The notes under the pieces: model-generated | What the model was told of the DNA's origin: nothing | Database searches by the model: none | The model's input: only the letters and a program-made list of their open reading frames with translations | Source: a virus | Virus record (IMG/VR): IMGVR_UViG_3300027816_000069 | Span: 1 to 64,000 of that record | Reading direction: 5' to 3' (one strand) | DNA length: 64,000 nt | Shown: positions 1 to 64,000 of the stretch, in pieces | How positions within the stretch are numbered: position 1 is the first letter of the stretch | How the letters are laid out: each line of letters begins with the position of its first letter | Position numbers and translations under genes: made by a program

Positions 1-3000
1 CTGGCACACCAAGCGAGCATGATGGCGATGCTGAAGGCGCTACGGATGGAGACGCTGAAGGTACTACGGATGGAGATACCGAAGGAGATGCGCATATTGA
101 TGAGGAACCTATTGAACCTATAAATGTACCATATCCTGTGGCCCCCTTGCTTTTCCAATCAGCATAATTTTCAAACTTAGCAAAGGATGGACCAAATTTA
201 CCAGCATTATCATTAATCTTAATTAGCCAATTTTCGGCATTATCTATTAAAAATTGTTGAGTAATGCTTTGTGTGGCCTTATCACCATTTTTATCTATAG
301 CTTCCCCATCACAATCAATTCTCACACCATAAAGATGATAATTATAATATTTATCGCCATACCCAGCATATGACCCCCACGTATTATTTCCATAATATGA
401 TTCTGGCTGATTACAAAATTTAATAGCTCTGAATCTAACCACATCTCCTTTGGATGGTGATGATGATACCGCTTGTAATACAATATATCTATTATCATCA
501 TAATAAACATAAACTTTAGAGCATGCTGGTATACTCTCACCAATAAAATCATACACAGTAATTTCAGTACGATCCATGCTCAAATTAACATTTTCACCAC
601 CAGGTCCTGAGATAAAATATTTATGATAAAATTTAATGCCATTAGATTCTGGATTTAATAGTTGAGCTGTTGCACTACCATTGGGACACAAATGCGTTTT
701 AAGTCTAGCCACAACAATTTTATTGGGAGATGGACAGGTCCAAACGCCACGCTCTCTATCAAAACGTAAATCAATAGGACCAACCGGCCATGTTCTAGGA
801 TTTTCTAACCAATTATATAAAAACTTATCTGTTAACTTATCTTGACGAAACTGCCCATACAATGCATTGTGTTCGTTATCATTACTATTAGGAATAGGCT
901 TACCAGATGTATCATATCCCCACCCCTGCAATACAAGTGGACCTCTTAATGCTGGCACTCTAAAGTTTGTCTGTGCTTGTCTTAGATCCTCATCGCTATC
1001 TGTATCGCTATTAATTGTTGGTCCAGTAGTATTGTGTGAAATTTGATAGTCATCGAATTTAGATCCAAAAACTATACTAGAAATAACAAATCCAGCATCA
1101 CTACCATTTTTACGACCATCCCATGCATTTATGATAGCTTTAGTAGTATAAGGATTTAAATAGTATTGATGAATAGGCAATAAATAAGCACCAACAGAAT
1201 TATCAGTAGCATCTAACAGTCGAAATGGTGGCATTTCGTCTCTAGTTTTGGTGGGTATAGGTGAACCAGGATTTCCAGCATCCAAAGCTCTATGTGTTTC
1301 AAAGTCATCAAATGATCCATCGATCTTAGGTACCACTGAGAATCTTGGTAGGCGAGCTTTATTTGTCCAGAGTGGGTTGGTTTCAGATTTGGTAGCGTCG
1401 TCGGTAGCTCCGCGTAACGAAACTGGCATATAAAATCCATCCATGCTCATGCCAGCCATTTGAGAATATAATTCTTGCATATGCTCAAATGCATATGCCT
1501 TATCAGATTCTGACCACACATATGATCTTAATCCACTAGCAGATGGTATTGGGAGATCATTACTAGATGGGAATGGTAGTGGACTAGATAAGCACGATAC
1601 GTCAGGTAAAAATCCACTAGCAGATGGATATGGATCTGGTAAAGTATCAGGTAGCATACCGCTAGGATTTATATAGTAACCAGATAATATAATTTTATTA
1701 GGGGTACTTTTTTTATGTATAGGTTTGGGCGACCAAAATAAACCCTTTTCTATCCGCCGTTTGGTATAGTCTTTTTTAATAGTATCAACCTTGGTCTTTT
1801 CGCTTCTCAAATATGCGCTAACTTCTTGATTTTTTTTCAGATTATCTGACCACTCATCTAATAAATATTTTTCGCTTTTACCTAATCTTGGAGAATATGT
1901 AGAAAAATTATATAAGGTAGTAAATCCACCAGATCCAAATTCTACTGACATATCTGTTAAAAGTGTTGGGCCTCGACCCAATCCAGTAGGATATACTCCT
2001 GTACTATTCACTGAATATCCTAGATTATAGCATGGTAATCCGACTACTGTGGCTCTACCTTTTTCTAATTTTTGTAAGCCTTTCTGTGCTCCTCTAGCTA
2101 TATCTCTACCAAAATTATCCATAGCGCAATATGGGTACGATCCTGGTAATCCAGTAGTGTTAGAGGGTATAAAATTCCACGGCACAATATCCTGATTGAT
2201 AACCACCTCAACACCACCACCATCATCCGGATTAGTCACATAATAATATGGACCATATCTATATACATTACTCTTAAAAGGAATCGCAGCGCCTTCAGGC
2301 ATCAAACACGGAGGGAAAGCTGACATCAAATTAAATTGTGTAGTATTGCCTTTTGCTCCGATTAGAGGATTACCGATCTTGTCCTTTGTTTGCTCCAAAT
2401 TATTTTGTATAGCAATTTTAAATTTATTACTATTTATAAGAGACAATAAAAATAAAAAGAGTTTAGCTCCAACAGTATTATCAATGCTGTCTAGCATTAG
2501 TGGTACTTTTTCTGCTAAAGTAAGCCTAACCCAAGTTCCTTTATTATCAATATAGAATCTATTTTCTATCTCGCTTTTAATAAATAATTTATTATTATTT
2601 GTCTCATCTATATAATAATTACTAATATCTAGCTTACTTAAATCAACTCCCCACTCAGCACAAATTTGAGTAGGTGGACTGGTTGGATCTATACCACTTG
2701 GATTATATGGATACATTTCAAATTTGCGATAAAGCTGTCTATCATTTAATGCGCTACATTGTGGATGTTGTACACCACTAGCAGAAATCATACCCATACT
2801 AACAAACGATTGTATTTTACCACTATTATCTTTTATCCAATCTATAGTTTTTAAACCTAAGATATCTACTGTATTTTTCTTAGGAAATCCACCATCGCTG
2901 GCAATTTCATCACTTACATATAAGCCCTGTGATGAACCATCTCCATCAACATAAAACGGCACAGATAGTCCTAGTCCTGATGGCGCGCTGCCAGATTCAT

Positions 3001-3652
3001 CTCTAATACATATGCCACCAGCAATACCAGATGGGCCAGCCACCTTTACTAAAAATTCACGACCATAATATGTATCATATATATTTTTAATCCAATCATA
3101 GCATATTCTTAATTTTTCTATTTTTAATTGTTGATCTAACTTATCACAATTCTGCTCTTTGGATGGATCAGGAAATATGAGTTTTTGTATCTCTGTATAT
3201 AAAGGCGCTGAATCAAAGCCTTGTAGTGCATGAAAAGTGGTACCAGCCGTGTTTTGTAGTTTTACTAAATCTATACCCACAGACTGCATACACTTTAAAC
3301 CAAAAGTCTGAGCTGATTGGATACCGTCTCTTAAAGTATTATATAAAACCCAGCTCTCAAATGATCCGGTGGATAATAATTCTGTTTCAAATAATGTAAA
3401 ATCATCAAAATCTACAATGCCTGACTTTTTTAAAATTGAGCAAGAGTAGTTTTGTATTTCGAATCCTTTTTTAATAGAATAATCAGTAGCAGGGTCCGTA
3501 TAAAATAATTTATCTAATTTGCCTAGAGGTCCTGATGGTGGTGCGTCATAGCCAAAGAACATACGAATACTACCGCACTCAGGCGACGGTGACGGAATTG
3601 GTACGCATGGCGGTGATGGCGATGGTAGTGGAGAACAAAAACAATCTGACAT
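1..3652 (-). CDS. Large Ser/Pro-rich tail or baseplate protein (C-terminus runs off the window)
   Basis: An open frame starts at ATG 3652 (AAAAGG six bases upstream) and runs off the left edge without a stop, giving more than 1215 residues. It begins MSDCFCSPLPSPSPPC and carries Ser/Pro/Cys tracts at several points, including a Ser-Pro-Ser-Val type repeat in the last visible 30 residues. No catalytic motif is recognised. It lies last in the left-going virion operon, after the tape measure gene, where tail-tip, baseplate or receptor-binding proteins are usually encoded. The role is inferred from position only. The open frame itself is certain. Confidence 0.75.
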   Translation of the reverse strand, partial: MSDCFCSPLPSPSPPCVPIPSPSPECGSIRMFFGYDAPPSGPLGKLDKLFYTDPATDYSIKKGFEIQNYSCSILKKSGIVDFDDFTLFETELLSTGSFESWVLYNTLRDGIQSAQTFGLKCMQSVGIDLVKLQNTAGTTFHALQGFDSAPLYTEIQKLIFPDPSKEQNCDKLDQQLKIEKLRICYDWIKNIYDTYYGREFLVKVAGPSGIAGGICIRDESGSAPSGLGLSVPFYVDGDGSSQGLYVSDEIASDGGFPKKNTVDILGLKTIDWIKDNSGKIQSFVSMGMISASGVQHPQCSALNDRQLYRKFEMYPYNPSGIDPTSPPTQICAEWGVDLSKLDISNYYIDETNNNKLFIKSEIENRFYIDNKGTWVRLTLAEKVPLMLDSIDNTVGAKLFLFLLSLINSNKFKIAIQNNLEQTKDKIGNPLIGAKGNTTQFNLMSAFPPCLMPEGAAIPFKSNVYRYGPYYYVTNPDDGGGVEVVINQDIVPWNFIPSNTTGLPGSYPYCAMDNFGRDIARGAQKGLQKLEKGRATVVGLPCYNLGYSVNSTGVYPTGLGRGPTLLTDMSVEFGSGGFTTLYNFSTYSPRLGKSEKYLLDEWSDNLKKNQEVSAYLRSEKTKVDTIKKDYTKRRIEKGLFWSPKPIHKKSTPNKIILSGYYINPSGMLPDTLPDPYPSASGFLPDVSCLSSPLPFPSSNDLPIPSASGLRSYVWSESDKAYAFEHMQELYSQMAGMSMDGFYMPVSLRGATDDATKSETNPLWTNKARLPRFSVVPKIDGSFDDFETHRALDAGNPGSPIPTKTRDEMPPFRLLDATDNSVGAYLLPIHQYYLNPYTTKAIINAWDGRKNGSDAGFVISSIVFGSKFDDYQISHNTTGPTINSDTDSDEDLRQAQTNFRVPALRGPLVLQGWGYDTSGKPIPNSNDNEHNALYGQFRQDKLTDKFLYNWLENPRTWPVGPIDLRFDRERGVWTCPSPNKIVVARLKTHLCPNGSATAQLLNPESNGIKFYHKYFISGPGGENVNLSMDRTEITVYDFIGESIPACSKVYVYYDDNRYIVLQAVSSSPSKGDVVRFRAIKFCNQPESYYGNNTWGSYAGYGDKYYNYHLYGVRIDCDGEAIDKNGDKATQSITQQFLIDNAENWLIKINDNAGKFGPSFAKFENYADWKSKGATGYGTFIGSIGSSSICASPSVSPSVVPSASPSVAPSASPSCSLGVP

Positions 3653-3662
3653 AATTAACCTT

Positions 3663-4838
3663 TTATGGAGTACATGATGGTTCGGGACTACTACTAGCTA
3701 GTATTGGCTCATCCGTATTTCTAGTAACCAATTTAGAAGATGGCGGATTAACAATGGCGCATTTAGCATCATTTAGTTGTGGTGGAACATATGGACATAC
3801 TGAAGCATTAACAACATCAGATATGGTAGTAATATATTGATAATTACCGCCAAATACCAATCTCTTATTTTTCTCAAATGTCATCTCTTCGCCATATTCT
3901 TTACTAATAACATTATTTTGAATAGATAAATTATTAATTAAATTTAATAGCGGAGTGCCAGATATTGTTTTAGTATAATCTATAGGAATAATATCTAATT
4001 TATTATCTTGTGTAATTTCTACTAAAAAGTCATAGCCGCACTCATCACAAACTAAAGATACCAGATCTAACAAACTCATTTCTGTATTAGTAGTCCTATA
4101 ATTTTCTGGCACTATATTAATAAGTTTTGTTAGTTCTAGAGTTAAACACACTTTTGAAATCGGTATTTTAATTTGTTTCTTGTTTAATTCTTTTAAGGCT
4201 CTTTTAAAGAAAATACCTTTGGTATTGGCACCAGATTTCATAAAATCAGCACACTTATTTGCGCCATCACAATCGTCTACAGACTTTTCTAAAAAGTATA
4301 CAGCATTTAATACATTATGTTCTAATTCTGGTGGTGGTCTATCATAGATTGTATTTAATATAACAACAATATTAGATAAAATACTTCTACCATCTGATAG
4401 TGTTAATCTATATTTATATCCACTACTATCTTCAGAGTAGGTATGATTACTTAATATTCCTCTAAAACAAAACTGTCCCATACTAAATGTATACAAATAA
4501 CCCAATCGACCATCATAACCACTACCAGCAGGACAAGGAGAACAAGATACTCCTGTTGGCGCACACTCATTATTTTGTACAACCAAATCAATATTCACAT
4601 TAGATTCTGAGCCGCCCAATCCTAATTTACCACTAAAACCAGTAACATATCCATTCAAAAACTGTGTTGTAATATTTTGTTGCTTAAAATAATCTACGCA
4701 ATTGCCACTTGGAGGACAAGATAATACAAGATCATATCCACATACTAAGCATCCTGTTGCTGGAGAACATGAGCTGCTAACACAAGGATTTGCAGATGTT
4801 GATGGAAATGGTAAAGTAAAGGTGTTTGTGTTTGGCAT
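3663..4838 (-). CDS. Putative tail hub / minor tail protein
   Basis: 391 aa. The start codon overlaps the upstream stop (TAATG), so translation is probably coupled. The N-terminal 60 residues are rich in Cys, Ser and Pro. The rest looks like a folded mixed alpha/beta protein with a further CDECG pair near residue 260. Placement downstream of the tape measure and the general character suggest a tail-hub or late-control-type protein. I see no diagnostic motif, so the name is tentative. Confidence 0.7.
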   Translation of the reverse strand: MPNTNTFTLPFPSTSANPCVSSSCSPATGCLVCGYDLVLSCPPSGNCVDYFKQQNITTQFLNGYVTGFSGKLGLGGSESNVNIDLVVQNNECAPTGVSCSPCPAGSGYDGRLGYLYTFSMGQFCFRGILSNHTYSEDSSGYKYRLTLSDGRSILSNIVVILNTIYDRPPPELEHNVLNAVYFLEKSVDDCDGANKCADFMKSGANTKGIFFKRALKELNKKQIKIPISKVCLTLELTKLINIVPENYRTTNTEMSLLDLVSLVCDECGYDFLVEITQDNKLDIIPIDYTKTISGTPLLNLINNLSIQNNVISKEYGEEMTFEKNKRLVFGGNYQYITTISDVVNASVCPYVPPQLNDAKCAIVNPPSSKLVTRNTDEPILASSSPEPSCTP

Positions 4839-5941
4839 TATAGATTGCCCACGTATGCTGTATTATTGGGATGTGCTTTAACTGTATATATAACACTATT
4901 TTGAATCACTCGATATAATCCTGGAATTACATTATACAGTTGTAGTATGCCGATATCAGACTGAGAATAAAAATTATTGCCATATATTTCTATAGGCAAA
5001 GATGAATCTAAATTAATCATTATATTACTTAGTCCTTTATTTGGTTTAGTCTTATTTAATGGTAATAATAAAGATCCAGTTGCTGATGTCCTGTTGTCTT
5101 GTGAGTGAATATCTATCGTAAAGATATCACTATCTAATATGTTATTATTTACTTTGTATACTTGTAATGGTCCATTCCTATCTATTATTTTAATAGAATA
5201 TGTTCCTGATACCAAATTTTTGATCTCAATAGTATTACTATTAACTAAATAACTCTTATTATTGAGCATTAATTGATATGATATCTCACTATTCGATACA
5301 CCATTTTCTGGTTTGAGTACTAATGATATCGAACCCAATGGAAAATAAGTATTAAATAATGGCCTAATATAAGATTGTGATAAATCAATATCATTCAGTT
5401 TTTGTAGCGTATCTAGATTGTCATTGTGCAAAACTTGGAGGGTTGAGGTTGTGGTATTGGCCACATAATGATTGTATCTATTAAAAATATCATAAATCTT
5501 AATTTTTAAATTATTATTCGATATATTAATTATACCATCACTATATCTAGTAAATATAGATGAATAATCATCTGGTAATATTATACTACCCATAATCAAC
5601 TTGGGACTATGAGCTGAATATAACGAGGTTGACAGTGGCGTTTTAGTGTCGCCTATGAGTATACTATATTTGGTATTATAGGTTCTTTTGATACCATTGA
5701 CTATATAATAGTAATAGTATTCGGTGTCTGCTAAAATAATTTTATCAGTGTCAATACCAATAATCTGCTCAATTATTTGACCAGTAGTTTCATTAATTAT
5801 TTTAACAGAATCTGAAATATTATATAGATTACTAGATAATAATAGAGTATTATAAATATTTAAGCTTGGTATAAATTGTGGTGGATGATTAATACTATAA
5901 TCCTTAGTGGTTGTATATTCCACACTAATCCTATTACTCAT
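4838..5941 (-). CDS. Hypothetical tail-region protein
   Basis: 367 aa, rich in Asn, Ile, Ser and Tyr, with many predicted beta-type stretches and no Cys clusters, which fits a virion surface protein. GGATAATT precedes the ATG. It sits between two putative tail proteins and overlaps the next gene by TAATG. No family recognised. Confidence 0.7.
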   Translation of the reverse strand: MSNRISVEYTTTKDYSINHPPQFIPSLNIYNTLLLSSNLYNISDSVKIINETTGQIIEQIIGIDTDKIILADTEYYYYYIVNGIKRTYNTKYSILIGDTKTPLSTSLYSAHSPKLIMGSIILPDDYSSIFTRYSDGIINISNNNLKIKIYDIFNRYNHYVANTTTSTLQVLHNDNLDTLQKLNDIDLSQSYIRPLFNTYFPLGSISLVLKPENGVSNSEISYQLMLNNKSYLVNSNTIEIKNLVSGTYSIKIIDRNGPLQVYKVNNNILDSDIFTIDIHSQDNRTSATGSLLLPLNKTKPNKGLSNIMINLDSSLPIEIYGNNFYSQSDIGILQLYNVIPGLYRVIQNSVIYTVKAHPNNTAYVGNL

Positions 5942-5948
5942 AATTATC

Positions 5949-7724
5949 CTATGAACATGATGGTTTAGTATATGATTGATTTAATTTATATGTATTACTA
6001 CCTATTGTTTCTTGATCATTAGTTTTAAACCAACAACTAAAATCTATACCAGCATCAGTTTTTAATTGTTCAAGAGTTTGGTAAGCACATGCTCTTAATC
6101 CACTGATAGATCCTGATGTCATATCAAAATTACAATTATTTCTATTTTTGCTTACATTAATAGATAAATCATACTTTTCAGCAGAATCACAGCATAAGCT
6201 TTGTATAATAGAACTACCTCTACCTGGGATAATAAATTCAACAATATTGTTATGTGGTTTGTCATGGGTGATTTCGACATCAATTTTAGTAGTGCCAATA
6301 GTATTACAACTAGGCTTATTAGAGAGAGTCCATATTGCATTAATTTCGCCCTGAGATAAATTTCTACTAATTTGTTTACTAATCATTCTCATCTCGCATA
6401 ATAAGCTAGATGGAGGCGCAGATGGAGATGGTGAACTACATACTCCTGTTGATGTACTCAAAGGACAATCATCAATCAAATTAGATTGAGTAAAATATTT
6501 ATTTGCTAATAGTGTTATATATCTATCACTAGTTAAATTTAAAAATGCTTGAGCGTGATCTAGTTTTTGTGTAAAATTACAACCATGGAATGTTGGATTA
6601 CTCATTTTAATAATTTGATCATATTGATTATTAAATAAACCCTGAATATTAGCTGTTAATGTTATAGTATTTCCTTCTGTATCTACATTTTCTTCTACTG
6701 TCATTGTTGTAAATACTCTATCTTCAATAGATCCTGATGGTACTGATATGCCAGAACCGCATCCAGATGGCCTATAAATAACTTCACCAGTTAAATTAAT
6801 ACTATTTTCTAATGGATTAATATCTATACTTCTCAAATCAAGAAATTTATAACCTGTGCGATATGATGCGAAGGTTGGGGTAAGTTCAGTATTTGGTGCA
6901 TCAAATAATCCATCAATATTCATATCGACTAAATTATTAATTCTTTGTCGTATATAATCTTCGGCAGCATTTAAACCAAACTTTAGATGGGTAATAGGAT
7001 TACCAGATCCAACACCGCTACATTCATTTAGCCCTCTAATACCGGCAGCACTAATATTAAAAGATGTTTTAAGATGTTTATTACCCCAATATTTGGGACC
7101 AATCTGTGTGCTTGTTTGAGGATCTATTATTGATAAATTATAGTAATTAAAAGTATCGTCATTAATATTAACTGAAAATTGTTCACTAATGCTATTTAGC
7201 ATAAGGTCTGCTAATTCGTGTACTCTGGGAGAGGACGAGGGAGATATAATATCAGGGGTTGTAACTCTTACGCCACTAGCTAAACTAATATCATTAGTAT
7301 ATAAATCAATCTCAATAGTATAGGGTGCTATATTAACCCATGTGGGCATATTGCCTTGATCAATATTTATGGATGTAATTCTTCCATATCCGCTCACAAT
7401 CTTATCCACGCACTTAATTTCTACAAATACACATTCTCTATATTGACCCAACTGTAAAATATCCTTTAAGCCAGTAACACCACCAGCTCCTGTTGTAACA
7501 ACCTCATTAAAACTACTACCAGTAACTGTACCACTTAAAGTGAGTTTTAGTATACCACCAATAGTAAGATCACCCACCTTATATTTTTCTAAAACAAGAG
7601 AGATAAAAGGCGACGGTATTAATTGTTTACCACCAACTACCACCGAGGCGCCAGCATTAGCCGGACCACCACCATTGAATATGGTTGACACATCACAGGT
7701 AGAGTTATTATTTATTGTTGGCAT
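5949..7724 (-). CDS. Hypothetical minor tail protein
   Basis: 591 aa, the first gene after the tape measure gene. AAGGATGTAAG precedes the ATG. A Ser/Pro tract flanked by Cys occurs near residue 435 (VCSSPSPSAPPSS), like the tracts in the next two proteins. The order (tape measure, then this gene) suggests a distal tail or tail-tip component. No specific fold is recognised. Confidence 0.72.
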   Translation of the reverse strand: MPTINNNSTCDVSTIFNGGGPANAGASVVVGGKQLIPSPFISLVLEKYKVGDLTIGGILKLTLSGTVTGSSFNEVVTTGAGGVTGLKDILQLGQYRECVFVEIKCVDKIVSGYGRITSINIDQGNMPTWVNIAPYTIEIDLYTNDISLASGVRVTTPDIISPSSSPRVHELADLMLNSISEQFSVNINDDTFNYYNLSIIDPQTSTQIGPKYWGNKHLKTSFNISAAGIRGLNECSGVGSGNPITHLKFGLNAAEDYIRQRINNLVDMNIDGLFDAPNTELTPTFASYRTGYKFLDLRSIDINPLENSINLTGEVIYRPSGCGSGISVPSGSIEDRVFTTMTVEENVDTEGNTITLTANIQGLFNNQYDQIIKMSNPTFHGCNFTQKLDHAQAFLNLTSDRYITLLANKYFTQSNLIDDCPLSTSTGVCSSPSPSAPPSSLLCEMRMISKQISRNLSQGEINAIWTLSNKPSCNTIGTTKIDVEITHDKPHNNIVEFIIPGRGSSIIQSLCCDSAEKYDLSINVSKNRNNCNFDMTSGSISGLRACAYQTLEQLKTDAGIDFSCWFKTNDQETIGSNTYKLNQSYTKPSCS

Positions 7725-7733
7725 CTTACATCC

Positions 7734-10700
7734 TTATGCTAATTTTATTTTATTCATTTCTTCTTTAATATATGGTTTTAATTTATCCACAATAGCTAGT
7801 ATCATTTTATTATCTTTATTAGTGGTATCAGGAGTACTAACTGATAAAGTATCATTAAAAGTAATACCCACACTACCATTATAGGTGTGATTAATGCTAG
7901 CCTGTAGTTCTTTATTAAATTCATTCATAAATCTATCTAATGAAGAGCTCAAAGTATTAGCAGTATTAGAGAATGATATTAAGTTAGTAGATAAATTATT
8001 CATTGGTTCGCTCAATAATTTGGCTGATGTGCTAAATGTGGCCACACCAGTTTCAAATGCTCTAGTATCTAACTGACTACTGGTGTTGAGTGGCGGCGCT
8101 GGTTGAGAAGGTGGAGCGGTTTGTGTTGGATTATTATTAGGTTGTGGCGCTAAATTTTGTGGTAATAACCATGATGGAATCTTGAATGATGGAGTAGCAG
8201 AAAAGCGTTTTTTAGGCAAGAAATCTGGTACTATGGCCTCTTTTCTTTGTTCTAAAATACTATCTATTTGCTTAATAGCTGCTTTTATAGCTGTAAGAGC
8301 TTGGCCCTTGGGATCAGATCCTCGTCCTCCCCCAACAATAGAACCTAATTTTGTGATATCTGAAGCTGTCTGTTCAAGAATTCGTTTTTGTTCAAGTAAG
8401 TCTCTGGATGCTCCCAAATTCTTACTAATTGAACTTACTTTTTCTTGACCTAAAGCCTTTCCCAAAGGACCATATCTACCTGCGCTTGCAAACATACCAC
8501 TTTCTTGAAATGGACCTAATATTCTATCCAAAAATTTTGTATAGTCTAATTGACCGGTAGTTGATAACCTACTGGTGGGCTGTGCTATCTTTTGATTTAA
8601 ATTAGTAAGACTAGTTAATTTAGCAATTATATCTGGTAATAATCTACCAAGCTCTTGATTAAACTTATCTAATATATTAATGCTCTCTGTAGTTGTTACG
8701 TCCATACTTTGTGCTAATCTCTGTTCAATATCTTGTCCAGCAGCGGCTCTTTGTGCTTGAGCATTAGCCAAAGCAGATCTTGGATTTTTATCTGGAAACA
8801 AAGCTCCTAATAATGATTTGGCAGTACCTTGTAGTATTGATGGTATATATTTTTCTACCATTAATTCTTGTGTACTGATGCCTCTCATCCCAGCCTCAAG
8901 AAAAGCGTTTATTTCATTTAATGATTGAGGATCTAATATAGATTCTAAGCCATCAGTGATGCCAGTCCTAAACAATTTATTAAAGAGTTGAGGATCTATT
9001 TCAAATGATTCTAGTGTTGGAACCACTTGTTGTAAAAATAAATTGCGTTCACTAATATTCCTAAAACTACCTCTAGTTGCCGCTTCTATTGATTCTAAAA
9101 TATTTTGTAATTCTAGTGCGCCCTCTGGTGTGCTGCTTTTAACTATCAGATCAGCTAATATTTGTCTACGATTTCTAAATTGATTTTGAGCTTCTGCTAT
9201 TTTATCCAATGCATTTTTAGTTTTATCAGAACTACTAGCAATCTTTGCTAGTGCCTCATTTAATCTCTTTACTATAGTAATTTCATTTGTAAGTGCTATA
9301 TTTAATTTTGTTTTGTTAGCTTGATCGAGCGCAGTATTTTTAGAAGCTTTCTCTAGTTCTGTTACATTATTTTGTCTAGCTTGTAATTCAGCCCTTATAG
9401 TTGCTACATCAGAGGTTCCAGATAGTAATGGTCTGGTTAAACTATCTCGTAAATTTTGTGGTAATAATTGGGTATCAATCTTGGGTTGTGGCAAATCAGA
9501 AAAATCTGTTAATCTTCTAATACTAAGATCAAATACATCATTGAGTTCACCCAATGTAACATTTAGTCCCATTGCTCTTTTTAATTCTATAGCTTCTTGT
9601 GCTTCGTTTTGTAGTCTATTGGTTTGACTTTCTATTAATCTTTGATTGAGTTCTATATATTTTTTAGTTTGTTCTGCTAATTTATCTTGTACTTTAGCAG
9701 ATGCTTCTATAACAGTTTTGAAGGCTTCTTGAGCTTTCTCAGAAGATTTTAGCATCGTACTAAATGCTGATCCTTCTGATGTTAATTGATCTAGAATTTC
9801 GGCTATATTTTTATCTGGATTATCAGTTAAAGATGATAATTGCTGAGTGATTTGTCCAATAATTTGTGCACTTAGTTCTTCTGCATTTGGACCACCAATA
9901 GCTTTGGTCAGAGGTCCTTTAAATCTATCTTTTATTATTTGATCTAGTCCTCCTGTAGTAGTTCTAAGACTAGGATTGTCTCGTATATCTCTTAGTATTA
10001 GAGGAAGCTCTTGTTGTATCAATCTGCCAGATTCTATCTGGGCCTGCATTTCCTGTAGTTGTTCGGCAGATTTAGTATTTGGTGCAATATTTAAAAGACC
10101 ACCTACTGTTTGAGTAATATTTTGAATATCAATAGCGCTGGCACCCTTCAAATTATCTAATACATCAATTTGTCTTCTTAAGAATTCTCCGCCAACAGGT
10201 TGTGGTTCACCAGTTAATAAAGCTATCTTTCTATCTAAATCATCAAAACTATTAATAGCTGTTTGTGCCGAACGATTAAGATTAGTAGCAAATCTTATTA
10301 AGACATTATCTAGCGTAACAAAACTACTTTTAAGTTGACTGTTAATTACTAATGCTTGTTTAGCTATAAATATTTCTTTATTTTTAACGCCAACATACTC
10401 TATTGTTGCAAAAATTTCTGCGTCTGTGGCTTTGGCAAATGCTTTTTCTGCGGACTCCCTATCCGACCCTTGTCCCATTTTCATTTGAATAAATTGCGCT
10501 TTAATAAATTCTCGCCTAGCTGCTTCAACAGTAGCATCAAATACTTTTTGACTTTCTGGTGATAATTTTGCTCTGGCTTGAGCTGAGGTCTCTTCAACTC
10601 CAATACCTAATGCTTGTGCGCCTAATCTTTCTTGTAATAATTTTCTAAATTCAAGATTTAATTCATTTACGCCTCCCATAATATTTTTGGTACTACCCAA

Positions 10701-13700
10701 ACTTTGATTCACTTCTTCAGTAGTAAGACTACGATCTAAGTTAAGCTTATTAAATGTTGGTAAAAGAACATCGGTAAAATTACGATTAGTTATACTAAAA
10801 TCTTTAGCATTTTTAGTTATTTGTGTTAAGTTTTGATAGAACCGTGTGAGTTGTTCACCACTTTTTTGTAGATTGGTATTAAAAAATGACCATAAACTAG
10901 CCCCTATTTCTACTGCTGCTAAAGCAGTACCCAAGAATGGTATAGCCTTAGCAAAACTACCTAATACTTTAGTTGTGGCTCCAACGGCAGGACCAGCATA
11001 TCCTGCCATTTGTGATCTTCTAACAGTTCTAGCAGCATCTCTGGCTATATTAGAAAATGCTGATACCGCAGTAACAGTTGTTGCTAAGTTTGTTGTTAAA
11101 TTAGTTACTTCTTGACCCAGTATTTCAAAGTTTTCAAACATCATTATATTCTTGATGCTGGTTTGTATAGCAGTATCTAGTGACGAAAAGGTTTTTTGTA
11201 ATCGTTCAGCCGCTTCCATTCTTAATTGTTCTGAAGTAGCATTAGTTAAATCTTGCAAGTTCTTATCAAATAGTCCTAAAGCATCAGTATTCTTTAGTAG
11301 TGCCTTTTCTAGACTCTTAGCTCCTAGAGCAGATAATCCACCTCCTATAGCTCCACCAATACCCACACCTACTTGAGTATTTCTAATAGTCTTTTTACTA
11401 GCACCAACAGCTTGTCCAGCAATACCAGCACTAAGCACTAAACTACTAGCCTGTTGTGCTGCTTCACCAATAGTAGCACCAAAAGTTCCTATTGAACCAT
11501 TTAAGTTTTTAAATGATGATGCCATGCGCTCTATTTGCGGGATTAGTACACTGACCACAGCAGCAATAGCACCAGCGTTGCCACCAATGTTTTCTACTAT
11601 TCCACCACGACGATATCCAACAACACCACCCTTATTAAATCCTTGAACTTTATCAGCTTTATTTAATCTATTAAGATTACCATATCCAATTCTTTGTGCT
11701 GAGTTTTTATTAATAACAAATTCACCAGGAGTTAATAGTGCTGGCACGGTATCTTTACCGGATATTGATCCGCCACCAGCTCTTCTTGTTACTGCTGAAA
11801 CATTGGATACTCCTAATGCGTCAGCAACAGCACTTAATAAATTAATTTTAGTGCTTTCTTCTAATTTACCACTATTAATAAAGTTCTGAAAAGTGCCTTT
11901 ATTTGATAAAAATGCCCTAGGTGCTCCGACTGATGTTTTTAAATAACCAAATGTTTGATTAACGTCTGATAATTTTTGTGCTACGCCTTGACCTTGCCAC
12001 GCCGCCATCACAGAATCTAGTAATTGACCAGTTGATGATTTTCTCATAGCTCGATTTTGCGCTTTAAGAGCAGCTTTATTTTCAGCTTTAGTAAATGATC
12101 CTTTATTAATAGCTTTTAAAAATCTTTGAATCTGTCCTTTAAAATCTGATAAGTTTTTACCAGATCCGCCCACTGTTCTAGTGGCATCTGTGGGTATATT
12201 TGATGGTATATTAAATTTTTCACCAAGTGATCCAATACCAAAAGGAAAATCTATAGATTTAATACTTTCTGCTTTGTCTATATATGGAGCACCCAATAGT
12301 CCTAATGATGCTTCAAAAATACTTCCTATTGCACTTGCTAATGTTGACCCTTGTAGTACTTGTTTTTGTGTTGCTTGATTGACTATGGGCACATTTAATT
12401 GTTTTCCTATAGTATTAGCAGTATTCATAATACTGTTCTGTAATGATGTATTAATATTTTTTTCTATATTTTTACTAAATGTTTTACTCGTAACATCACT
12501 TAATGTTCCTATAAACACATCAAACGCTTTATTTCCGATAGGAAAACTTTCTTTTCTTGTTCCTTTTTGATTGCCAGACTTTAATGATACTAACCCAAAT
12601 TGATATCGTTTTTTATCTCCACTAGAATTAAGCATATTTTGTAATATCTTTTCTTCTGTGGTTAATGGTGTAACGATTCCAGCCCCAGCATACTTTCTAA
12701 TCATACCACCATTAGCAAATCTTTTTGCTGCCATACCACTAACTAATTTATCAATATTAATTGGCGAGTAATCAAAATCATCATAAGAATCTAATGCTTT
12801 ATTAACTGCTTGACGCAATCTTGTATTATGGAAAGTTTTAGCTAATGACCCTCCTCCTCTAACTGTTTTATAGTCAGCAAGTATAGGTTCTTGTAAACTA
12901 GACAATAAATAATTATCTATTGCTGAACCTCCACGAATCGCAGTCCAATTTTGATCTCTTGCAGCTACCTCATCAGTCTGTTTACTCATTTGTGCTGCTA
13001 GTGCCGATGCTCTAGTGCCAATAGAACTATTCTTAGTAAGTTGTTTGGCCGGAGTTCCAAATGGAGCAATTTTTTCTCTCCAAAATCCACGTTTACCCAT
13101 ATGAGTTACTAAATCAGATTCTAATTCTGGTATAATTCTTGATGATGGCACTTCTATAAATTCACTACCAATTGCCATACCAGATCCACCAGTAGTAAAT
13201 ATATTATAGGCTTGCTTTTTAGCATAAGAGATTAGTTGTGACGTTGTGAGCTGAGCCAATTCTGTATCGTCCAATTCTTTAAATTTGCTTCTGGCTCCTC
13301 TGGCTCCTGTTTTACCCCTTCCCTTGGGCATTCTTACGCCACCGGGCGAACCGCCCTCATACTTTTGAACATATCCACCCATGTTCATTTGAGCTAAATT
13401 ACTAGCGCCAATAGTTTCAACAGCTTTTTTACGAATAACAAATTCACCAGGAGTAAGCATTGCAGGATAAGTATCTCTATTGCCAGTGCCTGGAACTAAA
13501 CCTCCACTAGCAAATCGTCCAGCCGGTCTATTTATTAGTAAACTATTATTATTAACAATATTTTGATTAAGAGCTAAAACAGATTGATTAAGAATATTTA
13601 AGGTTTGTGCAAGAGAGGTGAGGGCATTGGTGTTGGCTGATAAAACTGCTCCAGTGACGCCTCCGCTGGGACCGCTACCACCAGTTGGCGACGGAGTTGC

Positions 13701-15257
13701 TGTTCCACCACCCGTATTTCCACCGCCGCCACGACCAAAGGCTTTACCAAAACCACTAACATATTCTGTTACTGCTCCACCAACCTTAATAGCTGCAAAT
13801 GTAGCTAGCAATGGTAGCAATGGCTTAAGGGCTCTAGCCAAATTGATAAATGTATCTGCTAATAATAGAGATACTGTTACGAAAGATTTAAATGTTGCGC
13901 TTTCTCCCAACTCTCTAACTAGCGCTAGAAAAGATTCTCTGGTTTTAGTAAACTGAACAGCTAATGATTGTTGCGCCGTTAGAGCATCTTTAGCCGTTGA
14001 TCCCACTCCTTTCTGTGCAACTATCAATGCTTTTTCTGCGGTGCCAAACTGCTGAATAAGAGGAATAACTTTACCAATTTGTCTGAAACCACCAAGTTCT
14101 TCAGATATAGTAGCAAATTGTGCTGATCGTGGATCAATACGGCTGAGCCCTTCGCTTAATCTTCTGGCCGCTTCATATACTCCAACGAATTTTTTCTCAG
14201 AGTCTTGTAATTCAATACCAAATTCTCTAAGCTGCTCTATAGTTTGTGTTCTTTGAATACGTGTAAAAATAGTTCTTAAGCCAGTAGCAATAGTTTCTGC
14301 GCTTTCACGAGTAGTTGCTCTTACACTAGTAAAAATAGCAATAAACTCATTTAGAGCATCGGTACCTTCGCTAACTCCACGACTAGCAGCAGAGAAAACA
14401 CCACCAGTTCTTTGAATAGCAGTAATAATATCACCAGCTTCAACAGCAAATGCGGCAGCCACAGCGTTGATACTACCTAGTGCGCCATCTAATTCTTTAG
14501 CCTGCAATCCAAACTGTCGTATAGCGGCAATAGCGCCTTCTGTTGTATCTGTTAAACTATCAAATGATGGTGCTAGAGCGGACTTTGCTAATGCTTCTAG
14601 AGCTATCTTAGTATCTTCTGCTGATAAGCCAGCTTGTGCTAGTGTGGTTGCTACAGTTAATAGATCACTAGATGCCACGCCCAATGATGTGGATAGTCTT
14701 GTAATTTCTTTACTAACCGCACCTAATTGTCCAACTGATTGTCCTGTAACTTGTGATAGTCTTACTATTTCTTTATTAAAACTTAAAAATTCTTTAAATG
14801 CTCCACTAAAAGCATTCGTTAATCCAAATACTATGGATGTTACTGTACTAAACGCAGCAAAACGCTTAATTGCTAATCCAGACTGTTTACCAAATTCCTC
14901 AATTTGGGTGCTAGTATCTGCCAAAGCTTTACCCGCACTAGACGCTGCTTTGGAGGTTTTTGCTAGTGTCGCAGCATTACTGACAGACGAAGTATTTAAA
15001 CTACTAAGAGCTGACCCCAAATTAGCCACAGTTTGACCTAGTGTGGCAACACTACTATTAGCTTTGGTTGCTGCTCGTGATAGGCTATTAAGTCGTGTCG
15101 TAATAGATGTTATATTTTTACCAGCAGTATTGCCCACATCTAAATTTAACTTAAATTTATTGCTACTTAGATCTCTTTGTATTTTAGAGACTATGGGCTT
15201 AATATTACTTGGGCCTTGTAGATTGATTTGTGCAGTTAAGTTAAAAGCTGTTGCCAT
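7734..15257 (-). CDS. Tail tape measure protein (TP901-like)
   Basis: 2507 aa from ATG 15257, chosen because GGAGGTATATA stands directly before it; an upstream in-frame ATG lacks such a site. The N-terminal part (about residues 120-350) has the alanine-rich helical pattern of TP901-type tape measures (GQSVGQLGAVSKEITRLS and similar). The motif LTPGEFVI, common in phage tape measures, occurs twice (about residues 600 and 1175), each after a Gly-rich stretch, which suggests internal duplication. Several hydrophobic Gly/Ala segments lie in the middle. The protein sets tail length and probably enters the cell with the DNA. At about 0.15 nm per residue the tail would be near 375 nm. Confidence 0.95.
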   Translation of the reverse strand: MATAFNLTAQINLQGPSNIKPIVSKIQRDLSSNKFKLNLDVGNTAGKNITSITTRLNSLSRAATKANSSVATLGQTVANLGSALSSLNTSSVSNAATLAKTSKAASSAGKALADTSTQIEEFGKQSGLAIKRFAAFSTVTSIVFGLTNAFSGAFKEFLSFNKEIVRLSQVTGQSVGQLGAVSKEITRLSTSLGVASSDLLTVATTLAQAGLSAEDTKIALEALAKSALAPSFDSLTDTTEGAIAAIRQFGLQAKELDGALGSINAVAAAFAVEAGDIITAIQRTGGVFSAASRGVSEGTDALNEFIAIFTSVRATTRESAETIATGLRTIFTRIQRTQTIEQLREFGIELQDSEKKFVGVYEAARRLSEGLSRIDPRSAQFATISEELGGFRQIGKVIPLIQQFGTAEKALIVAQKGVGSTAKDALTAQQSLAVQFTKTRESFLALVRELGESATFKSFVTVSLLLADTFINLARALKPLLPLLATFAAIKVGGAVTEYVSGFGKAFGRGGGGNTGGGTATPSPTGGSGPSGGVTGAVLSANTNALTSLAQTLNILNQSVLALNQNIVNNNSLLINRPAGRFASGGLVPGTGNRDTYPAMLTPGEFVIRKKAVETIGASNLAQMNMGGYVQKYEGGSPGGVRMPKGRGKTGARGARSKFKELDDTELAQLTTSQLISYAKKQAYNIFTTGGSGMAIGSEFIEVPSSRIIPELESDLVTHMGKRGFWREKIAPFGTPAKQLTKNSSIGTRASALAAQMSKQTDEVAARDQNWTAIRGGSAIDNYLLSSLQEPILADYKTVRGGGSLAKTFHNTRLRQAVNKALDSYDDFDYSPINIDKLVSGMAAKRFANGGMIRKYAGAGIVTPLTTEEKILQNMLNSSGDKKRYQFGLVSLKSGNQKGTRKESFPIGNKAFDVFIGTLSDVTSKTFSKNIEKNINTSLQNSIMNTANTIGKQLNVPIVNQATQKQVLQGSTLASAIGSIFEASLGLLGAPYIDKAESIKSIDFPFGIGSLGEKFNIPSNIPTDATRTVGGSGKNLSDFKGQIQRFLKAINKGSFTKAENKAALKAQNRAMRKSSTGQLLDSVMAAWQGQGVAQKLSDVNQTFGYLKTSVGAPRAFLSNKGTFQNFINSGKLEESTKINLLSAVADALGVSNVSAVTRRAGGGSISGKDTVPALLTPGEFVINKNSAQRIGYGNLNRLNKADKVQGFNKGGVVGYRRGGIVENIGGNAGAIAAVVSVLIPQIERMASSFKNLNGSIGTFGATIGEAAQQASSLVLSAGIAGQAVGASKKTIRNTQVGVGIGGAIGGGLSALGAKSLEKALLKNTDALGLFDKNLQDLTNATSEQLRMEAAERLQKTFSSLDTAIQTSIKNIMMFENFEILGQEVTNLTTNLATTVTAVSAFSNIARDAARTVRRSQMAGYAGPAVGATTKVLGSFAKAIPFLGTALAAVEIGASLWSFFNTNLQKSGEQLTRFYQNLTQITKNAKDFSITNRNFTDVLLPTFNKLNLDRSLTTEEVNQSLGSTKNIMGGVNELNLEFRKLLQERLGAQALGIGVEETSAQARAKLSPESQKVFDATVEAARREFIKAQFIQMKMGQGSDRESAEKAFAKATDAEIFATIEYVGVKNKEIFIAKQALVINSQLKSSFVTLDNVLIRFATNLNRSAQTAINSFDDLDRKIALLTGEPQPVGGEFLRRQIDVLDNLKGASAIDIQNITQTVGGLLNIAPNTKSAEQLQEMQAQIESGRLIQQELPLILRDIRDNPSLRTTTGGLDQIIKDRFKGPLTKAIGGPNAEELSAQIIGQITQQLSSLTDNPDKNIAEILDQLTSEGSAFSTMLKSSEKAQEAFKTVIEASAKVQDKLAEQTKKYIELNQRLIESQTNRLQNEAQEAIELKRAMGLNVTLGELNDVFDLSIRRLTDFSDLPQPKIDTQLLPQNLRDSLTRPLLSGTSDVATIRAELQARQNNVTELEKASKNTALDQANKTKLNIALTNEITIVKRLNEALAKIASSSDKTKNALDKIAEAQNQFRNRRQILADLIVKSSTPEGALELQNILESIEAATRGSFRNISERNLFLQQVVPTLESFEIDPQLFNKLFRTGITDGLESILDPQSLNEINAFLEAGMRGISTQELMVEKYIPSILQGTAKSLLGALFPDKNPRSALANAQAQRAAAGQDIEQRLAQSMDVTTTESINILDKFNQELGRLLPDIIAKLTSLTNLNQKIAQPTSRLSTTGQLDYTKFLDRILGPFQESGMFASAGRYGPLGKALGQEKVSSISKNLGASRDLLEQKRILEQTASDITKLGSIVGGGRGSDPKGQALTAIKAAIKQIDSILEQRKEAIVPDFLPKKRFSATPSFKIPSWLLPQNLAPQPNNNPTQTAPPSQPAPPLNTSSQLDTRAFETGVATFSTSAKLLSEPMNNLSTNLISFSNTANTLSSSLDRFMNEFNKELQASINHTYNGSVGITFNDTLSVSTPDTTNKDNKMILAIVDKLKPYIKEEMNKIKLA

Positions 15258-15344
15258 TATATACCTCCAAATACACAACTATCCACAGCAGTCACTAGGA
15301 CAGGTGTGGATAATTGCAATTGATAAAATAATTGTAAGAGAAAT

Positions 15345-16193
15345 TTATGATGCTTCTGCTGAAGATTCCTGTGTTGATTGTGTAGTCTCAGCATTATTAG
15401 TTTCCACTATAGGATTACCATTATCATCTAAAAATGGTTGAAAATCAACTATGTACTCACCACTATCATCAACCAAATTTCCATCCTTATCAACGAATTT
15501 TCCTTCTTCGTTAATATATCTCCCAAATTTATCAACTAATCTACCATCAGCGTCAACTAATCTACCCTTATCGTCTATGAGTTCCAAATTATCATTTACC
15601 AATTTATATTTGAGTAAAAATTTATTTTCTGGTAATTTTTTCTCATAGTCACTATCTAAACCATACATTAAAGAGGCTAATTTTTGAGCACCCAATAAAG
15701 CAACGGGGTCTGTTGACCTATTGAGGTAGTCGTCATAACTCTTAAAATATGGCTTCTTAGTATCATTATACACCACACATACCGAAACTAGATAATTAAA
15801 TCGGGCATTATCAGCTTGACCTTCGGCCGTATGAGTATCCAGATTAGTTTTAACAGAGATTAGTTCTCTTAGTTCATCTCTTAGGGTTTTAATCTCAAGG
15901 GCCATACCTTTGGCCTGTTTTAACGATATGCCACCCTTTGATAGCGCCTTATCCTTATCTGCTATTTGTTTTTGAATAGTAACAAATTGCACTTCTTTTT
16001 TCTCGTCCCATAGTCCTTGTTCTTTTAGTAAATCGTCTAGTCTGGCTCGGACTATAGAACCAGATTTTACAGCATCTGAAAAAGCCTGATTATAAATCTT
16101 TTGGGCCTCTCTTTGATCATGTAGATTAGTAGCTTTGATTTCAAACTCTTTATCATTACCATCTATATTTACAGTAAAAATAGTACTAAACAT
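15345..16193 (-). CDS. Putative tail-assembly protein with Asp/Gly-rich repeats
   Basis: 282 aa. The GGAG site AAGGAGAAATAAG, within the end of the upstream gene, precedes the ATG. Residues 1-200 are helical. Around residues 205-255 there are about five tandem units of the type D-x-x-G-R/K/N-x-V-D. The tail is acidic and Ser/Thr-rich. The position directly upstream of the tape measure is where tail-assembly chaperones are found, but no slippery frameshift signal is obvious. An internal GGTGTATAATG lies at 15764-15774. Confidence 0.7.
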   Translation of the reverse strand: MFSTIFTVNIDGNDKEFEIKATNLHDQREAQKIYNQAFSDAVKSGSIVRARLDDLLKEQGLWDEKKEVQFVTIQKQIADKDKALSKGGISLKQAKGMALEIKTLRDELRELISVKTNLDTHTAEGQADNARFNYLVSVCVVYNDTKKPYFKSYDDYLNRSTDPVALLGAQKLASLMYGLDSDYEKKLPENKFLLKYKLVNDNLELIDDKGRLVDADGRLVDKFGRYINEEGKFVDKDGNLVDDSGEYIVDFQPFLDDNGNPIVETNNAETTQSTQESSAEAS

Positions 16194-16194
16194 C

Positions 16195-16494
16195 TTATTT
16201 CTCCTTATTCTTTGGTTTGATTACAAAATTATAACTATAATTATATTTATTTTGATTATTTACATATGATCGTAATTCATTAACAGCAGATCTAATCTGA
16301 TGATTACCATGGTTTAATAATTCATATCTTAAATCCTCCCATTTATCCCTAAATAAATTTTCTTGTTTGGTTGATGGTTCATCACCATGCTTCCATAAAT
16401 ATCCAAAAGACTCCTCAAATCTTGCAATAGATCCTATCATTAGTGTTCTCATTCTTTTTTCTATATCATTAATTAATTTATTATCTATATTCAT
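16195..16494 (-). CDS. Hypothetical protein in the tail-assembly region
   Basis: 99 aa, mostly helical and charged with a basic C-terminus. It sits one base from the stop of the upstream gene and two bases from the start of the next, in a tight cluster between the tail tube and tape measure genes. By position it may be one of a pair of tail chaperones. No motif supports that. Confidence 0.6.
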   Translation of the reverse strand: MNIDNKLINDIEKRMRTLMIGSIARFEESFGYLWKHGDEPSTKQENLFRDKWEDLRYELLNHGNHQIRSAVNELRSYVNNQNKYNYSYNFVIKPKNKEK

Positions 16495-16495
16495 A

Positions 16496-17524
16496 TTATC
16501 TCCTACTGTTTAGTTGATTTCTAAGTTCTCTTTGTACATGAGGTATTTCATATTCCTGAAGGGTGCCTTTTTGATCTAATAGTTTATTAGCGACTTTTAG
16601 GTCTCGTCGAGTTTGAGGATCATTTAATGCAAAAATTTCTTTCTGTGCTTGTTTATTAGATTCTAAAATAAATACCTCTTGACCTGCTTTATCCTTAAGA
16701 TTATATTTTTCTGTAATGTGTTGTGTTTTCTTTTCTTTAGTTATTTTTTCGTGCTGATGCAACATCCAACCATCTAATGCATCATCATCTTCAATAATAT
16801 CATTATCAGGAGCTTCCATATGTTCTCTAATTGCGTCTAGCGTTCTAGTAAAATTTACTAGTGATCTTTGCTCATCTGTCCAATTAATTACCGGTCCACT
16901 AAATACATTATCTTTATTAGATGTCCAATAGCTTCTCCAAATTTCACTACGAGCTAATTTTTTAAGTTCGTATTGTCCTATGGTATTCTTGTATATTTCT
17001 GGAATAATTTTCCCTAAAAGATCAAAGTCCAAATCTTCTATATTAGAGCTAAAAATCCTAGTACCATTCCTATACACCATGGTTGAACACAGATATTGAT
17101 TTTTAATATTTTGTGCATATGCTTCTAAAGTCAGATAATCAAAATAGTGTTTTTTAGATTGTAATTCTATAATATTCTGATTAATACTACTAATGGCTTT
17201 TTTTAGTTCAGCTTTAATATCGTGAGTAAAAAAATTTAAATAATACTGTATTTTAGTATTATCTAAAGACTTTTGGATATCCTCTAGTTTACTTTCTTGT
17301 TCACTATTCCATAAATTATTAACAGATAATAATTTTTCAATAGTTTTAGATGATAACCATAAATTATCATACTTATCATTATTAATAATATCTATATAAA
17401 TAGTATGAGCCAGATACTTACTAGAAATATCTGGCGCTACTATTTTATAATCTATATTATCTACTTTTATATAGTAATATCCATTGCATATCCTATAAAG
17501 GATATATTCATTATCAAAGTCCAC
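16496..17524 (-). CDS. Hypothetical protein in the tail-assembly region (GTG start)
   Basis: 342 aa. The frame opens with GTG 17524 (AGGACTAAT upstream); the first in-frame ATG lies far inside the protein, so GTG is the likely start. The protein is helical and charged, with a Trp-rich middle and a basic C-terminus. It lies between the tail tube gene and the tail-assembly genes. No family recognised. Confidence 0.65.
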   Translation of the reverse strand: MDFDNEYILYRICNGYYYIKVDNIDYKIVAPDISSKYLAHTIYIDIINNDKYDNLWLSSKTIEKLLSVNNLWNSEQESKLEDIQKSLDNTKIQYYLNFFTHDIKAELKKAISSINQNIIELQSKKHYFDYLTLEAYAQNIKNQYLCSTMVYRNGTRIFSSNIEDLDFDLLGKIIPEIYKNTIGQYELKKLARSEIWRSYWTSNKDNVFSGPVINWTDEQRSLVNFTRTLDAIREHMEAPDNDIIEDDDALDGWMLHQHEKITKEKKTQHITEKYNLKDKAGQEVFILESNKQAQKEIFALNDPQTRRDLKVANKLLDQKGTLQEYEIPHVQRELRNQLNSRR

Positions 17525-17544
17525 ATTAGTCCTATTTTAATTGC

Positions 17545-18528
17545 TTACTGAATATTATTATCTCCATTTTCATCATAAATACACAATGTGTTATAGCCAA
17601 TATAGGTGAATGTTTCAGTAACATTTCCACCACCAGTATCTCCACCACTATAACTAATGCTTTGTAGAGCATTTCCACTACCAAGATTAAATGCATATAT
17701 TATATTACCAGAAACATCGCAAATTGGAATATAGATATTCTGTTTCTGATATCCACGACCACTACAATTTGTAGTAATTTCATCAAATAGAGCATTGCCA
17801 CCATCAGCAACGTCTTCAGCAATTACATCAAAAGTTGTGGTAATTTCAATAGGAAAGTTTACAAAGCGATGAAATGGCGAAAACTGTCCAAGAGCAAACA
17901 TTTTTTCTCTATTAAAACTAGTGCTAATAGTTACATTACTCAATTTGCGATTCTGAACTTCTACTGGTAGCTTTAAAGTATTACCTAGATTAAAGTTTTG
18001 TCTACGAAGAACGCCACCAATACCACCCAACAAGACTTGTGGATTTGCACTTGCTGGTCCATCAGTAGCGGATGTATGAGCCTTATGACTTCCAACAAAT
18101 GTAACTTCTTCAGTAAAATTACCCTCAACAGGGAAAGTATATGTTAAAGAATCTACGAAACATCCTGTCATATTAATGTATGAAGTAGCAAAAGCGTCAT
18201 CTACCACAGAGTCTTCTTCTCTACCAACAGTAAGACTAACACTGGATTTATCATTAGCATGAACAACAATACATCCATCAGTAGCTGGTGGAGCAACGTG
18301 ATTCGCTAAACTAAGCGTCCAAATAAGCTTATGTCCGTCTAGTGCCTTATTAATGGTAACTTGAACTTCAGGATCTGTTTGAATATTATCATAAACCTCT
18401 AGACGACCTAGCTGGAAAACCTGTTCCAGATTAAAATTAGTATCTACTGATACGCTTTGGGCGCCCTGAACTACGCCACTATTAACGGCAACGGCGTGAC
18501 TAGCATAAAAAATTCTTTTATTTGCCAT
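17545..18528 (-). CDS. Putative major tail tube protein
   Basis: 327 aa. GGAGAGTTCCC precedes the ATG, and a candidate late promoter stands 44 nt upstream. The sequence is beta-rich and of even composition (starts MANKRIFYASHAVAV), as in tail tube proteins. It lies between the connector genes and the tape measure group, the usual tail tube position. A dedicated late promoter fits a gene needed in high copy. The assignment rests on position and character rather than a catalytic motif. Confidence 0.7.
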   Translation of the reverse strand: MANKRIFYASHAVAVNSGVVQGAQSVSVDTNFNLEQVFQLGRLEVYDNIQTDPEVQVTINKALDGHKLIWTLSLANHVAPPATDGCIVVHANDKSSVSLTVGREEDSVVDDAFATSYINMTGCFVDSLTYTFPVEGNFTEEVTFVGSHKAHTSATDGPASANPQVLLGGIGGVLRRQNFNLGNTLKLPVEVQNRKLSNVTISTSFNREKMFALGQFSPFHRFVNFPIEITTTFDVIAEDVADGGNALFDEITTNCSGRGYQKQNIYIPICDVSGNIIYAFNLGSGNALQSISYSGGDTGGGNVTETFTYIGYNTLCIYDENGDNNIQ

Positions 18529-18570
18529 GGGAACTCTCCATTAATAAAAATAAGATTGTACTGTAATCAA

Positions 18571-18579
18571 ATATACACC
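18571..18579 (-). promoter_or_regulatory. Candidate phage late promoter (GGTGTATAT)
   Basis: The left-going strand reads TAGTGGTGTATATTT in the gap upstream of the tail tube gene; its last A is 44 nt from that ATG. It matches four other intergenic copies upstream of virion genes. Confidence 0.5.
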
Positions 18580-18580
18580 A

Positions 18581-19621
18581 CTAATTATTAATTTGTGAAA
18601 TTATCTCAACTGTGAGTTTCACATTAGCCTCTGATAAAAATGGACTAAAAGATTCTACGCCAGAAGCAAAAATATCGGTCAATCTACTATTTAACCAATA
18701 ATAATTACTATTAGTTAAAAGTTCACTATAATTTAAACGATCATTATTAAGTGTTCCATCAATATTAAATGGCTGAACATTATCTCTAATAACAAGATTA
18801 GTATCATACATACGTATAAATTTATCTTGTTGTAGTCTTAGTATATCAATAATAGTATTTCTACTAGACATATTTTCGGCCACAATATGTAACATAACTT
18901 CTTGTTTCATAATTAAAGATTTATCACCTAATTGAAAAGGCTTAGACAATCCGCGAGCAATAGACTCAATAATAATAGCTGGTAATTGAATTCTATTATT
19001 ACTAAATATACTAAAATCGCCCTTGCTAATTTGATTAAAGTGAGCCGCGTTTTCATCAGTTTTATACTGTAATTGCTGCCACCATCTCGCACTATCATAG
19101 TTATATACTTGTATCCATCTATAAGAATATTCCATCTCTATATTTAAGCTAGTGGATACTGGACTATTGAATATAATTCTACTATTAATATAGTCTACTT
19201 TATAAGCATAAGATCCCGAAGTATTTAATGGATAAAAAATATTATTAATATAAATACCAGTAATTAATGTTGGTGATGATGTTTGGTGATACTCTGGAGG
19301 ACACGGACTAGAATTAGGTATTTCCTGTCCCACAGGAGGAACACACTTACTAAATGTTATATCCTGTTCCCATATCCAATCTTTTCTCATAGTTTGCCAT
19401 ACTTGACCATTCTGATAATTAGGATCAGTGGTAGGCTTTAATTTGGCTAGTGGATTACCATAAATATTATTCTGTGATCTTTCTACATTAATAAAACCAC
19501 CAATATTCAAAAATCCCCAATCTAAAAAGGACTTAATATTATTCTCTATCTGAGCTAACATTAGCTTTTCACCAATGCTGCTTACTCCACTAAATTTTTC
19601 ATTGTTATATTGAAATGACAT
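18581..19621 (-). CDS. Putative head-tail neck or tail-completion protein
   Basis: 346 aa, beta-rich, with many aromatic residues and a Cys/Pro segment near residue 95. It follows the connector genes and precedes the tail tube gene, which suggests a neck or tail-terminator role. No diagnostic motif. It is three bases from the upstream gene, so probably co-translated. Confidence 0.62.
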   Translation of the reverse strand: MSFQYNNEKFSGVSSIGEKLMLAQIENNIKSFLDWGFLNIGGFINVERSQNNIYGNPLAKLKPTTDPNYQNGQVWQTMRKDWIWEQDITFSKCVPPVGQEIPNSSPCPPEYHQTSSPTLITGIYINNIFYPLNTSGSYAYKVDYINSRIIFNSPVSTSLNIEMEYSYRWIQVYNYDSARWWQQLQYKTDENAAHFNQISKGDFSIFSNNRIQLPAIIIESIARGLSKPFQLGDKSLIMKQEVMLHIVAENMSSRNTIIDILRLQQDKFIRMYDTNLVIRDNVQPFNIDGTLNNDRLNYSELLTNSNYYWLNSRLTDIFASGVESFSPFLSEANVKLTVEIISQINN

Positions 19622-19624
19622 TGA

Positions 19625-20269
19625 TTAATCCTTAAATGCCTTTAGTAGTATATTTTGAATCTCGCCTTCTATACTATCTATAGAACGAGTAATCCAATTA
19701 TTATTAATAGTGCCAGAATATTCAGCAGGAACAGACCACTTACCTGATATTACACCTTTCATGACTGCCATGCCTGTGCGAGATCGTGGATTTGGTCCTA
19801 ATTCTACATTATAGTCTTTAATAATGGTTTGATTACCAAACAGCAATAGCCATTCCAACCAATTAAGATCGGTGCCTTTCTCTGTGGTAAGTATTGCTAC
19901 TGAGCTATTAATTATATCACTAAAATCTCGCTTAATCATATTAATAACAAAGCCACCCTTTAATACCGATCTACCAACAGTAATGGTCTTGTATTCCACG
20001 TTAATATTTTGCCAAAAACCCATAATACTGTTTAGTCTAGTGTCGCTATCCGGTAAACCAAATTCAGCCTTTAACTGTCCTGAGAGTAATGATTGATATT
20101 CTGGTGCAGCCTTAATAGCATCTATAACAACAGCTTGAATCTTTGGTGATACTGCCTTCAGTGTTTTTTTAAAGTACTTATCAACCTGCGGAACCAATGC
20201 TTGTAATATATTATTAATTATTTGAGCCTGAGTATCTACCAAATCTAATGAAGCTGGTATGTATACCAT
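19625..20269 (-). CDS. Putative head-tail connector / neck protein
   Basis: 214 aa from ATG 20269, which overlaps the preceding stop as TAATG. An alternative TTG 18 nt upstream lacks a ribosome site. The protein is mixed alpha/beta with an amphipathic helix-rich N-terminus. It lies in the connector cluster. Function inferred from synteny only. Confidence 0.6.
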   Translation of the reverse strand: MVYIPASLDLVDTQAQIINNILQALVPQVDKYFKKTLKAVSPKIQAVVIDAIKAAPEYQSLLSGQLKAEFGLPDSDTRLNSIMGFWQNINVEYKTITVGRSVLKGGFVINMIKRDFSDIINSSVAILTTEKGTDLNWLEWLLLFGNQTIIKDYNVELGPNPRSRTGMAVMKGVISGKWSVPAEYSGTINNNWITRSIDSIEGEIQNILLKAFKD

Positions 20270-20799
20270 TATTGTACATTCTGCCAAGTAGTTATAACAA
20301 ATGAATTATCACCAAAACCCACAGGAATAGGATCTCTATATCGTATAAATTTAGTGTTAGTGATATCAACAATATTAGTATCCACAATAATATATGATGC
20401 ATTTTTAAGTTTAGGATATAAACTAATAGAACACAATGACTGTATCATGCCATCAACAAAATTAACATTATTTAATTCTAATTGATCCATACCAAAAAAT
20501 ACTGGTTTAATAATACCCAAGTAAACTGTTTCATCAGCAGAAAAGCTCAAACTACCAGCCCCAGTACAATATGGACAAATCTGACCATTGACAAATGGTA
20601 ATGGTCCACCGGTTTGATAAATATTACTGGATCTTTGACTAATAGGATCATAAACACAGTTTGGACAATCACTCAATTTAGTATTCTCAAAATATAATTT
20701 ACATGGTACAGTTAAAGCTGTATTTTCCAATAGTGCCGATATAGCATCTTTAAAAGTTTGTTTAAACTGTGATGTGATAATACCAGCAAAAGGATTCAT
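20269..20799 (-). CDS. Putative head-closure protein with two Cys pairs
   Basis: 176 aa. Two CxxC pairs, CPNC (about residue 44) and CPYC (about residue 76), could bind a metal ion. It lies between the putative gp6-like connector and the neck gene, the head-closure position in many siphoviruses. Metal binding and head-closure function are both inferred. Confidence 0.62.
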   Translation of the reverse strand: MNPFAGIITSQFKQTFKDAISALLENTALTVPCKLYFENTKLSDCPNCVYDPISQRSSNIYQTGGPLPFVNGQICPYCTGAGSLSFSADETVYLGIIKPVFFGMDQLELNNVNFVDGMIQSLCSISLYPKLKNASYIIVDTNIVDITNTKFIRYRDPIPVGFGDNSFVITTWQNVQ

Positions 20800-20809
20800 A
20801 TGTTACCTA

Positions 20810-21337
20810 TTAATAAAATTGATTATTTTTAAATCTACTATGATTATAGTCAGGATTATTAAGATTCTGAGGATCAAAATTATTCCCAATAAATGGACTA
20901 AATATGGCTCTAACAGCACTAGCATTGGCCACATCCCAGTGTTCAACCAGATCGTCATATAGAGCGCACGGACCATGCTCAATAATATGTTTCCAACCAG
21001 TAATATTACCACCAACAGATAAACTAGCTGGTCCTAAAGCAGCCCTAATGCCTTCTAGTGCGGCCTTGGTTCTAAAATTGCTCTGATCAATAATACAGGC
21101 AGCTTTGAGACTAACTAAACTAATAAAAATATCATCATTATCTAGTGTAGGATCTGGACTAATACTAAGATTAACCACATCCACAGCATAACTATGATCT
21201 AAAACCACATCAAATTGAACATATTTTGCTGCAACCACTAGGCATTGTTCTATTCTAGAATCATCATAAGTATATGTTGGGCCTAGATCATTAATGAGGG
21301 TGCGTACTATAATGGTTAATTGTTCTTGCCATGCCAT
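20810..21337 (-). CDS. Putative head-tail connector (gp6-like)
   Basis: 175 aa, first gene after the capsid gene, beginning MAWQEQLTIIVRTLINDLG. It is helical, as in gp6-like head-tail connectors, with a variable C-terminus rich in Asn. A terminator lies between it and the capsid gene and a candidate late promoter stands 41 nt upstream of its ATG, so it likely opens a new transcription unit. Confidence 0.65.
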   Translation of the reverse strand: MAWQEQLTIIVRTLINDLGPTYTYDDSRIEQCLVVAAKYVQFDVVLDHSYAVDVVNLSISPDPTLDNDDIFISLVSLKAACIIDQSNFRTKAALEGIRAALGPASLSVGGNITGWKHIIEHGPCALYDDLVEHWDVANASAVRAIFSPFIGNNFDPQNLNNPDYNHSRFKNNQFY

Positions 21338-21376
21338 AAGTCTGTCCCCGTGTGAGTAATATGATTTCTATTATAG

Positions 21377-21385
21377 ATATACACC
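21377..21385 (-). promoter_or_regulatory. Candidate phage late promoter (GGTGTATAT)
   Basis: The left-going strand reads TATAGGTGTATATCT, 41 nt before the connector ATG and directly after the capsid terminator. Its placement straight after a terminator supports a real start of transcription. Confidence 0.55.
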
Positions 21386-21390
21386 TATAA

Positions 21391-21419
21391 AATAAGAAAG
21401 GCTGGCACAAGGCCAGCCC
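21391..21419 (-). terminator. Rho-independent terminator after the capsid gene
   Basis: On the left-going strand a perfect 7-bp GGCTGGC/GCCAGCC stem with a 5-nt loop is followed by TTTCTTATTTT. It lies just downstream of the capsid stop codon. Confidence 0.85.
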
Positions 21420-21451
21420 ATCTTACTTTTTGAGTATTAATCTCAATGAGA

Positions 21452-22462
21452 TTAGAGAGATCCGAGTAGAACTCTACGATTGTCTAGAACAGCAAAGCCC
21501 TGTTCGCCCCAACCATAGAAACCAGCTCTCTTCTGACGATGAAGAGTATCGTCTTCGAAGATTTGAACTTCTTGACGAACTGGCATTATGAAACTATCTC
21601 TCTTGCGTAGATCAAGACCAACTACTAGTTCAACGTCACCTTCTGGTAGTGTGCTAGTGAGCACATTGTCGAAGAATAGTTGATACTCTTGACCTTCGCC
21701 AAGCTCATCACGATCATGTAGATTGACGCCGAATACACGATTAAGTGTACCATCAGCAGCAACATAAATCTCACGACGAGTAATTTCGTCTACCTGATCT
21801 AGACCCCAGTTGCGAATGTCTTCCATTGCTTCTGGAGAAACATAAAGGTCAGTTAGCATACCACGGTTATTACTGGCACTGTTGCCACCACCGTTTCTAC
21901 GCATAACTGTCTTCATAAGAGAAACTAATCTCTTGGTAAACTGACCACTATCAGCATCGCTATCAAATACTACGATATTGCGATCAACACCAGCAGCAAG
22001 TAGCGTATGCCAGCCGTCGTCGTTCATCTTCTTAACAAATTGAGCTTCCATAACTTCCATAGCACGACCAACAACGTCCCAACGAGCGTCACGAGCATAC
22101 TTTAGAAGATAATCAATGCTGGCACCAATATCATATGTTGGCACCATAACATAATCACCCTCAACATGGCGCTCTGGAATATAGCCATGATTAGGAATTG
22201 TGTAAGCCACAAAATCCTTCTCAGTGCCTGGAGCAATGAAATCTAATGGAAATTCTGGAGTGGCACTTTGAGCAAGAACGATTGGCTCAAAAATGTTATC
22301 TAGAATATTACCATTTAGGATACCCTGACGGAGTGGAAGTTCTAGGGCTTTTGCAAACTCCGAATTTGCGGCTAAAGCCTCCTCTTTATTCAGTGAACCA
22401 GAGCGAACTAAGAGGTCAGTTAGTTCTGGAGTGGGTTGAAATGACTTAGTATTAGCTGACAT
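21452..22462 (-). CDS. Major capsid protein (HK97-like)
   Basis: 336 aa with GGAG nine bases before the ATG. The sequence has the pattern of E-family/HK97-type capsid proteins: an N-terminal arm, a long helical spine segment around residues 105-150, and a C-terminal part ending in an aromatic-rich strand region (AGFYGWGEQGFAVLDNRR). It lies directly downstream of a decoration-type gene and the protease/scaffold gene, the standard order, and has its own strong terminator. Confidence 0.88.
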   Translation of the reverse strand: MSANTKSFQPTPELTDLLVRSGSLNKEEALAANSEFAKALELPLRQGILNGNILDNIFEPIVLAQSATPEFPLDFIAPGTEKDFVAYTIPNHGYIPERHVEGDYVMVPTYDIGASIDYLLKYARDARWDVVGRAMEVMEAQFVKKMNDDGWHTLLAAGVDRNIVVFDSDADSGQFTKRLVSLMKTVMRRNGGGNSASNNRGMLTDLYVSPEAMEDIRNWGLDQVDEITRREIYVAADGTLNRVFGVNLHDRDELGEGQEYQLFFDNVLTSTLPEGDVELVVGLDLRKRDSFIMPVRQEVQIFEDDTLHRQKRAGFYGWGEQGFAVLDNRRVLLGSL

Positions 22463-22484
22463 TGTTTATTTCTCCGTTTCTTAA

Positions 22485-22934
22485 TTACTGAATGTTGACT
22501 GCGACTTTAGCATAACCATCAGCATCCTTACCGCTAAGGAATGTACCGATTTTAACAGCATTTGTTGATGTTGTGGAAACTGCACCACTAACTCCAACAT
22601 AAGCAGCATCACCAGCAGATGGATTTCCAGTTACTTTATCTGTTGTGACCTGACCAACTCTTAGAAGAGTGACCTTGCCACCAACCTGAACTTCATCTTT
22701 GTGCCAGTTGATATGCTGTCTTGTTAGATCAAGATCAACAACATCATTGAGTAGAATACCGGCTGGTACGCTACCAGATACAGCAGCAGCATAAGCTACA
22801 ACAGCATCAGCATCGTCCATAGAGACACCAACACCACCAGTAACAAAACTGGCAACGCCGCCTCTTTCTGCTGTTGTGTTCATGAAAAATGAAATATCAG
22901 TTAAATGTTCGATACGATCTGGTTTAAGAGCCAT
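22485..22934 (-). CDS. Putative capsid decoration protein (DUF2190-like)
   Basis: 149 aa, rich in Ala, Val and Gly, with AAGGGAGAATAACA before the ATG. The composition (repeated short beta segments such as VGGKVTLLRVGQVTTD) and the position just upstream of the capsid gene fit DUF2190-type or other beta-barrel decoration proteins that bind the outside of the expanded head. Confidence 0.7.
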   Translation of the reverse strand: MALKPDRIEHLTDISFFMNTTAERGGVASFVTGGVGVSMDDADAVVAYAAAVSGSVPAGILLNDVVDLDLTRQHINWHKDEVQVGGKVTLLRVGQVTTDKVTGNPSAGDAAYVGVSGAVSTTSTNAVKIGTFLSGKDADGYAKVAVNIQ

Positions 22935-22936
22935 TG

Positions 22937-23566
22937 TTATTCTCCCTTATTAAGTTTTTTACCGAGTCTAGTGCAAACAAAATCTACTAGTGCAGCGCGT
23001 GTGTTTTGAACACTATCGTCTTCACTACCAACAGTAATAGTAACATCTGTTGGTTCTTCAACATTTTCAAGAGCCTGAGTTAGATCTTCACTCTTGGTTT
23101 CTGTTGTTTCTTCAGCCATAGCGTTTTTATCTTCTTTCTTCTTTTTCATCTTCAACACTTCTGTCATAGCAGCAAATGTTTCGTCGTCTACGGCATCAAA
23201 TCTTTCTACGATAGCTTCTACTTCACTACTATCCATACCACTCTCAATTAGAGCGGCCTTGCGTACCATTTTCTTTTCTTTCTTCATGTAAGCGGCTAAA
23301 GATGTTGAAGTTTCTGATAGCTTTGTTTCTAGTTCAGAAATAGAAGCCATCATCTTTTTCTTCTCTTCTTCCATGTCTTTCATCTTCTTGGCGGCCTCTT
23401 CATGCTCAACTGATAGTGCCTCTTTTTCTGACTGTAAAGAAGCAACAACCTCAGCATGAGATGCTGTTAAAGATTCTAGTTGTGTTCTGAGTTCAGCAAT
23501 AGTTGTTTCTGCGGCCTGAGTAGCCTCGGCACAATCAGCAACAACTTGTGTATTTTCTTCGCTCAT
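22937..23566 (-). CDS. Nested scaffold protein from an internal start
   Basis: An in-frame ATG at 23566 (residue 277 of the fusion) is preceded by CGGAGAATATAACT, so GGAG stands nine bases before it. It would give a 209-aa protein beginning MSEENTQVV that holds only the coiled coil. The same arrangement is known in lambda, where Nu3 is nested in the protease gene C. Seen: the ribosome site and frame. Inferred: use in vivo. Confidence 0.65.
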   Translation of the reverse strand: MSEENTQVVADCAEATQAAETTIAELRTQLESLTASHAEVVASLQSEKEALSVEHEEAAKKMKDMEEEKKKMMASISELETKLSETSTSLAAYMKKEKKMVRKAALIESGMDSSEVEAIVERFDAVDDETFAAMTEVLKMKKKKEDKNAMAEETTETKSEDLTQALENVEEPTDVTITVGSEDDSVQNTRAALVDFVCTRLGKKLNKGE

Positions 23567-24394
23567 AGTTATATTCTCCGAATTAATATTGGACTGTGAA
23601 ACTATTACACCTGATTTTGAAATATCTTCATTTTTTGGTAAATTCATATTATTAACAAACTTAAATGAGTCTTTACTAAATATTATACTATCTGGATTTG
23701 CTGGCCTGTCAACATATCCTTTACCAGAAAAAGTAATATTTCTTAGCACTCTACCAATACGATAATTTTCATGTTCACCCATACCACCATAGGCTCTTAA
23801 GTACTTACTCAAATATGCTGTATTATTATCTCTAGCTAATACTTTATATTCTCCGGTACCTTTATTAATTAGGCCATAATCAAAACCCTTGAAAAAACAT
23901 TCCATACTAACATATTTTGTGCCATTTTCTATTTCTTCTATTAATGCATTGGTTCTTTTTTGTAATTCAGGTTTTGTATAAGATTTATAAATTACAGCGC
24001 CGGTTAAAATATGATATTTATCAGGCAGATTTTCTATGGGCGTATTTTCATCAATTAAAATACCATCTTCTGTAATTGGATAATTAGATACAATATGACC
24101 AATTATTAAACCTTCATCATGTTCTAAGTTTGTGGGTTTGTGTTCGGGACTGTGTCTAGCTGCCCATACCTCATTTTTATCAAAAATATCATCATTTTTA
24201 TTCCAACTACTGCTGACTAAAATAGATTGTGTATAGTATAAATCGCTGTCGTCCATTGAAGCTAATGCTTTAAAAAAGCCCATAGACTGTGAGCCTTTAT
24301 CACATGGTTCAAGAGCAGCTGCATAAGATATGCTAGCAGAAGCGCTAATTAATTCGCCAATATTATCATCAAGTTCTGATTGAAAAATTTGCAT
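22937..24394 (-). CDS. Putative prohead protease-scaffold fusion
   Basis: 485 aa. AAGGG seven bases upstream supports the start. Residues 1-240 carry a His within NLEHDEG and a Ser within YVSMECFF, a spacing seen in prohead serine proteases. Residues 280-400 form a long heptad-patterned coiled coil rich in Glu, Lys and Met, as in scaffolding proteins. An internal ATG with its own ribosome site opens the scaffold part. The gene lies between portal and decoration/capsid genes, as expected. The protease identity rests on these motifs and position. Confidence 0.8.
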   Translation of the reverse strand: MQIFQSELDDNIGELISASASISYAAALEPCDKGSQSMGFFKALASMDDSDLYYTQSILVSSSWNKNDDIFDKNEVWAARHSPEHKPTNLEHDEGLIIGHIVSNYPITEDGILIDENTPIENLPDKYHILTGAVIYKSYTKPELQKRTNALIEEIENGTKYVSMECFFKGFDYGLINKGTGEYKVLARDNNTAYLSKYLRAYGGMGEHENYRIGRVLRNITFSGKGYVDRPANPDSIIFSKDSFKFVNNMNLPKNEDISKSGVIVSQSNINSENITMSEENTQVVADCAEATQAAETTIAELRTQLESLTASHAEVVASLQSEKEALSVEHEEAAKKMKDMEEEKKKMMASISELETKLSETSTSLAAYMKKEKKMVRKAALIESGMDSSEVEAIVERFDAVDDETFAAMTEVLKMKKKKEDKNAMAEETTETKSEDLTQALENVEEPTDVTITVGSEDDSVQNTRAALVDFVCTRLGKKLNKGE

Positions 24395-24412
24395 AAATAT
24401 TCCCTTAATTAA

Positions 24413-26596
24413 TTAGGTATACACCGTTGCATAAAAAGATGACTTCAGGCTTTTAATCTCGTCTATGTTTAATATTTTATCAAGTTCACCACTAATTTGT
24501 TTAATCCAATAATTTAAACTATTAAATTGAATCATAATATTTTGATCATCAATATTACTAATAGCTTTATTTACACTATGTTCATCAATTTTGGAGTAGG
24601 CTTGTATATTTAAAAGAATTTTAGTCTTAAAATCATCTAATTCTTTACTTTCTTTAGCAGACAGTTTTCTAAGATTATCTTTTTGATAAAATTCTAATAA
24701 CATTGGATTAACAATTTCACTTATTTTATCTTGAGCTTCATTTGCCCACAATGCTAATGATGCTCCTGTTCTTGGCGAAAAATCTTTTTCTTTTCTTTGT
24801 TTAGAGTCTTTACTATTTTTGGGGCGGCCTTGACCAGATACTCCTATGGGTCCACTACTGGAATTAGGACTATTACCAATCTTTGGCGCTGCTGGAAACT
24901 GCGCTTTCATTTCTAATCCAGTGATCTCTCCTCTCTTTTTAGGCTCTAATTCCAAACCAACCTGACTTGGTGTGACAATACCTAATTGTAAAGCAATCTT
25001 TTTAAGACCATTTTCAAAATTGGCATCATAATATGGACCGGCTTTTTGCACCATGCGATTAGCATTTCTGTCTCTATCTTCTCTATTAATTCTAAACTTT
25101 TCCATAACAGGATCTATGCCGAATTTCATTTGCAATAATTCATCACTAATTACGCTTCTATCTGCAAGCTGTATAAGTAAAGCTTTTTCTGCGTCTTCAT
25201 TGCTTAAATCCATTCTATCAAATTCTATTTTAGCAGCATACTTAAAGCCCATAGCTTTTTGTACAATCTCGATTTCTTTATCCCAAAAATTCACTAATAC
25301 ATCCCTACCATACTGTAATCTTTGTGTAAGAGTTTTTAAGCTAATAAAATTATTAGTAGTTCCAGATGCTCCGAAAGTACCAGTAAGTGTTGGAGGAATA
25401 CCTAATCCAGCATATACAGAGTTAAGATGTGGTATATATTTACCTTCACCCAAAAACTGATGAACATTAGTATTGCTCTCTATTAGTTCAATATCTGGAC
25501 CCCATACCAGATCCATTGTTCCACCTCCCACATTATTGCTTAATATTGCCGATAATTTAGCGGCTGCTGCTTTAGTGGGTGCAATTTTATGTTCTAGACT
25601 GCCTAATTTAAAAATTCTTAAATTTGAAACCGCTCCATCTAGAGCGCACATATCTGCTAATTTTAGCTTTTCTATTACTGTAATATCATCCATAATGGCA
25701 TAAATCATAGGATATGCCCAGGCTTGCCAATCGTCTTTTTTATAGTGATATACTATCGTCTTGTCGGCATTTAATAGATAGGGCTTACGTGTCTTTGCGG
25801 CCTCTATAATGTCTGCCGGTAATTGATTAATAATTTCTTTTTCTATCTCATTTTTAGGACTATTAATAATCTTGCGTAATGGAGATGGTAATATAACTCC
25901 ATATAGTTTTTTATTAGTGAATGACGCTAATGATCCACCCATAACTTCCACATAAGCAGGATCAATAAAGGTATATTTCCATGGAATTTCTTTTTTATTA
26001 ATTGTAATATCTTCATCTTCAGGATCAGGGATATCTGCTGCTGCCGTAGCTCGATACATTTTATCGGTAATTTTATTATTTAGTTTAGCAGTTTGTCTGT
26101 TCAGAACAACATTACCTGTACGATATAAATTATTTAAAAATCTTTCACTACGATCTTTACCATTAATTTTTTTGAACCATGCCTTATAAAATCGTTCTAT
26201 TCTTTTATTTGGGTGAACTATGCGAATACCTTGGCTAGCAAAATCACCCATCAAATCTATAACATTTCGAACTAGACCAACTCTTTGATATATATCATCA
26301 GCATGGTATATGATTCCCTTGATTTTGGTGGGAACAGCTTCTTCTGGTCTAAAAGCATAATAATCATTACGAGTTAATCCCGGACGACCACCAACATTAG
26401 TATCTAAGTTAGAAAAATCTAATCTGGTGCGTCTGGCTGTGGTTCTTTCTACAACATTATATTCTGATAAAGATTCTGATGAGGCTTTTAGAGCTTTTTC
26501 TTTACTATCAAGATCATCACCCCATGTAACATAAGCAGACTCATCAACAATTTGAGCATTCTGAATAATCTGATTTTTTGAGTGTTGTTTAGCCAT
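24413..26596 (-). CDS. Portal protein
   Basis: 727 aa, following the large terminase gene and preceding the protease gene. It shows typical portal features: an early region with RVGLVRNVIDLMGDFASQG, a central helical crown/wing region and a charged, Lys/Pro-rich C-terminus with a long helix. A candidate late promoter lies 43 nt upstream of the ATG. The portal forms the ring through which DNA is packaged. Confidence 0.88.
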   Translation of the reverse strand: MAKQHSKNQIIQNAQIVDESAYVTWGDDLDSKEKALKASSESLSEYNVVERTTARRTRLDFSNLDTNVGGRPGLTRNDYYAFRPEEAVPTKIKGIIYHADDIYQRVGLVRNVIDLMGDFASQGIRIVHPNKRIERFYKAWFKKINGKDRSERFLNNLYRTGNVVLNRQTAKLNNKITDKMYRATAAADIPDPEDEDITINKKEIPWKYTFIDPAYVEVMGGSLASFTNKKLYGVILPSPLRKIINSPKNEIEKEIINQLPADIIEAAKTRKPYLLNADKTIVYHYKKDDWQAWAYPMIYAIMDDITVIEKLKLADMCALDGAVSNLRIFKLGSLEHKIAPTKAAAAKLSAILSNNVGGGTMDLVWGPDIELIESNTNVHQFLGEGKYIPHLNSVYAGLGIPPTLTGTFGASGTTNNFISLKTLTQRLQYGRDVLVNFWDKEIEIVQKAMGFKYAAKIEFDRMDLSNEDAEKALLIQLADRSVISDELLQMKFGIDPVMEKFRINREDRDRNANRMVQKAGPYYDANFENGLKKIALQLGIVTPSQVGLELEPKKRGEITGLEMKAQFPAAPKIGNSPNSSSGPIGVSGQGRPKNSKDSKQRKEKDFSPRTGASLALWANEAQDKISEIVNPMLLEFYQKDNLRKLSAKESKELDDFKTKILLNIQAYSKIDEHSVNKAISNIDDQNIMIQFNSLNYWIKQISGELDKILNIDEIKSLKSSFYATVYT
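24417..24425 (-). promoter_or_regulatory. Candidate phage late promoter (GGTGTATAC)
   Basis: The motif lies inside the last codons of the portal gene, 24 nt before the protease/scaffold ATG. It is the weakest of the five by flanking sequence and may reflect coding constraint. Confidence 0.4.
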
Positions 26597-26637
26597 ATTT
26601 TTTAATATCTTTGTAATTGTATTATATTAGTATTAAC

Positions 26638-26646
26638 TTATACACC
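26638..26646 (-). promoter_or_regulatory. Candidate phage late promoter (GGTGTATAA)
   Basis: The left-going strand reads TTATGGTGTATAAGT in the short gap between the terminase and portal genes, with the last motif base 43 nt before the portal ATG. Confidence 0.55.
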
Positions 26647-26650
26647 ATAA

Positions 26651-28690
26651 TTATCTATATATGCCACCATAAATACCTTCTTCATTGGCGGCTGATGTAA
26701 ACCACTCAGGCCCTTTGTATAATTGGCCGCTTATCTTGCCACCATCCTTAGTGGATCCTCCTATAACATTATATTCTGGACCAGATAAAACCCTATTCAT
26801 TTGTCTTGCTAACATATTAGCAATTACCAAGGAGCTATATCGGTCTTTTCTTAATCTGCCTTTTCTGCCATTTGCCGTCTTTACTTCAGGAGTATCCCAC
26901 CGATCTCTTGATCCAGAAGCTCCACTAGTATGTGTCATTACAATCGTAGTTAATTCATTCTTTAATTCTTCTATTTCTAGAATACACTCACTTAAACTAT
27001 CATACAAGGGACTGCTGAGATCTGTAGCTAATATGTCCTTGCCTTCATTTTCTAGCGCTAAACCTAGTGTAAGATTATCAAATCGTGGAAACAATAAAGC
27101 TTTATCTTCCAAGTCTTTGCGTAATCCATGATTAGCCTGTGCTGTCCAATCTGCTCGTGCAAATTGTACCAGTTCTAAAATATGTAAACCAACCTGATTA
27201 TCTGTGTCCTTAGATTTATCATAATCAATAACTGGCCATATTAATTGTTCGCCATCATTTAAATTTTGAGGATCGTGTAAAGCTTCTTCAATAGCAACTC
27301 CACCACCTTGAGCGTCCATACCTATTCGCACAGGAGGAAAAGTATGCATTAAACTACGAATCTTTTTAGCACAAAAACTATAAAAATCGTGTTCTGCAAC
27401 TAATCCTGTTTTTTGTCTTTCTTTAAAATTACTTCTATTAGTAGTCCAACAATAGACAATGCGACTATGATCTTTATATAATTCTAGAATAACTATACTA
27501 AAATTGTCCTGTTCAGAGGCGGGATCAATACCATAAATATATTGTTTATTAATATCTCCTTTTATAGTAGCATCGAATACTACTTTACCACTCATGGGTA
27601 AGATTATATCCTTTTTATTGTCTGTAACACAACTTTCTATAAGGCTACGCTTAAAAAATCCATCGCTATCTGCTGTAAAACAAGCAGCATATTCCATATT
27701 ATATATACCAGTATGAATAGTTGCTTTGGCTCGTGCAACCTGTTTATCATCCATAAATCCTGTAGGTATTAATTCATATGGAATGCGGATAATACTATAA
27801 TCTTTCCAGTTAAAATTATTAGGAACTTCACCCTTAAAAATCTCCTCTAGTTTATGTTGATCTCCTTGGCTTTCTATAATAGCTTTATATCTTCTCCAAT
27901 AGCTAGCAAAATGTTTGAATGCATAATCAGCAGTGCCACTAATAATAGCCTGATTACCCATTTTATATTCTAGTGCTTCTAATTCATTATTCCATAATCC
28001 TGCTGCTTTCATCGCTTTCTTTTTCGCTTCTTCTTTAACATTCTGTATAGGACTAGCACTAACAGCAGCGAATCCTGAGACTACTGTTTCATAAATATCA
28101 GGACTAATACTAGCAAATTCGTCTGCAATAATAATATGTGCTCTAAGACCTCTAATCTTACTACCGTCGCCCATTGGGATAGCCACAGCCCAACTATCAC
28201 CAAGTCTGATAGTGCATCTGTCAACATCTCGTCGTGGACCATCATCATTACCATTAAAAATACTACGCAATATGGAACTAGTTCTCCATATATTTTCCAT
28301 ATATTCAAAGATAATTTTACTTTGACGAAAAGCCGCGCCCACAATAACTATTTTAGTTCCAGGATAAAATATGCATTTTAATACAGCATATAAGGCTAAT
28401 AAAAAACTTTTTCCCCAACCACGACTAGCAATATACATAGGAAATGGACGTATCCAAAATTCTTGCAGTATGGCTATTTGAATGGGGTGCAGTTCTATGC
28501 CAAATAATAATTTAACCGTCATACCAAAATATTCTGGATTTTTCATTAATCTTAATAGATGCAAATCGGGATTTTCTATATCATTCTTGGACCTATAGAT
28601 CATAGGGTTTTTAGGAATGATAATTTTTGATAAATCGCCAAGGCCAAGCCATGCGTCATCAAATATGTGTTTATCCTTGATTAAGCCCAT
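26651..28690 (-). CDS. terL: Terminase large subunit
   Basis: 679 aa. A Walker A-type loop SRGWGKSF is at about residue 88, a Walker B-type IIIADEF at about 190, and the nuclease domain opens with YGIDPASE near residue 387, where the first Asp would bind metal. It is the ATP-driven packaging motor and headful or cos nuclease. The start overlaps the end of the ERCC4-type nuclease gene by 20 nt. Length and motif order are typical. Confidence 0.95.
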   Translation of the reverse strand: MGLIKDKHIFDDAWLGLGDLSKIIIPKNPMIYRSKNDIENPDLHLLRLMKNPEYFGMTVKLLFGIELHPIQIAILQEFWIRPFPMYIASRGWGKSFLLALYAVLKCIFYPGTKIVIVGAAFRQSKIIFEYMENIWRTSSILRSIFNGNDDGPRRDVDRCTIRLGDSWAVAIPMGDGSKIRGLRAHIIIADEFASISPDIYETVVSGFAAVSASPIQNVKEEAKKKAMKAAGLWNNELEALEYKMGNQAIISGTADYAFKHFASYWRRYKAIIESQGDQHKLEEIFKGEVPNNFNWKDYSIIRIPYELIPTGFMDDKQVARAKATIHTGIYNMEYAACFTADSDGFFKRSLIESCVTDNKKDIILPMSGKVVFDATIKGDINKQYIYGIDPASEQDNFSIVILELYKDHSRIVYCWTTNRSNFKERQKTGLVAEHDFYSFCAKKIRSLMHTFPPVRIGMDAQGGGVAIEEALHDPQNLNDGEQLIWPVIDYDKSKDTDNQVGLHILELVQFARADWTAQANHGLRKDLEDKALLFPRFDNLTLGLALENEGKDILATDLSSPLYDSLSECILEIEELKNELTTIVMTHTSGASGSRDRWDTPEVKTANGRKGRLRKDRYSSLVIANMLARQMNRVLSGPEYNVIGGSTKDGGKISGQLYKGPEWFTSAANEEGIYGGIYR

Positions 28691-29141
28691 ATAGATTATA
28701 AACTCTTTTCATGATGGAAAGTGCTGTTTTTTCTGCCCATTCTGGAGAACCACAAAAAACAACATGAATATTATGATGCACAGATAGTTCTGTTAGGAAC
28801 TTTAGTATGAATGCTGGACTAATTTTGATTTTTGACCATGTTTTTTTTGGAACGTCTGAGCCTATTGGATAGTTCATCATTTGATCGTAGTGGCATTCTA
28901 TGAGAATATATGCGTGTTTATACTGTTTCATACGTTCTATTACATCTTTAAATCTTGGTTCTGTCATATTATTAGCTATTTCAGCTATGCCATTTTTACG
29001 CTCTATACATAGAATATTTTCTAAGCCTTCTATACTATAATCGCCAGTATCTAATTTTTTATTGGCTTTAGCATTGTATGGAAATTTCCACGGATGTTGC
29101 TCTCTGGTATCAATAATAATAGTAAAATCATCTGTATTCAT
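28671..29141 (-). CDS. ERCC4-type nuclease
   Basis: 156 aa. DTREQ at residues 11-15 and IERKNG around 46-51 are the GDX(n)ERKX(3)D-like catalytic motifs of the ERCC4/XPF nuclease fold, in a minimal single-domain form. It lies directly upstream of terL with overlapping frames and overlaps the HNH gene by ATGA. It may act in packaging or recombination, cutting branched DNA; that role is inferred. Confidence 0.88.
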   Translation of the reverse strand: MNTDDFTIIIDTREQHPWKFPYNAKANKKLDTGDYSIEGLENILCIERKNGIAEIANNMTEPRFKDVIERMKQYKHAYILIECHYDQMMNYPIGSDVPKKTWSKIKISPAFILKFLTELSVHHNIHVVFCGSPEWAEKTALSIMKRVYNLYGLNQG

Positions 29142-29401
29142 TTTTTGCTCGCTATTATTCTCATAAAAGTAGACGCATATGACTCTTCCATACCTTTTAT
29201 AGAATCATGATGTTGTCTACATAGTGTAATACCATTATCTATTACAAATCGTAATCCTGGAAATTGAGCCCAATTTTTAATATGGTGGGCGTTTAATTGT
29301 CGTTTTTTTTGACACCCAGGCCATTGACATTGATGATTATCTCTTGTATAAACTTTCTTTCTCCATTCTTTATATATGGGATCTTGAAAATTTCTAAACA
29401 T
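29138..29401 (-). CDS. HNH endonuclease
   Basis: 87 aa from ATG 29401 (an upstream in-frame ATG at 29419 is also possible). A CxxxxC knuckle (CQWPGC), the AHHIKNW motif and a C-terminal CRQHHD form a complete metal-binding HNH core. HNH proteins next to terminase genes are common and often needed for packaging. A free-standing homing nuclease is the alternative. Confidence 0.88.
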   Translation of the reverse strand: MFRNFQDPIYKEWRKKVYTRDNHQCQWPGCQKKRQLNAHHIKNWAQFPGLRFVIDNGITLCRQHHDSIKGMEESYASTFMRIIASKK

Positions 29402-30383
29402 TTGCACACTTAATATCATGATGTACCATTTCTTCTACTAAATCATCAAATGAATATTCTGGTTTCCAACCCAGTAGATTTCGAATCTTAGAACTATCGC
29501 CATTCAAATATTCTACTTCTGCTGGTCTATATAAAGTAGGATCTATAGACACATAATCTTCCCAATTTAAATTAACAATTTTAAATGCTTTAACTAAAAA
29601 TTCTTGGACCGAATGCGTAGATCCTGTGGAGACAACATAATCGTCGCCCTGATCTGTTTGTAACATCATATGCATAGCCCTAACATAATCCTTCGCGTGT
29701 CCCCAATCTCTTTTAGCCATTAAATTACCAAGATTTAATCTAGTATGTATTTTATGATTTACTAATTGTCCAATATATTTTGTAATTTTGCGTGTAACAA
29801 AATTCTCACCTCTTCTTGGACTTTCATGATTAAATAATATGCCAGATGATGCATGGATGTTGTATGAGGATCGGTAAATGCGTAGAAGGTTATGGGAAGC
29901 TAACTTAGCAACTCCATAGGGGCTTTGTGGTATCATGGGCGTTTGTTCGTTTTGAAATTTGATATCATCCTGAGCACTAAAACTACAACCAAACATTTCG
30001 CTAGTACTAGCTTGATAAAGACGTGTTGCAGGTGATGAAACTCTAATACTTTCTAGTATATTAATTACTCCTAAAGTATTTATGCTTAGCGTTGTAGTAG
30101 GCTGACTAAAAGATGTTCCAACATGACTCTGAGCAGCTAAATTATAGAACTCATCAGGCTGATATTTTTGTAGTATACCTGAACAAGAAGCACTATCAGT
30201 TAAGTCAAATTCTTCTAATTTGAGCTGTGGCCTATTTAAAATATGTTCAATTCTAGATAAGTTTGGATTACTACATCTTCTCACCAACCCGATCACCCTA
30301 TAATCTAAATTTAATAAAAACTCTGCTAAGTAGGAACCATCTTGTCCTGATATTCCTGATACTATTGCTACTTTATTGCTCAT
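29394..30383 (-). CDS. gmd: GDP-mannose 4,6-dehydratase
   Basis: 329 aa from ATG 30383; the in-frame codon 12 nt upstream is GTG. The Rossmann motif GISGQDGSYL is at about residues 9-18. The catalytic TSE is at about residue 127 (STSEMFG) and Tyr/Lys at about 156 (YGVAK), all as in Gmd. It converts GDP-mannose to GDP-4-keto-6-deoxymannose, the precursor of fucose, rhamnose and perosamine-type sugars. It sits among packaging genes, overlapping its neighbours, so it is expressed with them. It is an auxiliary metabolic gene. Confidence 0.95.
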   Translation of the reverse strand: MSNKVAIVSGISGQDGSYLAEFLLNLDYRVIGLVRRCSNPNLSRIEHILNRPQLKLEEFDLTDSASCSGILQKYQPDEFYNLAAQSHVGTSFSQPTTTLSINTLGVINILESIRVSSPATRLYQASTSEMFGCSFSAQDDIKFQNEQTPMIPQSPYGVAKLASHNLLRIYRSSYNIHASSGILFNHESPRRGENFVTRKITKYIGQLVNHKIHTRLNLGNLMAKRDWGHAKDYVRAMHMMLQTDQGDDYVVSTGSTHSVQEFLVKAFKIVNLNWEDYVSIDPTLYRPAEVEYLNGDSSKIRNLLGWKPEYSFDDLVEEMVHHDIKCANV

Positions 30384-31188
30384 TAGTAATGACACTTTCT
30401 GGCGTTAGGAATGGTCGATCCACAGTTTGGTCTGCAAACTCGTGATACGAATGTAAATCTGATACTGCCTTTTCTGTGGCTAAACGAATAATTTCCATCT
30501 CGCGTCCTTCTTTTTCACGAATTTCTTCGTCCTCCAACATGCGTATTAAACCAACCCAGCTACTTTTACCGTCTTCTATTCTTTTGATTCTTTGTTCACG
30601 TGTGGCCTTGAGATCTTTGCTAATTTTTTGCTGTTCGTTTAATAGCTTGGTATATTCATTAGTATAGTTAGCAATGCTATTACGAGCAAATCCTAATTGA
30701 GTTTCAAGATTAGTTAGTCTGGGAATATCTCTTTGAGTTTCTGGTAAAGCATAAATTTTATCTACTTCAACTTGTAGTTTTTCTGTTTCGGCAATATGTC
30801 GTTTGCGCTCTTTCATGCTTCGATTAATCAAAATATCTATTGTGATAAATTGCTTAATTTGTAGTTCTTCTGCTGGTAAAACGTCTTCTCTGAATTGTCT
30901 AATAAGATTAATCCATACGCTTTCAAAATATTCTAATTCGCCGCTCTCATTATCAAATTGCTTTTTAATTTCATTCCAAAAAGTTTTACTGTGTAATTTG
31001 TGCTTTAAATATTCCTCATCATTCAAAATATCATTATCTTCTAATAGCCTATTTTCCACAATGTATCTTTTAACAGGAGCAGCATTACGATTAAGTTGGG
31101 ATGCTATATCATCTATGGATAATTTTTTCACATTATCTCGTATAAACTTTTCTTCATCTAAGCTTAATTGGCCACGTTTTTTAGTCAT
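30373..31188 (-). CDS. Putative small terminase subunit
   Basis: 271 aa. An N-terminal HTH-like segment (LSIDDIASQLNRNAAPVKRY, about residues 23-42) is followed by a long helical, charged region with heptads, as in small terminases that bind DNA and oligomerise. It lies upstream of terL in the same cluster and overlaps the sigma-like gene by ATGA. No other small-terminase candidate is seen, which supports the call. Confidence 0.62.
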   Translation of the reverse strand: MTKKRGQLSLDEEKFIRDNVKKLSIDDIASQLNRNAAPVKRYIVENRLLEDNDILNDEEYLKHKLHSKTFWNEIKKQFDNESGELEYFESVWINLIRQFREDVLPAEELQIKQFITIDILINRSMKERKRHIAETEKLQVEVDKIYALPETQRDIPRLTNLETQLGFARNSIANYTNEYTKLLNEQQKISKDLKATREQRIKRIEDGKSSWVGLIRMLEDEEIREKEGREMEIIRLATEKAVSDLHSYHEFADQTVDRPFLTPESVITNEQ

Positions 31189-31826
31189 AGAGTATCCGTG
31201 TTAATATTATTATTTTGCAAGATGTGAGAAATATGGTCCTGTAATTTGAGTAAATCTGATTTGCTCACTTTTCCACCCCCCTTGAGCCTCAAATATGTTT
31301 CACGATACTTAAGCTCTAGGTTGTTTTCTATGAATGATAGTAGTTCATTATTGGATATGTGGTAAAGAATATCTTGTGGGTCGGCCGATTTATTTTGATC
31401 GTTTTCTATAGTGGTGGTTTTCATTAGGTTTTTTTTAGTATTGTTACGATTTTCCCACTGAGAATATATTGAACAATCATTTTTATTTTTGTATTTGGAA
31501 CACTGATTAGTCGATTTTAAATTTTTAGGATCATGAAATGGACATCCCACACAAACATTATCTGGGCGAAAATAATTATCTCTTTTAAAGTTAAAGAGCC
31601 GATTTCGCACATGGGTCCACAGAAAGTTTTCTAGTGGGCGCTTATTATCGTAATTTTCTAATCCTTCAAGAGCAAATATTGCTGCTTGTTGCTTCATATC
31701 CTCAATTTCATGATAACCAAATTTAAATTTATAGATTAATTTTTTACTAATAACGTCTAAAGCTTGTAGAAAATCACTTTCTGAAATATGTTTGCGCTTA
31801 AAAATATCATTCTTTTTGTTTGTCAT
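31185..31826 (-). CDS. Putative phage late sigma factor (sigma70 region 2-like)
   Basis: 213 aa. Residues 40-85 (HEIEDMKQQAAIFALEGLEN, then PLENFLWTHVRNRLFNFKRD) resemble sigma70 region 2: the helix that binds the RNA polymerase clamp and the -10-contacting part. A Cys cluster follows (CVGCPFHDP and two more Cys, about 92-118), and a short helical C-terminus could be a minimal region 4. It lies near the head of the left-going operon. A role like T4 gp55 in late transcription is inferred, with GGTGTATA as candidate target. Confidence 0.68.
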   Translation of the reverse strand: MTNKKNDIFKRKHISESDFLQALDVISKKLIYKFKFGYHEIEDMKQQAAIFALEGLENYDNKRPLENFLWTHVRNRLFNFKRDNYFRPDNVCVGCPFHDPKNLKSTNQCSKYKNKNDCSIYSQWENRNNTKKNLMKTTTIENDQNKSADPQDILYHISNNELLSFIENNLELKYRETYLRLKGGGKVSKSDLLKLQDHISHILQNNNINTDTL

Positions 31827-31962
31827 CTTGTTTTTGTAATAAATCCTCTATAGAAATAGAACTATCAGCAGCATTAGCTTCTTCTAGAACGTCGTTATCT
31901 AATTTGGCTATTACTTTCAAAGTAGAGTCTACAAAAACTGGCTGATTTTCTGAAGTATTCAT
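31807..31962 (-). CDS. Small acidic protein at the head of the left-going operon
   Basis: 51 aa, MNTSENQPVFVDSTLKV onward, overlapping the sigma-like gene by 20 nt. The ribosome site is weak (TGGGTTAAAAT). The overlap suggests coupled translation with the sigma-like gene, so it could be a regulator or partner of it. No family recognised. Confidence 0.6.
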   Translation of the reverse strand: MNTSENQPVFVDSTLKVIAKLDNDVLEEANAADSSISIEDLLQKQDDKQKE

Positions 31963-32061
31963 ATTTTAACCCATATATTTAATATTGTGGCCTACCTATA
32001 CTCTATAGTAGTTAATAATTACACTATACAAACATATAAAATGATATTATTTTTTCTGTCC

Positions 32062-32089
32062 TTGCCTTGATCGAATTGTGGTCTATAAT
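32062..32089 (+). promoter_or_regulatory. Sigma70-like promoter
   Basis: TTGCCT, 16-bp spacer, TATAAT. The -10 box ends 40 nt before the ATG of the small HTH gene. Confidence 0.7.
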
Positions 32090-32128
32090 ATAAATGTGTT
32101 GATTTTGAACTTTAACAAGGAATTACTT

Positions 32129-32338
32129 ATGAGCAGAACATATAAAAAGTGGAATCAGAGCGATCTTCAATTTATTATGGACAATCAAAATATGCTAGAT
32201 AAAGATGTGGCCTCTAAGCTGAGCGAACTGAGCGGATCGCTAGTTACTCCCAGCATGGTTAGGCGTCAACGACGCAAGAGTGGAATCTCTAAGAAAAGAG
32301 GTCGCCCAAGCAAACAGGTATTATCTGTGCAACCATAA
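32129..32338 (+). CDS. Small HTH protein with AT-hook-like tail
   Basis: 69 aa from ATG 32129, chosen for AAGGA seven bases upstream and for position behind the promoter. Residues 8-40 resemble the N-terminal HTH of the putative small terminase (FI-x-DN then D-V/I-AS-x-L). The basic end contains KKRGRPSK, an AT-hook-like motif. A strong terminator follows. A DNA-binding regulator is likely; its target is unknown. Confidence 0.78.
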   Translation: MSRTYKKWNQSDLQFIMDNQNMLDKDVASKLSELSGSLVTPSMVRRQRRKSGISKKRGRPSKQVLSVQP

Positions 32339-32365
32339 TTTAAAACCAAAGGAACAGCTAATGAT

Positions 32366-32400
32366 AAGCTACTATAAGAAATTGTAGTAGCTTATTTTTT
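32366..32400 (+). terminator. Rho-independent terminator
   Basis: Perfect 9-bp stem AAGCTACTA/TAGTAGCTT with a 10-nt loop, then ATTTTTTT. It ends the HTH gene transcript, and its U-tract runs into the start codon of the next gene. Confidence 0.9.
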
Positions 32401-32401
32401 T

Positions 32402-33664
32402 ATGAATAGTATATTTGTACAAATAGCCAGTTATCGAGATAAAGAATTATTGCCTACCTTAAGGGACTTGTTCTCTAAAAGCAGTGGAGAAAATCATATC
32501 ACTGTGGGGCTGGTGTGGCAAAAAGATGATACTGAAACCATAGAAGAATTCAGTAATGATAGTCGTGTAAGAATCATTAGTTGTGATTGGGCAGAAAGTA
32601 AAGGATTAGGGTGGGCTCGTAGTTTAACTCAAAGTTTATATCAAGATGAAGACTTTACACTACAGCTAGATAGTCACCATAGATTCATACCCAATTGGGA
32701 TAAACTGTTAATAGAATGCTATAATTCTTTATTAGGCCAATCGTCCAAACCGTTTTTGACCTCGTATGCTGCTGGTTATGATCCAAATAATGACCAACAC
32801 TTATTACAATATGCTTGTAAGGTTTTGCCCATAGACTTTAAAAGTAGTGGCACCATTTGGTTTAATCCTGTAAGATTAGATGCTTCTGAAACTAACAGAC
32901 CCATCAGAGCACGATTAGTTAGTGGCCATTACTTTTTTACTGGTGGATCTCATTGTAAGGAGTATCTTTATGATCCTGATCTATATTTTGCAGGAGATGA
33001 GATATGTTTGAGTGCTAGAAGTTACACACTGGGCTATGATTTGTATCATCCTAATGTGAATTTTGTGTGGCATCATTATGGGAGATATGATAGAAATAAA
33101 CATTGGGGCGATCATACTGATAGTGTTAAAAATAAAGGAGTGGTGGAAAAAACGTGGAATGAGCGTGATGATTATAGCAAGCGTAGAATTAGACAGCTGC
33201 TGGGGGAGGAAGACTATGGTATAGATTTGGGAAAATATGGGTTAGGTAATGTGAGAACATTAAAAGATTATGAAACTTATTGTGGCTTTGATTTTAAGAA
33301 CAGAAGAATACACAAATGTGCTATTAGGGGGCTTGAGCCACCAATAACTTTTAGTGATCCTGTAACATACTCTAATGAATTTAAAAAATATATTAATGTC
33401 AATATTACTAGTTTAAATAAAGAAAAGTTTCTAGAATATTCATCTCGTATTTCTTCTATGAGCATAGAATTTTTTAATTTGCAAAGAAATATGATTCATA
33501 CTCAGCATATTAATCCTGTGAATTTTTTACAACAAAATACTTTTAGTACCATAGTGGTTAGCGATAACGAACCTATGAGATATCGCATTACCGCTATGGA
33601 CAAAATGCTAAATACTATTTATAGTTATGAAAATGATATGAGACCTAATATACACTGGAATTAG
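32402..33664 (+). CDS. GlcNAc-type glycosyltransferase (PF11397-like)
   Basis: 420 aa. The opening IFVQIASYRDKELLPTL and the nucleotide-sugar motif LDSHHRF (about residues 88-94, in place of DxD) match the Skp1 GlcNAc-transferase family. A WHHYGRYDRN segment near residue 222 is also typical. It probably adds a sugar to a virion, DNA-linked or host-surface target. The ATG touches the U-tract of the preceding terminator and no ribosome site is visible, so expression needs read-through or another start signal. It converges on the next gene with a 4-nt overlap. Confidence 0.88.
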   Translation: MNSIFVQIASYRDKELLPTLRDLFSKSSGENHITVGLVWQKDDTETIEEFSNDSRVRIISCDWAESKGLGWARSLTQSLYQDEDFTLQLDSHHRFIPNWDKLLIECYNSLLGQSSKPFLTSYAAGYDPNNDQHLLQYACKVLPIDFKSSGTIWFNPVRLDASETNRPIRARLVSGHYFFTGGSHCKEYLYDPDLYFAGDEICLSARSYTLGYDLYHPNVNFVWHHYGRYDRNKHWGDHTDSVKNKGVVEKTWNERDDYSKRRIRQLLGEEDYGIDLGKYGLGNVRTLKDYETYCGFDFKNRRIHKCAIRGLEPPITFSDPVTYSNEFKKYINVNITSLNKEKFLEYSSRISSMSIEFFNLQRNMIHTQHINPVNFLQQNTFSTIVVSDNEPMRYRITAMDKMLNTIYSYENDMRPNIHWN

Positions 33665-34407
33665 GTTGCTTCTGAAAAACATATTGCTAAAAATCCATGA
33701 CAACATGCTCCAAAACTATCCACAGCACCCAACATGAATCCTGATTGAGAGGCGTTCAATATCGTAGAAGTATTAATGTATCCAGGCTGTTTGCAAGATC
33801 CAAATACAACACCATCGATTGATATACTATCATCAAACTGGCCTATAATATTTACGTTTGTAGATGATGTTAATAATGATGATGGTTTTGGTATAAAAAT
33901 TTCTGTTGCAATAGTATTGCATCCATACCAGCCAATGAAACTATTCCAACAATTACTACTTATATATGGAACATTACCTGTTGTCCATACTGGATGTTCA
34001 TATTTTGCATATATACAATTTTCACAATTTTCTATCCAAACAGACTCCCCACTAAGACTAGTACAAGTTCCAAAATATGGATCACATTCACTACAATCGT
34101 CTACTATTCTAATAGATTGACATTCTGGAGGATAACCAGGATAGGTTTGATATGTATATCCTGATGGACAGGTGATAGTTCCAGGACCAAAGAAATCAAT
34201 TGGAATCAGTTCTTCACAGAGCAGATAATTTAGACCACTGTTGCATGCTGCTTCAGAAGTTATATTAGGATTTAATACTCCTCCTATAAAACAACATCCA
34301 GAAGAACCAATATCTGGACAAGGTTCTAATGAACAAGTTTGTTGAGATAATAGATTATTATAATTTAATCTTTTAGTGTTTAAAATATTTGGTATATATA
34401 TTGCCAT
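33661..34407 (-). CDS. Cys-rich putative virion protein
   Basis: 248 aa with more than 20 Cys, many in pairs (CCFIGG, CSECD, CENC, ACCHG), plus Gly, Ser and aromatic residues. Disulfide-bonded surface or fibre proteins have this look. It follows two other left-going genes behind a candidate late promoter, so a late virion role is likely. The family is not recognised. Confidence 0.7.
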   Translation of the reverse strand: MAIYIPNILNTKRLNYNNLLSQQTCSLEPCPDIGSSGCCFIGGVLNPNITSEAACNSGLNYLLCEELIPIDFFGPGTITCPSGYTYQTYPGYPPECQSIRIVDDCSECDPYFGTCTSLSGESVWIENCENCIYAKYEHPVWTTGNVPYISSNCWNSFIGWYGCNTIATEIFIPKPSSLLTSSTNVNIIGQFDDSISIDGVVFGSCKQPGYINTSTILNASQSGFMLGAVDSFGACCHGFLAICFSEAT

Positions 34408-34421
34408 AATTATTTTGAATG

Positions 34422-36101
34422 CTATTTGGGGAAACTGTTACTATAAATTGATTGTTGAAATTGTGCATCTGTATTCTCAATAATATTAACTATAAAAATT
34501 TGTTTACTTTTGTTGATTTCTGGTTTAGGATAGCCATTGTTCTGTAAAACTATCGAATTGTCATTATTTTTTTCCACATTAATTTTATACTTAAATTGCA
34601 AAATAATATTATTGGTATCACCCAAAAATATAGATTTTGGAAAATCATTACTATATTCATACTGAGATAATGTAAATGCTCTATTATCATTATCTGTTTC
34701 AGTAGTTTCATTAGTCTCAGGATTAACCGTAAATGTTGTAAATGCTCTTTTGATACCTGTAACTTTTATGCTTGTTTTACAATTACCACCATCTAAAATA
34801 TCCGATGCTTTTTTTAAGGCTTTACCCTCGTTAGAATTTACGCCATAGAGCGACAGCATAAGCTCAATTTCTTTTTTTAAGTTATTTCCTCTGTTTAAAT
34901 AATGTATTCTGTCCTTAATGCATTTGTTAAAAGCTGCATTTAATGGTTTTTCATATAGGTTAACATTATCTAAATTTGGTATTGTGGTTGAGTCATAAGT
35001 GTATCTTTTTATGAGACCGTTGTTTAAGCCTGGAGATCCATCGTATGGTCCTAATATAACGGTTGTTGTATCAACTTGATTATTGTCTTCTCGATGATCA
35101 ATACTCCACACCGCATTAGCTGCTGATACAGAATGGCCCTCTATTCTTATTCTTTCCCACGCATTTGGAATATCTGATTGGGCAGTAACGTGCAAATATT
35201 GTTTATTATTAGGTCCCCACGGTCTTTTTTCACTACTAGCTATTCTTATTGGATCATCAGCATCTTCCATAAAATCAAATATATCTGAATATATAAAATC
35301 CCACTTAGTATAATAATTAGCGTCTCTATCATTTACTCTGACTCTATTATCTTCTAGTTTAGCAGTATTATTAGCATCAATACCATAGAGTCTATATTCT
35401 CGTGTGTTGGGTATGGGTTTGCTTTGTGCTTCTGGTAATTTGTTATTTAATTTTTGATCTTTTAATACTGATTTTGCTTTTATGGTAACAATATCATTAG
35501 ATGTTAATTTTTTAGGTTTTTTAACAAATAATATTTGACTAAATGGGGAGCCATCTGGTCTAATAAATGCTGGTACTTCAATAATAGCATTCTGACCACC
35601 ACAACTAATTGTTAATTCAATATTAGCAGTTACTGGATAGTATATTAAAAAGTCTTGTTGTAGATTGTTACTAAAATTGATATATACGTGTGGTTTCTTT
35701 GCGGGATTTACTTGATTGAAAAAATCTCTCTGAGGAACTGTTCCATTCGATTGTAAAGACCATCTTATATTATAATAAAATAAACTATTAGAATTATAGT
35801 ATGTATGCAGACCATTAATAGTATTTAGTCCTTTTAGACCTAAAGAATCTAAAGAATCGCCAGGAACTGCACCAGGCACATCCTTTAGAATAATATCAAA
35901 AAATTTGAAATTATCTTTATCGTTTTTATACAGATCAGACGTAAATTTATATTCTGATGTTGGTCCCAAATCATTTATGGAAAATCCTTTAAATCCTAAT
36001 CCATTTGATTCATATAGTGACGTGATATATGGTGAAAGATTAGCATATGGGGCTGATAAACTTAAGCCCGGAGTATTATTTAGTAGAATAATATCTGGCA
36101 T
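34422..36101 (-). CDS. Hypothetical virion protein
   Basis: 559 aa, rich in Asn, Asp and aromatic residues, with alternating beta-type segments. It is the middle gene of the left-going group and probably a fibre or appendage component. No motif recognised. Confidence 0.7.
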   Translation of the reverse strand: MPDIILLNNTPGLSLSAPYANLSPYITSLYESNGLGFKGFSINDLGPTSEYKFTSDLYKNDKDNFKFFDIILKDVPGAVPGDSLDSLGLKGLNTINGLHTYYNSNSLFYYNIRWSLQSNGTVPQRDFFNQVNPAKKPHVYINFSNNLQQDFLIYYPVTANIELTISCGGQNAIIEVPAFIRPDGSPFSQILFVKKPKKLTSNDIVTIKAKSVLKDQKLNNKLPEAQSKPIPNTREYRLYGIDANNTAKLEDNRVRVNDRDANYYTKWDFIYSDIFDFMEDADDPIRIASSEKRPWGPNNKQYLHVTAQSDIPNAWERIRIEGHSVSAANAVWSIDHREDNNQVDTTTVILGPYDGSPGLNNGLIKRYTYDSTTIPNLDNVNLYEKPLNAAFNKCIKDRIHYLNRGNNLKKEIELMLSLYGVNSNEGKALKKASDILDGGNCKTSIKVTGIKRAFTTFTVNPETNETTETDNDNRAFTLSQYEYSNDFPKSIFLGDTNNIILQFKYKINVEKNNDNSIVLQNNGYPKPEINKSKQIFIVNIIENTDAQFQQSIYSNSFPK

Positions 36102-36103
36102 AA

Positions 36104-36241
36104 TTATCTACCATATATGATATAAGATGGAGCGATAACTAGCTGTGGTTTATTGGGAACCAAAACTTTGGTAGTGGTGGCATTATTAATCTTAGTATTA
36201 TTTGATGTTTTAATTAGTTTGCTATTAAACATTATGATCAT
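36104..36241 (-). CDS. Small protein opening the second left-going group
   Basis: 45 aa from ATG 36241, picked because GAAAGG stands five bases upstream; a second ATG three codons on lacks this. Basic and Asn/Thr-rich with a hydrophobic end. It stops two bases before the 559-aa gene. A candidate late promoter lies 32 nt upstream. Confidence 0.62.
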   Translation of the reverse strand: MIIMFNSKLIKTSNNTKINNATTTKVLVPNKPQLVIAPSYIIYGR

Positions 36242-36270
36242 AAGAGCCTTTCAATAAAAGAATGTATCTG

Positions 36271-36280
36271 ATTATACACC
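36271..36280 (-). promoter_or_regulatory. Candidate phage late promoter (GGTGTATAAT)
   Basis: The left-going strand reads TTGTGGTGTATAATC; the motif is 32 nt before ATG 36241, the first gene of this group. It is the best-formed of the five copies. Confidence 0.6.
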
Positions 36281-36425
36281 ACAACTGGACGCTATGAAAC
36301 TCTGATTCTGTATAAAAATTATTTTGATAAAAAAAGAAAAGGATGGTGGATTGTGGCTGATAAACTGGCCAATTATTTGGTGAGGGTGCTTATTTTTTTT
36401 AGACCACCGCCACCTTTTTGGATAT

Positions 36426-36443
36426 CCCCCTTCATTGTGGGGG
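36426..36443. other. C5/G5 hairpin
   Basis: CCCCC, 8-nt loop, GGGGG. It is the first of several such hairpins confined to about 36420-37945. Confidence 0.5.
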
Positions 36444-36540
36444 AAATGAAAAAACCCCCCGTTGGTAGGGAAAGCATCTATGCAAAATCTGTGCCAAATG
36501 CTCGAGAAAAATTCCAGAAAGATTCTCTGATTTTTTTTTC

Positions 36541-36568
36541 TTGCAATTGCCGATAACTAAGGTAGAAT
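36541..36568 (+). promoter_or_regulatory. Early promoter with CGATA box
   Basis: TTGCAA, 16-bp spacer containing CCGATAA, TAGAAT. It is followed by an AGGGAAA site and the 84-aa gene. Its first 60 bases are almost identical to the promoter at 36922. Confidence 0.75.
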
Positions 36569-36591
36569 CAGGGAAACGAAAGGGAAAGAAA

Positions 36592-36846
36592 ATGCAAAAC
36601 TGGACTCCTATCAACAAACAACTTCCCCCCGTGGCAGAATGTCGCAAAGAATACTATGTTACTATTCTTAGCCATGAAGGGCGTCGATGCGTAAAGGAAG
36701 GTACATATTGTTATAAAAACTACAATCATCCTTCCGATAACTGGCAGTTTCATTCTTATGATGGAGAAGAATGCGATATAGAAGATTATGGTACAATCAT
36801 AGCATGGATGCCAGTACCAGAAACACCCGCACCATTTCAAGGCTAA
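36592..36846 (+). CDS. DUF551-like small protein
   Basis: 84 aa from ATG 36592 (AGGGAAAGAAA upstream). The N-terminal NWTPINKQLPP and C-terminal IIAWMPVPETP match the start and end of DUF551 proteins, which begin WISVKDRLP and end in a Trp-Met-Pro-x-Pro element. Function of DUF551 is unknown. Confidence 0.75.
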   Translation: MQNWTPINKQLPPVAECRKEYYVTILSHEGRRCVKEGTYCYKNYNHPSDNWQFHSYDGEECDIEDYGTIIAWMPVPETPAPFQG

Positions 36847-36921
36847 GTATTTGTTTGGCACAGTTTTTGCATATGCAACTATCATGCCAAACCAAAATAT
36901 TTTTCCTCTAATTTTTTCCGT

Positions 36922-36949
36922 TTGCAATTGTCGATAACTAAGGTAGAAT
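36922..36949 (+). promoter_or_regulatory. Early promoter with CGATA box (duplicate)
   Basis: TTGCAA, 16-bp spacer with TCGATAA, TAGAAT. From the -35 to past the start codon it differs from the 36541 copy at about two of 60 positions, so the leader was duplicated recently. Confidence 0.75.
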
Positions 36950-36972
36950 CAGGGAAACGAAAGGGAAATAAA

Positions 36973-37203
36973 ATGCAAATGACAATCAAGCCGGTTAAGG
37001 GTATGTATTTCTCTGCTATTCGCAATCGTGACGATAAGGTTTTCGTCGGGACTATTGTCAACGTCAAGTCTATGGGCATGAAGGGTAAGATGATTACCGT
37101 TCTTACCGGCCATGCAAAGTATGCAAACGTCTATCTAGACGAGTGCTACGATTACGCTTGGAGCGACTTTCCCCTTCCTCCCCTCCCCGGCCGGGGGGAG
37201 TGA
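36973..37203 (+). CDS. Small protein with beta-rich domain
   Basis: 76 aa from ATG 36973, starting MQMTIKPVKGMYFSAIRN. The first 60 residues look like a small beta domain; the end is Pro/Gly-rich (PLPPLPGRGE) because a GC-rich hairpin forms the 3' end of the frame. No family recognised. Confidence 0.68.
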   Translation: MQMTIKPVKGMYFSAIRNRDDKVFVGTIVNVKSMGMKGKMITVLTGHAKYANVYLDECYDYAWSDFPLPPLPGRGE

Positions 37204-37243
37204 ACGGGTATAGACGGGCCGTTATCGGGGTACTTTGAATCCT

Positions 37244-37258
37244 CCCCCATAGTGGGGG
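37244..37258. other. C5/G5 hairpin
   Basis: CCCCCA, TAG, TGGGGG, between two genes. No U-tract, so a classical terminator is unlikely. Confidence 0.5.
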
Positions 37259-37275
37259 CTAACCTAGGAAAAATC

Positions 37276-37476
37276 ATGAGCGTATCAGAAATGATCGTGC
37301 GACTGCAATCGGAAGGTATGATCGTGTCGCGTATTCCGAATGATAGTCGGACATTACACGTTGACGGCTATCATCCCCCCCATGCGAAGGGGTTGCCCGA
37401 TTGGATTTATGGATGCCCCGGATGGGGGGTATCGTCCTGCGGATTCGCTCGCGTGTTTATATTCAAGGTGGGTTGA
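37276..37476 (+). CDS. Hypothetical small protein
   Basis: 66 aa, MSVSEMIVRLQSEGMIVSRI onward, with AGGA before the ATG. The stop codon touches a C5/G5 hairpin. Unknown family. Confidence 0.62.
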   Translation: MSVSEMIVRLQSEGMIVSRIPNDSRTLHVDGYHPPHAKGLPDWIYGCPGWGVSSCGFARVFIFKVG

Positions 37477-37491
37477 CCCCCTACTAGGGGG
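37477..37491. other. C5/G5 hairpin
   Basis: CCCCC, TACTA, GGGGG, directly after a stop codon and before a promoter. Confidence 0.5.
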
Positions 37492-37492
37492 G

Positions 37493-37520
37493 TTGATTGT
37501 AGTCGGAACTTTGCTAGAAT
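37493..37520 (+). promoter_or_regulatory. Early promoter
   Basis: TTGATT, 16-bp spacer starting GTAGTCGG, TAGAAT. It drives the 123-aa gene. It lacks the CGATA box. Confidence 0.65.
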
Positions 37521-37541
37521 CTTTTGAACAGGAGAAACAAC

Positions 37542-37913
37542 ATGGCTAAGTATGCTATCATCGAAAACGCAAAGCGTACCGTTCGCATGGCCTTCAAGGG
37601 TATCGCTATCCCTCACCTTGTGAAGATTTCCGATAGTCAGGTGGTGGAGGGTGTCGAATATGTTTACGGCGTCAACGATCACGACCGCTATCTTGTGACC
37701 GAAAAGGTTATCAAGTTCAACCGCTCGGCTCTGCGGAATACCAGCAAAAGCAAGGCTGACAAGGTTAACCCCCGCGTGTTAGGGGATGACGACTCCATGA
37801 TCGTGAAGGTGGGCAAGCCGGGTAGTCGGGAGCGTGTAGAGGCTTTGGCATCCCAGTATGCTGCCGTCGAGGCGACCGGCGAGGAACTCTCCCCCTTTGG
37901 GTGGGATAAGTGA
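37542..37913 (+). CDS. Basic hypothetical protein
   Basis: 123 aa from ATG 37542 (GGAGAAACAAC upstream). Lys/Arg-rich, with a beta-type first half and a helical Ala/Glu end. GC-rich third positions set it and its neighbours up to about 38300 apart from genes further right. Unknown family. Confidence 0.72.
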   Translation: MAKYAIIENAKRTVRMAFKGIAIPHLVKISDSQVVEGVEYVYGVNDHDRYLVTEKVIKFNRSALRNTSKSKADKVNPRVLGDDDSMIVKVGKPGSRERVEALASQYAAVEATGEELSPFGWDK

Positions 37914-37944
37914 ACACCGGTATACCCCCACTACGGTAGGGGAA

Positions 37945-37988
37945 CTGCCAAAATGGCAGGCCGGCCGGCCCATCTGCCAAAATGGCAG
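37945..37988. repeat. Twin-palindrome element, copy 1
   Basis: Two perfect CTGCCAAAATGGCAG arms around a GGCCGGCC-containing core. The downstream arm ends 52 bp before the next -35 box, farther than in most copies. Confidence 0.85.
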
Positions 37989-38040
37989 TCGAGCAAACCG
38001 TGTGCCAAATAAAAATATTTTTTCCGTTGATTTTTTTTGA

Positions 38041-38067
38041 TTGACAAGCCGATAATTCTGGTATAAT
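38041..38067 (+). promoter_or_regulatory. Early promoter with CGATA box
   Basis: TTGACA, 15-bp spacer with CCGATAA, TATAAT. It drives the acidic genes at 38093 and 38301. Confidence 0.75.
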
Positions 38068-38092
38068 CAAGGCATCACAAGGGAGAAAAGTT

Positions 38093-38287
38093 ATGCTTCA
38101 CGATTTTGATGATGTGAATCGGATTCTGGCTGAGATGACGAGCGAGAACATGATCGAACCCATCGACGAGAGCGATTGTCACCCGATGGACTGGGCCGAA
38201 GTGACCGGGGTGCTGGACGATGTGCAGGATGAAATTTATCCCGAGCCCATGCTTGACGAAAACGGTGTTCTGTGGTATGTTAGTTGA
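38093..38287 (+). CDS. Acidic hypothetical protein
   Basis: 64 aa with AAGGGAGAAAAGTT before the ATG. Strongly acidic (MLHDFDDVNRILAEM onward). First gene of a short operon. Unknown function. Confidence 0.7.
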   Translation: MLHDFDDVNRILAEMTSENMIEPIDESDCHPMDWAEVTGVLDDVQDEIYPEPMLDENGVLWYVS

Positions 38288-38300
38288 AAAGGAAAAAATA

Positions 38301-38552
38301 ATGAGCAAAGGTCATGATGAATTGGCCGAATATCTTTACAATAATAAAGAGGATACTGATATGTACTATCATGATGACACTACCGACCCTAACTATGATG
38401 ATCATGAGGATTTTTACAGTGATTCATTTGATGATGATATGGATGGCGATGTGGAAACTGGCCTCGCTTCCGCCGGATGGGGAACCGATGAGGACTACGG
38501 GTATTATGGTGATGATACCCCGATGAGCGACGATTACTATGGTGGAGAATAA
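38301..38552 (+). CDS. Extremely acidic Asp/Tyr-rich protein
   Basis: 83 aa from ATG 38301 (AAAAGG upstream). Asp and Glu make up about a third of the chain, in runs such as DDDMDGD, with many Tyr. Phage DNA-mimic proteins have such compositions, but no fold-specific motif is seen, so that is only a possibility. Confidence 0.7.
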   Translation: MSKGHDELAEYLYNNKEDTDMYYHDDTTDPNYDDHEDFYSDSFDDDMDGDVETGLASAGWGTDEDYGYYGDDTPMSDDYYGGE

Positions 38553-38556
38553 TAAC

Positions 38557-38853
38557 ATGCCAAAGATTAGTGTTAAGGATTGGATTAAGTCTTATATGTC
38601 ACAACCAGAGGAAAAGAAAATGATGAACGTTATCGTAACTCACACGGATACTTTTGGTGGAGAGGCTAATTATGGATGGGTGAAGCGTCACGAGTTTACT
38701 ATTCACAAGCATGCGTCACAGCGTAATATTACTCGAAAGGTTAAGGCTTTGGCCGGAATGACCGGTGTTAAGAGTGATACGTTTGATTATGATGTTGGTC
38801 TTACTATTAAGCCTAGGGGTTATAATCAAGTTATTTTCGTAGATTTTGAATAG
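38557..38853 (+). CDS. Conserved phage hypothetical protein (VTHTDTFGG type)
   Basis: 98 aa from ATG 38557 (GGAG nine bases upstream). A second start, MNVIVTHTDTFGGEANYGWV at residue 22 behind GAGGAAAAGAAA, would give a 77-aa form. I recall the phrase as recurring in phage proteins of unknown role. A twin-palindrome element follows. Confidence 0.72.
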   Translation: MPKISVKDWIKSYMSQPEEKKMMNVIVTHTDTFGGEANYGWVKRHEFTIHKHASQRNITRKVKALAGMTGVKSDTFDYDVGLTIKPRGYNQVIFVDFE

Positions 38854-38865
38854 GAGGAACCCGAT

Positions 38866-38909
38866 CTGCCAAAATGGCAGGCGGGCCGGCCGATCTGCCA
38901 AAATGACAC
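38866..38909. repeat. Twin-palindrome element, copy 2
   Basis: First arm perfect, second arm degenerate (CTGCCAAAATGACA). It ends 14 bp before the next -35 box. Confidence 0.8.
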
Positions 38910-38923
38910 CCTAATTTTTTCTC

Positions 38924-38951
38924 TTGACTATTCAAGTTCGGCCTGTAGAAT
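38924..38951 (+). promoter_or_regulatory. Early promoter
   Basis: TTGACT, 16-bp spacer, TAGAAT. Here CCGATAA lies just after the -10 instead of in the spacer. Confidence 0.72.
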
Positions 38952-38980
38952 ACCGATAACACTAGTAGGAGAAAAAGAAA

Positions 38981-39205
38981 ATGGTTGACGGATACCAGAA
39001 AATCTATAAGTTTGACAATGGTTTTGGGGCCAGTGTGGTTTCTCATAGTGGCTCATATGGAGGAAAAGAGGGTTTGTTTGAGATTGCTATTCTTGATAAG
39101 AATGATCAAATTAGTTATGATACCTTTATTACTGGTGATGTAATTGGATGGCTTGATTTTGCTGGCGTGGCCGATATTCTGGAAAGAATTAAGAATCTTG
39201 CTTGA
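38981..39205 (+). CDS. Conserved phage hypothetical protein
   Basis: 74 aa with AGGAGAAAAAGAAA upstream. Contains FDNGFGASVVSHSGSYGG, a phrase I recall from phage hypothetical proteins. Its stop codon lies inside the -35 box of the next promoter. Confidence 0.75.
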   Translation: MVDGYQKIYKFDNGFGASVVSHSGSYGGKEGLFEIAILDKNDQISYDTFITGDVIGWLDFAGVADILERIKNLA

Positions 39206-39230
39206 CAAGTGTCGATAAGTAGAGTAGACT
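39202..39230 (+). promoter_or_regulatory. Early promoter with CGATA box
   Basis: TTGACA, 17-bp spacer with TCGATAA, TAGACT. It drives the 105-aa gene. Confidence 0.75.
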
Positions 39231-39257
39231 TACACTATACCACTAAGGGAAAAGACA

Positions 39258-39575
39258 ATGAATCACGCCGAAGCAATTAAGATGGTTCGTGGCAAGAGGA
39301 ACGCTGATCGTCGCAAGGTTGGCAACAATACCTATGCTGAAATTCTGCCGAATGGTAGTGTGGGAATTATGCTTCACAGTACCTATGTTGTACAGATTCA
39401 TCCTGACAATACCTACACCCTCAATAGTGGGGGCTGGCAAACGCTAACCACTAAGGATAGAATTAACCAGTATAGCCCGCGTCGAGTGTACCAGCGGAAT
39501 TTTGAATGGTTCGTGAAGATTAACGATAAGGAATATCCTTTTATGGATGGGATGGTGGTGGGTTGTCCCACCTAA
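39258..39575 (+). CDS. Conserved phage hypothetical protein
   Basis: 105 aa, MNHAEAIKMVRGKRNADRRK onward, with AAGGGAAAAGAC upstream. The beta-rich centre and a WQTLTTKDRIN segment recur in phage proteins of unknown role. A hairpin element follows its stop. Confidence 0.75.
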   Translation: MNHAEAIKMVRGKRNADRRKVGNNTYAEILPNGSVGIMLHSTYVVQIHPDNTYTLNSGGWQTLTTKDRINQYSPRRVYQRNFEWFVKINDKEYPFMDGMVVGCPT

Positions 39576-39612
39576 CCCTTCGGGTTCGGCTGGGGTGGCT
39601 GTAGTCAGCCAA
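39571..39612 (+). other. Tandem-hairpin RNA element, copy 1
   Basis: AACCC-TTCG-GGTT hairpin, then GGCTG-TAGT-CAGCC, then CAAAAA. It lies between a stop codon and the next promoter. Could be a terminator or regulatory RNA. Confidence 0.55.
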
Positions 39613-39632
39613 AAATACTAAAGTTTGAAACG

Positions 39633-39660
39633 TTGACAAGCCGATAGATAAAGGTAGAAT
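39633..39660 (+). promoter_or_regulatory. Early promoter with CGATA box
   Basis: TTGACA, 16-bp spacer with CCGATAG, TAGAAT. It drives the three-gene membrane-protein cluster that follows. Confidence 0.75.
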
Positions 39661-39681
39661 GGTGCAGAAATGGAGGTTGTT

Positions 39682-39771
39682 ATGGGTCATCTTGCTGGGC
39701 TTTTGATCTTGGTCATTTTTTGTGGGTTTATTGTGGGTATTATTGGGGTGGCTGCTGATCTTAATGATTGA
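39682..39771 (+). CDS. Tiny membrane protein (CGFIVG family)
   Basis: 29 aa with TGGAGGTTGTT before the ATG. Nearly all one hydrophobic helix (LLILVIFCGFIVGIIGVA) with an acidic end. It shares CGFIVG with two other tiny ORFs in the window. Confidence 0.65.
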   Translation: MGHLAGLLILVIFCGFIVGIIGVAADLND

Positions 39772-39792
39772 ATAAATAAAAGGAATTCAAGG

Positions 39793-39909
39793 ATGAATTT
39801 TGACCCCTATAATTTTGTGTGTGGTTTTATTGTAGCCTTATTGTTGTGCTATAGTGTGGCCGATCTGGTTTTTTCCACTAAGGATAATAGTAATGAAATT
39901 GACGACTAA
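39793..39909 (+). CDS. Small membrane protein (CGFIV family)
   Basis: 38 aa, AAGG before the ATG, one hydrophobic helix FVCGFIVALLLCYSVADLVF and an acidic C-terminus. It overlaps the next gene by 17 nt. Confidence 0.62.
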   Translation: MNFDPYNFVCGFIVALLLCYSVADLVFSTKDNSNEIDD

Positions 39910-40180
39910 GGAAATCGTTTTTCTTGCTTGCGTGTTTGTGGTTGGTTGTTTTTGTGCTTTTTATGCTAATACCAGCATTAAGCATGATACTCCCGCAGAG
40001 TTTTTGAACGAAAAGCCAATGGAGCCGCCGAAGGTAGAATTTGAACAGGAACCTAGTGGGGTTTCATATAATGATCCCGAATTGAAAATTGTTGAAGTTA
40101 TGTATACTAGTGAACAGGAAGGAATTCATACTGTTAAGGTGGCCTCATGCCGAGGATGTCACTGGAAATGCTGCCAATAA
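39893..40180 (+). CDS. Membrane-anchored protein with C-terminal Cys motif
   Basis: 95 aa from ATG 39893 (AAGGATAATAGTA upstream). Residues 8-25 are a hydrophobic anchor (IVFLACVFVVGCFCAF); VVGC might act as a lipobox. The rest would lie outside the inner membrane and ends CRGCHWKCCQ. Its last codons and stop form the first arm of a twin-palindrome element. Confidence 0.7.
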   Translation: MKLTTKEIVFLACVFVVGCFCAFYANTSIKHDTPAEFLNEKPMEPPKVEFEQEPSGVSYNDPELKIVEVMYTSEQEGIHTVKVASCRGCHWKCCQ

Positions 40181-40214
40181 GGCAGCTCGGCCGGCCAACA
40201 TGCCAAAATGGCAG
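40171..40214. repeat. Twin-palindrome element, copy 3
   Basis: Arms CTGCCAATAAGGCAG and TGCCAAAATGGCAG around CGGCCGGCC. The first arm supplies the stop codon TAA of the preceding gene. The element ends 23 bp before the next -35 box. Confidence 0.82.
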
Positions 40215-40237
40215 TCAAAAAAATTTTTAAGTATTGC

Positions 40238-40266
40238 TTGACAACTGCCGATATCTAGTGTAGAAT
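40238..40266 (+). promoter_or_regulatory. Early promoter with CGATA box
   Basis: TTGACA, 17-bp spacer with CCGATAT, TAGAAT. Confidence 0.78.
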
Positions 40267-40290
40267 CAGCAAACACGAAAGGAAAAGAAC

Positions 40291-40530
40291 ATGACCTACA
40301 ACGGCTTCAAGAATTACGAAACGTGGAATGTTGTGCTGTGGATCAATAACGATGAGGGTCTGTATAATCTGGCTCGCCAGTGCGTATCCTATGATGAGTT
40401 TGTGGATTGTATGAAAGATTTGGGTGGTGAGATTGGATATCAAACGCCCGATGGTGTGGCTTGGAATGATTCTGGCATCGACCGTGAAAGCGTGAATCGG
40501 GATTGGGTTCAGGATTTTGTTGAAGTGTAG
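40291..40530 (+). CDS. Conserved GFKNYETWNV-type phage protein (DUF7249-like)
   Basis: 79 aa. The opening YNGFKNYETWNVVLWINNDE matches a widespread phage and bacterial family of unknown function. GAAAGGAAAAGAAC precedes the ATG. Confidence 0.82.
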   Translation: MTYNGFKNYETWNVVLWINNDEGLYNLARQCVSYDEFVDCMKDLGGEIGYQTPDGVAWNDSGIDRESVNRDWVQDFVEV

Positions 40531-40532
40531 GC

Positions 40533-40560
40533 TTGACTTTTGACGATCATGGGTTAGACT
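40533..40560 (+). promoter_or_regulatory. Early promoter with CGATC box
   Basis: TTGACT, 16-bp spacer with ACGATC, TAGACT, directly after the stop of the upstream gene. Confidence 0.65.
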
Positions 40561-40592
40561 ATGGAAAAGGTTTTTCAAAACGAAAGGGTTTC

Positions 40593-41003
40593 ATGATGAA
40601 TGAAGTGATTATTGGTGCTATTGCTGCTGTGGTATTGGTTGCTGGTCTTCTGTCGTTTGCTGGTTTTCATGTGTATGGTGGCGTTAAGGATAGTCTGACC
40701 AATGCACGGGTTGGTCGAGTATACAACTTTGAGTATATTCAGCCCGTGACGGGTGATCCTGAGCGATTTATGGCTAAGGTGCTGGATGTTCATGAGTTTT
40801 CCGCTGATTATCTGGCTAGACTGAATGCGGTGAGTAGGTATCGTAGGTATGATCCTAACTTTGAGCGTAGCCGCCATATGGTGACGGCCCAAACGCCAGA
40901 TGGTAAGATTAGGAACTTTTACGCTGAACGCACCCGCAATGTTCGTCGGCCACTCCTTGGTGGGGTAGCCTTCCGAACAGGGCTGGCTGAACTGCTGTCC
41001 TGA
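40593..41003 (+). CDS. Membrane-anchored conserved phage protein
   Basis: 136 aa from ATG 40593 (AAGGG five bases upstream). Residues 4-25 form a transmembrane anchor (VIIGAIAAVVLVAGLLSFAG). The soluble part ends RPLLGGVAFRTGLAELLS, a conserved-looking ending. A strong hairpin follows the stop. Confidence 0.75.
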   Translation: MMNEVIIGAIAAVVLVAGLLSFAGFHVYGGVKDSLTNARVGRVYNFEYIQPVTGDPERFMAKVLDVHEFSADYLARLNAVSRYRRYDPNFERSRHMVTAQTPDGKIRNFYAERTRNVRRPLLGGVAFRTGLAELLS

Positions 41004-41013
41004 AAAGATGTTC

Positions 41014-41055
41014 CATCGCAAGCCCGTCCTAGGAAACCCCTAGGGCGGGCTGATG
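41014..41055 (+). terminator. Strong hairpin, possible terminator
   Basis: A 13-bp stem (AGCCCGTCCTAGG with CCTAGGGCGGGCT, one G-T pair) plus flanking CATC/GATG. There is no U-tract, so it may be a processing or stability hairpin instead. Confidence 0.55.
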
Positions 41056-41061
41056 GAGTTT

Positions 41062-41105
41062 CTGCCAAAACGGCAGGCGGGCCGGCCGATCTGCCATAAT
41101 GGCAG
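41062..41105. repeat. Twin-palindrome element, copy 4
   Basis: Arms CTGCCAAAACGGCAG and CTGCCATAATGGCAG around GGGCCGGCC. Ends 24 bp before the next -35 box. Confidence 0.85.
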
Positions 41106-41129
41106 GAAATTTCTTGTGGATTTTGTCTC

Positions 41130-41157
41130 TTGACAAGCCGATACTAGAGTGTAGAAT
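41130..41157 (+). promoter_or_regulatory. Early promoter with CGATA box, first of a tandem pair
   Basis: TTGACA, 16-bp spacer with CCGATAC, TAGAAT. It reads through a 45-nt leader into the second promoter at 41202. Confidence 0.75.
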
Positions 41158-41201
41158 GATAGAGTCACCAACAAAAATCCGATTCATTCGGTGTTATACG
41201 C

Positions 41202-41229
41202 TTGACAAGTCGAGAACGTATGCTATATT
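41202..41229 (+). promoter_or_regulatory. Promoter of the large non-coding RNA
   Basis: TTGACA, 16-bp spacer starting AGTCGAGAA, TATATT. Transcription should begin near 41236. Confidence 0.72.
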
Positions 41230-41235
41230 GGTGAC

Positions 41236-41827
41236 ACAAACTTTCGTGGGTCCATGCGGCGGGACTAGATTGGGATAACCTATTTCGATAAACTTTCTCT
41301 GAAAGACTGGGGGAGTTGCCAACGGGGTTATACGTTGGATAGAAGTACCAATCTATGGGGGATGGCGTCCTCACCACGACCAATACTTTATGGGTGACGG
41401 TTTTCCGTATGACGAGGCAAAGCACAGCGGAGCGAAGGGGAGTTACCGGTGACGAACCTTCCACGCGGCCTCCCAAACTGCGAAAGCAGGAGTAGAAATA
41501 GGTGACACCCATAAACAATATTATGGTTCCTAGATAATAGGTTAGGATTAAAAACGTTCGCCCTTCCCATCCTTTGTGATAGGCTAAAAACGTTGCCATA
41601 TACAATACAACCAGTAACCGTTTCTAAGAGCCAGACCAAATAGGGTTATATGCGCAATACCACCTTATTTGCAGGGAGGATTTCCGTGGACGGTTTTCAT
41701 AGAATCGGGGCGTAAAAGATTCGCTGGTTACAAATCTGCTGATAGTTTCCCTTAGATAAGGTAAAACCTTGAGGTTGAACGGATCAGTACCGAGAGGCTG
41801 TTCGTAAAACTATCGGCGGTCGGTACT
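41236..41827 (+). ncRNA. Candidate large structured non-coding RNA (about 590 nt)
   Basis: No credible reading frame lies here, but the sequence shows nested long-range pairing: TAACCTAT (41276-41283) with ATAGGTTA (41537-41544), enclosing TTTATGGGTG (41387-41396) with CACCCATAAA (41506-41515). Local hairpins include CCAACG/CGTTGG, ACGG-TTTT-CCGT, AACC-TTGA-GGTT and CTGC-GAAA-GCAG, a GNRA tetraloop. The 3' end is an 8-bp AGTACCGA/TCGGTACT helix (41786-41827). AAAAACGTT occurs twice. It has its own promoter and lies about 1.6 kb before the first tRNA gene. Size, setting and complexity recall the phage RNAs GOLLD and ROOL. Membership in either class cannot be decided here. Confidence 0.7.
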
Positions 41828-41854
41828 TGACTTGATGATAAAGAATGGTAGAAT
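41827..41854 (+). promoter_or_regulatory. Early promoter
   Basis: TTGACT, 16-bp spacer with TGATAA, TAGAAT. The ATG of the next gene lies seven bases after the -10, at the expected transcription start. Confidence 0.72.
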
Positions 41855-41860
41855 AGTTTT

Positions 41861-42061
41861 ATGAAAATCATACCAAAACAAAACGCACGAAAGTGGACAA
41901 AAGAACGGCTGAAACGTCATCCGGGTCTTTGGAAGGTTGAGCAGGATGCTAAGAGTGTTCCTTGCTGGCCGGGCGAAGATGCTATTTTGATGAAAAATTT
42001 GACTGATGGTTGGAGTGGCTGGTTTCCGATAAAAGATATTGACATAGCCGGTCAGGAATGA
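41861..42061 (+). CDS. Basic hypothetical protein, probably leaderless
   Basis: 66 aa, MKIIPKQNARKWTKERLKRH onward, Lys/Arg- and Trp-rich. No ribosome site: the ATG coincides with the predicted +1 of the promoter just upstream. Unknown family. Confidence 0.65.
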   Translation: MKIIPKQNARKWTKERLKRHPGLWKVEQDAKSVPCWPGEDAILMKNLTDGWSGWFPIKDIDIAGQE

Positions 42062-42067
42062 TAGAAT
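42039..42067 (+). promoter_or_regulatory. Promoter within the end of the upstream gene
   Basis: TTGACA, 17-bp spacer, TAGAAT, overlapping the last codons of the 66-aa gene. Confidence 0.65.
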
Positions 42068-42073
42068 ACTGAA

Positions 42074-42178
42074 ATGACACTGCAAGAGTTTCTGGATGAG
42101 TTTCTTGATCCAAAGTTTCAAGAGATGATGAAGATTGTGGAAAAAGTCTTAGAGAAAAAAAATGAGAGTATTTCGTAA
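42074..42178 (+). CDS. Small helical protein, probably leaderless
   Basis: 34 aa (MTLQEFLDEFLDPKFQEMMK onward), amphipathic. The ATG stands six bases after a -10 box and has no ribosome site. Overlaps the next gene by 17 nt. Confidence 0.52.
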   Translation: MTLQEFLDEFLDPKFQEMMKIVEKVLEKKNESIS

Positions 42179-42278
42179 AATAATTCTGTTTTTCCCATCT
42201 TTAACCATGTTCTTTTTGGCATACTTTACTTTTATTTGTGATAACGAGGCTACTAAATTTAGTTTTAGGTGGAAATAA
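42162..42278 (+). CDS. Small membrane protein
   Basis: 38 aa with a basic start (MRVFRK) and a hydrophobic helix through residue 25, then a charged end. The stop overlaps the next ATG (TAATG). Confidence 0.55.
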   Translation: MRVFRKIILFFPSLTMFFLAYFTFICDNEATKFSFRWK

Positions 42279-42505
42279 TGACCGTTAATGAACTTATTGA
42301 GATGTTGAAGAATTATCCGGGCGATATGAGGGTATTGACTCTTGGGTATGAGGGTGGGTATAATGATATTAGATTGGACAATAATGATATTGTATTTGAT
42401 GTCCAACGCGGTGAAGGGGCTTGGTATTATGGGCCTCATGAGTGCGTGGAGTTTACAGATGAGAAAACTGGTACAAAGTGCTTAATTATTGCTAGGACGA
42501 AATGA
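42278..42505 (+). CDS. Conserved phage hypothetical protein (NELIEMLKNYP type)
   Basis: 75 aa from ATG 42278 with AGGTGGAAATA upstream. The TVNELIEMLKNYPGDMRVLT opening and the GYEGGYNDI phrase resemble a phage family seen in many genomes, role unknown. Confidence 0.78.
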   Translation: MTVNELIEMLKNYPGDMRVLTLGYEGGYNDIRLDNNDIVFDVQRGEGAWYYGPHECVEFTDEKTGTKCLIIARTK

Positions 42506-42565
42506 ACTGGCATTATGGACAACCTAATGTAATGAGATTGGTCTAAATCCTTATAAGAAATAACA

Positions 42566-42748
42566 ATGAAAACTGAAACTCTTGAACTGACTAAGACTGA
42601 ACTTGATTATCTTCTGAGTGTTGTTCATGAACATATTGACTCTGGTGTTTCATGGGGTAATTGGGGGGGTAGTCATGCTCAGTTTGTAAAGATGCAAAAT
42701 AGAGTTTTGGAAAAGATTGAGGAAGCCAAAACTGGTAGTGTGTCCTAA
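42566..42748 (+). CDS. Hypothetical helical protein
   Basis: 60 aa, MKTETLELTKTELDYLLSVV onward: a helical hairpin pattern with a Gly/Trp-rich turn (SWGNWGG). No clear ribosome site. Unknown family. Confidence 0.65.
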   Translation: MKTETLELTKTELDYLLSVVHEHIDSGVSWGNWGGSHAQFVKMQNRVLEKIEEAKTGSVS

Positions 42749-42793
42749 AAATGGTTCTATTATGCCAGAGTATTATCTGCAAAAGGAATAGGT

Positions 42794-43033
42794 ATGGAAT
42801 GGATTAGTTTTTTTGATCGTCAACCAGAAGACGGGCAAAAGATTTGGTATTATGGAAAATATATTGGTGTGTGGGTTGGTATATACCATTATTCTCCAAA
42901 TGATCCTGTAAGTCCTCATATTATTTTATGCGACGAGGCTCCCGGCGTTGTGGATCGTATGGATGCCCCGTATTGGCAACCTTACAGACCAGCAAAACCA
43001 GAGAAAGATTACCCAAAGGATTATCCATCATGA
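42794..43033 (+). CDS. DUF551-like protein
   Basis: 79 aa. MEWISFFDRQPEDGQKIWYY matches the DUF551 opening, and a Trp-Gln-Pro close (YWQPYRPAKP) stands in for the usual Trp-Met-Pro end. AAAAGGAATAGGT precedes the ATG. ATGA overlap with the next gene. Confidence 0.78.
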   Translation: MEWISFFDRQPEDGQKIWYYGKYIGVWVGIYHYSPNDPVSPHIILCDEAPGVVDRMDAPYWQPYRPAKPEKDYPKDYPS

Positions 43034-43203
43034 TTGACAATAAAGATAAGGCGTTGATTTATGTGATTAACTTTTTTAACTCTCGTATGAGTGCCATGAA
43101 TAAGAATAATATAGAGAGAACTAAAGAATTAATCTCTACTCATAAAATTAGTGCTAGTGAACTTGTGGATAAGTATGTGAAATTAGTATATGAAAACTCT
43201 TAG
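43030..43203 (+). CDS. Hypothetical helical protein
   Basis: 57 aa starting at the ATGA overlap with the DUF551-like gene. Basic and helical (MIDNKDKALIYVINFFNSRM). Overlaps the zinc-ribbon gene by 14 nt. Confidence 0.68.
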   Translation: MIDNKDKALIYVINFFNSRMSAMNKNNIERTKELISTHKISASELVDKYVKLVYENS

Positions 43204-43315
43204 TGATATTTGTCCATGTGGCGCTTGTGATGTGCTAGTATGGAAATATGATGATAATGGTTTAATCTGGTTATTTTGCCAGCAATGCCACTGGTGGTAT
43301 ATCGGAAACGATTAA
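43190..43315 (+). CDS. Small zinc-ribbon protein
   Basis: 41 aa. CPCGAC near residue 8 and CQQC near residue 30 form a two-knuckle zinc ribbon. Its stop is followed at once by a twin-palindrome element. Confidence 0.68.
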   Translation: MKTLSDICPCGACDVLVWKYDDNGLIWLFCQQCHWWYIGND

Positions 43316-43359
43316 CCGCCAAAATGGCAGGCTGGCCGGCCGATCTGCCAAAATGGCAT
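43316..43359. repeat. Twin-palindrome element, copy 5
   Basis: Arms CCGCCAAAATGGCAG and CTGCCAAAATGGCAT around TGGCCGGCC. Ends 22 bp before the next -35 box. Confidence 0.83.
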
Positions 43360-43381
43360 TCTTTTTTTCTTAAGAATACTC

Positions 43382-43410
43382 TTGACAGACGCCGATCATA
43401 GGAGTATACT
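43382..43410 (+). promoter_or_regulatory. Promoter of tRNA-Leu with CGAT box
   Basis: TTGACA, 17-bp spacer with CCGATCA, TATACT, 14 nt before the tRNA. Confidence 0.78.
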
Positions 43411-43424
43411 TAATACACAACCAT

Positions 43425-43507
43425 GCCGCTGTGGTGGAATTGGCATACACATGACACTTAAAATGTCACGCCTTATAGGCTTGCGAGTTCAAGTCTCGCC
43501 AGCGGTA
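43425..43507 (+). tRNA. tRNA-Leu (TAA)
   Basis: Acceptor GCCGCTG/CAGCGGT, anticodon loop CTTAAAA giving UAA, a class II variable arm, T-arm GCGAG-TTCAAGT-CTCGC. Reads UUA codons, frequent in this AT-rich phage. Confidence 0.95.
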
Positions 43508-43577
43508 TTCTTTTTAGTCCGAATTGTAAACGCTCTATATAGTAGACACCAAAGCGTTTGAAATATTTGTTTTTCCC

Positions 43578-43617
43578 AATCCTTCGGATTTGGCTGGTGT
43601 GGCTGTAGTCAGCGAAA
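43578..43617 (+). other. Tandem-hairpin RNA element, copy 2
   Basis: AATCC-TTCG-GATT hairpin then GCTG-TAGT-CAGC and GAAA, between tRNA-Leu and the next promoter. Nearly identical to copy 1. Confidence 0.55.
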
Positions 43618-43628
43618 GTTTAAAGGTC

Positions 43629-43657
43629 TTGACAAGGTTTGGTCGATAAGGTATAAT
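43629..43657 (+). promoter_or_regulatory. Promoter with CGATA box
   Basis: TTGACA, 17-bp spacer with TCGATAA close to the -10, TATAAT. It drives the tRNA-Tyr-like gene. Confidence 0.75.
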
Positions 43658-43690
43658 AGAAACAACAAGACGCATAACTAAAGCGAAATA

Positions 43691-43775
43691 CCCCGATGTT
43701 CCACACGACTGACTGTAAATCAGTTGACATATTATGTGTGGCGGCTGTCAAGTGGTTCAACTCCTCCATCGGGGA
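43691..43775 (+). tRNA. Aberrant tRNA-Tyr-like gene (GTA)
   Basis: Acceptor CCCCGAT/ATCGGGG is perfect, and ACTGA-CTGTAAA-TCAGT gives a GUA anticodon. A normal D-arm is missing: only about 10 nt separate acceptor and anticodon stems. The T-stem AGTGG/CCTCC has two mismatches. TGACA/TGTCA could be a variable arm, or CCACAC/GTGTGG could enclose the anticodon arm. A canonical tRNA-Tyr exists at 47408, so this copy may be inactive or have another role. Confidence 0.6.
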
Positions 43776-43784
43776 TTAAAGGTC

Positions 43785-43813
43785 TTGACAAGCACTAGCC
43801 GATAAGATATACT
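43785..43813 (+). promoter_or_regulatory. Promoter with CGATA box
   Basis: TTGACA, 17-bp spacer with CCGATAA close to the -10, TATACT. The next ATG is six bases after the -10. Confidence 0.75.
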
Positions 43814-43819
43814 ACAAGC

Positions 43820-44233
43820 ATGAAACAGAAACCACTACATGCCGAAGTTCGATTCCATCTTGGTAAAGGTCAGTTTTTTAAGCATTGGCAAATCAAGATT
43901 GTACAAGGAAAAGAGAAGGTTGATGTTTACTATTGTGATCCTGCCTATTATCAATTAGAGATGATTGGGTGCAAATTAATCAATAAGGTTAATCAGGCTA
44001 AAAAGGTTCATGAGGCTGGCGTTAAGGATGTTACGGGGTGGGTTGAGTGTAGGGATGTTAGAATAAATAATGAAGTAGGGGTTGACAATCTTGAGAAATT
44101 ATACTACAATCCGTTGAGAGATCCGCACTGGCGTCGTGAAAGCGACAATAACGAGTTCATTTGGGATAATAGTGAATACGCTACTCTACTAACTAACGGC
44201 AAACAAGTTTATATTTTGGAAGAAAGGGTTTGA
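43820..44233 (+). CDS. Conserved phage hypothetical protein, probably leaderless
   Basis: 137 aa, MKQKPLHAEVRFHLGKGQFF onward. The ATG falls at the predicted transcription start, and no other in-frame ATG occurs before residue 49, so a leaderless message is likely. The protein is beta-rich with many Trp and His. Role unknown. Confidence 0.78.
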   Translation: MKQKPLHAEVRFHLGKGQFFKHWQIKIVQGKEKVDVYYCDPAYYQLEMIGCKLINKVNQAKKVHEAGVKDVTGWVECRDVRINNEVGVDNLEKLYYNPLRDPHWRRESDNNEFIWDNSEYATLLTNGKQVYILEERV

Positions 44234-44235
44234 AT

Positions 44236-44607
44236 ATGATCAAGTTGGAACTGACGGTTCGTGAGGCTATGAATCTGGCGACGAACTGCCACCTCGATAT
44301 CTATGAGCGGATTGTGGCCGCTTTTGAGGTTGCGTTGGGTGTGAACCAGCACAGGATGGTTACTATCACCGCTGGCATGACTCTTGATAACCGTGTTCCT
44401 TGTATCAAGGCTATCCGACTCCACGCCGGCTGGGGTTTTAAGGAGGCAAAGGAGTGGACGGATTTTCTGGTTGGCGGCTGGAAGTACGACAAGTGGCATC
44501 CTGCTTCTCCCAACGCCAAGCAGAGCATCACCCTCAAGACTCCGGAAGCGGCCGAGAATCTGCTGCGTGATCTGACCACTTTGGGTTGTGAGGGTTTTCT
44601 CTCATGA
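44236..44607 (+). CDS. Ribosomal protein L7/L12 C-terminal-domain-like protein
   Basis: 123 aa from ATG 44236 (AAGGG upstream). Residues 60-123 resemble the L7/L12 C-terminal domain: CIKAIRLHAGWGFKEAKEWT parallels the conserved VIKxVRxxTGLGLKEAKDLV helix pair, and AAENLLRDLTTLGCEGF parallels the closing helix-strand. The N-terminal half is unrelated to the L7/L12 dimer domain. In ribosomes this surface binds translation factors, so the protein might bind a factor or mimic the stalk. That is inference. Confidence 0.7.
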   Translation: MIKLELTVREAMNLATNCHLDIYERIVAAFEVALGVNQHRMVTITAGMTLDNRVPCIKAIRLHAGWGFKEAKEWTDFLVGGWKYDKWHPASPNAKQSITLKTPEAAENLLRDLTTLGCEGFLS

Positions 44608-44619
44608 TCCAAACCCTGT

Positions 44620-44663
44620 CTGCCAAAATGGCAGCGGGGCCGGGCGATCTGCCAAAATGACAG
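44620..44663. repeat. Twin-palindrome element, copy 6
   Basis: Arms CTGCCAAAATGGCAG and CTGCCAAAATGACAG; core GGGGCCGGG has lost the perfect GGCCGGCC. Ends 23 bp before the next -35 box. Confidence 0.82.
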
Positions 44664-44686
44664 CATAAAAAATTCATGTATGATAC

Positions 44687-44714
44687 TTGACAATGCCGAT
44701 GCTTAGTGTAGAAT
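44687..44714 (+). promoter_or_regulatory. Promoter with CGATG box, first of a tandem pair
   Basis: TTGACA, 16-bp spacer with CCGATG, TAGAAT. It makes a short leader with a GCTGGTTGA/TCAACCCAGC hairpin before the second promoter. Confidence 0.72.
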
Positions 44715-44773
44715 GATGTTATCACGAGACAAGACGCTGGTTGACTGCAACACAAAAAAGTTCAACCCAGCAC

Positions 44774-44802
44774 TTGACAAGTGACGATAAGTGATGTATG
44801 AT
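44774..44802 (+). promoter_or_regulatory. Promoter with CGATA box, second of a tandem pair
   Basis: TTGACA, 17-bp spacer with ACGATAA, TATGAT. It drives the 85-aa gene and possibly the tRNA-Arg/Asp pair. Confidence 0.7.
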
Positions 44803-44846
44803 TCGTTTATTGGTGGTTGATAACTCTTTTGGGAAAGGTTTTTACT

Positions 44847-45104
44847 ATGCGTACTTATGATTTTGCGGTTGCTGTTGCGTCGGACACTCTTGATACGGAA
44901 GTGGTTGAGGATACGATTCGTCAGGCTCTTGCCGATGGTCTGCCCGATGGTACTCTTGTGGTGGTCAAGGCCCAGGGTATCAAGGACTATAGCGAGCAGG
45001 GCTGGAAGGTTGCCCGTAATCGCAAGTTCGGTGTGAGTGTCAAGGAAGCCGGTGACGGTCACAAGGCTAAGACTACTAAGGTTGAGGCGGAGACTGTTGG
45101 CTGA
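44847..45104 (+). CDS. Hypothetical protein
   Basis: 85 aa from ATG 44847 (GGGAAAGG upstream). A compact alpha/beta protein with the stretch TIRQALADGLPDGTLVVVKA and a Lys-rich end. Unknown family. Confidence 0.68.
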   Translation: MRTYDFAVAVASDTLDTEVVEDTIRQALADGLPDGTLVVVKAQGIKDYSEQGWKVARNRKFGVSVKEAGDGHKAKTTKVEAETVG

Positions 45105-45127
45105 ACACGGTTCGGGAGTTATAATGT

Positions 45128-45164
45128 CCGATAGACCGCTGGTGGACGCACTGGCGGCTATCGG
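45128..45164 (+). other. Hairpin before tRNA-Arg
   Basis: CCGATAG-A-CCGC pairs with GCGG-CTATCGG (11 bp, one bulge), six bases before tRNA-Arg. It may be a processing signal or a weak terminator. Confidence 0.5.
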
Positions 45165-45170
45165 TATTTC

Positions 45171-45242
45171 GGCCCCATAGTTAAAAGGATATAACACGGG
45201 ATTTCTAATCCTGTATTAGAGGTTCGATTCCTCTTGGGGCTA
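45171..45242 (+). tRNA. tRNA-Arg (TCT)
   Basis: Acceptor GGCCCCA/TGGGGCT with one G-T pair, anticodon loop TTTCTAA giving UCU, T-arm AGAGG-TTCGATT-CCTCT. Reads AGA codons. Confidence 0.92.
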
Positions 45243-45246
45243 TTTA

Positions 45247-45320
45247 GGGAGCGTAGATCAATCGGTTAGATCGCCAGCCTGTCACGCTGGAGGTTGCGGG
45301 TTCGAGTCCCGTCGCTCTCG
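45247..45320 (+). tRNA. tRNA-Asp (GTC)
   Basis: Acceptor GGGAGCG/CGCTCTC, anticodon stem CCAGC/GCTGG with loop CTGTCAC, T-arm GCGGG-TTCGAGT-CCCGT. Four bases after tRNA-Arg, so probably co-transcribed. Confidence 0.95.
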
Positions 45321-45323
45321 CTT

Positions 45324-45367
45324 CTGCCAAAATGGCAGGCTCCGCGGCCGAACTGCCAAAATGGCAG
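45324..45367. repeat. Twin-palindrome element, copy 7
   Basis: Two perfect CTGCCAAAATGGCAG arms; the core reads TCCGCGGCC. It starts three bases after tRNA-Asp and ends 24 bp before the next -35 box. Confidence 0.85.
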
Positions 45368-45391
45368 TTAAAATTTTGTGGATTCTTTCTC

Positions 45392-45419
45392 TTGACAAGC
45401 CGATAACGTAGTGTAGAAT
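45392..45419 (+). promoter_or_regulatory. Early promoter with CGATA box
   Basis: TTGACA, 16-bp spacer with CCGATAA, TAGAAT. It drives the 234-aa gene. Confidence 0.78.
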
Positions 45420-45441
45420 CACTAGCACAAGGGAGATAACC

Positions 45442-46146
45442 ATGAAAACTGCTGATGGTAACGACAAGTTGGGTAAGGGTTGCATTGTGGTTTCGCGTCC
45501 TGTTGGCGACACTTGCCCGTCAACGTGCGACTTTCTCAATAATGGCTGCTATGCCGAAGCCACCGAGAATCAGTATAAGAACGCTCGCACCGCGGGCTTT
45601 GCTAATGTTATTACCGAAAAGCATAAGATTCGTGCTATGATTCTTGATGCTATCAAGCGTAATAAAAGCATCCGCTGGCATGAGCGTGGCGATTGGTTTC
45701 TCAACGGCGAACTTGATACCAACTATGTTGAGAATGTAACGTGGGCGTGTGAGAGTGTTCTGGCCGATGGTATTAGTCTGCCTAATATGTGGTTTTATAC
45801 TCATATCTACGATAGTCGGCTTGTTGTACTGGAAAAGTATATGGCCGTCTATGCTAGTATTCATAATGCAGAAGATAGGGCTGCTGCGGTGTCTGCCGGT
45901 TTTAAGTTGTTTGCGTGGTGCGATAGTGATACTAAGATTGCTCCCAAGCGTCCAAAGAGTAAGGCCAAGGCCGATGCGTGGCGTAAGGCTTTGCCTAAAC
46001 TGGTAATTATCGAAGATGTCAAGTATGTTGTTTGCCCCGAGATTCGTCGTGGTCGATCAGTTATTACTTGTACTGGTACTAAGGATAGTATTAGTTGTGA
46101 TATGTGCGTCAAGGGTTTGGCTAACGTACTATTTCCTGCCCACTAA
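45442..46146 (+). CDS. Cys-rich conserved phage protein (GP88-like)
   Basis: 234 aa with AAGGGAGATAACC upstream. The N-terminus carries GDTCPSTCDFLNNGCYAE, the TCP-xxC-xxxxxCYA pattern of GP88-type phage proteins, and a second Cys group (TCTGTKDSISCDMC) ends the protein. Together they could hold zinc or an iron-sulfur cluster. The family is common in phages but its role is unknown. Confidence 0.82.
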   Translation: MKTADGNDKLGKGCIVVSRPVGDTCPSTCDFLNNGCYAEATENQYKNARTAGFANVITEKHKIRAMILDAIKRNKSIRWHERGDWFLNGELDTNYVENVTWACESVLADGISLPNMWFYTHIYDSRLVVLEKYMAVYASIHNAEDRAAAVSAGFKLFAWCDSDTKIAPKRPKSKAKADAWRKALPKLVIIEDVKYVVCPEIRRGRSVITCTGTKDSISCDMCVKGLANVLFPAH

Positions 46147-46158
46147 AAGGATATAACA

Positions 46159-46401
46159 ATGGCTAAGTATTATGTTAATAGTGGTACGCTTCAAGTGATT
46201 ATGGACCATAGTGATCCTCTTGAGGCTGGAGTGGCCGGATTCCTAATGACTAACAAGATGGATACAATAGATGAGTATTTTTATATTGATGAGCGTGGTT
46301 TTCGTGATTATGTCAGTGCTGATAATGGTACTAACGTAATTCCTACTTCTAGCATTATTCGTGCCGCCGAATCCGAATTGACGGATGACACTCTGCCATA
46401 A
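46159..46401 (+). CDS. Hypothetical protein
   Basis: 80 aa, MAKYYVNSGTLQVIMDHSDP onward; weak ribosome site AAAGGATATAACA. Its stop codon lies inside the first arm of a twin-palindrome element, as at 40171. Unknown family. Confidence 0.75.
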   Translation: MAKYYVNSGTLQVIMDHSDPLEAGVAGFLMTNKMDTIDEYFYIDERGFRDYVSADNGTNVIPTSSIIRAAESELTDDTLP

Positions 46402-46436
46402 TGGCAGGGCGGCCGGGCGATCTGCCAAAACGGCAG
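46393..46436. repeat. Twin-palindrome element, copy 8
   Basis: Arms CTGCCATAATGGCAG and CTGCCAAAACGGCAG around GGCGGCCGGGC. Overlaps the preceding stop codon. The following promoter is degenerate, though CCGATAA is present at 46458-46464. Confidence 0.83.
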
Positions 46437-46501
46437 TTAAGTTTCTGGTACGATTGGCCGATAATTCTTTCATGGACAAGGGTTTGACAAGGAGGGTTAA
46501 T

Positions 46502-46864
46502 ATGCTACAATGGATTGGCGTTGCGTTGACTGCTGCTGCTTTGGTGTATACGGGTGTTAAGGATTATCAAAAAGGGGATATAAAAATTCCTCCCCTAAAT
46601 AAAAATTTGACAACTCCTAAGTATCCTGTACAATATTGTTTAATGGCGTATGACCCTAACCTAGATAGGATTTTTTACCTTCACGAAAACGGACAATGGT
46701 ATGATCATCCCCCACAACAACGACGATATGCGGCCACGTCGCAAGTACAACAGTATCAAAATCAAAACCAAGCAGCGGTGGGAACTTCCTACGGGTCACA
46801 GGGAGGAGCGGTATACGGTTATGGACAATCGGCCCAAGCGTCAACGTACCCGCAGCGATATTGA
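46502..46864 (+). CDS. Membrane-anchored Gln/Tyr-rich protein
   Basis: 120 aa from ATG 46502, chosen for AAGGAGGGTTAAT directly upstream. Residues 3-18 form one transmembrane helix (WIGVALTAAALVYTGV). A short folded part follows, then a low-complexity tail of Gln, Tyr, Gly and Ser (about residues 78-120). Confidence 0.72.
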   Translation: MLQWIGVALTAAALVYTGVKDYQKGDIKIPPLNKNLTTPKYPVQYCLMAYDPNLDRIFYLHENGQWYDHPPQQRRYAATSQVQQYQNQNQAAVGTSYGSQGGAVYGYGQSAQASTYPQRY

Positions 46865-46895
46865 CAGGAAGTGGCGTAAGGAGTATGATATATAG
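46821..46895 (+). CDS. Possible short basic overlapping ORF
   Basis: 24 aa (MDNRPKRQRTRSDIDRKWRK onward) in another frame over the end of the upstream gene. A GGAGG lies 14 bases before the ATG, too far for an ideal start. Basic peptide; may not be real. Confidence 0.25.
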   Translation: MDNRPKRQRTRSDIDRKWRKEYDI

Positions 46896-46976
46896 GTTAT
46901 TCTTGGTTTGAGTCATGACAAATCGAGAAGATAGTTTATGAGGGTATTCTATCTTTAAATAAAAACTATCCTCTTT

Positions 46977-47049
46977 GCCGGTATAACTCAGTTAGCAGAG
47001 TGTCAAATTTGTAATTTGAATGTCGTGGGTGCAAATCCTACTACCGGCT
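46977..47049 (+). tRNA. tRNA-Thr (TGT)
   Basis: Acceptor GCCGGTA/TACCGGC, anticodon stem TCAAA/TTTGA with loop TTTGTAA, T-arm GTGGG-TGCAAAT-CCTAC. First gene of the main tRNA cluster. Confidence 0.94.
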
Positions 47050-47082
47050 CTAGGAATTGAAATAAAAAACGGTGAATAATGC

Positions 47083-47155
47083 TGCCCGGTAGCTTAACTG
47101 GTAAAGCTGTTGACTTTGGATCAACTGAGTCTAGGTTCGAATCCTAGCCGGGCAT
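47083..47155 (+). tRNA. tRNA-Gln (TTG)
   Basis: Acceptor TGCCCGG/CCGGGCA, anticodon arm GTTGA-CTTTGGA-TCAAC, T-arm CTAGG-TTCGAAT-CCTAG. Confidence 0.94.
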
Positions 47156-47164
47156 ATGATTTAT

Positions 47165-47236
47165 ACACGGGTAGCATAATGGTAATGCCCCAAACTGTTA
47201 ATTTGTCAGATGTAGGTTCGAATCCTACCCCGTGTG
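47165..47236 (+). tRNA. tRNA-Asn (GTT)
   Basis: Acceptor ACACGGG/CCCGTGT, anticodon loop CTGTTAA with a 4-bp anticodon stem (outer pair mismatched), T-arm GTAGG-TTCGAAT-CCTAC. Confidence 0.92.
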
Positions 47237-47245
47237 CTTAGTTTG

Positions 47246-47316
47246 ATTGGCGTAGTTCAACGGTAGAACGACGGTCTCCAAAACCGTAGATGGGGGTTCG
47301 ATTCCCTCCGCCTTTG
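47246..47316 (+). tRNA. tRNA-Trp (CCA)
   Basis: Anticodon arm ACGGT-CTCCAAA-ACCGT. The acceptor ATTGGCG/CGCCTTT has two T-T mismatches at positions 2 and 3. T-arm GGGGG-TTCGATT-CCCTC. Confidence 0.88.
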
Positions 47317-47318
47317 TT

Positions 47319-47405
47319 GGAATCTTGGCCGAGTGGTTTAAGGCAGCGGTTTACTAAGCCGCCGAGGGTTAAAATCCTCCACAGGTTCGAATCCTGTAGA
47401 TTCCG
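47319..47405 (+). tRNA. tRNA-Ser (ACT)
   Basis: Class II tRNA: acceptor GGAATCT/AGATTCC, variable arm GAGGG/CCTC, T-arm ACAGG-TTCGAAT-CCTGT. The anticodon arm GCGGT-TTACTAA-GCCGC gives ACU, with A at position 34 where bacteria normally have G (GCU). Confidence 0.92.
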
Positions 47406-47407
47406 TT

Positions 47408-47487
47408 GGTGGATTTCCAGAGCGGCAAATGGGCCTGACTGTAGATCAGGTGCTTCGGCTTCGGGGGTTCGAGTCCCTCATCCACCA
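47408..47487 (+). tRNA. tRNA-Tyr (GTA)
   Basis: Acceptor GGTGGAT/ATCCACC, anticodon arm CCTGA-CTGTAGA-TCAGG, class II variable arm, T-arm GGGGG-TTCGAGT-CCCTC. Canonical, unlike the copy at 43691. Confidence 0.94.
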
Positions 47488-47499
47488 CTAAACTTTTAC

Positions 47500-47527
47500 T
47501 TGACAACGGTCGATAACAAGGTATAAT
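47500..47527 (+). promoter_or_regulatory. Promoter with CGATA box inside the tRNA cluster
   Basis: TTGACA, 16-bp spacer with TCGATAA, TATAAT, just before tRNA-Ile. Confidence 0.78.
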
Positions 47528-47537
47528 CCCACAACAC

Positions 47538-47613
47538 GGGGCGTAAGGTAAGCCGGTTGCATCCGTCACTCTTATAAGGTGATCTTAGGTACGTTCGACT
47601 CGTACACGCCCTA
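47538..47613 (+). tRNA. tRNA-Ile (TAT)
   Basis: Acceptor GGGGCGT/ACGCCCT, anticodon arm TCACT-CTTATAA-GGTGA giving UAU, T-arm GTACG-TTCGACT-CGTAC. It reads AUA directly, in place of the lysidine-modified CAU tRNA used by most bacteria. Confidence 0.88.
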
Positions 47614-47652
47614 CTTATATGTTTCGGAGGCTGACGTTTGAGTTGCGAGTGT

Positions 47653-47725
47653 GGCCCTATCGTCTAACGGTTTAGGACTTCGGATTTTCGTTCCGAATAT
47701 CGGGGTTCGAATCCCCGTAGGGTCA
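47653..47725 (+). tRNA. tRNA-Glu (TTC)
   Basis: Acceptor GGCCCTA/TAGGGTC, anticodon arm TCGGA-TTTTCGT-TCCGA, T-arm CGGGG-TTCGAAT-CCCCG. Confidence 0.93.
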
Positions 47726-47726
47726 C

Positions 47727-47754
47727 TTGACAAAACAATCTGGCGAGGTACAAT
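47727..47754 (+). promoter_or_regulatory. Promoter before tRNA-Lys
   Basis: TTGACA, 16-bp spacer, TACAAT, immediately after tRNA-Glu. Confidence 0.68.
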
Positions 47755-47766
47755 AAGGCTAAATAC

Positions 47767-47839
47767 GGGTCATTAGCTCAATTGGCAGAGCAGCATCCTT
47801 TTAAGTTGTAGGTTGTAGGTTCGAGTCCTACATGACCCA
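47767..47839 (+). tRNA. tRNA-Lys (TTT)
   Basis: Acceptor GGGTCAT/ATGACCC, anticodon loop CTTTTAA, one T-T mismatch in the anticodon stem, T-arm GTAGG-TTCGAGT-CCTAC. Confidence 0.92.
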
Positions 47840-47868
47840 TTGACAGCGGACGGTGTTTGGTGTATAAT
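47840..47868 (+). promoter_or_regulatory. Promoter after the tRNA cluster
   Basis: TTGACA, 17-bp spacer, TATAAT; the -35 begins at the base after tRNA-Lys. Drives the 52-aa gene. Confidence 0.75.
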
Positions 47869-47887
47869 GCGATTAAAGGAGAGTTTT

Positions 47888-48046
47888 ATGTTTCATGGCG
47901 AGTATGAGAATTATGAAGATATTGTAAAAGACTCAGACGAACTCTTTTCGTATGATGATGACCACAGTTATGAAACTAATCTCTACGATGAAAGAGAATG
48001 GGACAATTACTATCATATTTTGGCCGATGAAATAGTGGAAGAATAA
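47888..48046 (+). CDS. Acidic small protein
   Basis: 52 aa from ATG 47888 (AAAGGAGAGTTTT upstream). About 40 percent Asp and Glu, with many Tyr (MFHGEYENYEDIVKDSDELF onward). Last native gene before the GC-rich island. Confidence 0.7.
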   Translation: MFHGEYENYEDIVKDSDELFSYDDDHSYETNLYDEREWDNYYHILADEIVEE

Positions 48047-48130
48047 CACTCAGGACCAGGAGCGGCTCGCAGCCGCAGGAGGACGACATGATTTCAGACG
48101 TTGACGCGAGTCCGCTGCATCGTCTTGGTT
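48047..48130 (+). repeat. Half attC-like site A at the island's left edge
   Basis: The 3' half CCGCTG-C-ATCG then GTT (48112-48130) matches the other sites. The 5' half is replaced by a GCGGCT-CGC-AGCCGC hairpin and an AGGAGG ribosome site. Confidence 0.45.
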
Positions 48131-48459
48131 CGCAGAAGCAAAGGGGTAGCGAAATGCCGGTGTCTTGGAAGTTGGTAGAGAACTGCTCTGGTAAGGTTTT
48201 GCGGCGGTCAAAGAACCGCGTATTTGTTGCGGGCTGGCGTCGCGTCATTGGGGCAACGGTTGTGCCGGCGTGCATTCTCCCGTCAGTGGGCCAGCACGTG
48301 CGGTTCGGTTCTTTCGATTGGGAGGTAGTGCGTGTTGAGCAAGTTGAGTGCGACTACGACCCTTCTTATCTGTACCGCGTCGATCTTGTGATCCGCGACG
48401 AGAGCGGAAAGCCAGTAAACTTCGCGAGCGGAATATCAAACCTCTGCCTTGACGGCTGA
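48088..48459 (+). CDS. Cassette ORF 1
   Basis: 123 aa from ATG 48088, which has an excellent AGGAGGACGAC site. That start lies inside site A; under a cassette model the native start would be ATG 48154 (AAAGGGG upstream, MPVSWKLVENCSGK). Beta-rich middle (VVRVEQVECDYDPSYLYRVD). The stop codon begins the next attC-like site (TGAGAAC). No family recognised. Confidence 0.65.
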   Translation: MISDVDASPLHRLGSQKQRGSEMPVSWKLVENCSGKVLRRSKNRVFVAGWRRVIGATVVPACILPSVGQHVRFGSFDWEVVRVEQVECDYDPSYLYRVDLVIRDESGKPVNFASGISNLCLDG

Positions 48460-48505
48460 GAACGCCAGCGATCAGCGGCTCGTCCGCTGCGTCGCGTGGT
48501 TATGG
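48457..48505 (+). repeat. attC-like site B
   Basis: TGAGAAC opens the site, AGCGAT-CAGCGG pairs with CCGCTG-C-GTCGC (one G-T pair, one extrahelical C), and GTTATGG closes it. Loop of five bases. Confidence 0.55.
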
Positions 48506-48515
48506 AGACACACAC

Positions 48516-48683
48516 ATGACAATCACTCAAATAATCGGCGTTGCACTGACCTCATCCCCATTTGCGGGCGTTGCGGTGTTGTGCCACATGCACGGCGGCT
48601 GGCCCGCCGTTGCTGTAGTGTTTGGGGCGACCGGAGCCGTTGTTGCTGTTATCGCACTTGGGTGCCGACTTCTGGTTACATAA
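48516..48683 (+). CDS. Cassette ORF 2, small membrane protein
   Basis: 55 aa from ATG 48516 (GGAG eight bases upstream). Two hydrophobic segments (IIGVALTSSPFAGVAVLC and AVAVVFGATGAVVAVIALG) suggest a double-spanning membrane protein. The stop overlaps site C. Confidence 0.62.
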   Translation: MTITQIIGVALTSSPFAGVAVLCHMHGGWPAVAVVFGATGAVVAVIALGCRLLVT

Positions 48684-48765
48684 CGGCTGCGATCAGCGGC
48701 ATCGAACACAGGAGCGACCATGACGAAAGAGGTAGATGAGATGTCCGCTGCATCGCGTGGTTCTG
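48681..48765 (+). repeat. attC-like site C with long loop
   Basis: TAAC, TGCGAT-CAGCGG and CCGCTG-C-ATCGC, GTT. The paired arms are separated by about 45 nt that contain AGGAGCGACC and ATG 48720, the likely start of ORF 3. Confidence 0.55.
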
Positions 48766-49019
48766 CGGTGATGGCCTACGCCGTGATTGACGACGAGGGC
48801 GTGCAGCACTCGCTGTGGTTTCTGGAAAAGGACGCGACGAGCGAGGCCGCGATGGTCGGTGGGACTGTGGTGCGGCTTGGCCACCCCACGCTCACCGACG
48901 AGGAGCGGGAGGCGTTGGAGTACGGCATTAGGCAAGCCGACGAATACGACAGAGTAGGGCTTGAAGACGCAAAGCGCGCCGCAATTGTGTTTCGCGGCCT
49001 GCTGGAACGACTAGGCTGA
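48720..49019 (+). CDS. Cassette ORF 3
   Basis: 99 aa from ATG 48720 behind AGGAG, or 82 aa from ATG 48771 after the cassette joint. The second half contains LTDEEREALE and ends FRGLLERLG, shared with ORF 4, so the two are paralogs. Function unknown. Confidence 0.65.
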   Translation: MTKEVDEMSAASRGSAVMAYAVIDDEGVQHSLWFLEKDATSEAAMVGGTVVRLGHPTLTDEEREALEYGIRQADEYDRVGLEDAKRAAIVFRGLLERLG

Positions 49020-49066
49020 GAACGCTTGCGATCTGCGGCGCAGTCCGCAGCATCGCGTGGTTCTCA
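49017..49066 (+). repeat. attC-like site D
   Basis: The best-formed site. TGAGAAC and GTTCTCA are fully complementary, and TGCGAT-CTGCGG pairs with CCGCAG-C-ATCGC, with one extrahelical C. The A/T change in the inner helix (CAGCGG to CTGCGG) is matched by CCGCTG to CCGCAG, a compensated pair. Confidence 0.6.
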
Positions 49067-49083
49067 CAGGCATGGAGACAGAC

Positions 49084-49311
49084 ATGAGGCCGACACCAAT
49101 CGGACGGTTTGCTGACACGCCCTCATACGAGGAGTTGCAGCGAGAGGTTGCCCGCCTGCGGCTCACCGACGAGGAGCGGGAGGCGATTGAGCGGCTGTGC
49201 GAGGCCGCCAATGACATAATCTACGATGACAGGACGGCCGGTGGAAGCCACTGGCAAGAGGACGAGGCGGCGGTTGCTGTGGCTCGCGGCCTGCTGGAGC
49301 GGACGAAGTGA
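49084..49311 (+). CDS. Cassette ORF 4
   Basis: 75 aa from ATG 49084 (GGAGACAGAC upstream). LTDEEREAIERL near residue 27 and a VARGLLERTK end mark it as a paralog of ORF 3. Its stop begins TGAGAAC, but no full attC-like site follows, so the array looks cut off here. Confidence 0.65.
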   Translation: MRPTPIGRFADTPSYEELQREVARLRLTDEEREAIERLCEAANDIIYDDRTAGGSHWQEDEAAVAVARGLLERTK

Positions 49312-49323
49312 GAACTCTTCTTC

Positions 49324-49411
49324 ACGGATGCAACTTGGTGGGACAAGTATCTATTATAGGCAACTAGCCTTTCTTATTCCTTTCTTATACGTTCGAATCG
49401 TATCATCCGTG
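49324..49411 (+). tRNA. Degenerate tRNA-like sequence
   Basis: Acceptor ACGGATG/CATCCGT, D-arm ACTT/AAGT and T-arm ATACG-TTCGAAT-CGTAT are intact. No regular anticodon arm can be drawn. An 11-nt tandem duplication (CCTTTCTTATT, CCTTTCTTATA; 49368-49389) sits before the T-arm. Probably a decayed tRNA at the right border of the cassette island. Confidence 0.5.
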
Positions 49412-49416
49412 CTGTT

Positions 49417-49908
49417 ATGAATATACTACATCAGAAACTAGAAGATCATCGAGTTACTCCAGACGGCCAATATATTAAGGGTTGTAGCCATACTACAAAA
49501 GTGCTAAATCATAAGCACAGAAATTCTATAATCATAAAGGCCATTTGTGATTTGCGTAAGATAACTGATGAGTTTGATAGTATAGCCTGCTGTGGTATTA
49601 GTGGTTTGATGGTTGTTCCACAAATTGCTGAACTGCTGAATAAACATATTATTGTTATTCGTAAGAAAAACGAGGAATGTTATTCAAATTTTTTTATGGA
49701 AGGTGTTACTCCTTGGAGGTACATAATAATTGACGACCTTATTTGTTCTGGCAATACTTTTAGGCATATCACAAGCACTATCTCAAATGACTACCGCAAG
49801 GCTCAGTGTGTAGGACTCTATTGCTATATGCCAGAAGAATGTTCATATAATAAAGATAATATTAAAGAATTTGAACGAAGATTCCGTACTCAACTATTAA
49901 ACGTCTAA
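49417..49908 (+). CDS. Phosphoribosyltransferase-like protein
   Basis: 163 aa. The PRPP-binding loop IIIDDLICSGNTF (about residues 104-116) is the type I PRTase signature, with a preceding GISGLMVVPQIAELL segment typical of the fold. Fit to a specific substrate (adenine, orotate, ComF-type) cannot be judged. The ATG follows the tRNA-like sequence by five bases without a ribosome site. Confidence 0.82.
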   Translation: MNILHQKLEDHRVTPDGQYIKGCSHTTKVLNHKHRNSIIIKAICDLRKITDEFDSIACCGISGLMVVPQIAELLNKHIIVIRKKNEECYSNFFMEGVTPWRYIIIDDLICSGNTFRHITSTISNDYRKAQCVGLYCYMPEECSYNKDNIKEFERRFRTQLLNV

Positions 49909-49925
49909 AAGGGGGTCCGCATATC

Positions 49926-49969
49926 CTGCCAAAACGGCAGGGCGGCCGGCCGATCTGCCAAAATGGCAG
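49926..49969. repeat. Twin-palindrome element, copy 9
   Basis: Arms CTGCCAAAACGGCAG and CTGCCAAAATGGCAG around GGCGGCCGGCC. Ends 24 bp before the next -35 box. Confidence 0.85.
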
Positions 49970-49993
49970 AAAAAATTTCCTCAATTCTGGCTG

Positions 49994-50021
49994 TTGACAA
50001 GACGATATCATAGTGTAGAAT
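49994..50021 (+). promoter_or_regulatory. Early promoter with CGATA box
   Basis: TTGACA, 16-bp spacer with ACGATAT, TAGAAT. It drives the DUF932 gene. Confidence 0.78.
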
Positions 50022-50063
50022 CAGTGCATCGGAACGAAGAACGCTATCACGAAAGGGTTGACA

Positions 50064-51011
50064 ATGCCTGCTGCTGTTGAAAAGATGATGTTTGTTGGTG
50101 CTACGCCTTGGCACGGTCTGGGCAATCAGTTGGATGAGGCTCCGTCGATTGGCGAGGCGATTACCGCTGCTGGTTTGGATTGGGAAGTTGGATTGAAGGA
50201 CTTGCAGACTGTGGACGGTGTGCCGGTGTCGCATCGTGCAACGTACCGCAAGACTGATGGTAGCATCCTTGGAGTTGTGGGTCCGCGATATACTCCGCTC
50301 CAGAATCAGGATGCGTTTGATTGGTTCCAGCCTTTTCTGGATGCTGGCGAGTGCAATCTGCATACCGCCGGTTCGCTCCATAGTGGTCAAAAGGTTTGGG
50401 TGCTTGCTCAACTCAACCGCGACAATAGCGAAATTGTCAAGGGTGATGAGGTCTGCAAGTTTATTCTGCTGAGTAATAGTCACGATGGAACAACGGCTAT
50501 TCGTGTCGGATATACCCCGATCCGCGTGGTCTGCGTGAATACGCTGGCTGCTGCTCATCACAACAAGGCTAGCAAACTGATTCGGATTCGTCACACTCGC
50601 TCCAGCAAAAATAATCTGGATAATGTGCGTGATATTATGGACAATATCAACGCTGAGTTTGAGGCTACTGCCGATCAGTTCCGGTTTCTTGCTAGCAAGA
50701 GTTTCAACCAGAATGATGTTCGTCGATATGTCAAGACGGTGCTGGGCATCGAAGGTACGCCGGATGGCGATATCAAGACTCGCACCCGGAATATCATGGA
50801 CGAAATTCTTGCACTAATCGAAGGTCCGAAGCAGAGTGCTGCTGGGGTTCGTGGAACTTACTGGGCCGCTTATAACGGTTACAATGAGTACCTGAATTAT
50901 AACAAGGGTCGCACGACCGATAATCGGCTCGACTCTCTCTGGTTCGGTCAAAATGCTAATGATAATCTCAAGGCACTGAATGTGGCTATGGAGTTTGCTA
51001 ACGCGGTCTGA
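50064..51011 (+). CDS. DUF932 (phage/plasmid-like) protein
   Basis: 315 aa from ATG 50064 (GAAAGGG upstream). The opening TPWHGLGNQLDEAPSIGEAI and the GVVGPRYTPLQNQDAFDW segment are the signature of DUF932, common on phages and plasmids and of uncertain role. A strong terminator follows, so it is a single-gene unit. Confidence 0.92.
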   Translation: MPAAVEKMMFVGATPWHGLGNQLDEAPSIGEAITAAGLDWEVGLKDLQTVDGVPVSHRATYRKTDGSILGVVGPRYTPLQNQDAFDWFQPFLDAGECNLHTAGSLHSGQKVWVLAQLNRDNSEIVKGDEVCKFILLSNSHDGTTAIRVGYTPIRVVCVNTLAAAHHNKASKLIRIRHTRSSKNNLDNVRDIMDNINAEFEATADQFRFLASKSFNQNDVRRYVKTVLGIEGTPDGDIKTRTRNIMDEILALIEGPKQSAAGVRGTYWAAYNGYNEYLNYNKGRTTDNRLDSLWFGQNANDNLKALNVAMEFANAV

Positions 51012-51035
51012 TTCTTCCTTTCGTGGCGTGATCGA

Positions 51036-51069
51036 AGCCGCCGTAGGGGCAACCCTGCGGCGGTTTTTT
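51036..51069 (+). terminator. Rho-independent terminator
   Basis: GCCGCCGTAGGG-GCAA-CCCTGCGGCGG (a 12-base stem with a GNRA loop) then TTTTTT. Ends the DUF932 transcript. Confidence 0.95.
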
Positions 51070-51078
51070 GTCAATAGG

Positions 51079-51122
51079 CTGCCAAAATGGCAGGGCGGCC
51101 GGCCGGAATGCCAAAATGGCAG
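51079..51122. repeat. Twin-palindrome element, copy 10
   Basis: Arms CTGCCAAAATGGCAG and TGCCAAAATGGCAG around GGCGGCCGGCC. At the expected distance there is TTGCCT but no good -10, so the linked promoter is decayed. This is the last copy. Confidence 0.83.
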
Positions 51123-51284
51123 TCGATAGAGCATAAGATAGTATCATATTGCCTACTATTGTGGCACACCCCCATGAGCCGATATAATGGGTACGATGGT
51201 GATGGATAGGGTGGATGGGAGGAATATGTAGGATAATATAAATATTAAACCTTATAGAGAATACAGTAAAACTGTCTCACCTTA

Positions 51285-51324
51285 TCTAGCCGATTTGCTG
51301 CCGTTGCTGGTAGTCAGCGGAAAA
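51285..51324 (+). other. Tandem-hairpin RNA element, copy 3
   Basis: GCTG-GTAGT-CAGC then GGAAAA. The first hairpin is less clear than in copies 1 and 2. It precedes a promoter by about 22 nt. Confidence 0.45.
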
Positions 51325-51346
51325 GTGGTGGTCTTTACTATAGAGA

Positions 51347-51375
51347 TTGACTGTGATAGTCAGGTGTGATATACT
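51347..51375 (+). promoter_or_regulatory. Promoter
   Basis: TTGACT, 17-bp spacer, TATACT. It drives the 51412-51964 operon. Confidence 0.68.
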
Positions 51376-51411
51376 GCAAGGTGCGTCTTGTTATGCAGGA
51401 AAGGAAAGAAT

Positions 51412-51582
51412 ATGAAACTGGTCAAAGTATCTATTGAATTGGCAATTACTGATGATGTTTTTACTCCTAGGTTTGATAATGAGAAGATTGCTGATTATCT
51501 GAATAATAAATTGTATAATGAACCTGAATTCTTTGGGGGATTTGAGCCAGAAAACATTGTGGAAGTGAGGGAACTCCAATGA
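51412..51582 (+). CDS. Hypothetical protein
   Basis: 56 aa from ATG 51412 (AGGAAAGGAAAGAAT upstream). Small alpha/beta protein, MKLVKVSIELAITDDVF onward. First of three genes joined by ATGA overlaps. Confidence 0.7.
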   Translation: MKLVKVSIELAITDDVFTPRFDNEKIADYLNNKLYNEPEFFGGFEPENIVEVRELQ

Positions 51583-51776
51583 TTACTGTTACTGATAAAA
51601 ATCGTGAAGATATTATTCGATCATATGCCCATAGACTATTAGATGATATGGATTGGGACTCTTTATACTCTTTTGCTTATGAGCAATTGGTTGAGAGTAA
51701 AAGTCTTATGGATAATATTCCTTTGGAAGATGAGATTAAAGATTACTATCCTGAATTGTTGGAGGAGATTAAATGA
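51579..51776 (+). CDS. Acidic helical phage protein
   Basis: 65 aa, helical and acidic (MITVTDKNREDIIRSYAHRL onward), ATGA overlaps at both ends. Proteins of this look are frequent in phage early regions; role unknown. Confidence 0.74.
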   Translation: MITVTDKNREDIIRSYAHRLLDDMDWDSLYSFAYEQLVESKSLMDNIPLEDEIKDYYPELLEEIK

Positions 51777-51964
51777 GATATATTGGGTGGCTAGGATGTT
51801 TGGGTTTTGCTCTAGTAGGATTATATCAACAGAGTGTTATAAACTCTATGGAACATAATACTGTGATTAGTGCTAAATTAAATGAACCCATTATACTCCA
51901 AGAGGGCGAGAAACTTATTAGGGTCAAAGCATCTACTGATACTAAAAAAGAAATAGTTAAGTAA
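51773..51964 (+). CDS. Small membrane-anchored protein
   Basis: 63 aa. One N-terminal transmembrane helix (YIGWLGCLGFALVGLYQQ), then a polar domain that would face outward. End of the operon. Confidence 0.7.
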   Translation: MRYIGWLGCLGFALVGLYQQSVINSMEHNTVISAKLNEPIILQEGEKLIRVKASTDTKKEIVK

Positions 51965-52005
51965 ATCTGATCATTTTGTATAAACTGGAGCGTATAGTAA
52001 AAACC

Positions 52006-52033
52006 TTGAGTCTGCCGATACCTGTGGTATGAT
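52006..52033 (+). promoter_or_regulatory. Promoter with CGATA box
   Basis: TTGAGT, 16-bp spacer with CCGATAC, TATGAT. It drives the tiny CGFIVG gene. Confidence 0.7.
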
Positions 52034-52109
52034 GAGAGCAGTCACCACCACAGTTTATCTTATCTTGTGGCCGTTTTTTGTCAAGTTTCACAACAGGAGA
52101 ATTTTCTTA

Positions 52110-52169
52110 ATGGCAATATTAATTGTTTGTGGATTCATTGTGGGAGTTATTCAAAGTGTGGATGACTAA
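52110..52169 (+). CDS. Tiny membrane protein (CGFIVG family)
   Basis: 19 aa (MAILIVCGFIVGVIQSVDD) with CAGGAG ten bases upstream. Shares the CGFIVG core and acidic end with the peptide at 39682. Confidence 0.5.
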   Translation: MAILIVCGFIVGVIQSVDD

Positions 52170-52292
52170 GTAGTATATATTGTATTTATACTCTTATATA
52201 TATATATAACTGACCGGCCTGCATAATATATAATACCTATTCGGTGGTTTGTCAAGTGGTAAATTTTTTATCTTAACTAAAGGAGTAAGTTG

Positions 52293-52445
52293 ATGAGATA
52301 TTTAGTAGCACTGATACTAGTGTTTGGAATGGCTCAGTTTAGTTTCGGTGGTAACTGTGCCAATGGGATTTGTAAAAAGCCTTCTGTGGTCAAACCTGTG
52401 CGTCCCAAGACCATAGTCAGACCATTCTCAGGAGTCAGGAAGTAA
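52293..52445 (+). CDS. Small secreted protein
   Basis: 50 aa with AAAGGAGTAAGTTG upstream. Residues 1-20 form a signal peptide (MRYLVALILVFGMAQFSFGG). The mature part has two Cys and is basic with many Pro and Val. A strong terminator follows. Exported small basic protein; target unknown. Confidence 0.66.
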   Translation: MRYLVALILVFGMAQFSFGGNCANGICKKPSVVKPVRPKTIVRPFSGVRK

Positions 52446-52453
52446 CAATTCAG

Positions 52454-52492
52454 AAGGGTGGTGGATGAAAGTCTGCCACCCTTTTGTTTTTT
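52454..52492 (+). terminator. Rho-independent terminator
   Basis: AAGGGTGG/CCACCCTT stem with a 14-nt loop, then TTGTTTTTT. Confidence 0.9.
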
Positions 52493-52500
52493 CTAAACTA

Positions 52501-52540
52501 TCCCGTTTGCCCAAGGTGACCGTAGTTAGCGACATTAAGA
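52501..52540 (+). other. Tandem-hairpin RNA element, copy 4 (degenerate)
   Basis: GACCGTAGTTAGCGACA keeps the GTAGT-AGCGA core but not the helices. Weak copy. Confidence 0.3.
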
Positions 52541-52630
52541 AAAATATTTTTTGGTCTGATGGTGGTATCACCTAGTATATGTTGTACTGAGCAGAGTACA
52601 AAAATTTTAGTAAATAATGAGACTGTCTCG

Positions 52631-52675
52631 CCCAATCTTTGCCATTTGGTTTTGTTGGTTGTAGTCAGCGAAAAA
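52631..52675 (+). other. Tandem-hairpin RNA element, copy 5
   Basis: CCAAT / ATTTGG hairpin, then GGTTG-TAGT-CAGC and GAAAAA. It ends three bases before an ATG that has no ribosome site, so it may act on translation. Confidence 0.5.
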
Positions 52676-52677
52676 TT

Positions 52678-52866
52678 ATGATCTATTGTAAAATTAATCA
52701 GGAGGATATTAATAATAATAACTACTGGAATAAATTAGTAAATAGTCTACGGGCGAAATTATCTCAACAAAAAGATTTAACTAATAAAATTATAGTTATT
52801 AGGCTGCAAGAAATAAACAGAGACGACGATGCTATGATTCCTAAGTTGGAATTCAAAAATTCATAA
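52678..52866 (+). CDS. Hypothetical protein
   Basis: 62 aa, MIYCKINQEDINNNNYWNKL onward. ATG 52678 directly follows the RNA element. Helical, basic. Unknown family. Confidence 0.6.
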   Translation: MIYCKINQEDINNNNYWNKLVNSLRAKLSQQKDLTNKIIVIRLQEINRDDDAMIPKLEFKNS

Positions 52867-52914
52867 GTTGTAATTATCTTTAATATCTCATATTATATAT
52901 TATAATGATGGGAT

Positions 52915-53571
52915 TTGTCTGACCCGATCCTGTCTGTTTGTTCAGGATGTTCACAGTCAGTCAAAAAGATACTTCTTATGCCACCTCTCATAACTTTAGA
53001 TAATAAATTATTAGTCAAAGATAATAAATTAGCCAACAGTTTAGATTGTTGTTGTGGTTGTGATGGACCAGTAAGATTATATCAGTGTGGGGGATTATAT
53101 TATTTAGGAAGTAGTCAGGGTAGATTAGGCACCTATGTTTCAATGGAACTAGTGGCCTATGATTGTAATGATAAAAGAGTTTTTTCTTGGAAAAAATGTA
53201 ATAATGATGTTCCTGGGGGTGGGATTGAAGCGGGTTCAACACGTTATCAGAATTACCCAGCAGGACCAGGATGTGGATTTATTCTCAAAGGAACTTTTAG
53301 TCAAAAAGAAAATTCTCCACCTATTACTGTTTATTATGGTGGTCAATATGGACAAGGTAATACAACAGGAGCAAATGGTCCCTTTCCAGGAAATATTGGT
53401 TGGCATATGATCAGAACAGTTACATGGGCTGATCTTAACTTTAATGGAGTAGATTTTTGTAGTGTTAATAATCCTCCCATCTGTCCCAACACTGGTTTAC
53501 CTTTCGTTAGTTTTAAAACCGACTGTGTAGTGGATTGGTGTTCTGAAGCACTAAAACCCCCAAAACCATAA
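52915..53571 (+). CDS. Cys-rich protein, possible virion or exported protein
   Basis: 218 aa from TTG 52915; ATG 52978 would lose an early Cys pair (CSGC). Cys groups CSGC, CCCGC, and single Cys later, with Gly/aromatic stretches (YYGGQYGQGNTTG). Its composition is close to the Cys-rich late protein at 33661, yet it lies in the early block and on the other strand. Confidence 0.7.
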   Translation: MSDPILSVCSGCSQSVKKILLMPPLITLDNKLLVKDNKLANSLDCCCGCDGPVRLYQCGGLYYLGSSQGRLGTYVSMELVAYDCNDKRVFSWKKCNNDVPGGGIEAGSTRYQNYPAGPGCGFILKGTFSQKENSPPITVYYGGQYGQGNTTGANGPFPGNIGWHMIRTVTWADLNFNGVDFCSVNNPPICPNTGLPFVSFKTDCVVDWCSEALKPPKP

Positions 53572-53573
53572 TT

Positions 53574-53738
53574 ATGTTATTAGTAATTTTATTGGGTCAA
53601 TATGCCAACAAAATAAATAAGCCACTTTTCCCACCATTAGTAACTGATCCCACAAGTCGATCAATAATAATTATAGCAGGATTAATAATCTCACTCATAG
53701 TTTTATACAAAATCTTAAGAAAATTCAATGAACCATGA
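53574..53738 (+). CDS. Small membrane protein
   Basis: 54 aa. A short N-terminal hydrophobic stretch and a strong helix IIIIAGLIISLIVLYKIL near the C-terminus. Starts three bases after the previous stop. Confidence 0.6.
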   Translation: MLLVILLGQYANKINKPLFPPLVTDPTSRSIIIIAGLIISLIVLYKILRKFNEP

Positions 53739-53814
53739 TGATTCTTTGTTGTTGTGTTTGGCCCTTTATGCTATCATTTTCGCTTTTGTGGAATATGATT
53801 TATATAACTATTAA
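53728..53814 (+). CDS. Tiny membrane protein
   Basis: 28 aa (MNHDDSLLLCLALYAIIFAF onward), one hydrophobic helix with charged ends. Overlaps the previous gene by 11 nt. A 32-aa frame from ATG 53735 is the alternative. Confidence 0.4.
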   Translation: MNHDDSLLLCLALYAIIFAFVEYDLYNY

Positions 53815-53844
53815 CTTTCCCCTGCATAATTAAGAGAAATAGAA

Positions 53845-54033
53845 ATGAACGAATTTCATAAGCCTTTTATCAAAAGTCTAGTAACAATTGCTGCTGTGGC
53901 ACTAGTTTCATGGTATTTTAGTGGCTATTTTGTTCAAAAATTCTATTTTCACTACTATAAAACCCCCTCTTTTACATCTTCTGAATTTCCAAAATCACAT
54001 AATATAACCTCTGAAGCAGCATATAACGAATAA
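53845..54033 (+). CDS. Small membrane-anchored protein
   Basis: 62 aa; residues 11-31 are hydrophobic (SLVTIAAVALVSWYFSGYF). The outer part is polar and aromatic. GAGAAATAGAA precedes the ATG. Confidence 0.66.
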   Translation: MNEFHKPFIKSLVTIAAVALVSWYFSGYFVQKFYFHYYKTPSFTSSEFPKSHNITSEAAYNE

Positions 54034-54128
54034 TTCACGGTAATATCAAGATATTTTTACTTATTGAATATACCGGTGGTAAAAAGTGGGGAAAATTAGC
54101 CATAAAGTCTGAATCTTTACCCCTCCCC

Positions 54129-54156
54129 TTGACGATACTCTTTCTTGTGGTATACT
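54129..54156 (+). promoter_or_regulatory. Promoter
   Basis: TTGACG, 16-bp spacer, TATACT. Likely start of the long run of small genes to about 59354; no other good promoter is seen in that stretch. Confidence 0.68.
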
Positions 54157-54211
54157 GGATCATGGTAGTAGGAGGAAGAAGTTTAATAATATGCGGGGAA
54201 AATGAGATTTT

Positions 54212-54379
54212 ATGTATAAGAATGTGTTGCTAACTGATAGAGAAATTGCTCTACTCAAAAGGGTTGTTGGTGATTATCTTCATAAAAAATTAACTCCAGA
54301 ACGTCAAAATTTGACCATTATTCTGAATCGTCTCAGGGGTATTAAACCCACCAAAACTTATAATCAAACTATCAATTAG
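54212..54379 (+). CDS. Basic helical small protein
   Basis: 55 aa (MYKNVLLTDREIALLKRVVG onward), with GAG five bases before the ATG. Basic, two helices. Unknown. Confidence 0.58.
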   Translation: MYKNVLLTDREIALLKRVVGDYLHKKLTPERQNLTIILNRLRGIKPTKTYNQTIN

Positions 54380-54416
54380 TGGAAATGAACCCACAAATCA
54401 AAAGAAATCAAATCTA

Positions 54417-54605
54417 ATGAATATTAATCTAAATAAGCATGAAGTTGGCCTAATTCTTGACTCTCTTGAAAGTTATCAACTTAATATTGAGCATGGGAAT
54501 GAGAATGGCCATGAATATGTTTGGACTGAAGATGAAGTGGGGAATTTGGTCGATTATTTGAATGATACTCTGGAGAAAACAAATGAACAGAATAAAAATG
54601 ATTAA
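54417..54605 (+). CDS. Hypothetical acidic helical protein
   Basis: 62 aa (MNINLNKHEVGLILDSLESY onward). Overlaps the next gene by 23 nt. The C-terminal LVDYLNDTLEKTNE is reminiscent of the LADFI family tail. Confidence 0.68.
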   Translation: MNINLNKHEVGLILDSLESYQLNIEHGNENGHEYVWTEDEVGNLVDYLNDTLEKTNEQNKND

Positions 54606-54813
54606 ATGGAAACGTATTTGTGAATCCCGTTGTGCGATAGATTCTTGTTATGATTGGATTAACAACAATCTAACGGACAATAAACTTATTAAGGTTATTT
54701 CGGGCTTAGGTTGTAAAGAAGATGCAGAAGAAATAAGAAAGCACACCATCAGATACAATCATCAAAAACTAAAAGAACTGATGCGTCGTGGATTGAAAAG
54801 AAATTATTGTTAA
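54583..54813 (+). CDS. Basic Cys-containing protein
   Basis: 76 aa from ATG 54583, chosen for GGAGAAAACAA upstream. Five Cys and a basic helical end (LKELMRRGLKRNYC). Unknown family. Confidence 0.64.
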   Translation: MNRIKMIKWKRICESRCAIDSCYDWINNNLTDNKLIKVISGLGCKEDAEEIRKHTIRYNHQKLKELMRRGLKRNYC

Positions 54814-54825
54814 AAACTATCATTT

Positions 54826-54945
54826 ATGCACGTTAGCATTTATAATGACCGAAATTATACTTGTGTGGGATATACTTGTAGTAGGGAAGAACTTAGGGGT
54901 TTAGCCGATTTTATCAATAACTGTCTAGAGAAAAATAATGAGTAA
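54826..54945 (+). CDS. Small protein of the LADFI family
   Basis: 39 aa, MHVSIYNDRNYTCVGYTCSR then ELRGLADFINNCLEKN. It closely parallels the second half of the protein at 57518. Overlaps the next gene. Confidence 0.6.
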   Translation: MHVSIYNDRNYTCVGYTCSREELRGLADFINNCLEKNNE

Positions 54946-55228
54946 TGATAAAACTATCAAAATCAGTAAAAATGCGATGGAAGAAGATATTACAATTATT
55001 CTGCCCGATAAAAGTGAAATCATTATACAATATCGTTGTTATGATGATGATGAAAACGAGGCAACTCTAGATATTTGTTTTGAAAATCATATGAATATCG
55101 TTAATTGGGAGGATGACGATATGACTCCAGCAAAAGCATCTAAAGATATTCCAGAATTAATGCAAAATGTTAAACAATTAAGTATAACAAAATCTCAGAA
55201 TAGTTTATGGGAGAAAAATAATGAATAA
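54938..55228 (+). CDS. Acidic hypothetical protein
   Basis: 96 aa with a run of Asp in the middle (YDDDENEATLD). GAGAAAAATA precedes the ATG. Unknown family. Confidence 0.7.
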   Translation: MSNDKTIKISKNAMEEDITIILPDKSEIIIQYRCYDDDENEATLDICFENHMNIVNWEDDDMTPAKASKDIPELMQNVKQLSITKSQNSLWEKNNE

Positions 55229-55448
55229 ATTAGTATTGTATTTTGATCCTATTGATATTGCTAATCTTGGGTTCAATTTTACACCATTTCCAGAATGTTT
55301 AATCTTTAACAATTGGGCTGATGCTGCTGATTGGTTTAAGCGTCATGATTTTATTTATAAAGAAGATTTTAAGTTGACAATTTTTACTATTGAAAGATTT
55401 GGAAAAACTCTTAATGGTAAATATATGTGGGGAAAGGCTTTTATATGA
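55221..55448 (+). CDS. Hypothetical protein
   Basis: 75 aa, aromatic-rich (MNKLVLYFDPIDIANLGFNF onward). GGAGAAAAATA precedes the ATG. ATGA overlap with the next gene. Confidence 0.7.
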   Translation: MNKLVLYFDPIDIANLGFNFTPFPECLIFNNWADAADWFKRHDFIYKEDFKLTIFTIERFGKTLNGKYMWGKAFI

Positions 55449-55648
55449 AAGTTTATGCTATAGTTTGTGAATATGGTGCTGCTAGTATTTATGAAGGAAT
55501 TGAAATGATTTGTAAAACCAAAGAGATTGCAGAGTCTTACTATAATAATTACGATTTTACTGGGCGACCATACTATATTGAAGAAATGGAAATTGTTAAT
55601 AAAATGTGGGAAAAGCCTAAGCCTAAGAAGAAAAAGGTTAAGAAATGA
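55445..55648 (+). CDS. Hypothetical protein with Lys-rich tail
   Basis: 67 aa from the ATGA overlap, AAAGG seven bases upstream. A compact alpha/beta part and a poly-basic end (KPKPKKKKVKK) that could bind nucleic acid. The opening MKVYAIV resembles MKVYIVIG at 57279. Confidence 0.7.
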   Translation: MKVYAIVCEYGAASIYEGIEMICKTKEIAESYYNNYDFTGRPYYIEEMEIVNKMWEKPKPKKKKVKK

Positions 55649-55737
55649 TAACTATTCCACGCTGGGAATATTATCTACTTTATTTTATTGCGATTATGCA
55701 ATGTCTATTATTTATAGATAGAATATTTGGAACATAA
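55645..55737 (+). CDS. Tiny membrane protein
   Basis: 30 aa (MITIPRWEYYLLYFIAIMQC onward), one hydrophobic helix. ATGA overlap with the preceding gene. Confidence 0.55.
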   Translation: MITIPRWEYYLLYFIAIMQCLLFIDRIFGT

Positions 55738-55738
55738 A

Positions 55739-56020
55739 ATGTGGCATTATAATTTAATTCAAGAAATCATAATGAACAATAAGTGGATAGAGGAAAATGG
55801 AGATAATTGGGCGGCTGGGCGAGTAGAGTGTGGTTATTCTGAAAGAGAATATTGGCTAACAAAAACAGAATATTGGCTAATAATAGATAAAAAAGATTGG
55901 AATAAGTTTGATGATTATCTTATAGGCTTAAATACAGACTCTTTACAAAGTTTAGATCAACTGATACAATCCAGTAGGTTGCCAATAATTCAATTTGGAA
56001 TAAAAGGAGAAAAGAAATGA
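55739..56020 (+). CDS. Trp-rich hypothetical protein
   Basis: 93 aa from ATG 55739. Many Trp and Tyr (REYWLTKTEYWLIIDKKDWN, a near-tandem EYWL repeat). A start at residue 12 (MNNKWIEENGDNW) is possible. Confidence 0.68.
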   Translation: MWHYNLIQEIIMNNKWIEENGDNWAAGRVECGYSEREYWLTKTEYWLIIDKKDWNKFDDYLIGLNTDSLQSLDQLIQSSRLPIIQFGIKGEKK

Positions 56021-56070
56021 ACAAAAACGAAATCACCATCCAGAGTGACTCGTTTGATCTGTGCGACTGA
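56017..56070 (+). CDS. Mini-ORF within a 31-bp direct repeat
   Basis: 17 aa, MNKNEITIQSDSFDLCD, behind AAAGGAGAAAAGAA. The ribosome site and first codons are repeated exactly at 56751-56781. It may be a truncated duplicate. Confidence 0.35.
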   Translation: MNKNEITIQSDSFDLCD

Positions 56071-56097
56071 TGAGCAAAAGACTTTGGAGCATAAATA

Positions 56098-56334
56098 ATG
56101 ATACTAGACGTTAATATCTCTGACCATTATAATTATGAACTATTTGATGCAAATGGTAACAGATTAGATTATGTTGTTAGGGCGGATACGGAAACTGGTC
56201 AAATAGAAAGATATGTATTAGATGAGTCTGGTAAACCACCTCGCACTATAGAGGAAAAACTTCTAACAGAAATAGTATTTGTTCCTTATCCTTTAAAGAC
56301 TATTAAACGTGATAACTATTTGGAGAATAACTAA
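56098..56334 (+). CDS. Hypothetical protein
   Basis: 78 aa, beta-rich (MILDVNISDHYNYELFDANG onward). The ATG follows TTTGGAGCATAAATA. TAATG overlap with the next gene. Confidence 0.7.
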   Translation: MILDVNISDHYNYELFDANGNRLDYVVRADTETGQIERYVLDESGKPPRTIEEKLLTEIVFVPYPLKTIKRDNYLENN

Positions 56335-56441
56335 TGAAGTGGAATTTCCAAATTGTCAAGGCCCAACATTATCGTGAGATAGGTAATATTCCCGGTGTTG
56401 AACACGTCAGAAATAATTATAGAAAGAATGGGTGGAGATAA
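56334..56441 (+). CDS. Small basic protein
   Basis: 35 aa (MKWNFQIVKAQHYREIGNIP onward); TTTGGAGAATAACTA upstream. TAATG overlaps on both sides suggest coupled translation. Confidence 0.58.
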   Translation: MKWNFQIVKAQHYREIGNIPGVEHVRNNYRKNGWR

Positions 56442-56614
56442 TGAATAAATATGAAGAAGTCTTGAAAAGACTAAATAACTCAGTATACCTTACCGATATA
56501 ATCAACTCTATGAGTCTTGCTCGTAAGTGGTATGATAGTGGCGAAATTAGTTATGATGATTTTGCTAATCTACAAAATATTGGCGAAACAATGAAAAATA
56601 AGTGGCCTAACTAA
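56441..56614 (+). CDS. Helical hypothetical protein
   Basis: 57 aa from ATG 56441 (GGTGGAGATA upstream). Helical, with a conserved-looking LARKWYDSGEISYDDF. Unknown. Confidence 0.68.
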   Translation: MNKYEEVLKRLNNSVYLTDIINSMSLARKWYDSGEISYDDFANLQNIGETMKNKWPN

Positions 56615-56654
56615 TGGACGATTTTTTTGTAACAGTTGGGTGTTTTATAGTAGA

Positions 56655-56765
56655 ATGAATGTGATTGTAAATAGTGGGCTAGACATAGCAAATAAAATTA
56701 AAGAGGCCGCTGGTATTGATGTTGATTTATCAGAGTGGAAACTTAGGTATGGAGAAAAGAAATGA
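56655..56765 (+). CDS. Small hypothetical protein
   Basis: 36 aa (MNVIVNSGLDIANKIKEAAG onward). No clear ribosome site. Overlaps the mini-ORF at 56762 by ATGA. Confidence 0.48.
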   Translation: MNVIVNSGLDIANKIKEAAGIDVDLSEWKLRYGEKK

Positions 56766-56818
56766 ACAAAAACGAAATCACTGATGATAAAAAGGCTTCT
56801 TTGGAGTATAAATGTTAG
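56762..56818 (+). CDS. Mini-ORF within a 31-bp direct repeat, second copy
   Basis: 18 aa, MNKNEITDDKKASLEYKC, behind the same GGAGAAAAGAA as the copy at 56017. Confidence 0.35.
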   Translation: MNKNEITDDKKASLEYKC

Positions 56819-56822
56819 ATCA

Positions 56823-57071
56823 ATGACTAATAAAATGTTTACTTATTCAAGTGATAATATCATAGAGATACAATCTTTGCCTGTTTTAAATCAACAAATC
56901 AAAACAGATGTAGAAAATCTCAAAAAACTTATAGAAGAAGGCGAAAAGGCTAAAAGAAAATTAGAAGTTTTGCAAAATGCCTGTAAGCATGAATATTTTT
57001 ATGACGAATCAGGATATCCCTATTATTATAGATATTGTTTAAGTTGTGGCAAATTTATGTATGCTATATAA
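56823..57071 (+). CDS. Coiled-coil protein with zinc-binding end
   Basis: 82 aa from ATG 56823. A coiled-coil part (LKKLIEEGEKAKRKLEVLQN) precedes CKHEYFY and CLSCGKF, together a single zinc knuckle. The Asp/Tyr-rich linker between resembles the Cys-His tail of small phage zinc proteins. Confidence 0.68.
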   Translation: MTNKMFTYSSDNIIEIQSLPVLNQQIKTDVENLKKLIEEGEKAKRKLEVLQNACKHEYFYDESGYPYYYRYCLSCGKFMYAI

Positions 57072-57099
57072 ACACTCAAACTACTAAATAAAATTGAAA

Positions 57100-57282
57100 A
57101 TGTTTTTAATTGGATTACTTACTGGCTGTTATATAACCGTGAGTTTATTTACTTTTTTATATGTAACATCTAACTGTATACTGGCAGGACGAGGCACTGA
57201 TTTGTTGTGGCGACCTTTTATTTATGGTCTATTATGGCCCATATTTCTGTTATTATTTTTTTTATTAAAAGGAAAGAAATGA
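57100..57282 (+). CDS. Two-helix membrane protein
   Basis: 60 aa from ATG 57100. Hydrophobic segments at residues 2-24 and 40-57 with a short loop, ending KGKK. No holin-specific signature, though the layout would allow one. Confidence 0.62.
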   Translation: MFLIGLLTGCYITVSLFTFLYVTSNCILAGRGTDLLWRPFIYGLLWPIFLLLFFLLKGKK

Positions 57283-57515
57283 AAGTTTATATTGTTATTG
57301 GTACAAGAGAAAATGTTTATCAGGATGAAATTGGTGGGCCTTTTGTATCTCATCCAGATAAAGAAATTGTAAGAGTATTTTTAAATGATGATAATGCAAG
57401 AAAGTTTGTGGCCGATAATAAATTATCTAAAGGTAAAAGAGAACGCTATGGTGATACTTCATACTATCGTAATGGATATTATGATCTTGAAGTTGAAGGT
57501 TGGGAAGTAGAATAA
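57279..57515 (+). CDS. Hypothetical protein
   Basis: 78 aa with AAAAGGAAAGAA before the ATG. Opens MKVYIVIGTRENVYQDEIGG and contains a basic GKRERYGD turn. ATGA overlap with the membrane gene. Confidence 0.7.
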   Translation: MKVYIVIGTRENVYQDEIGGPFVSHPDKEIVRVFLNDDNARKFVADNKLSKGKRERYGDTSYYRNGYYDLEVEGWEVE

Positions 57516-57517
57516 CT

Positions 57518-57721
57518 ATGGATTCAAAACCAGCACAATATTATCTTGATAAAGATAAACTGATTGATATTCAGATTGAAAATTGGAGTAATGGCAACAT
57601 AGTTGTTAGTATTTATAATGATCGAAATGATAATTGTGTGACCTATATTTGTAATAAAAAAGAACTAAAAGGTTTGGCCGATTTTATTAACAACTATTTG
57701 GAGAAAAATATGGAGAAGTAA
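57518..57721 (+). CDS. LADFI-family protein
   Basis: 67 aa. VSIYNDRNDNCVTYICNKKE followed by LKGLADFINNYLEKN matches the 39-aa protein at 54826 nearly throughout. The N-terminal 25 residues are extra. Confidence 0.68.
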   Translation: MDSKPAQYYLDKDKLIDIQIENWSNGNIVVSIYNDRNDNCVTYICNKKELKGLADFINNYLEKNMEK

Positions 57722-57722
57722 A

Positions 57723-57881
57723 ATGAATGAACTATACGATTATCTGATCTTATTAACCAAAACAGAAAATTGTCCTATTCAATCTGTTCATTACATTTTT
57801 CAATTTGGACCATTTGGCGAAAACTTTATGCTAATTACTATGAAAAGTGGCGAAGAAATTAAGTGTGATTTTTATGAATAA
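57723..57881 (+). CDS. Hypothetical small protein
   Basis: 52 aa (MNELYDYLILLTKTENCPIQ onward), GGAGAAGTAAA upstream. Overlaps the next gene by 8 nt. Confidence 0.62.
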   Translation: MNELYDYLILLTKTENCPIQSVHYIFQFGPFGENFMLITMKSGEEIKCDFYE

Positions 57882-58137
57882 AGAAGATATTGACGATATT
57901 AAAACTGTATTAAATGAACAACTTGCTCTTATTCAAAGGCTTGGTAAGATGCCTATGTCTAGTTTGGTTAATCAGACTATTTATAATGAGATTCTAGACT
58001 GTAACAAGGTAATGATGGAGATAGTTTGTGGCCCGATTGGCGGAATTGAGAAATTAGTGGAAAGAACAAACGAAATGAAATTTACATACGTTGATGGAAA
58101 TAGAATAAAGCCAATACCTTACGATTTTGATGAATAA
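57874..58137 (+). CDS. Hypothetical helical protein
   Basis: 87 aa from ATG 57874 (MNKEDIDDIKTVLNEQLALI onward). Mostly helical, acidic at the end. Unknown. Confidence 0.66.
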   Translation: MNKEDIDDIKTVLNEQLALIQRLGKMPMSSLVNQTIYNEILDCNKVMMEIVCGPIGGIEKLVERTNEMKFTYVDGNRIKPIPYDFDE

Positions 58138-58234
58138 TAATTCCAACGAAGAGACAAACTAACTAGAGAATATCCAGAATTGTACGATCAATGAGTCATC
58201 AAAACTAGTGGATATTAAAAAAGGAACCACACCA

Positions 58235-58447
58235 ATGTTAGCACCTATTGCAAAAGTGAATAAGATTTTTTCTTTGAATTACAAAGACCAAGTTTTTGAT
58301 GTAATGTACAGAACGGGAAAACTTATAGATGGTGGTGAACGTAAATTTACAAAGATAACCCTAAACAGAATGCCTTTTCCGTCTATTTATAAAGATGGTC
58401 ATCTTGATGAAAAAGAAATAACACTAGTTTGTGAGGAGTTTAAATGA
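58235..58447 (+). CDS. Hypothetical beta-rich protein
   Basis: 70 aa from ATG 58235, chosen for AAAAAGGA nine bases upstream. Basic, beta-type segments. ATGA overlap with the next gene. Confidence 0.66.
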   Translation: MLAPIAKVNKIFSLNYKDQVFDVMYRTGKLIDGGERKFTKITLNRMPFPSIYKDGHLDEKEITLVCEEFK

Positions 58448-58785
58448 ATCTTTTAAGTGAAACAATTGATGTTCTTAATAATAGTGGTAAAACCCGATCT
58501 GACGTTAGATGGATCGGTTCTACTCATTATGGTTATTTTGATTGGGAGCATTTTGTTAAAATTGCTAATGTTGAATATGATGATGATGGTTATGGAGCAG
58601 CAAAAGTTGCTAGTCATTTGGTTATTGTTGGAGATGATTGGTGGCTTGAAAGACAAGAATATGATGGTAGTGAATGGTGGAGTTATAAAAGTTTACCAAC
58701 GAAACCACTAAATAAAATAGAACCAAATCGAGTTACTTATGGATATGATAGAACTCTTAGAGAGATGAACGAAAAACGAGAATGA
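58444..58785 (+). CDS. Trp-rich hypothetical protein
   Basis: 113 aa. VRWIGSTHYGYFDWEHFVKI and a GDDWWLERQEYDGSEWW segment suggest a small beta domain with exposed aromatics. Unknown role. ATGA overlaps on both sides. Confidence 0.76.
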   Translation: MNLLSETIDVLNNSGKTRSDVRWIGSTHYGYFDWEHFVKIANVEYDDDGYGAAKVASHLVIVGDDWWLERQEYDGSEWWSYKSLPTKPLNKIEPNRVTYGYDRTLREMNEKRE

Positions 58786-58964
58786 AAGAACACCAAAAAT
58801 ATACTGGTCAACATTTTATATTTCATCTGATGAAAGACGATAATCTGACCACAATATCTCTTAGTAGTAATTATGTTAATGCTCCTGCGGATAAATTTGA
58901 ACTAAAGGAGTTGGCAGATTTTATCTATGCCTCATTAGAAAATGACCAGAATCAGAGTAATTGA
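58782..58964 (+). CDS. LADFI-family protein
   Basis: 60 aa. FELKELADFIYASLEND near the C-terminus aligns with the proteins at 54826 and 57518. Overlaps the next gene by 23 nt. Confidence 0.66.
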   Translation: MKEHQKYTGQHFIFHLMKDDNLTTISLSSNYVNAPADKFELKELADFIYASLENDQNQSN

Positions 58965-59130
58965 ACTAGAGTATGATCTAATAGAAATTCATTATAATCC
59001 TATTCTAAAAAACAATCCTTATTTAGTGAGAATTTTTAGTTATAATAGTGACGAGCCGCAGGAAATTAGGATAGGCCAAAAACAATTCGGTGATCTATAC
59101 AAGTTTCTCAAGGAGAATAAATACATATGA
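58942..59130 (+). CDS. Hypothetical protein, possible LADFI relative
   Basis: 62 aa. Ends KQFGDLYKFLKENKYI, in the same place as the LADFI helix of its neighbours. Beta-rich first half. Confidence 0.66.
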   Translation: MTRIRVIELEYDLIEIHYNPILKNNPYLVRIFSYNSDEPQEIRIGQKQFGDLYKFLKENKYI

Positions 59131-59354
59131 ATCTTATTCAGTGTTTTAGTAGTGTTGTTGGTCATAAAGAGGCTCAAGAACTTATAACCGATCTTAATCA
59201 AATGAAGTCGTCAAAGTCTGAAGATTTTTACATTAAATATGATGAATATCAAGATTATTCTACTGACGACAATTATTTAGTGATAGGGAATGTTACAAAA
59301 GAAGATTGGGATGAACTTGATTTGGAGAGTGATTTTATTGAAGGATTTGTTTAA
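59127..59354 (+). CDS. Acidic hypothetical protein
   Basis: 75 aa (MNLIQCFSSVVGHKEAQELI onward), acidic C-terminus. AAGGAGAATAAATACAT upstream. End of the long operon. Confidence 0.68.
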   Translation: MNLIQCFSSVVGHKEAQELITDLNQMKSSKSEDFYIKYDEYQDYSTDDNYLVIGNVTKEDWDELDLESDFIEGFV

Positions 59355-59414
59355 TGATTGATTTTATTCTAAATGAGTCAAAATAGGTCAGACTAACCCT
59401 TTTACGGAGATTTT

Positions 59415-59663
59415 ATGAAGAAATTGATTTTTTTGCTGTGTTTGATTTTTATCGGTTGTGATTCGCCCACTACATCTAACTCTCAGATTGATAAGATTCT
59501 GAGGGCTAAGAGTATTGTTAAAAGCATGGTTAAACATCCTGATACTTTGGTTTTTAAGGAATTTGAAACCAATGTTGTGGGAGATAATGTTAGTCTTACT
59601 TTTTCTTGTAAGAATGGTTTTGGTGTTCCAGAAACCCATACTGTGAATGTGTTGGTGGATTGA
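59415..59663 (+). CDS. Lipoprotein
   Basis: 82 aa. A signal peptide with lipobox (LLCLIFIGC, Cys at residue 15) followed by DSPTTSN predicts a lipid-anchored periplasmic or surface protein. GGAGATTTT upstream. A spanin or superinfection-exclusion role is possible; no evidence decides. Confidence 0.76.
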   Translation: MKKLIFLLCLIFIGCDSPTTSNSQIDKILRAKSIVKSMVKHPDTLVFKEFETNVVGDNVSLTFSCKNGFGVPETHTVNVLVD

Positions 59664-59682
59664 TTTTTTGTGAACTGAGGTA

Positions 59683-59710
59683 TTGACAACTGCCGATAGA
59701 GTGATATACT
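59683..59710 (+). promoter_or_regulatory. Promoter with CGATA box
   Basis: TTGACA, 16-bp spacer with CCGATAG, TATACT. Drives the operon from 59750 rightward. Confidence 0.78.
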
Positions 59711-59749
59711 ACCGTTATGAGTTCTAAGCCTTGGAGATTGGAGACAAAC

Positions 59750-60043
59750 ATGAACGATGTTAATATTCCAGAAAATACTCTGATTAGTTACTACCGTGAC
59801 AAGCATGGTAATCCCCGTGGAGTTTTGGTGGCTGTTAAAAAGGGTCGTCATGGGAATTTTAATGTGGGATATGCTCAGTGCCGTAAGGGCGATAAGTTTA
59901 GCAAAAAGATGGGGCTAAAGATTGCTCTTGGGCGATCTTATTATGAGCATATGGATGCTTTGGATAATATGCCTCATAACTTGCGTAAGATGCTTCCATC
60001 CTTTATTAAGAGATGTGAACGATATTATAAGGTGTTTGTATGA
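59750..60043 (+). CDS. Basic hypothetical phage protein
   Basis: 97 aa from ATG 59750, which has GGAGACAAAC upstream. An in-frame ATG at 59717 (108 aa) falls at the transcription start and would be leaderless. Lys/Arg-rich, with a beta core (GVLVAVKKGRHGNFNVGYAQ). Confidence 0.74.
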   Translation: MNDVNIPENTLISYYRDKHGNPRGVLVAVKKGRHGNFNVGYAQCRKGDKFSKKMGLKIALGRSYYEHMDALDNMPHNLRKMLPSFIKRCERYYKVFV

Positions 60044-60246
60044 AAACTATAGACTATCCTTCTGCTGCTATGGAGTGTGCCAGATATATTTTTGATAGTG
60101 ATTGTGAGCAGATTAGTTATCAAGAATATGTAAGAGATGGAAATGATCCAAGAGAACATATTCTATACTGTGCTGCTGTGGTTCTTGGCGAAACTGATGA
60201 TTTTCAACCCGATATTGACGATTACCTTCATATGGAGAATGATTGA
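60040..60246 (+). CDS. Acidic hypothetical protein
   Basis: 68 aa from the ATGA overlap (MKTIDYPSAAMECARYIFDS onward). Acidic, helical. Confidence 0.7.
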   Translation: MKTIDYPSAAMECARYIFDSDCEQISYQEYVRDGNDPREHILYCAAVVLGETDDFQPDIDDYLHMEND

Positions 60247-60434
60247 TGACTAAGGTTTATGATGTTAAGCAATATAATGGTAAGTTTGTTGTGACCAAGA
60301 ACGACGAACCCATTTTGCTGCCTAAAACCGATGGACAGTTTATTGTCACAGAGTTTGATAGTAAAGAAGATGCTGAGAAGTATTTAACTATTCTTGAAAG
60401 TCTTTTAAAGAAGCGAAAGGTTAGTCATGCCTAA
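60246..60434 (+). CDS. Hypothetical protein
   Basis: 62 aa from ATG 60246 (GGAGAATGATTG upstream). Alpha/beta with a helical, basic end. The reading frames overlap on both sides. Confidence 0.68.
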   Translation: MTKVYDVKQYNGKFVVTKNDEPILLPKTDGQFIVTEFDSKEDAEKYLTILESLLKKRKVSHA

Positions 60435-60708
60435 ATTTTTAGTTACTATGAATCTTGTTGAAGCAAAGACCACAACCTTTGTTATTGAAGCAAAGTCTAG
60501 TGATGATGTACATGATGCTTTGGGCGAACTAGAGGCTGATTATTTTGAGGAAAACTGTGAGTGGGTAACGGTAGATTATGAATCTCCCATTATTGAAAGT
60601 GTGGAAGTGACCAACAAGGGTCTTGGAGTTTGTGACGCTAAAGAGAATAAAAAGATTCAGACCAAATTTAATAAGATTATCAAAGAACTAGATAAAACAC
60701 AACAATGA
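60427..60708 (+). CDS. Hypothetical alpha/beta protein
   Basis: 93 aa (MPKFLVTMNLVEAKTTTFVI onward), GCGAAAGG upstream. A ferredoxin-like alternation of strands and helices. ATGA overlap with the next gene. Confidence 0.7.
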   Translation: MPKFLVTMNLVEAKTTTFVIEAKSSDDVHDALGELEADYFEENCEWVTVDYESPIIESVEVTNKGLGVCDAKENKKIQTKFNKIIKELDKTQQ

Positions 60709-61463
60709 TTCGCTCAAGATTACATCGCTGGACTTGTGGCAAAGTTGCTGACTTTATTCGTGGAGAAGAAAAGCCATTTCCTTTAGAGGGGGACGAATGG
60801 GATGATTGGCATAAGAATGCTAGGAAAAATCGTCCATTTAGATACTGGCTTGCAGAAAAGGGTTTAAAGAAACTGCAAAATATTTGCTACTTTCCATATG
60901 ATGTTTATCGTACAGTCTGGATTTATGTTCGTAACAGATGGATAGATCAAACTCATAAGATAGATACTGGATTAAAACCCGGTGGCTATTATGAATTTGA
61001 TACTAAACTATTGCATGGTCTTTTTAATGAATTGTGTGACTATGTTGAAGTAGAATTGGCCCACCTTAATTCTTATGACAATACAGCACAATATGTCTTT
61101 AAAAAGGGTCGCTGTCCACAAGCAGGACTAGACCATTTAGATTGGGCAGCAGAATTAACTATGGGCGAAAGTTTTAAGTTGGATAATGATGATCCCGACT
61201 ATAATAAGCCCACACCCCAAGCAGAATCGGCCGAAATTATTATAACATTATATTTGTGGTGGAAAAATATTCGACCACTACGATTTGACCCTCACCTATT
61301 ATATGACGCTGTAGATGATAATCAGATTTTTGGCCCAAATATTTTGCCAGCATCCACTAAGGAAATCTTTGACAAAGTTGAGGAAATGGAGCAGCAATAT
61401 AAGGAAGAAGATACGGATATGTTAATCTCTCTGGTTAAAGTTAGAGGCAGCGTATGGAGTTAA
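60705..61463 (+). CDS. Conserved phage hypothetical protein
   Basis: 252 aa, the largest early gene right of 52 kb. Trp/Tyr-rich and helical (VYRTVWIYVRNRWIDQTHKI). I recall similar proteins in phages, but no function. First residues overlap the upstream stop by ATGA. Confidence 0.78.
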   Translation: MIRSRLHRWTCGKVADFIRGEEKPFPLEGDEWDDWHKNARKNRPFRYWLAEKGLKKLQNICYFPYDVYRTVWIYVRNRWIDQTHKIDTGLKPGGYYEFDTKLLHGLFNELCDYVEVELAHLNSYDNTAQYVFKKGRCPQAGLDHLDWAAELTMGESFKLDNDDPDYNKPTPQAESAEIIITLYLWWKNIRPLRFDPHLLYDAVDDNQIFGPNILPASTKEIFDKVEEMEQQYKEEDTDMLISLVKVRGSVWS

Positions 61464-61465
61464 CT

Positions 61466-61615
61466 ATGAAGGACAATTACTCATCTGCATCAGAAGCAGC
61501 ATCAGAAGGATACTCTGAACTAATTTATCACAATAAAAATAAAAACCTTAACCAATCACCCCCTAAAAAACTAAAGTGGTATGATTGGCTTTTACTATTA
61601 GTCTTTAGGAGATAA
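61466..61615 (+). CDS. Small protein with hydrophobic C-terminus
   Basis: 49 aa with GGAGTTAACT upstream. Polar first half and a C-terminal hydrophobic anchor WYDWLLLLVFRR. Could be tail-anchored in the membrane. Confidence 0.6.
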   Translation: MKDNYSSASEAASEGYSELIYHNKNKNLNQSPPKKLKWYDWLLLLVFRR

Positions 61616-61618
61616 CCA

Positions 61619-61852
61619 ATGTCTAAACAAATTTTTAATAGTTACGACGAAGCCCACAAGTATAGAATGAGTCACCCCATCCAGCAAGATTTGGATAACA
61701 TAAAGAGTATTGCTACGGCAATTAAAGATATGACTATTATGTTTGATCTTAGTTATAGCCAATCAGCAGTAAAGGAATTACTTGCTGATATTGATATGGG
61801 CATGAGAGCAATATTAGAGATTATTAATGGGTCTAGCGGAAAGAATAAATAA
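61619..61852 (+). CDS. Helical protein with YDEAHKY motif
   Basis: 77 aa. Opens MSKQIFNSYDEAHKYRMSHP, shared with the protein at 62350. AGGAGATAACCA upstream. Helical remainder. Confidence 0.7.
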   Translation: MSKQIFNSYDEAHKYRMSHPIQQDLDNIKSIATAIKDMTIMFDLSYSQSAVKELLADIDMGMRAILEIINGSSGKNK

Positions 61853-61853
61853 T

Positions 61854-62141
61854 ATGACAACGCAAAATATTCCAAATTGGAAAAAAGGAGACATAGTTGC
61901 TCTGCTACAGAATAGCGATAGAGTTATCCATATTTTTGAAGCAGAACATGATCCTTGGTATGGAAAATCCTTTTTTAGTTCAAAGGAAGATTGGTATTAT
62001 GGTTGCAGAAACTGCGAAGAATTAAGATTAGCCACTATGGAAGATATAGACCACAAAATAAAATACCAAAAAGAAAATGTAGAACGAGAAAAAGCAGTCT
62101 TAGATCAGTTACTTAATTTTAGGGGGCGTTTGTCACAATGA
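61854..62141 (+). CDS. Hypothetical protein
   Basis: 95 aa from ATG 61854 (GGAAAGAATAAATA upstream). A small beta domain with a CRNC pair near residue 51, then a coiled coil (YQKENVEREKAVLDQLLNF). ATGA overlap at the end. Confidence 0.68.
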   Translation: MTTQNIPNWKKGDIVALLQNSDRVIHIFEAEHDPWYGKSFFSSKEDWYYGCRNCEELRLATMEDIDHKIKYQKENVEREKAVLDQLLNFRGRLSQ

Positions 62142-62353
62142 AAATACAAAATAAAACAGAGATAGACCTATCCGTAGAAGATGTGAAAGTCGCTATTGCC
62201 AAGTATCTTCAAGAGTCGCAAAATCTATCACTAAATAGTGAACTAATTATGCACTTTCATGTAATTAATAAACCAACTCAACACCCAATGTATATTTCTG
62301 ATACATTAGATAAGTTTGTTTTTGATGGTGCTACTGTTATAGCGTCAAAATGA
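62138..62353 (+). CDS. Hypothetical protein
   Basis: 71 aa (MKIQNKTEIDLSVEDVKVAI onward), alpha/beta. Coupled to both neighbours by ATGA. Confidence 0.68.
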   Translation: MKIQNKTEIDLSVEDVKVAIAKYLQESQNLSLNSELIMHFHVINKPTQHPMYISDTLDKFVFDGATVIASK

Positions 62354-62676
62354 ATAAGATTTTTGACAATTATGACGAAGCCCACAAGTATAGTTTAACA
62401 ATACCTTGGAAACTAGAAACTTGTAATGTTGGAGAAGGTTGTTGGTGCAGAATTATTCTGCCGACAGAAAAGATACTTTATAAAAATAAGGTGGGAGATA
62501 CTGAAAGAGTTGATGAACTTGATTATATTATTCCAGATGGAAGCGTAGATAAAGAAACGGCTGAATATATGGTTACTATACATAATCAGTTAATAAACAT
62601 TTATAAGAATCAAAAGAAAAGATTAGAGACACTACAAAAATTGAATGATTTAGATCAAGAACTAGGAATAAAATAA
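62350..62676 (+). CDS. Protein with YDEAHKY motif and coiled coil
   Basis: 108 aa. NKIFDNYDEAHKYSLTIPWK parallels the protein at 61619, then a different middle with CNVGEGCWC and a C-terminal coiled coil. Paralogs with divergent bodies. Confidence 0.7.
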   Translation: MNKIFDNYDEAHKYSLTIPWKLETCNVGEGCWCRIILPTEKILYKNKVGDTERVDELDYIIPDGSVDKETAEYMVTIHNQLINIYKNQKKRLETLQKLNDLDQELGIK

Positions 62677-62918
62677 TGAGTTGGCAATATAGAGTAGTTA
62701 AAAAAACAACCAAGATTCCTCTTGGAGAAACTGATATTACTTATGAAATTCATGATGTATATCTTGATGAAAGTCTAGATATTGTGAGTATTGGTAGACT
62801 ATCATTTCCTATGGGTGATGATGTTGAGTCATTACAATGGAGCCTAGAAAGAATGATTGAGGCTTGTAAAAAGCCCGTCATCGACTATAATACTGGAGAA
62901 GAACAAGATCGGAATTAA
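62676..62918 (+). CDS. Hypothetical protein
   Basis: 80 aa (MSWQYRVVKKTTKIPLGETD onward). The ATG overlaps the upstream stop (TAATG). I recall the opening SWQYRVVKK from phage genomes; role unknown. Confidence 0.74.
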   Translation: MSWQYRVVKKTTKIPLGETDITYEIHDVYLDESLDIVSIGRLSFPMGDDVESLQWSLERMIEACKKPVIDYNTGEEQDRN

Positions 62919-63049
62919 CCGACGCCACTGGGTTGATCGCCAGAGGGCAACGTCCTGTGCCTCTAGTTCCCGTATGATCCTGCTATATGCTGGTTCGCTA
63001 GGGTTCTAACGCACGATAATGGGGGCGTTTTCAATACAAAGGAAAAAAT
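62919..63049 (+). other. Structured intergenic region
   Basis: 131 nt, more GC-rich than its surroundings, without a frame. AGAGGGCA pairs with TGCCTCT (one bulge), and AACGC with GCGTT before TTTTC looks like a weak terminator. A small RNA is possible. Confidence 0.4.
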
Positions 63050-63340
63050 ATGGAAAATTTTGATTGGGATGCTTTTGTAGAGGAAAGTAAAAAATATAAA
63101 GCGTGTGCTTGTCTATGGATAGACGAAGAAAATGATAGAATAGAACTATTGTTGGATAGTTCTGCTGCTACTTATAGTCAATGGATACCGGGAGAAGGAG
63201 CAGATATTTGTTTGCTAAGATGCGATAAAAGTAGAAAAGTTATTGGAGTTAATCTTCCATTATATCAAACCGACTTTAGCGTATTTCATACTGATCGTAT
63301 AAGAGTTAAAATAAACGAAGGTTTCTTAAAAGAAGAATAA
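63050..63340 (+). CDS. Hypothetical acidic protein
   Basis: 96 aa with AAAGGAAAAAAT upstream (MENFDWDAFVEESKKYKACA onward). Acidic, beta-rich middle. Unknown. Confidence 0.72.
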   Translation: MENFDWDAFVEESKKYKACACLWIDEENDRIELLLDSSAATYSQWIPGEGADICLLRCDKSRKVIGVNLPLYQTDFSVFHTDRIRVKINEGFLKEE

Positions 63341-63342
63341 TT

Positions 63343-63555
63343 ATGATAGTTAACATACCAAAAGAATTAGAGAACCTAAACAGAAATGATATCGACAAAG
63401 TTTGTGAACTAGTAGATAAACTGGTCGATCATATTATGACAACTTATTATTTTACAGAAAAAGATGAGGAGGTTCTAGCCGCCCTAATTACAGACTATAT
63501 GATAGATTTGATTAATCCAGACTTACTAGATTTTGACAAGGAAAAAATAAAATGA
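63343..63555 (+). CDS. Hypothetical helical acidic protein
   Basis: 70 aa (MIVNIPKELENLNRNDIDKV onward), helical, with AAGAAGAATAATT upstream. ATGA overlap with the next gene. Confidence 0.7.
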   Translation: MIVNIPKELENLNRNDIDKVCELVDKLVDHIMTTYYFTEKDEEVLAALITDYMIDLINPDLLDFDKEKIK

Positions 63556-63974
63556 AAAAAGAAGTTGCTAAAAAGTGGGTTAAGGCTTTGCGTAGCGGAA
63601 AATATAAGCAAGGTAAAGGTTATCTAAAACAATTTAATAGTAAGAATCAACCAAGACATTGTTGTTTGGGTGTTCTTTGTGAGTTGTATAATGATACTAT
63701 GAAGAAAAATCATAAAAAAACATTGTTTGCTGAAGAAATGGAAGATAATGTATCAGGTACAAGTTTTGTTAGATTCGATCTAAAAGATGGGGGTCTACCA
63801 AAAGTGGTGAAAAAATGGGCTGGTATTAATGATGAGACAGGAGAATTTATTTGTAAGGTAAAGTATAAAAATTATGAATATGACGATAGTCAAAATCTGT
63901 CAGTCATGAATGATGATGGTAAAAAGTTTTCAACTATCGCTGATATTATAGAAAAAAATATAGAGAATCTATGA
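63552..63974 (+). CDS. Conserved CCLGVLCEL-type hypothetical protein
   Basis: 140 aa. WVKALRSGKYKQGKGYL, CCLGVLCELYND, LPKVVKKWAGI and a closing LSVMNDDGKKFSTIADIIE form a pattern I recognise from a family common in phages and bacteria, of unknown role. ATGA overlap at the end. Confidence 0.85.
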   Translation: MKKEVAKKWVKALRSGKYKQGKGYLKQFNSKNQPRHCCLGVLCELYNDTMKKNHKKTLFAEEMEDNVSGTSFVRFDLKDGGLPKVVKKWAGINDETGEFICKVKYKNYEYDDSQNLSVMNDDGKKFSTIADIIEKNIENL

Positions 63975-64000
63975 AAGGTCCGTTAATTTACTACGAACTT
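63971..64000 (+). CDS. Start of a further small gene (cut by the window edge)
   Basis: ATG 63971 overlaps the previous stop (ATGA) and reads MKGPLIYYEL to the window end. Partial. Confidence 0.55.
   Translation, partial: MKGPLIYYEL

Follow-up and report, generated by a model that had tools for sequence, protein, structure and literature searches.

The 64,000-nt window analysed here (the whole stretch of DNA, positions 1 to 64,000 of virus record IMGVR_UViG_3300027816_000069) carries a small island that is very probably a CALIN-type array, that is, a set of integron cassettes without an integrase, whose four cassettes would have been joined by a host integrase acting in trans. The full record consists of 122,350 bp and contains a terminase large subunit, a tRNA block, and a weak match to a major head protein; the host genome of the island is a large tailed phage. 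In the sequence features that were tested, the array has the character of a CALIN. The lack of an integrase, noted earlier for the window, was extended by a TIGR02249 (intI) search to the whole 122-kb record, which gave no match, the record being possibly incomplete. A complete integron, with intI and attI beside the array, was not found; intI is absent from the record. A preliminary description of this DNA had interpreted the island as integron-type cassettes captured by a phage. The capture stands, with an array that has no integron integrase in the record and is missing from relatives, but the assumed polarity does not, as the hairpin leads its gene, and the suggested planctomycete source is not supported.

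The cassette array and its attC sites

The four small ORFs and the palindromes were found at the coordinates previously assigned to them, and the G+C content of 0.58 at 48001–49000 was the top value of the 64-kb window, in agreement with the GC-rich island reported. For the covariance model R1, 40 sites taken from other viral contigs were used, with the window sites left out. R1 retrieved exactly sites B, C, and D (E values of 1e-18 to 4e-14 for the 64-kb window) and reported no further site over the 64 kb, which bears out the attC character proposed for the palindromes. Since the model was built without the window sites, a chance origin of the palindromes could be excluded. The features of the island and its flanks are listed below.

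47879–48046, plus strand: left phage flank, a small acidic ORF whose TAA stop is the left joint; kept in relatives directly before the tRNA-like gene
48047–49314, no strand assigned: inserted four-cassette attC array of 1,268 bp; absent in 62 related loci, with the flanks joined directly in L225 and others
48047–48130, minus strand: site A, an attC variant whose loop is long and whose outer arms have diverged; core 95% identical to a framed L009 site over 61 nt
48088–48459, plus strand: cassette 1 gene, up to 123 aa, starting in the site A loop; first part of the cassette also in other contigs
48457–48506, minus strand: site B, attC with a short loop; R1 68.3 bits
48516–48683, plus strand: cassette 2 gene, 55 aa, hydrophobic; ends form a GTTATG/CATAAC pair
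48680–48765, minus strand: site C, attC with a long loop containing the Shine-Dalgarno sequence and ATG of ORF3; R1 56.3 bits
48720–49019, plus strand: cassette 3 gene, 99 aa, with its ATG inside the site C loop; copies in L255 and L256
49016–49067, minus strand: site D, attC with a short loop and a compensated arm pair T-A; R1 71.7 bits, single-stranded DNA fold z = -3.4
49084–49311, plus strand: cassette 4 gene, 75 aa; ends form a GTTCTCAC/GTGAGAAC pair
49315–49415, plus strand: right phage flank, CTCTTCTTC spacer and tRNA-like gene; kept in relatives

Three strong R1 matches within 620 bp, together with the variant site A, make up an attC cluster. The earlier count of three full palindromes was exact for sites B, C, and D, and beyond that count a fourth, long-loop site is present at the left edge. 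This site A received a weak R1 score of 6 bits; its core matches a site of the viral contig L009 in which the AAC...GTT frame is complete, and its loop contains a Shine-Dalgarno sequence and the ATG of ORF1 (48088). The AAC and GTT frames could be placed at 48461–48463 and 48499–48501 for site B, 48682–48684 and 48760–48762 for site C, and 49021–49023 and 49060–49062 for site D. The stop codons TGA, TAA, and TGA overlap or abut the AAC of the next full site, as had been pointed out before, and the cassette 4 gene has no attC site after it. Folding as single-stranded DNA gave z values of -3.4 for site D, -2.3 for site B, and only -0.9 for the long-loop site C. The compensated base-pair change claimed for site D is real, because sites B and C carry A...T and site D carries T...A at the same arm pair; over 177 non-redundant sites, this pair was A-T in 146, T-A in 25, and mismatched in 6. 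The Rfam scan of the island region returned tRNAs and chance matches only.

Single cassettes of the window are shared with other viral contigs, where they stand beside different cassettes. The first 124 nt of cassette 1 were 91–93% identical in L019, L021, and L265, and cassette 2 was 94.6% identical in L020, L059, and L096, adjoining other cassettes there. Cassette 3 was 95–97% identical over 215 nt in L255 and L256, where the site C loop and its gene recur together behind other genes, and cassette 4 was 95% identical over 172 nt in L085. The cassette 4 protein is of the LTDEERE/GLLER type, like the cassette 3 protein. Pfam and PHROGs assigned no function to the four cassette proteins of the window, and nothing among GenBank phages and plasmids matched the island or cassette 4 in a meaningful way.

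The insertion point in related phages

Relatives were gathered by a scan with the neighbouring DUF932 protein, which yielded 62 loci, some on contigs of up to 238 kb. In line with the acquisition proposed earlier, comparison with these related phage genomes revealed that the array was missing from all 62 loci; no R1 site was present in them, and 40 whole records searched from this set had none either. L225 is one of the relatives in which the tRNA-like gene comes immediately after the small acidic ORF, with no array between. The phage joints read GAATAA|C on the left and GAGAA|CTCTTCTTC on the right, and the TTCTTC tract agrees with the spacer of the relatives. The empty site was reconstructed as GAATAACTCTTCTTC, the other strand of which, GAAGAG|TTATTC, presents a plain G|TT core; this reconstruction is conjectural because an exactly matching sequence occurs in no relative. 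Judged from these sequences, the array is an insertion into the phage genome.

An assembly chimera, in which a piece of a bacterial integron was joined to a phage contig, is a highly improbable source of this arrangement. Arrays are indeed frequently located at the ends of contigs, the places at which assemblies break, but both flanks of the present array are collinear with phage relatives, and many of the other arrays lie in the interior of long phage contigs, one of them near 149 kb in a contig of 205 kb. Moreover, a second IMG/VR contig, L090, matches over 9,987 bp at 100%, perhaps not as an independent sample.

The tRNA-like RNA of the right flank (49323–49415) possesses an acceptor stem, a D arm, and a T arm, and in place of the anticodon arm, which it lacks, has a pyrimidine-rich linker of 25–42 nt. 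It was called by neither ARAGORN nor Rfam. The relatives L175–L236 contain 35 distinct versions, in which all 17 pairs were kept in 35/35 (one pair in 34/35), with many two-sided changes. A phosphoribosyltransferase-like phage protein with a weak Pfam match (PRTase-CE) is encoded at 49417–49908 and is kept beside the island site in relatives. The otherwise AT-rich phage has, between 37.9 and 51.1 kb, some ten GC-rich palindromic repeats in intergenic positions, which include TGCCA..TGGCA and GGCCGGCC parts; related copies occur in relatives.

Cassette polarity and the mode of joining

In the free circle of an integron cassette its two core ends meet, which is why they are complementary to each other. 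Among 56 two-site cassettes of the family, the ends of the same cassette had a mean of 3.43 complementary bases beyond the core versus 1.57 in random pairs (p 2e-4, the lowest value that the test can give), and ends meeting at one site had 1.75. Core-end complementarity was therefore evident in the pooled test, and within the window it was clear for cassettes 2 and 4 only, being absent or poor for cassettes 1 and 3. Such ends bear on a reading of the palindromes as host chromosomal repeats or small inverted-end transposons with no relation to integrons. The GTTx...xAAC inverted ends that bound each gene do resemble those of a small transposon, and hardly any sequenced genome contains the exact hairpin; however, the end sequences are cassette-specific and pair within their own cassette, no transposase is present, and the same hairpin design stands beside intI above cut-off in Cyanobiaceae, so that this reading has only a very slight chance of being correct.

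The attC sites had initially been taken to follow their genes, but array edges, complementary cassette ends, long-loop linkage, and the phage junctions place the hairpin before the gene. Among 125 sites with both flanks, 45 had a pairing core on the downstream side alone, 11 on the upstream side alone, 57 on each side, and 12 on neither; the array of the window opens with a hairpin and closes without one. The long-loop class travels with the downstream gene in 29/29 pairs at 95% identity and with the upstream gene in 5/13. The longest ORF lies on the leader strand in 113 of 122 cassettes, in most of which the stop codon is no more than 10 bp away from the closing AAC, and an ATG is located inside 40 of 56 long loops.

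The direction of attC could be set from Cyanobiaceae intI loci, where the hairpins (extra left-arm base, inner stem of about 6 bp) lie on the 3' side of intI and point away from it, as was the case for every one of the ten sites found across eight loci. The window sites fit this hairpin design, with its extra unpaired left-arm base and its direction away from intI, on the minus strand only, and the genes are therefore antisense to attC. The G|TT joint named previously thus holds on the minus strand and fails on the gene strand, where the crossover is AA|C. An attC site 3' of its gene, as in a canonical sense cassette, was not found. Taken together, the hairpin precedes its gene, with a unit made up of hairpin first and gene second.

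Canonical sense cassettes (gene, then attC, with G|TT on the gene strand), of which the last attC was deleted and site A is a phage joint only, would also account for the stop codons that abut the following site, and the genes shared downstream of different short-loop hairpins fit a G|TT crossover on the gene strand. This arrangement is quite improbable in view of the 45 to 11 preference of array edges for leader hairpins, the movement of long loops with the downstream gene, the phage spacer that resumes straight after GAGAA|C, and the attC direction set by intI, which is that of the minus strand.

At short-loop sites, the arm base, loop, and spacers matched either neighbour no better than background. 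Linkage could not assign these hairpins to the upstream or to the downstream neighbour, and the question was settled by the array-edge test. There is also a gene that occurs with differing hairpins, both before and after it. Since short-loop hairpins are unlinked to either neighbour, not every exchange took place at the AAC/GTT cores; the conserved arms must also have been places of exchange, for which homologous recombination or strand annealing is the simplest mechanism. It is unlikely that the palindromes are recombination linkers altogether, with homologous recombination or single-strand annealing at the 40-bp hairpins and no integrase today. Breakpoints inside the conserved arms, identical long-loop cassettes with different outer spacers (L255, L256, and the window), the short-loop features unlinked to both neighbours, and a RecE-like exonuclease in one array-bearing contig would fit such linkers, but the cassette-specific complementary ends, the AA|C joints in a phage without prior homology, and the presence beside intI in Cyanobium sp. 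FGCU52 are left unexplained. Recombination of this type may act in addition to an integrase.

In the preferred reading, of cassettes joined by an integrase in trans, an integron-bearing host would supply the integrase, which would act on folded single-stranded attC. The cassettes would thereby have been joined to a G|TT core that the phage offered by chance, minus-strand GAAGAG|TTATTC, made up of the TAA stop of a phage ORF plus C. The array may have come whole or grown in place. The unit structure is C-hairpin-GTT-gene-stop-AA, an order by which the genes are antisense to attC, and with a Shine-Dalgarno sequence and ATG in the long attC loop a cassette would carry its own translation start wherever it landed. 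The four cassette genes read in the same direction as their neighbours and are probably transcribed together with them.

The shared cassettes and their relation to known integrons

The palindrome was found in at least 119 viral-contig stretches, and three further patterns raised the family to about 150 IMG/VR contigs; this count excludes duplicates, L090 as a copy of the window itself, and four matches due to chance. L068, L103, L116, and L117, in which the AAC/GTT frame is missing, were left out of the count. Nearly all stretches have AAC before and GTT after the palindrome, with different genes on each side. The 49 viral contigs tested had 1–13 sites each, usually in one cluster, and no intI above the family cut-off (two weak matches, 22.9 and 21.6 bits). 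Large ORFs sampled from eight array contigs belonged to differing terminase, portal, head, and protease families; thus, several phage lineages carry the attC family. These lineages are unrelated to each other, and the same cassettes recur in them as units in differing orders, in the manner of integron cassettes. A similar upstream end (GAGCGAGACAGCC or close) before the first hairpin, followed by different cassettes, was seen in L013, L018, L025, L032, L049, L054, L063, L077, L078, L087, and L119; contigs sharing it appear to hold a resident site with variable content.

Among 50 representative cassette proteins of the family, PADLOC gave no match, and one clear Mom-like DNA modification protein was recognized (PHROG 1384, 1.6e-38; L114:929–1426, minus strand; five members in the cluster), whose cassette-borne gene may serve in anti-restriction. 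Most cassettes of the family appear to be without assignable function.

The exact-pattern scan of 84,980 species genomes produced a single match, to Cyanobium sp. FGCU52, which gives no support to the planctomycete source. The R1-type site of FGCU52 lies 2.8 kb from a true intI; this site and its neighbours show the hairpin-first layout, with start codons in two loops, and a mazEF-like cassette (named by eye) in the same array has the usual sense orientation. FGCU52 and the viral family share the same attC sequence family and one cassette gene. A looser pattern gave four more matches among 399 genomes of the FGCU52 order, which were chance-like. An intI above the NCBIfam cut-off was present in 60 of 300 Cyanobiaceae genomes (e.g., L143–L154 and L137), with arrays 3' of intI. 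Cyanobacterial hosts for the array phages were not supported, as no psbA was found in the 50 phage records searched and the terminase relatives were too distant to be informative. That only one of 84,980 genomes matched may be due to a bacterium not yet sequenced or to arrays that are not recovered in assemblies.

In canonical mobile and Vibrio integrons, attC comes after the gene of its cassette. The island is like these cassettes in its AAC...GTT cores, imperfect hairpin with an extra arm base, variable loop, and cassette-specific end pairing, and unlike them in that attC stands before the gene. Insertion of attC can also take place at secondary non-attI G|TT sites, called attG; the island shares the short G|TT core and the lack of attI, and differs in its phage genome target and four-cassette insert. 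The sedentary chromosomal integrons of Cyanobiaceae (intI by TIGR02249) have the same hairpin design, but they possess intI, the attC of strains other than FGCU52 differ, and the exact family is nearly absent from them. In phages, 17 attC clusters without integrase (CALINs) have been reported, with IntI1 activity on five of six sites (Qi et al. 2023, PMC9892861). The present array resembles those CALINs as a small attC array without intI in a phage, with mostly unknown genes. The CALINs of Qi et al. were single cases in 21 phages, whereas here one family with shared cassettes extends over ~150 contigs and several lineages, and attC leads the gene, with start codons in attC loops. Leader-attC cassettes, or a cassette pool common to many phages, were not described in the part of the literature searched. 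Integrase-free attC clusters in phages are already known, and the leader layout and shared pool are, as far as could be found, apparently new.

Integron cassettes in phages have so far been regarded as occasional passengers. As the family, with its interchangeable cassettes, is spread over several unrelated lineages of phages and is missing from nearly every sequenced bacterium, phages are a plausible main carrier of the cassette pool. With somewhat less than even confidence, we propose that a pool of leader-attC cassettes, many with the start codon of the gene in the hairpin, circulates among unrelated phages; it would be moved by host integrases and phage recombination, would now be mainly viral, and would serve as a shared store of accessory genes including the Mom-like gene. 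The leader-attC layout inverts the usual cassette plan and suggests cassettes with their own translation start inside the recombination site, and phages are a plausible route for cassettes between hosts.
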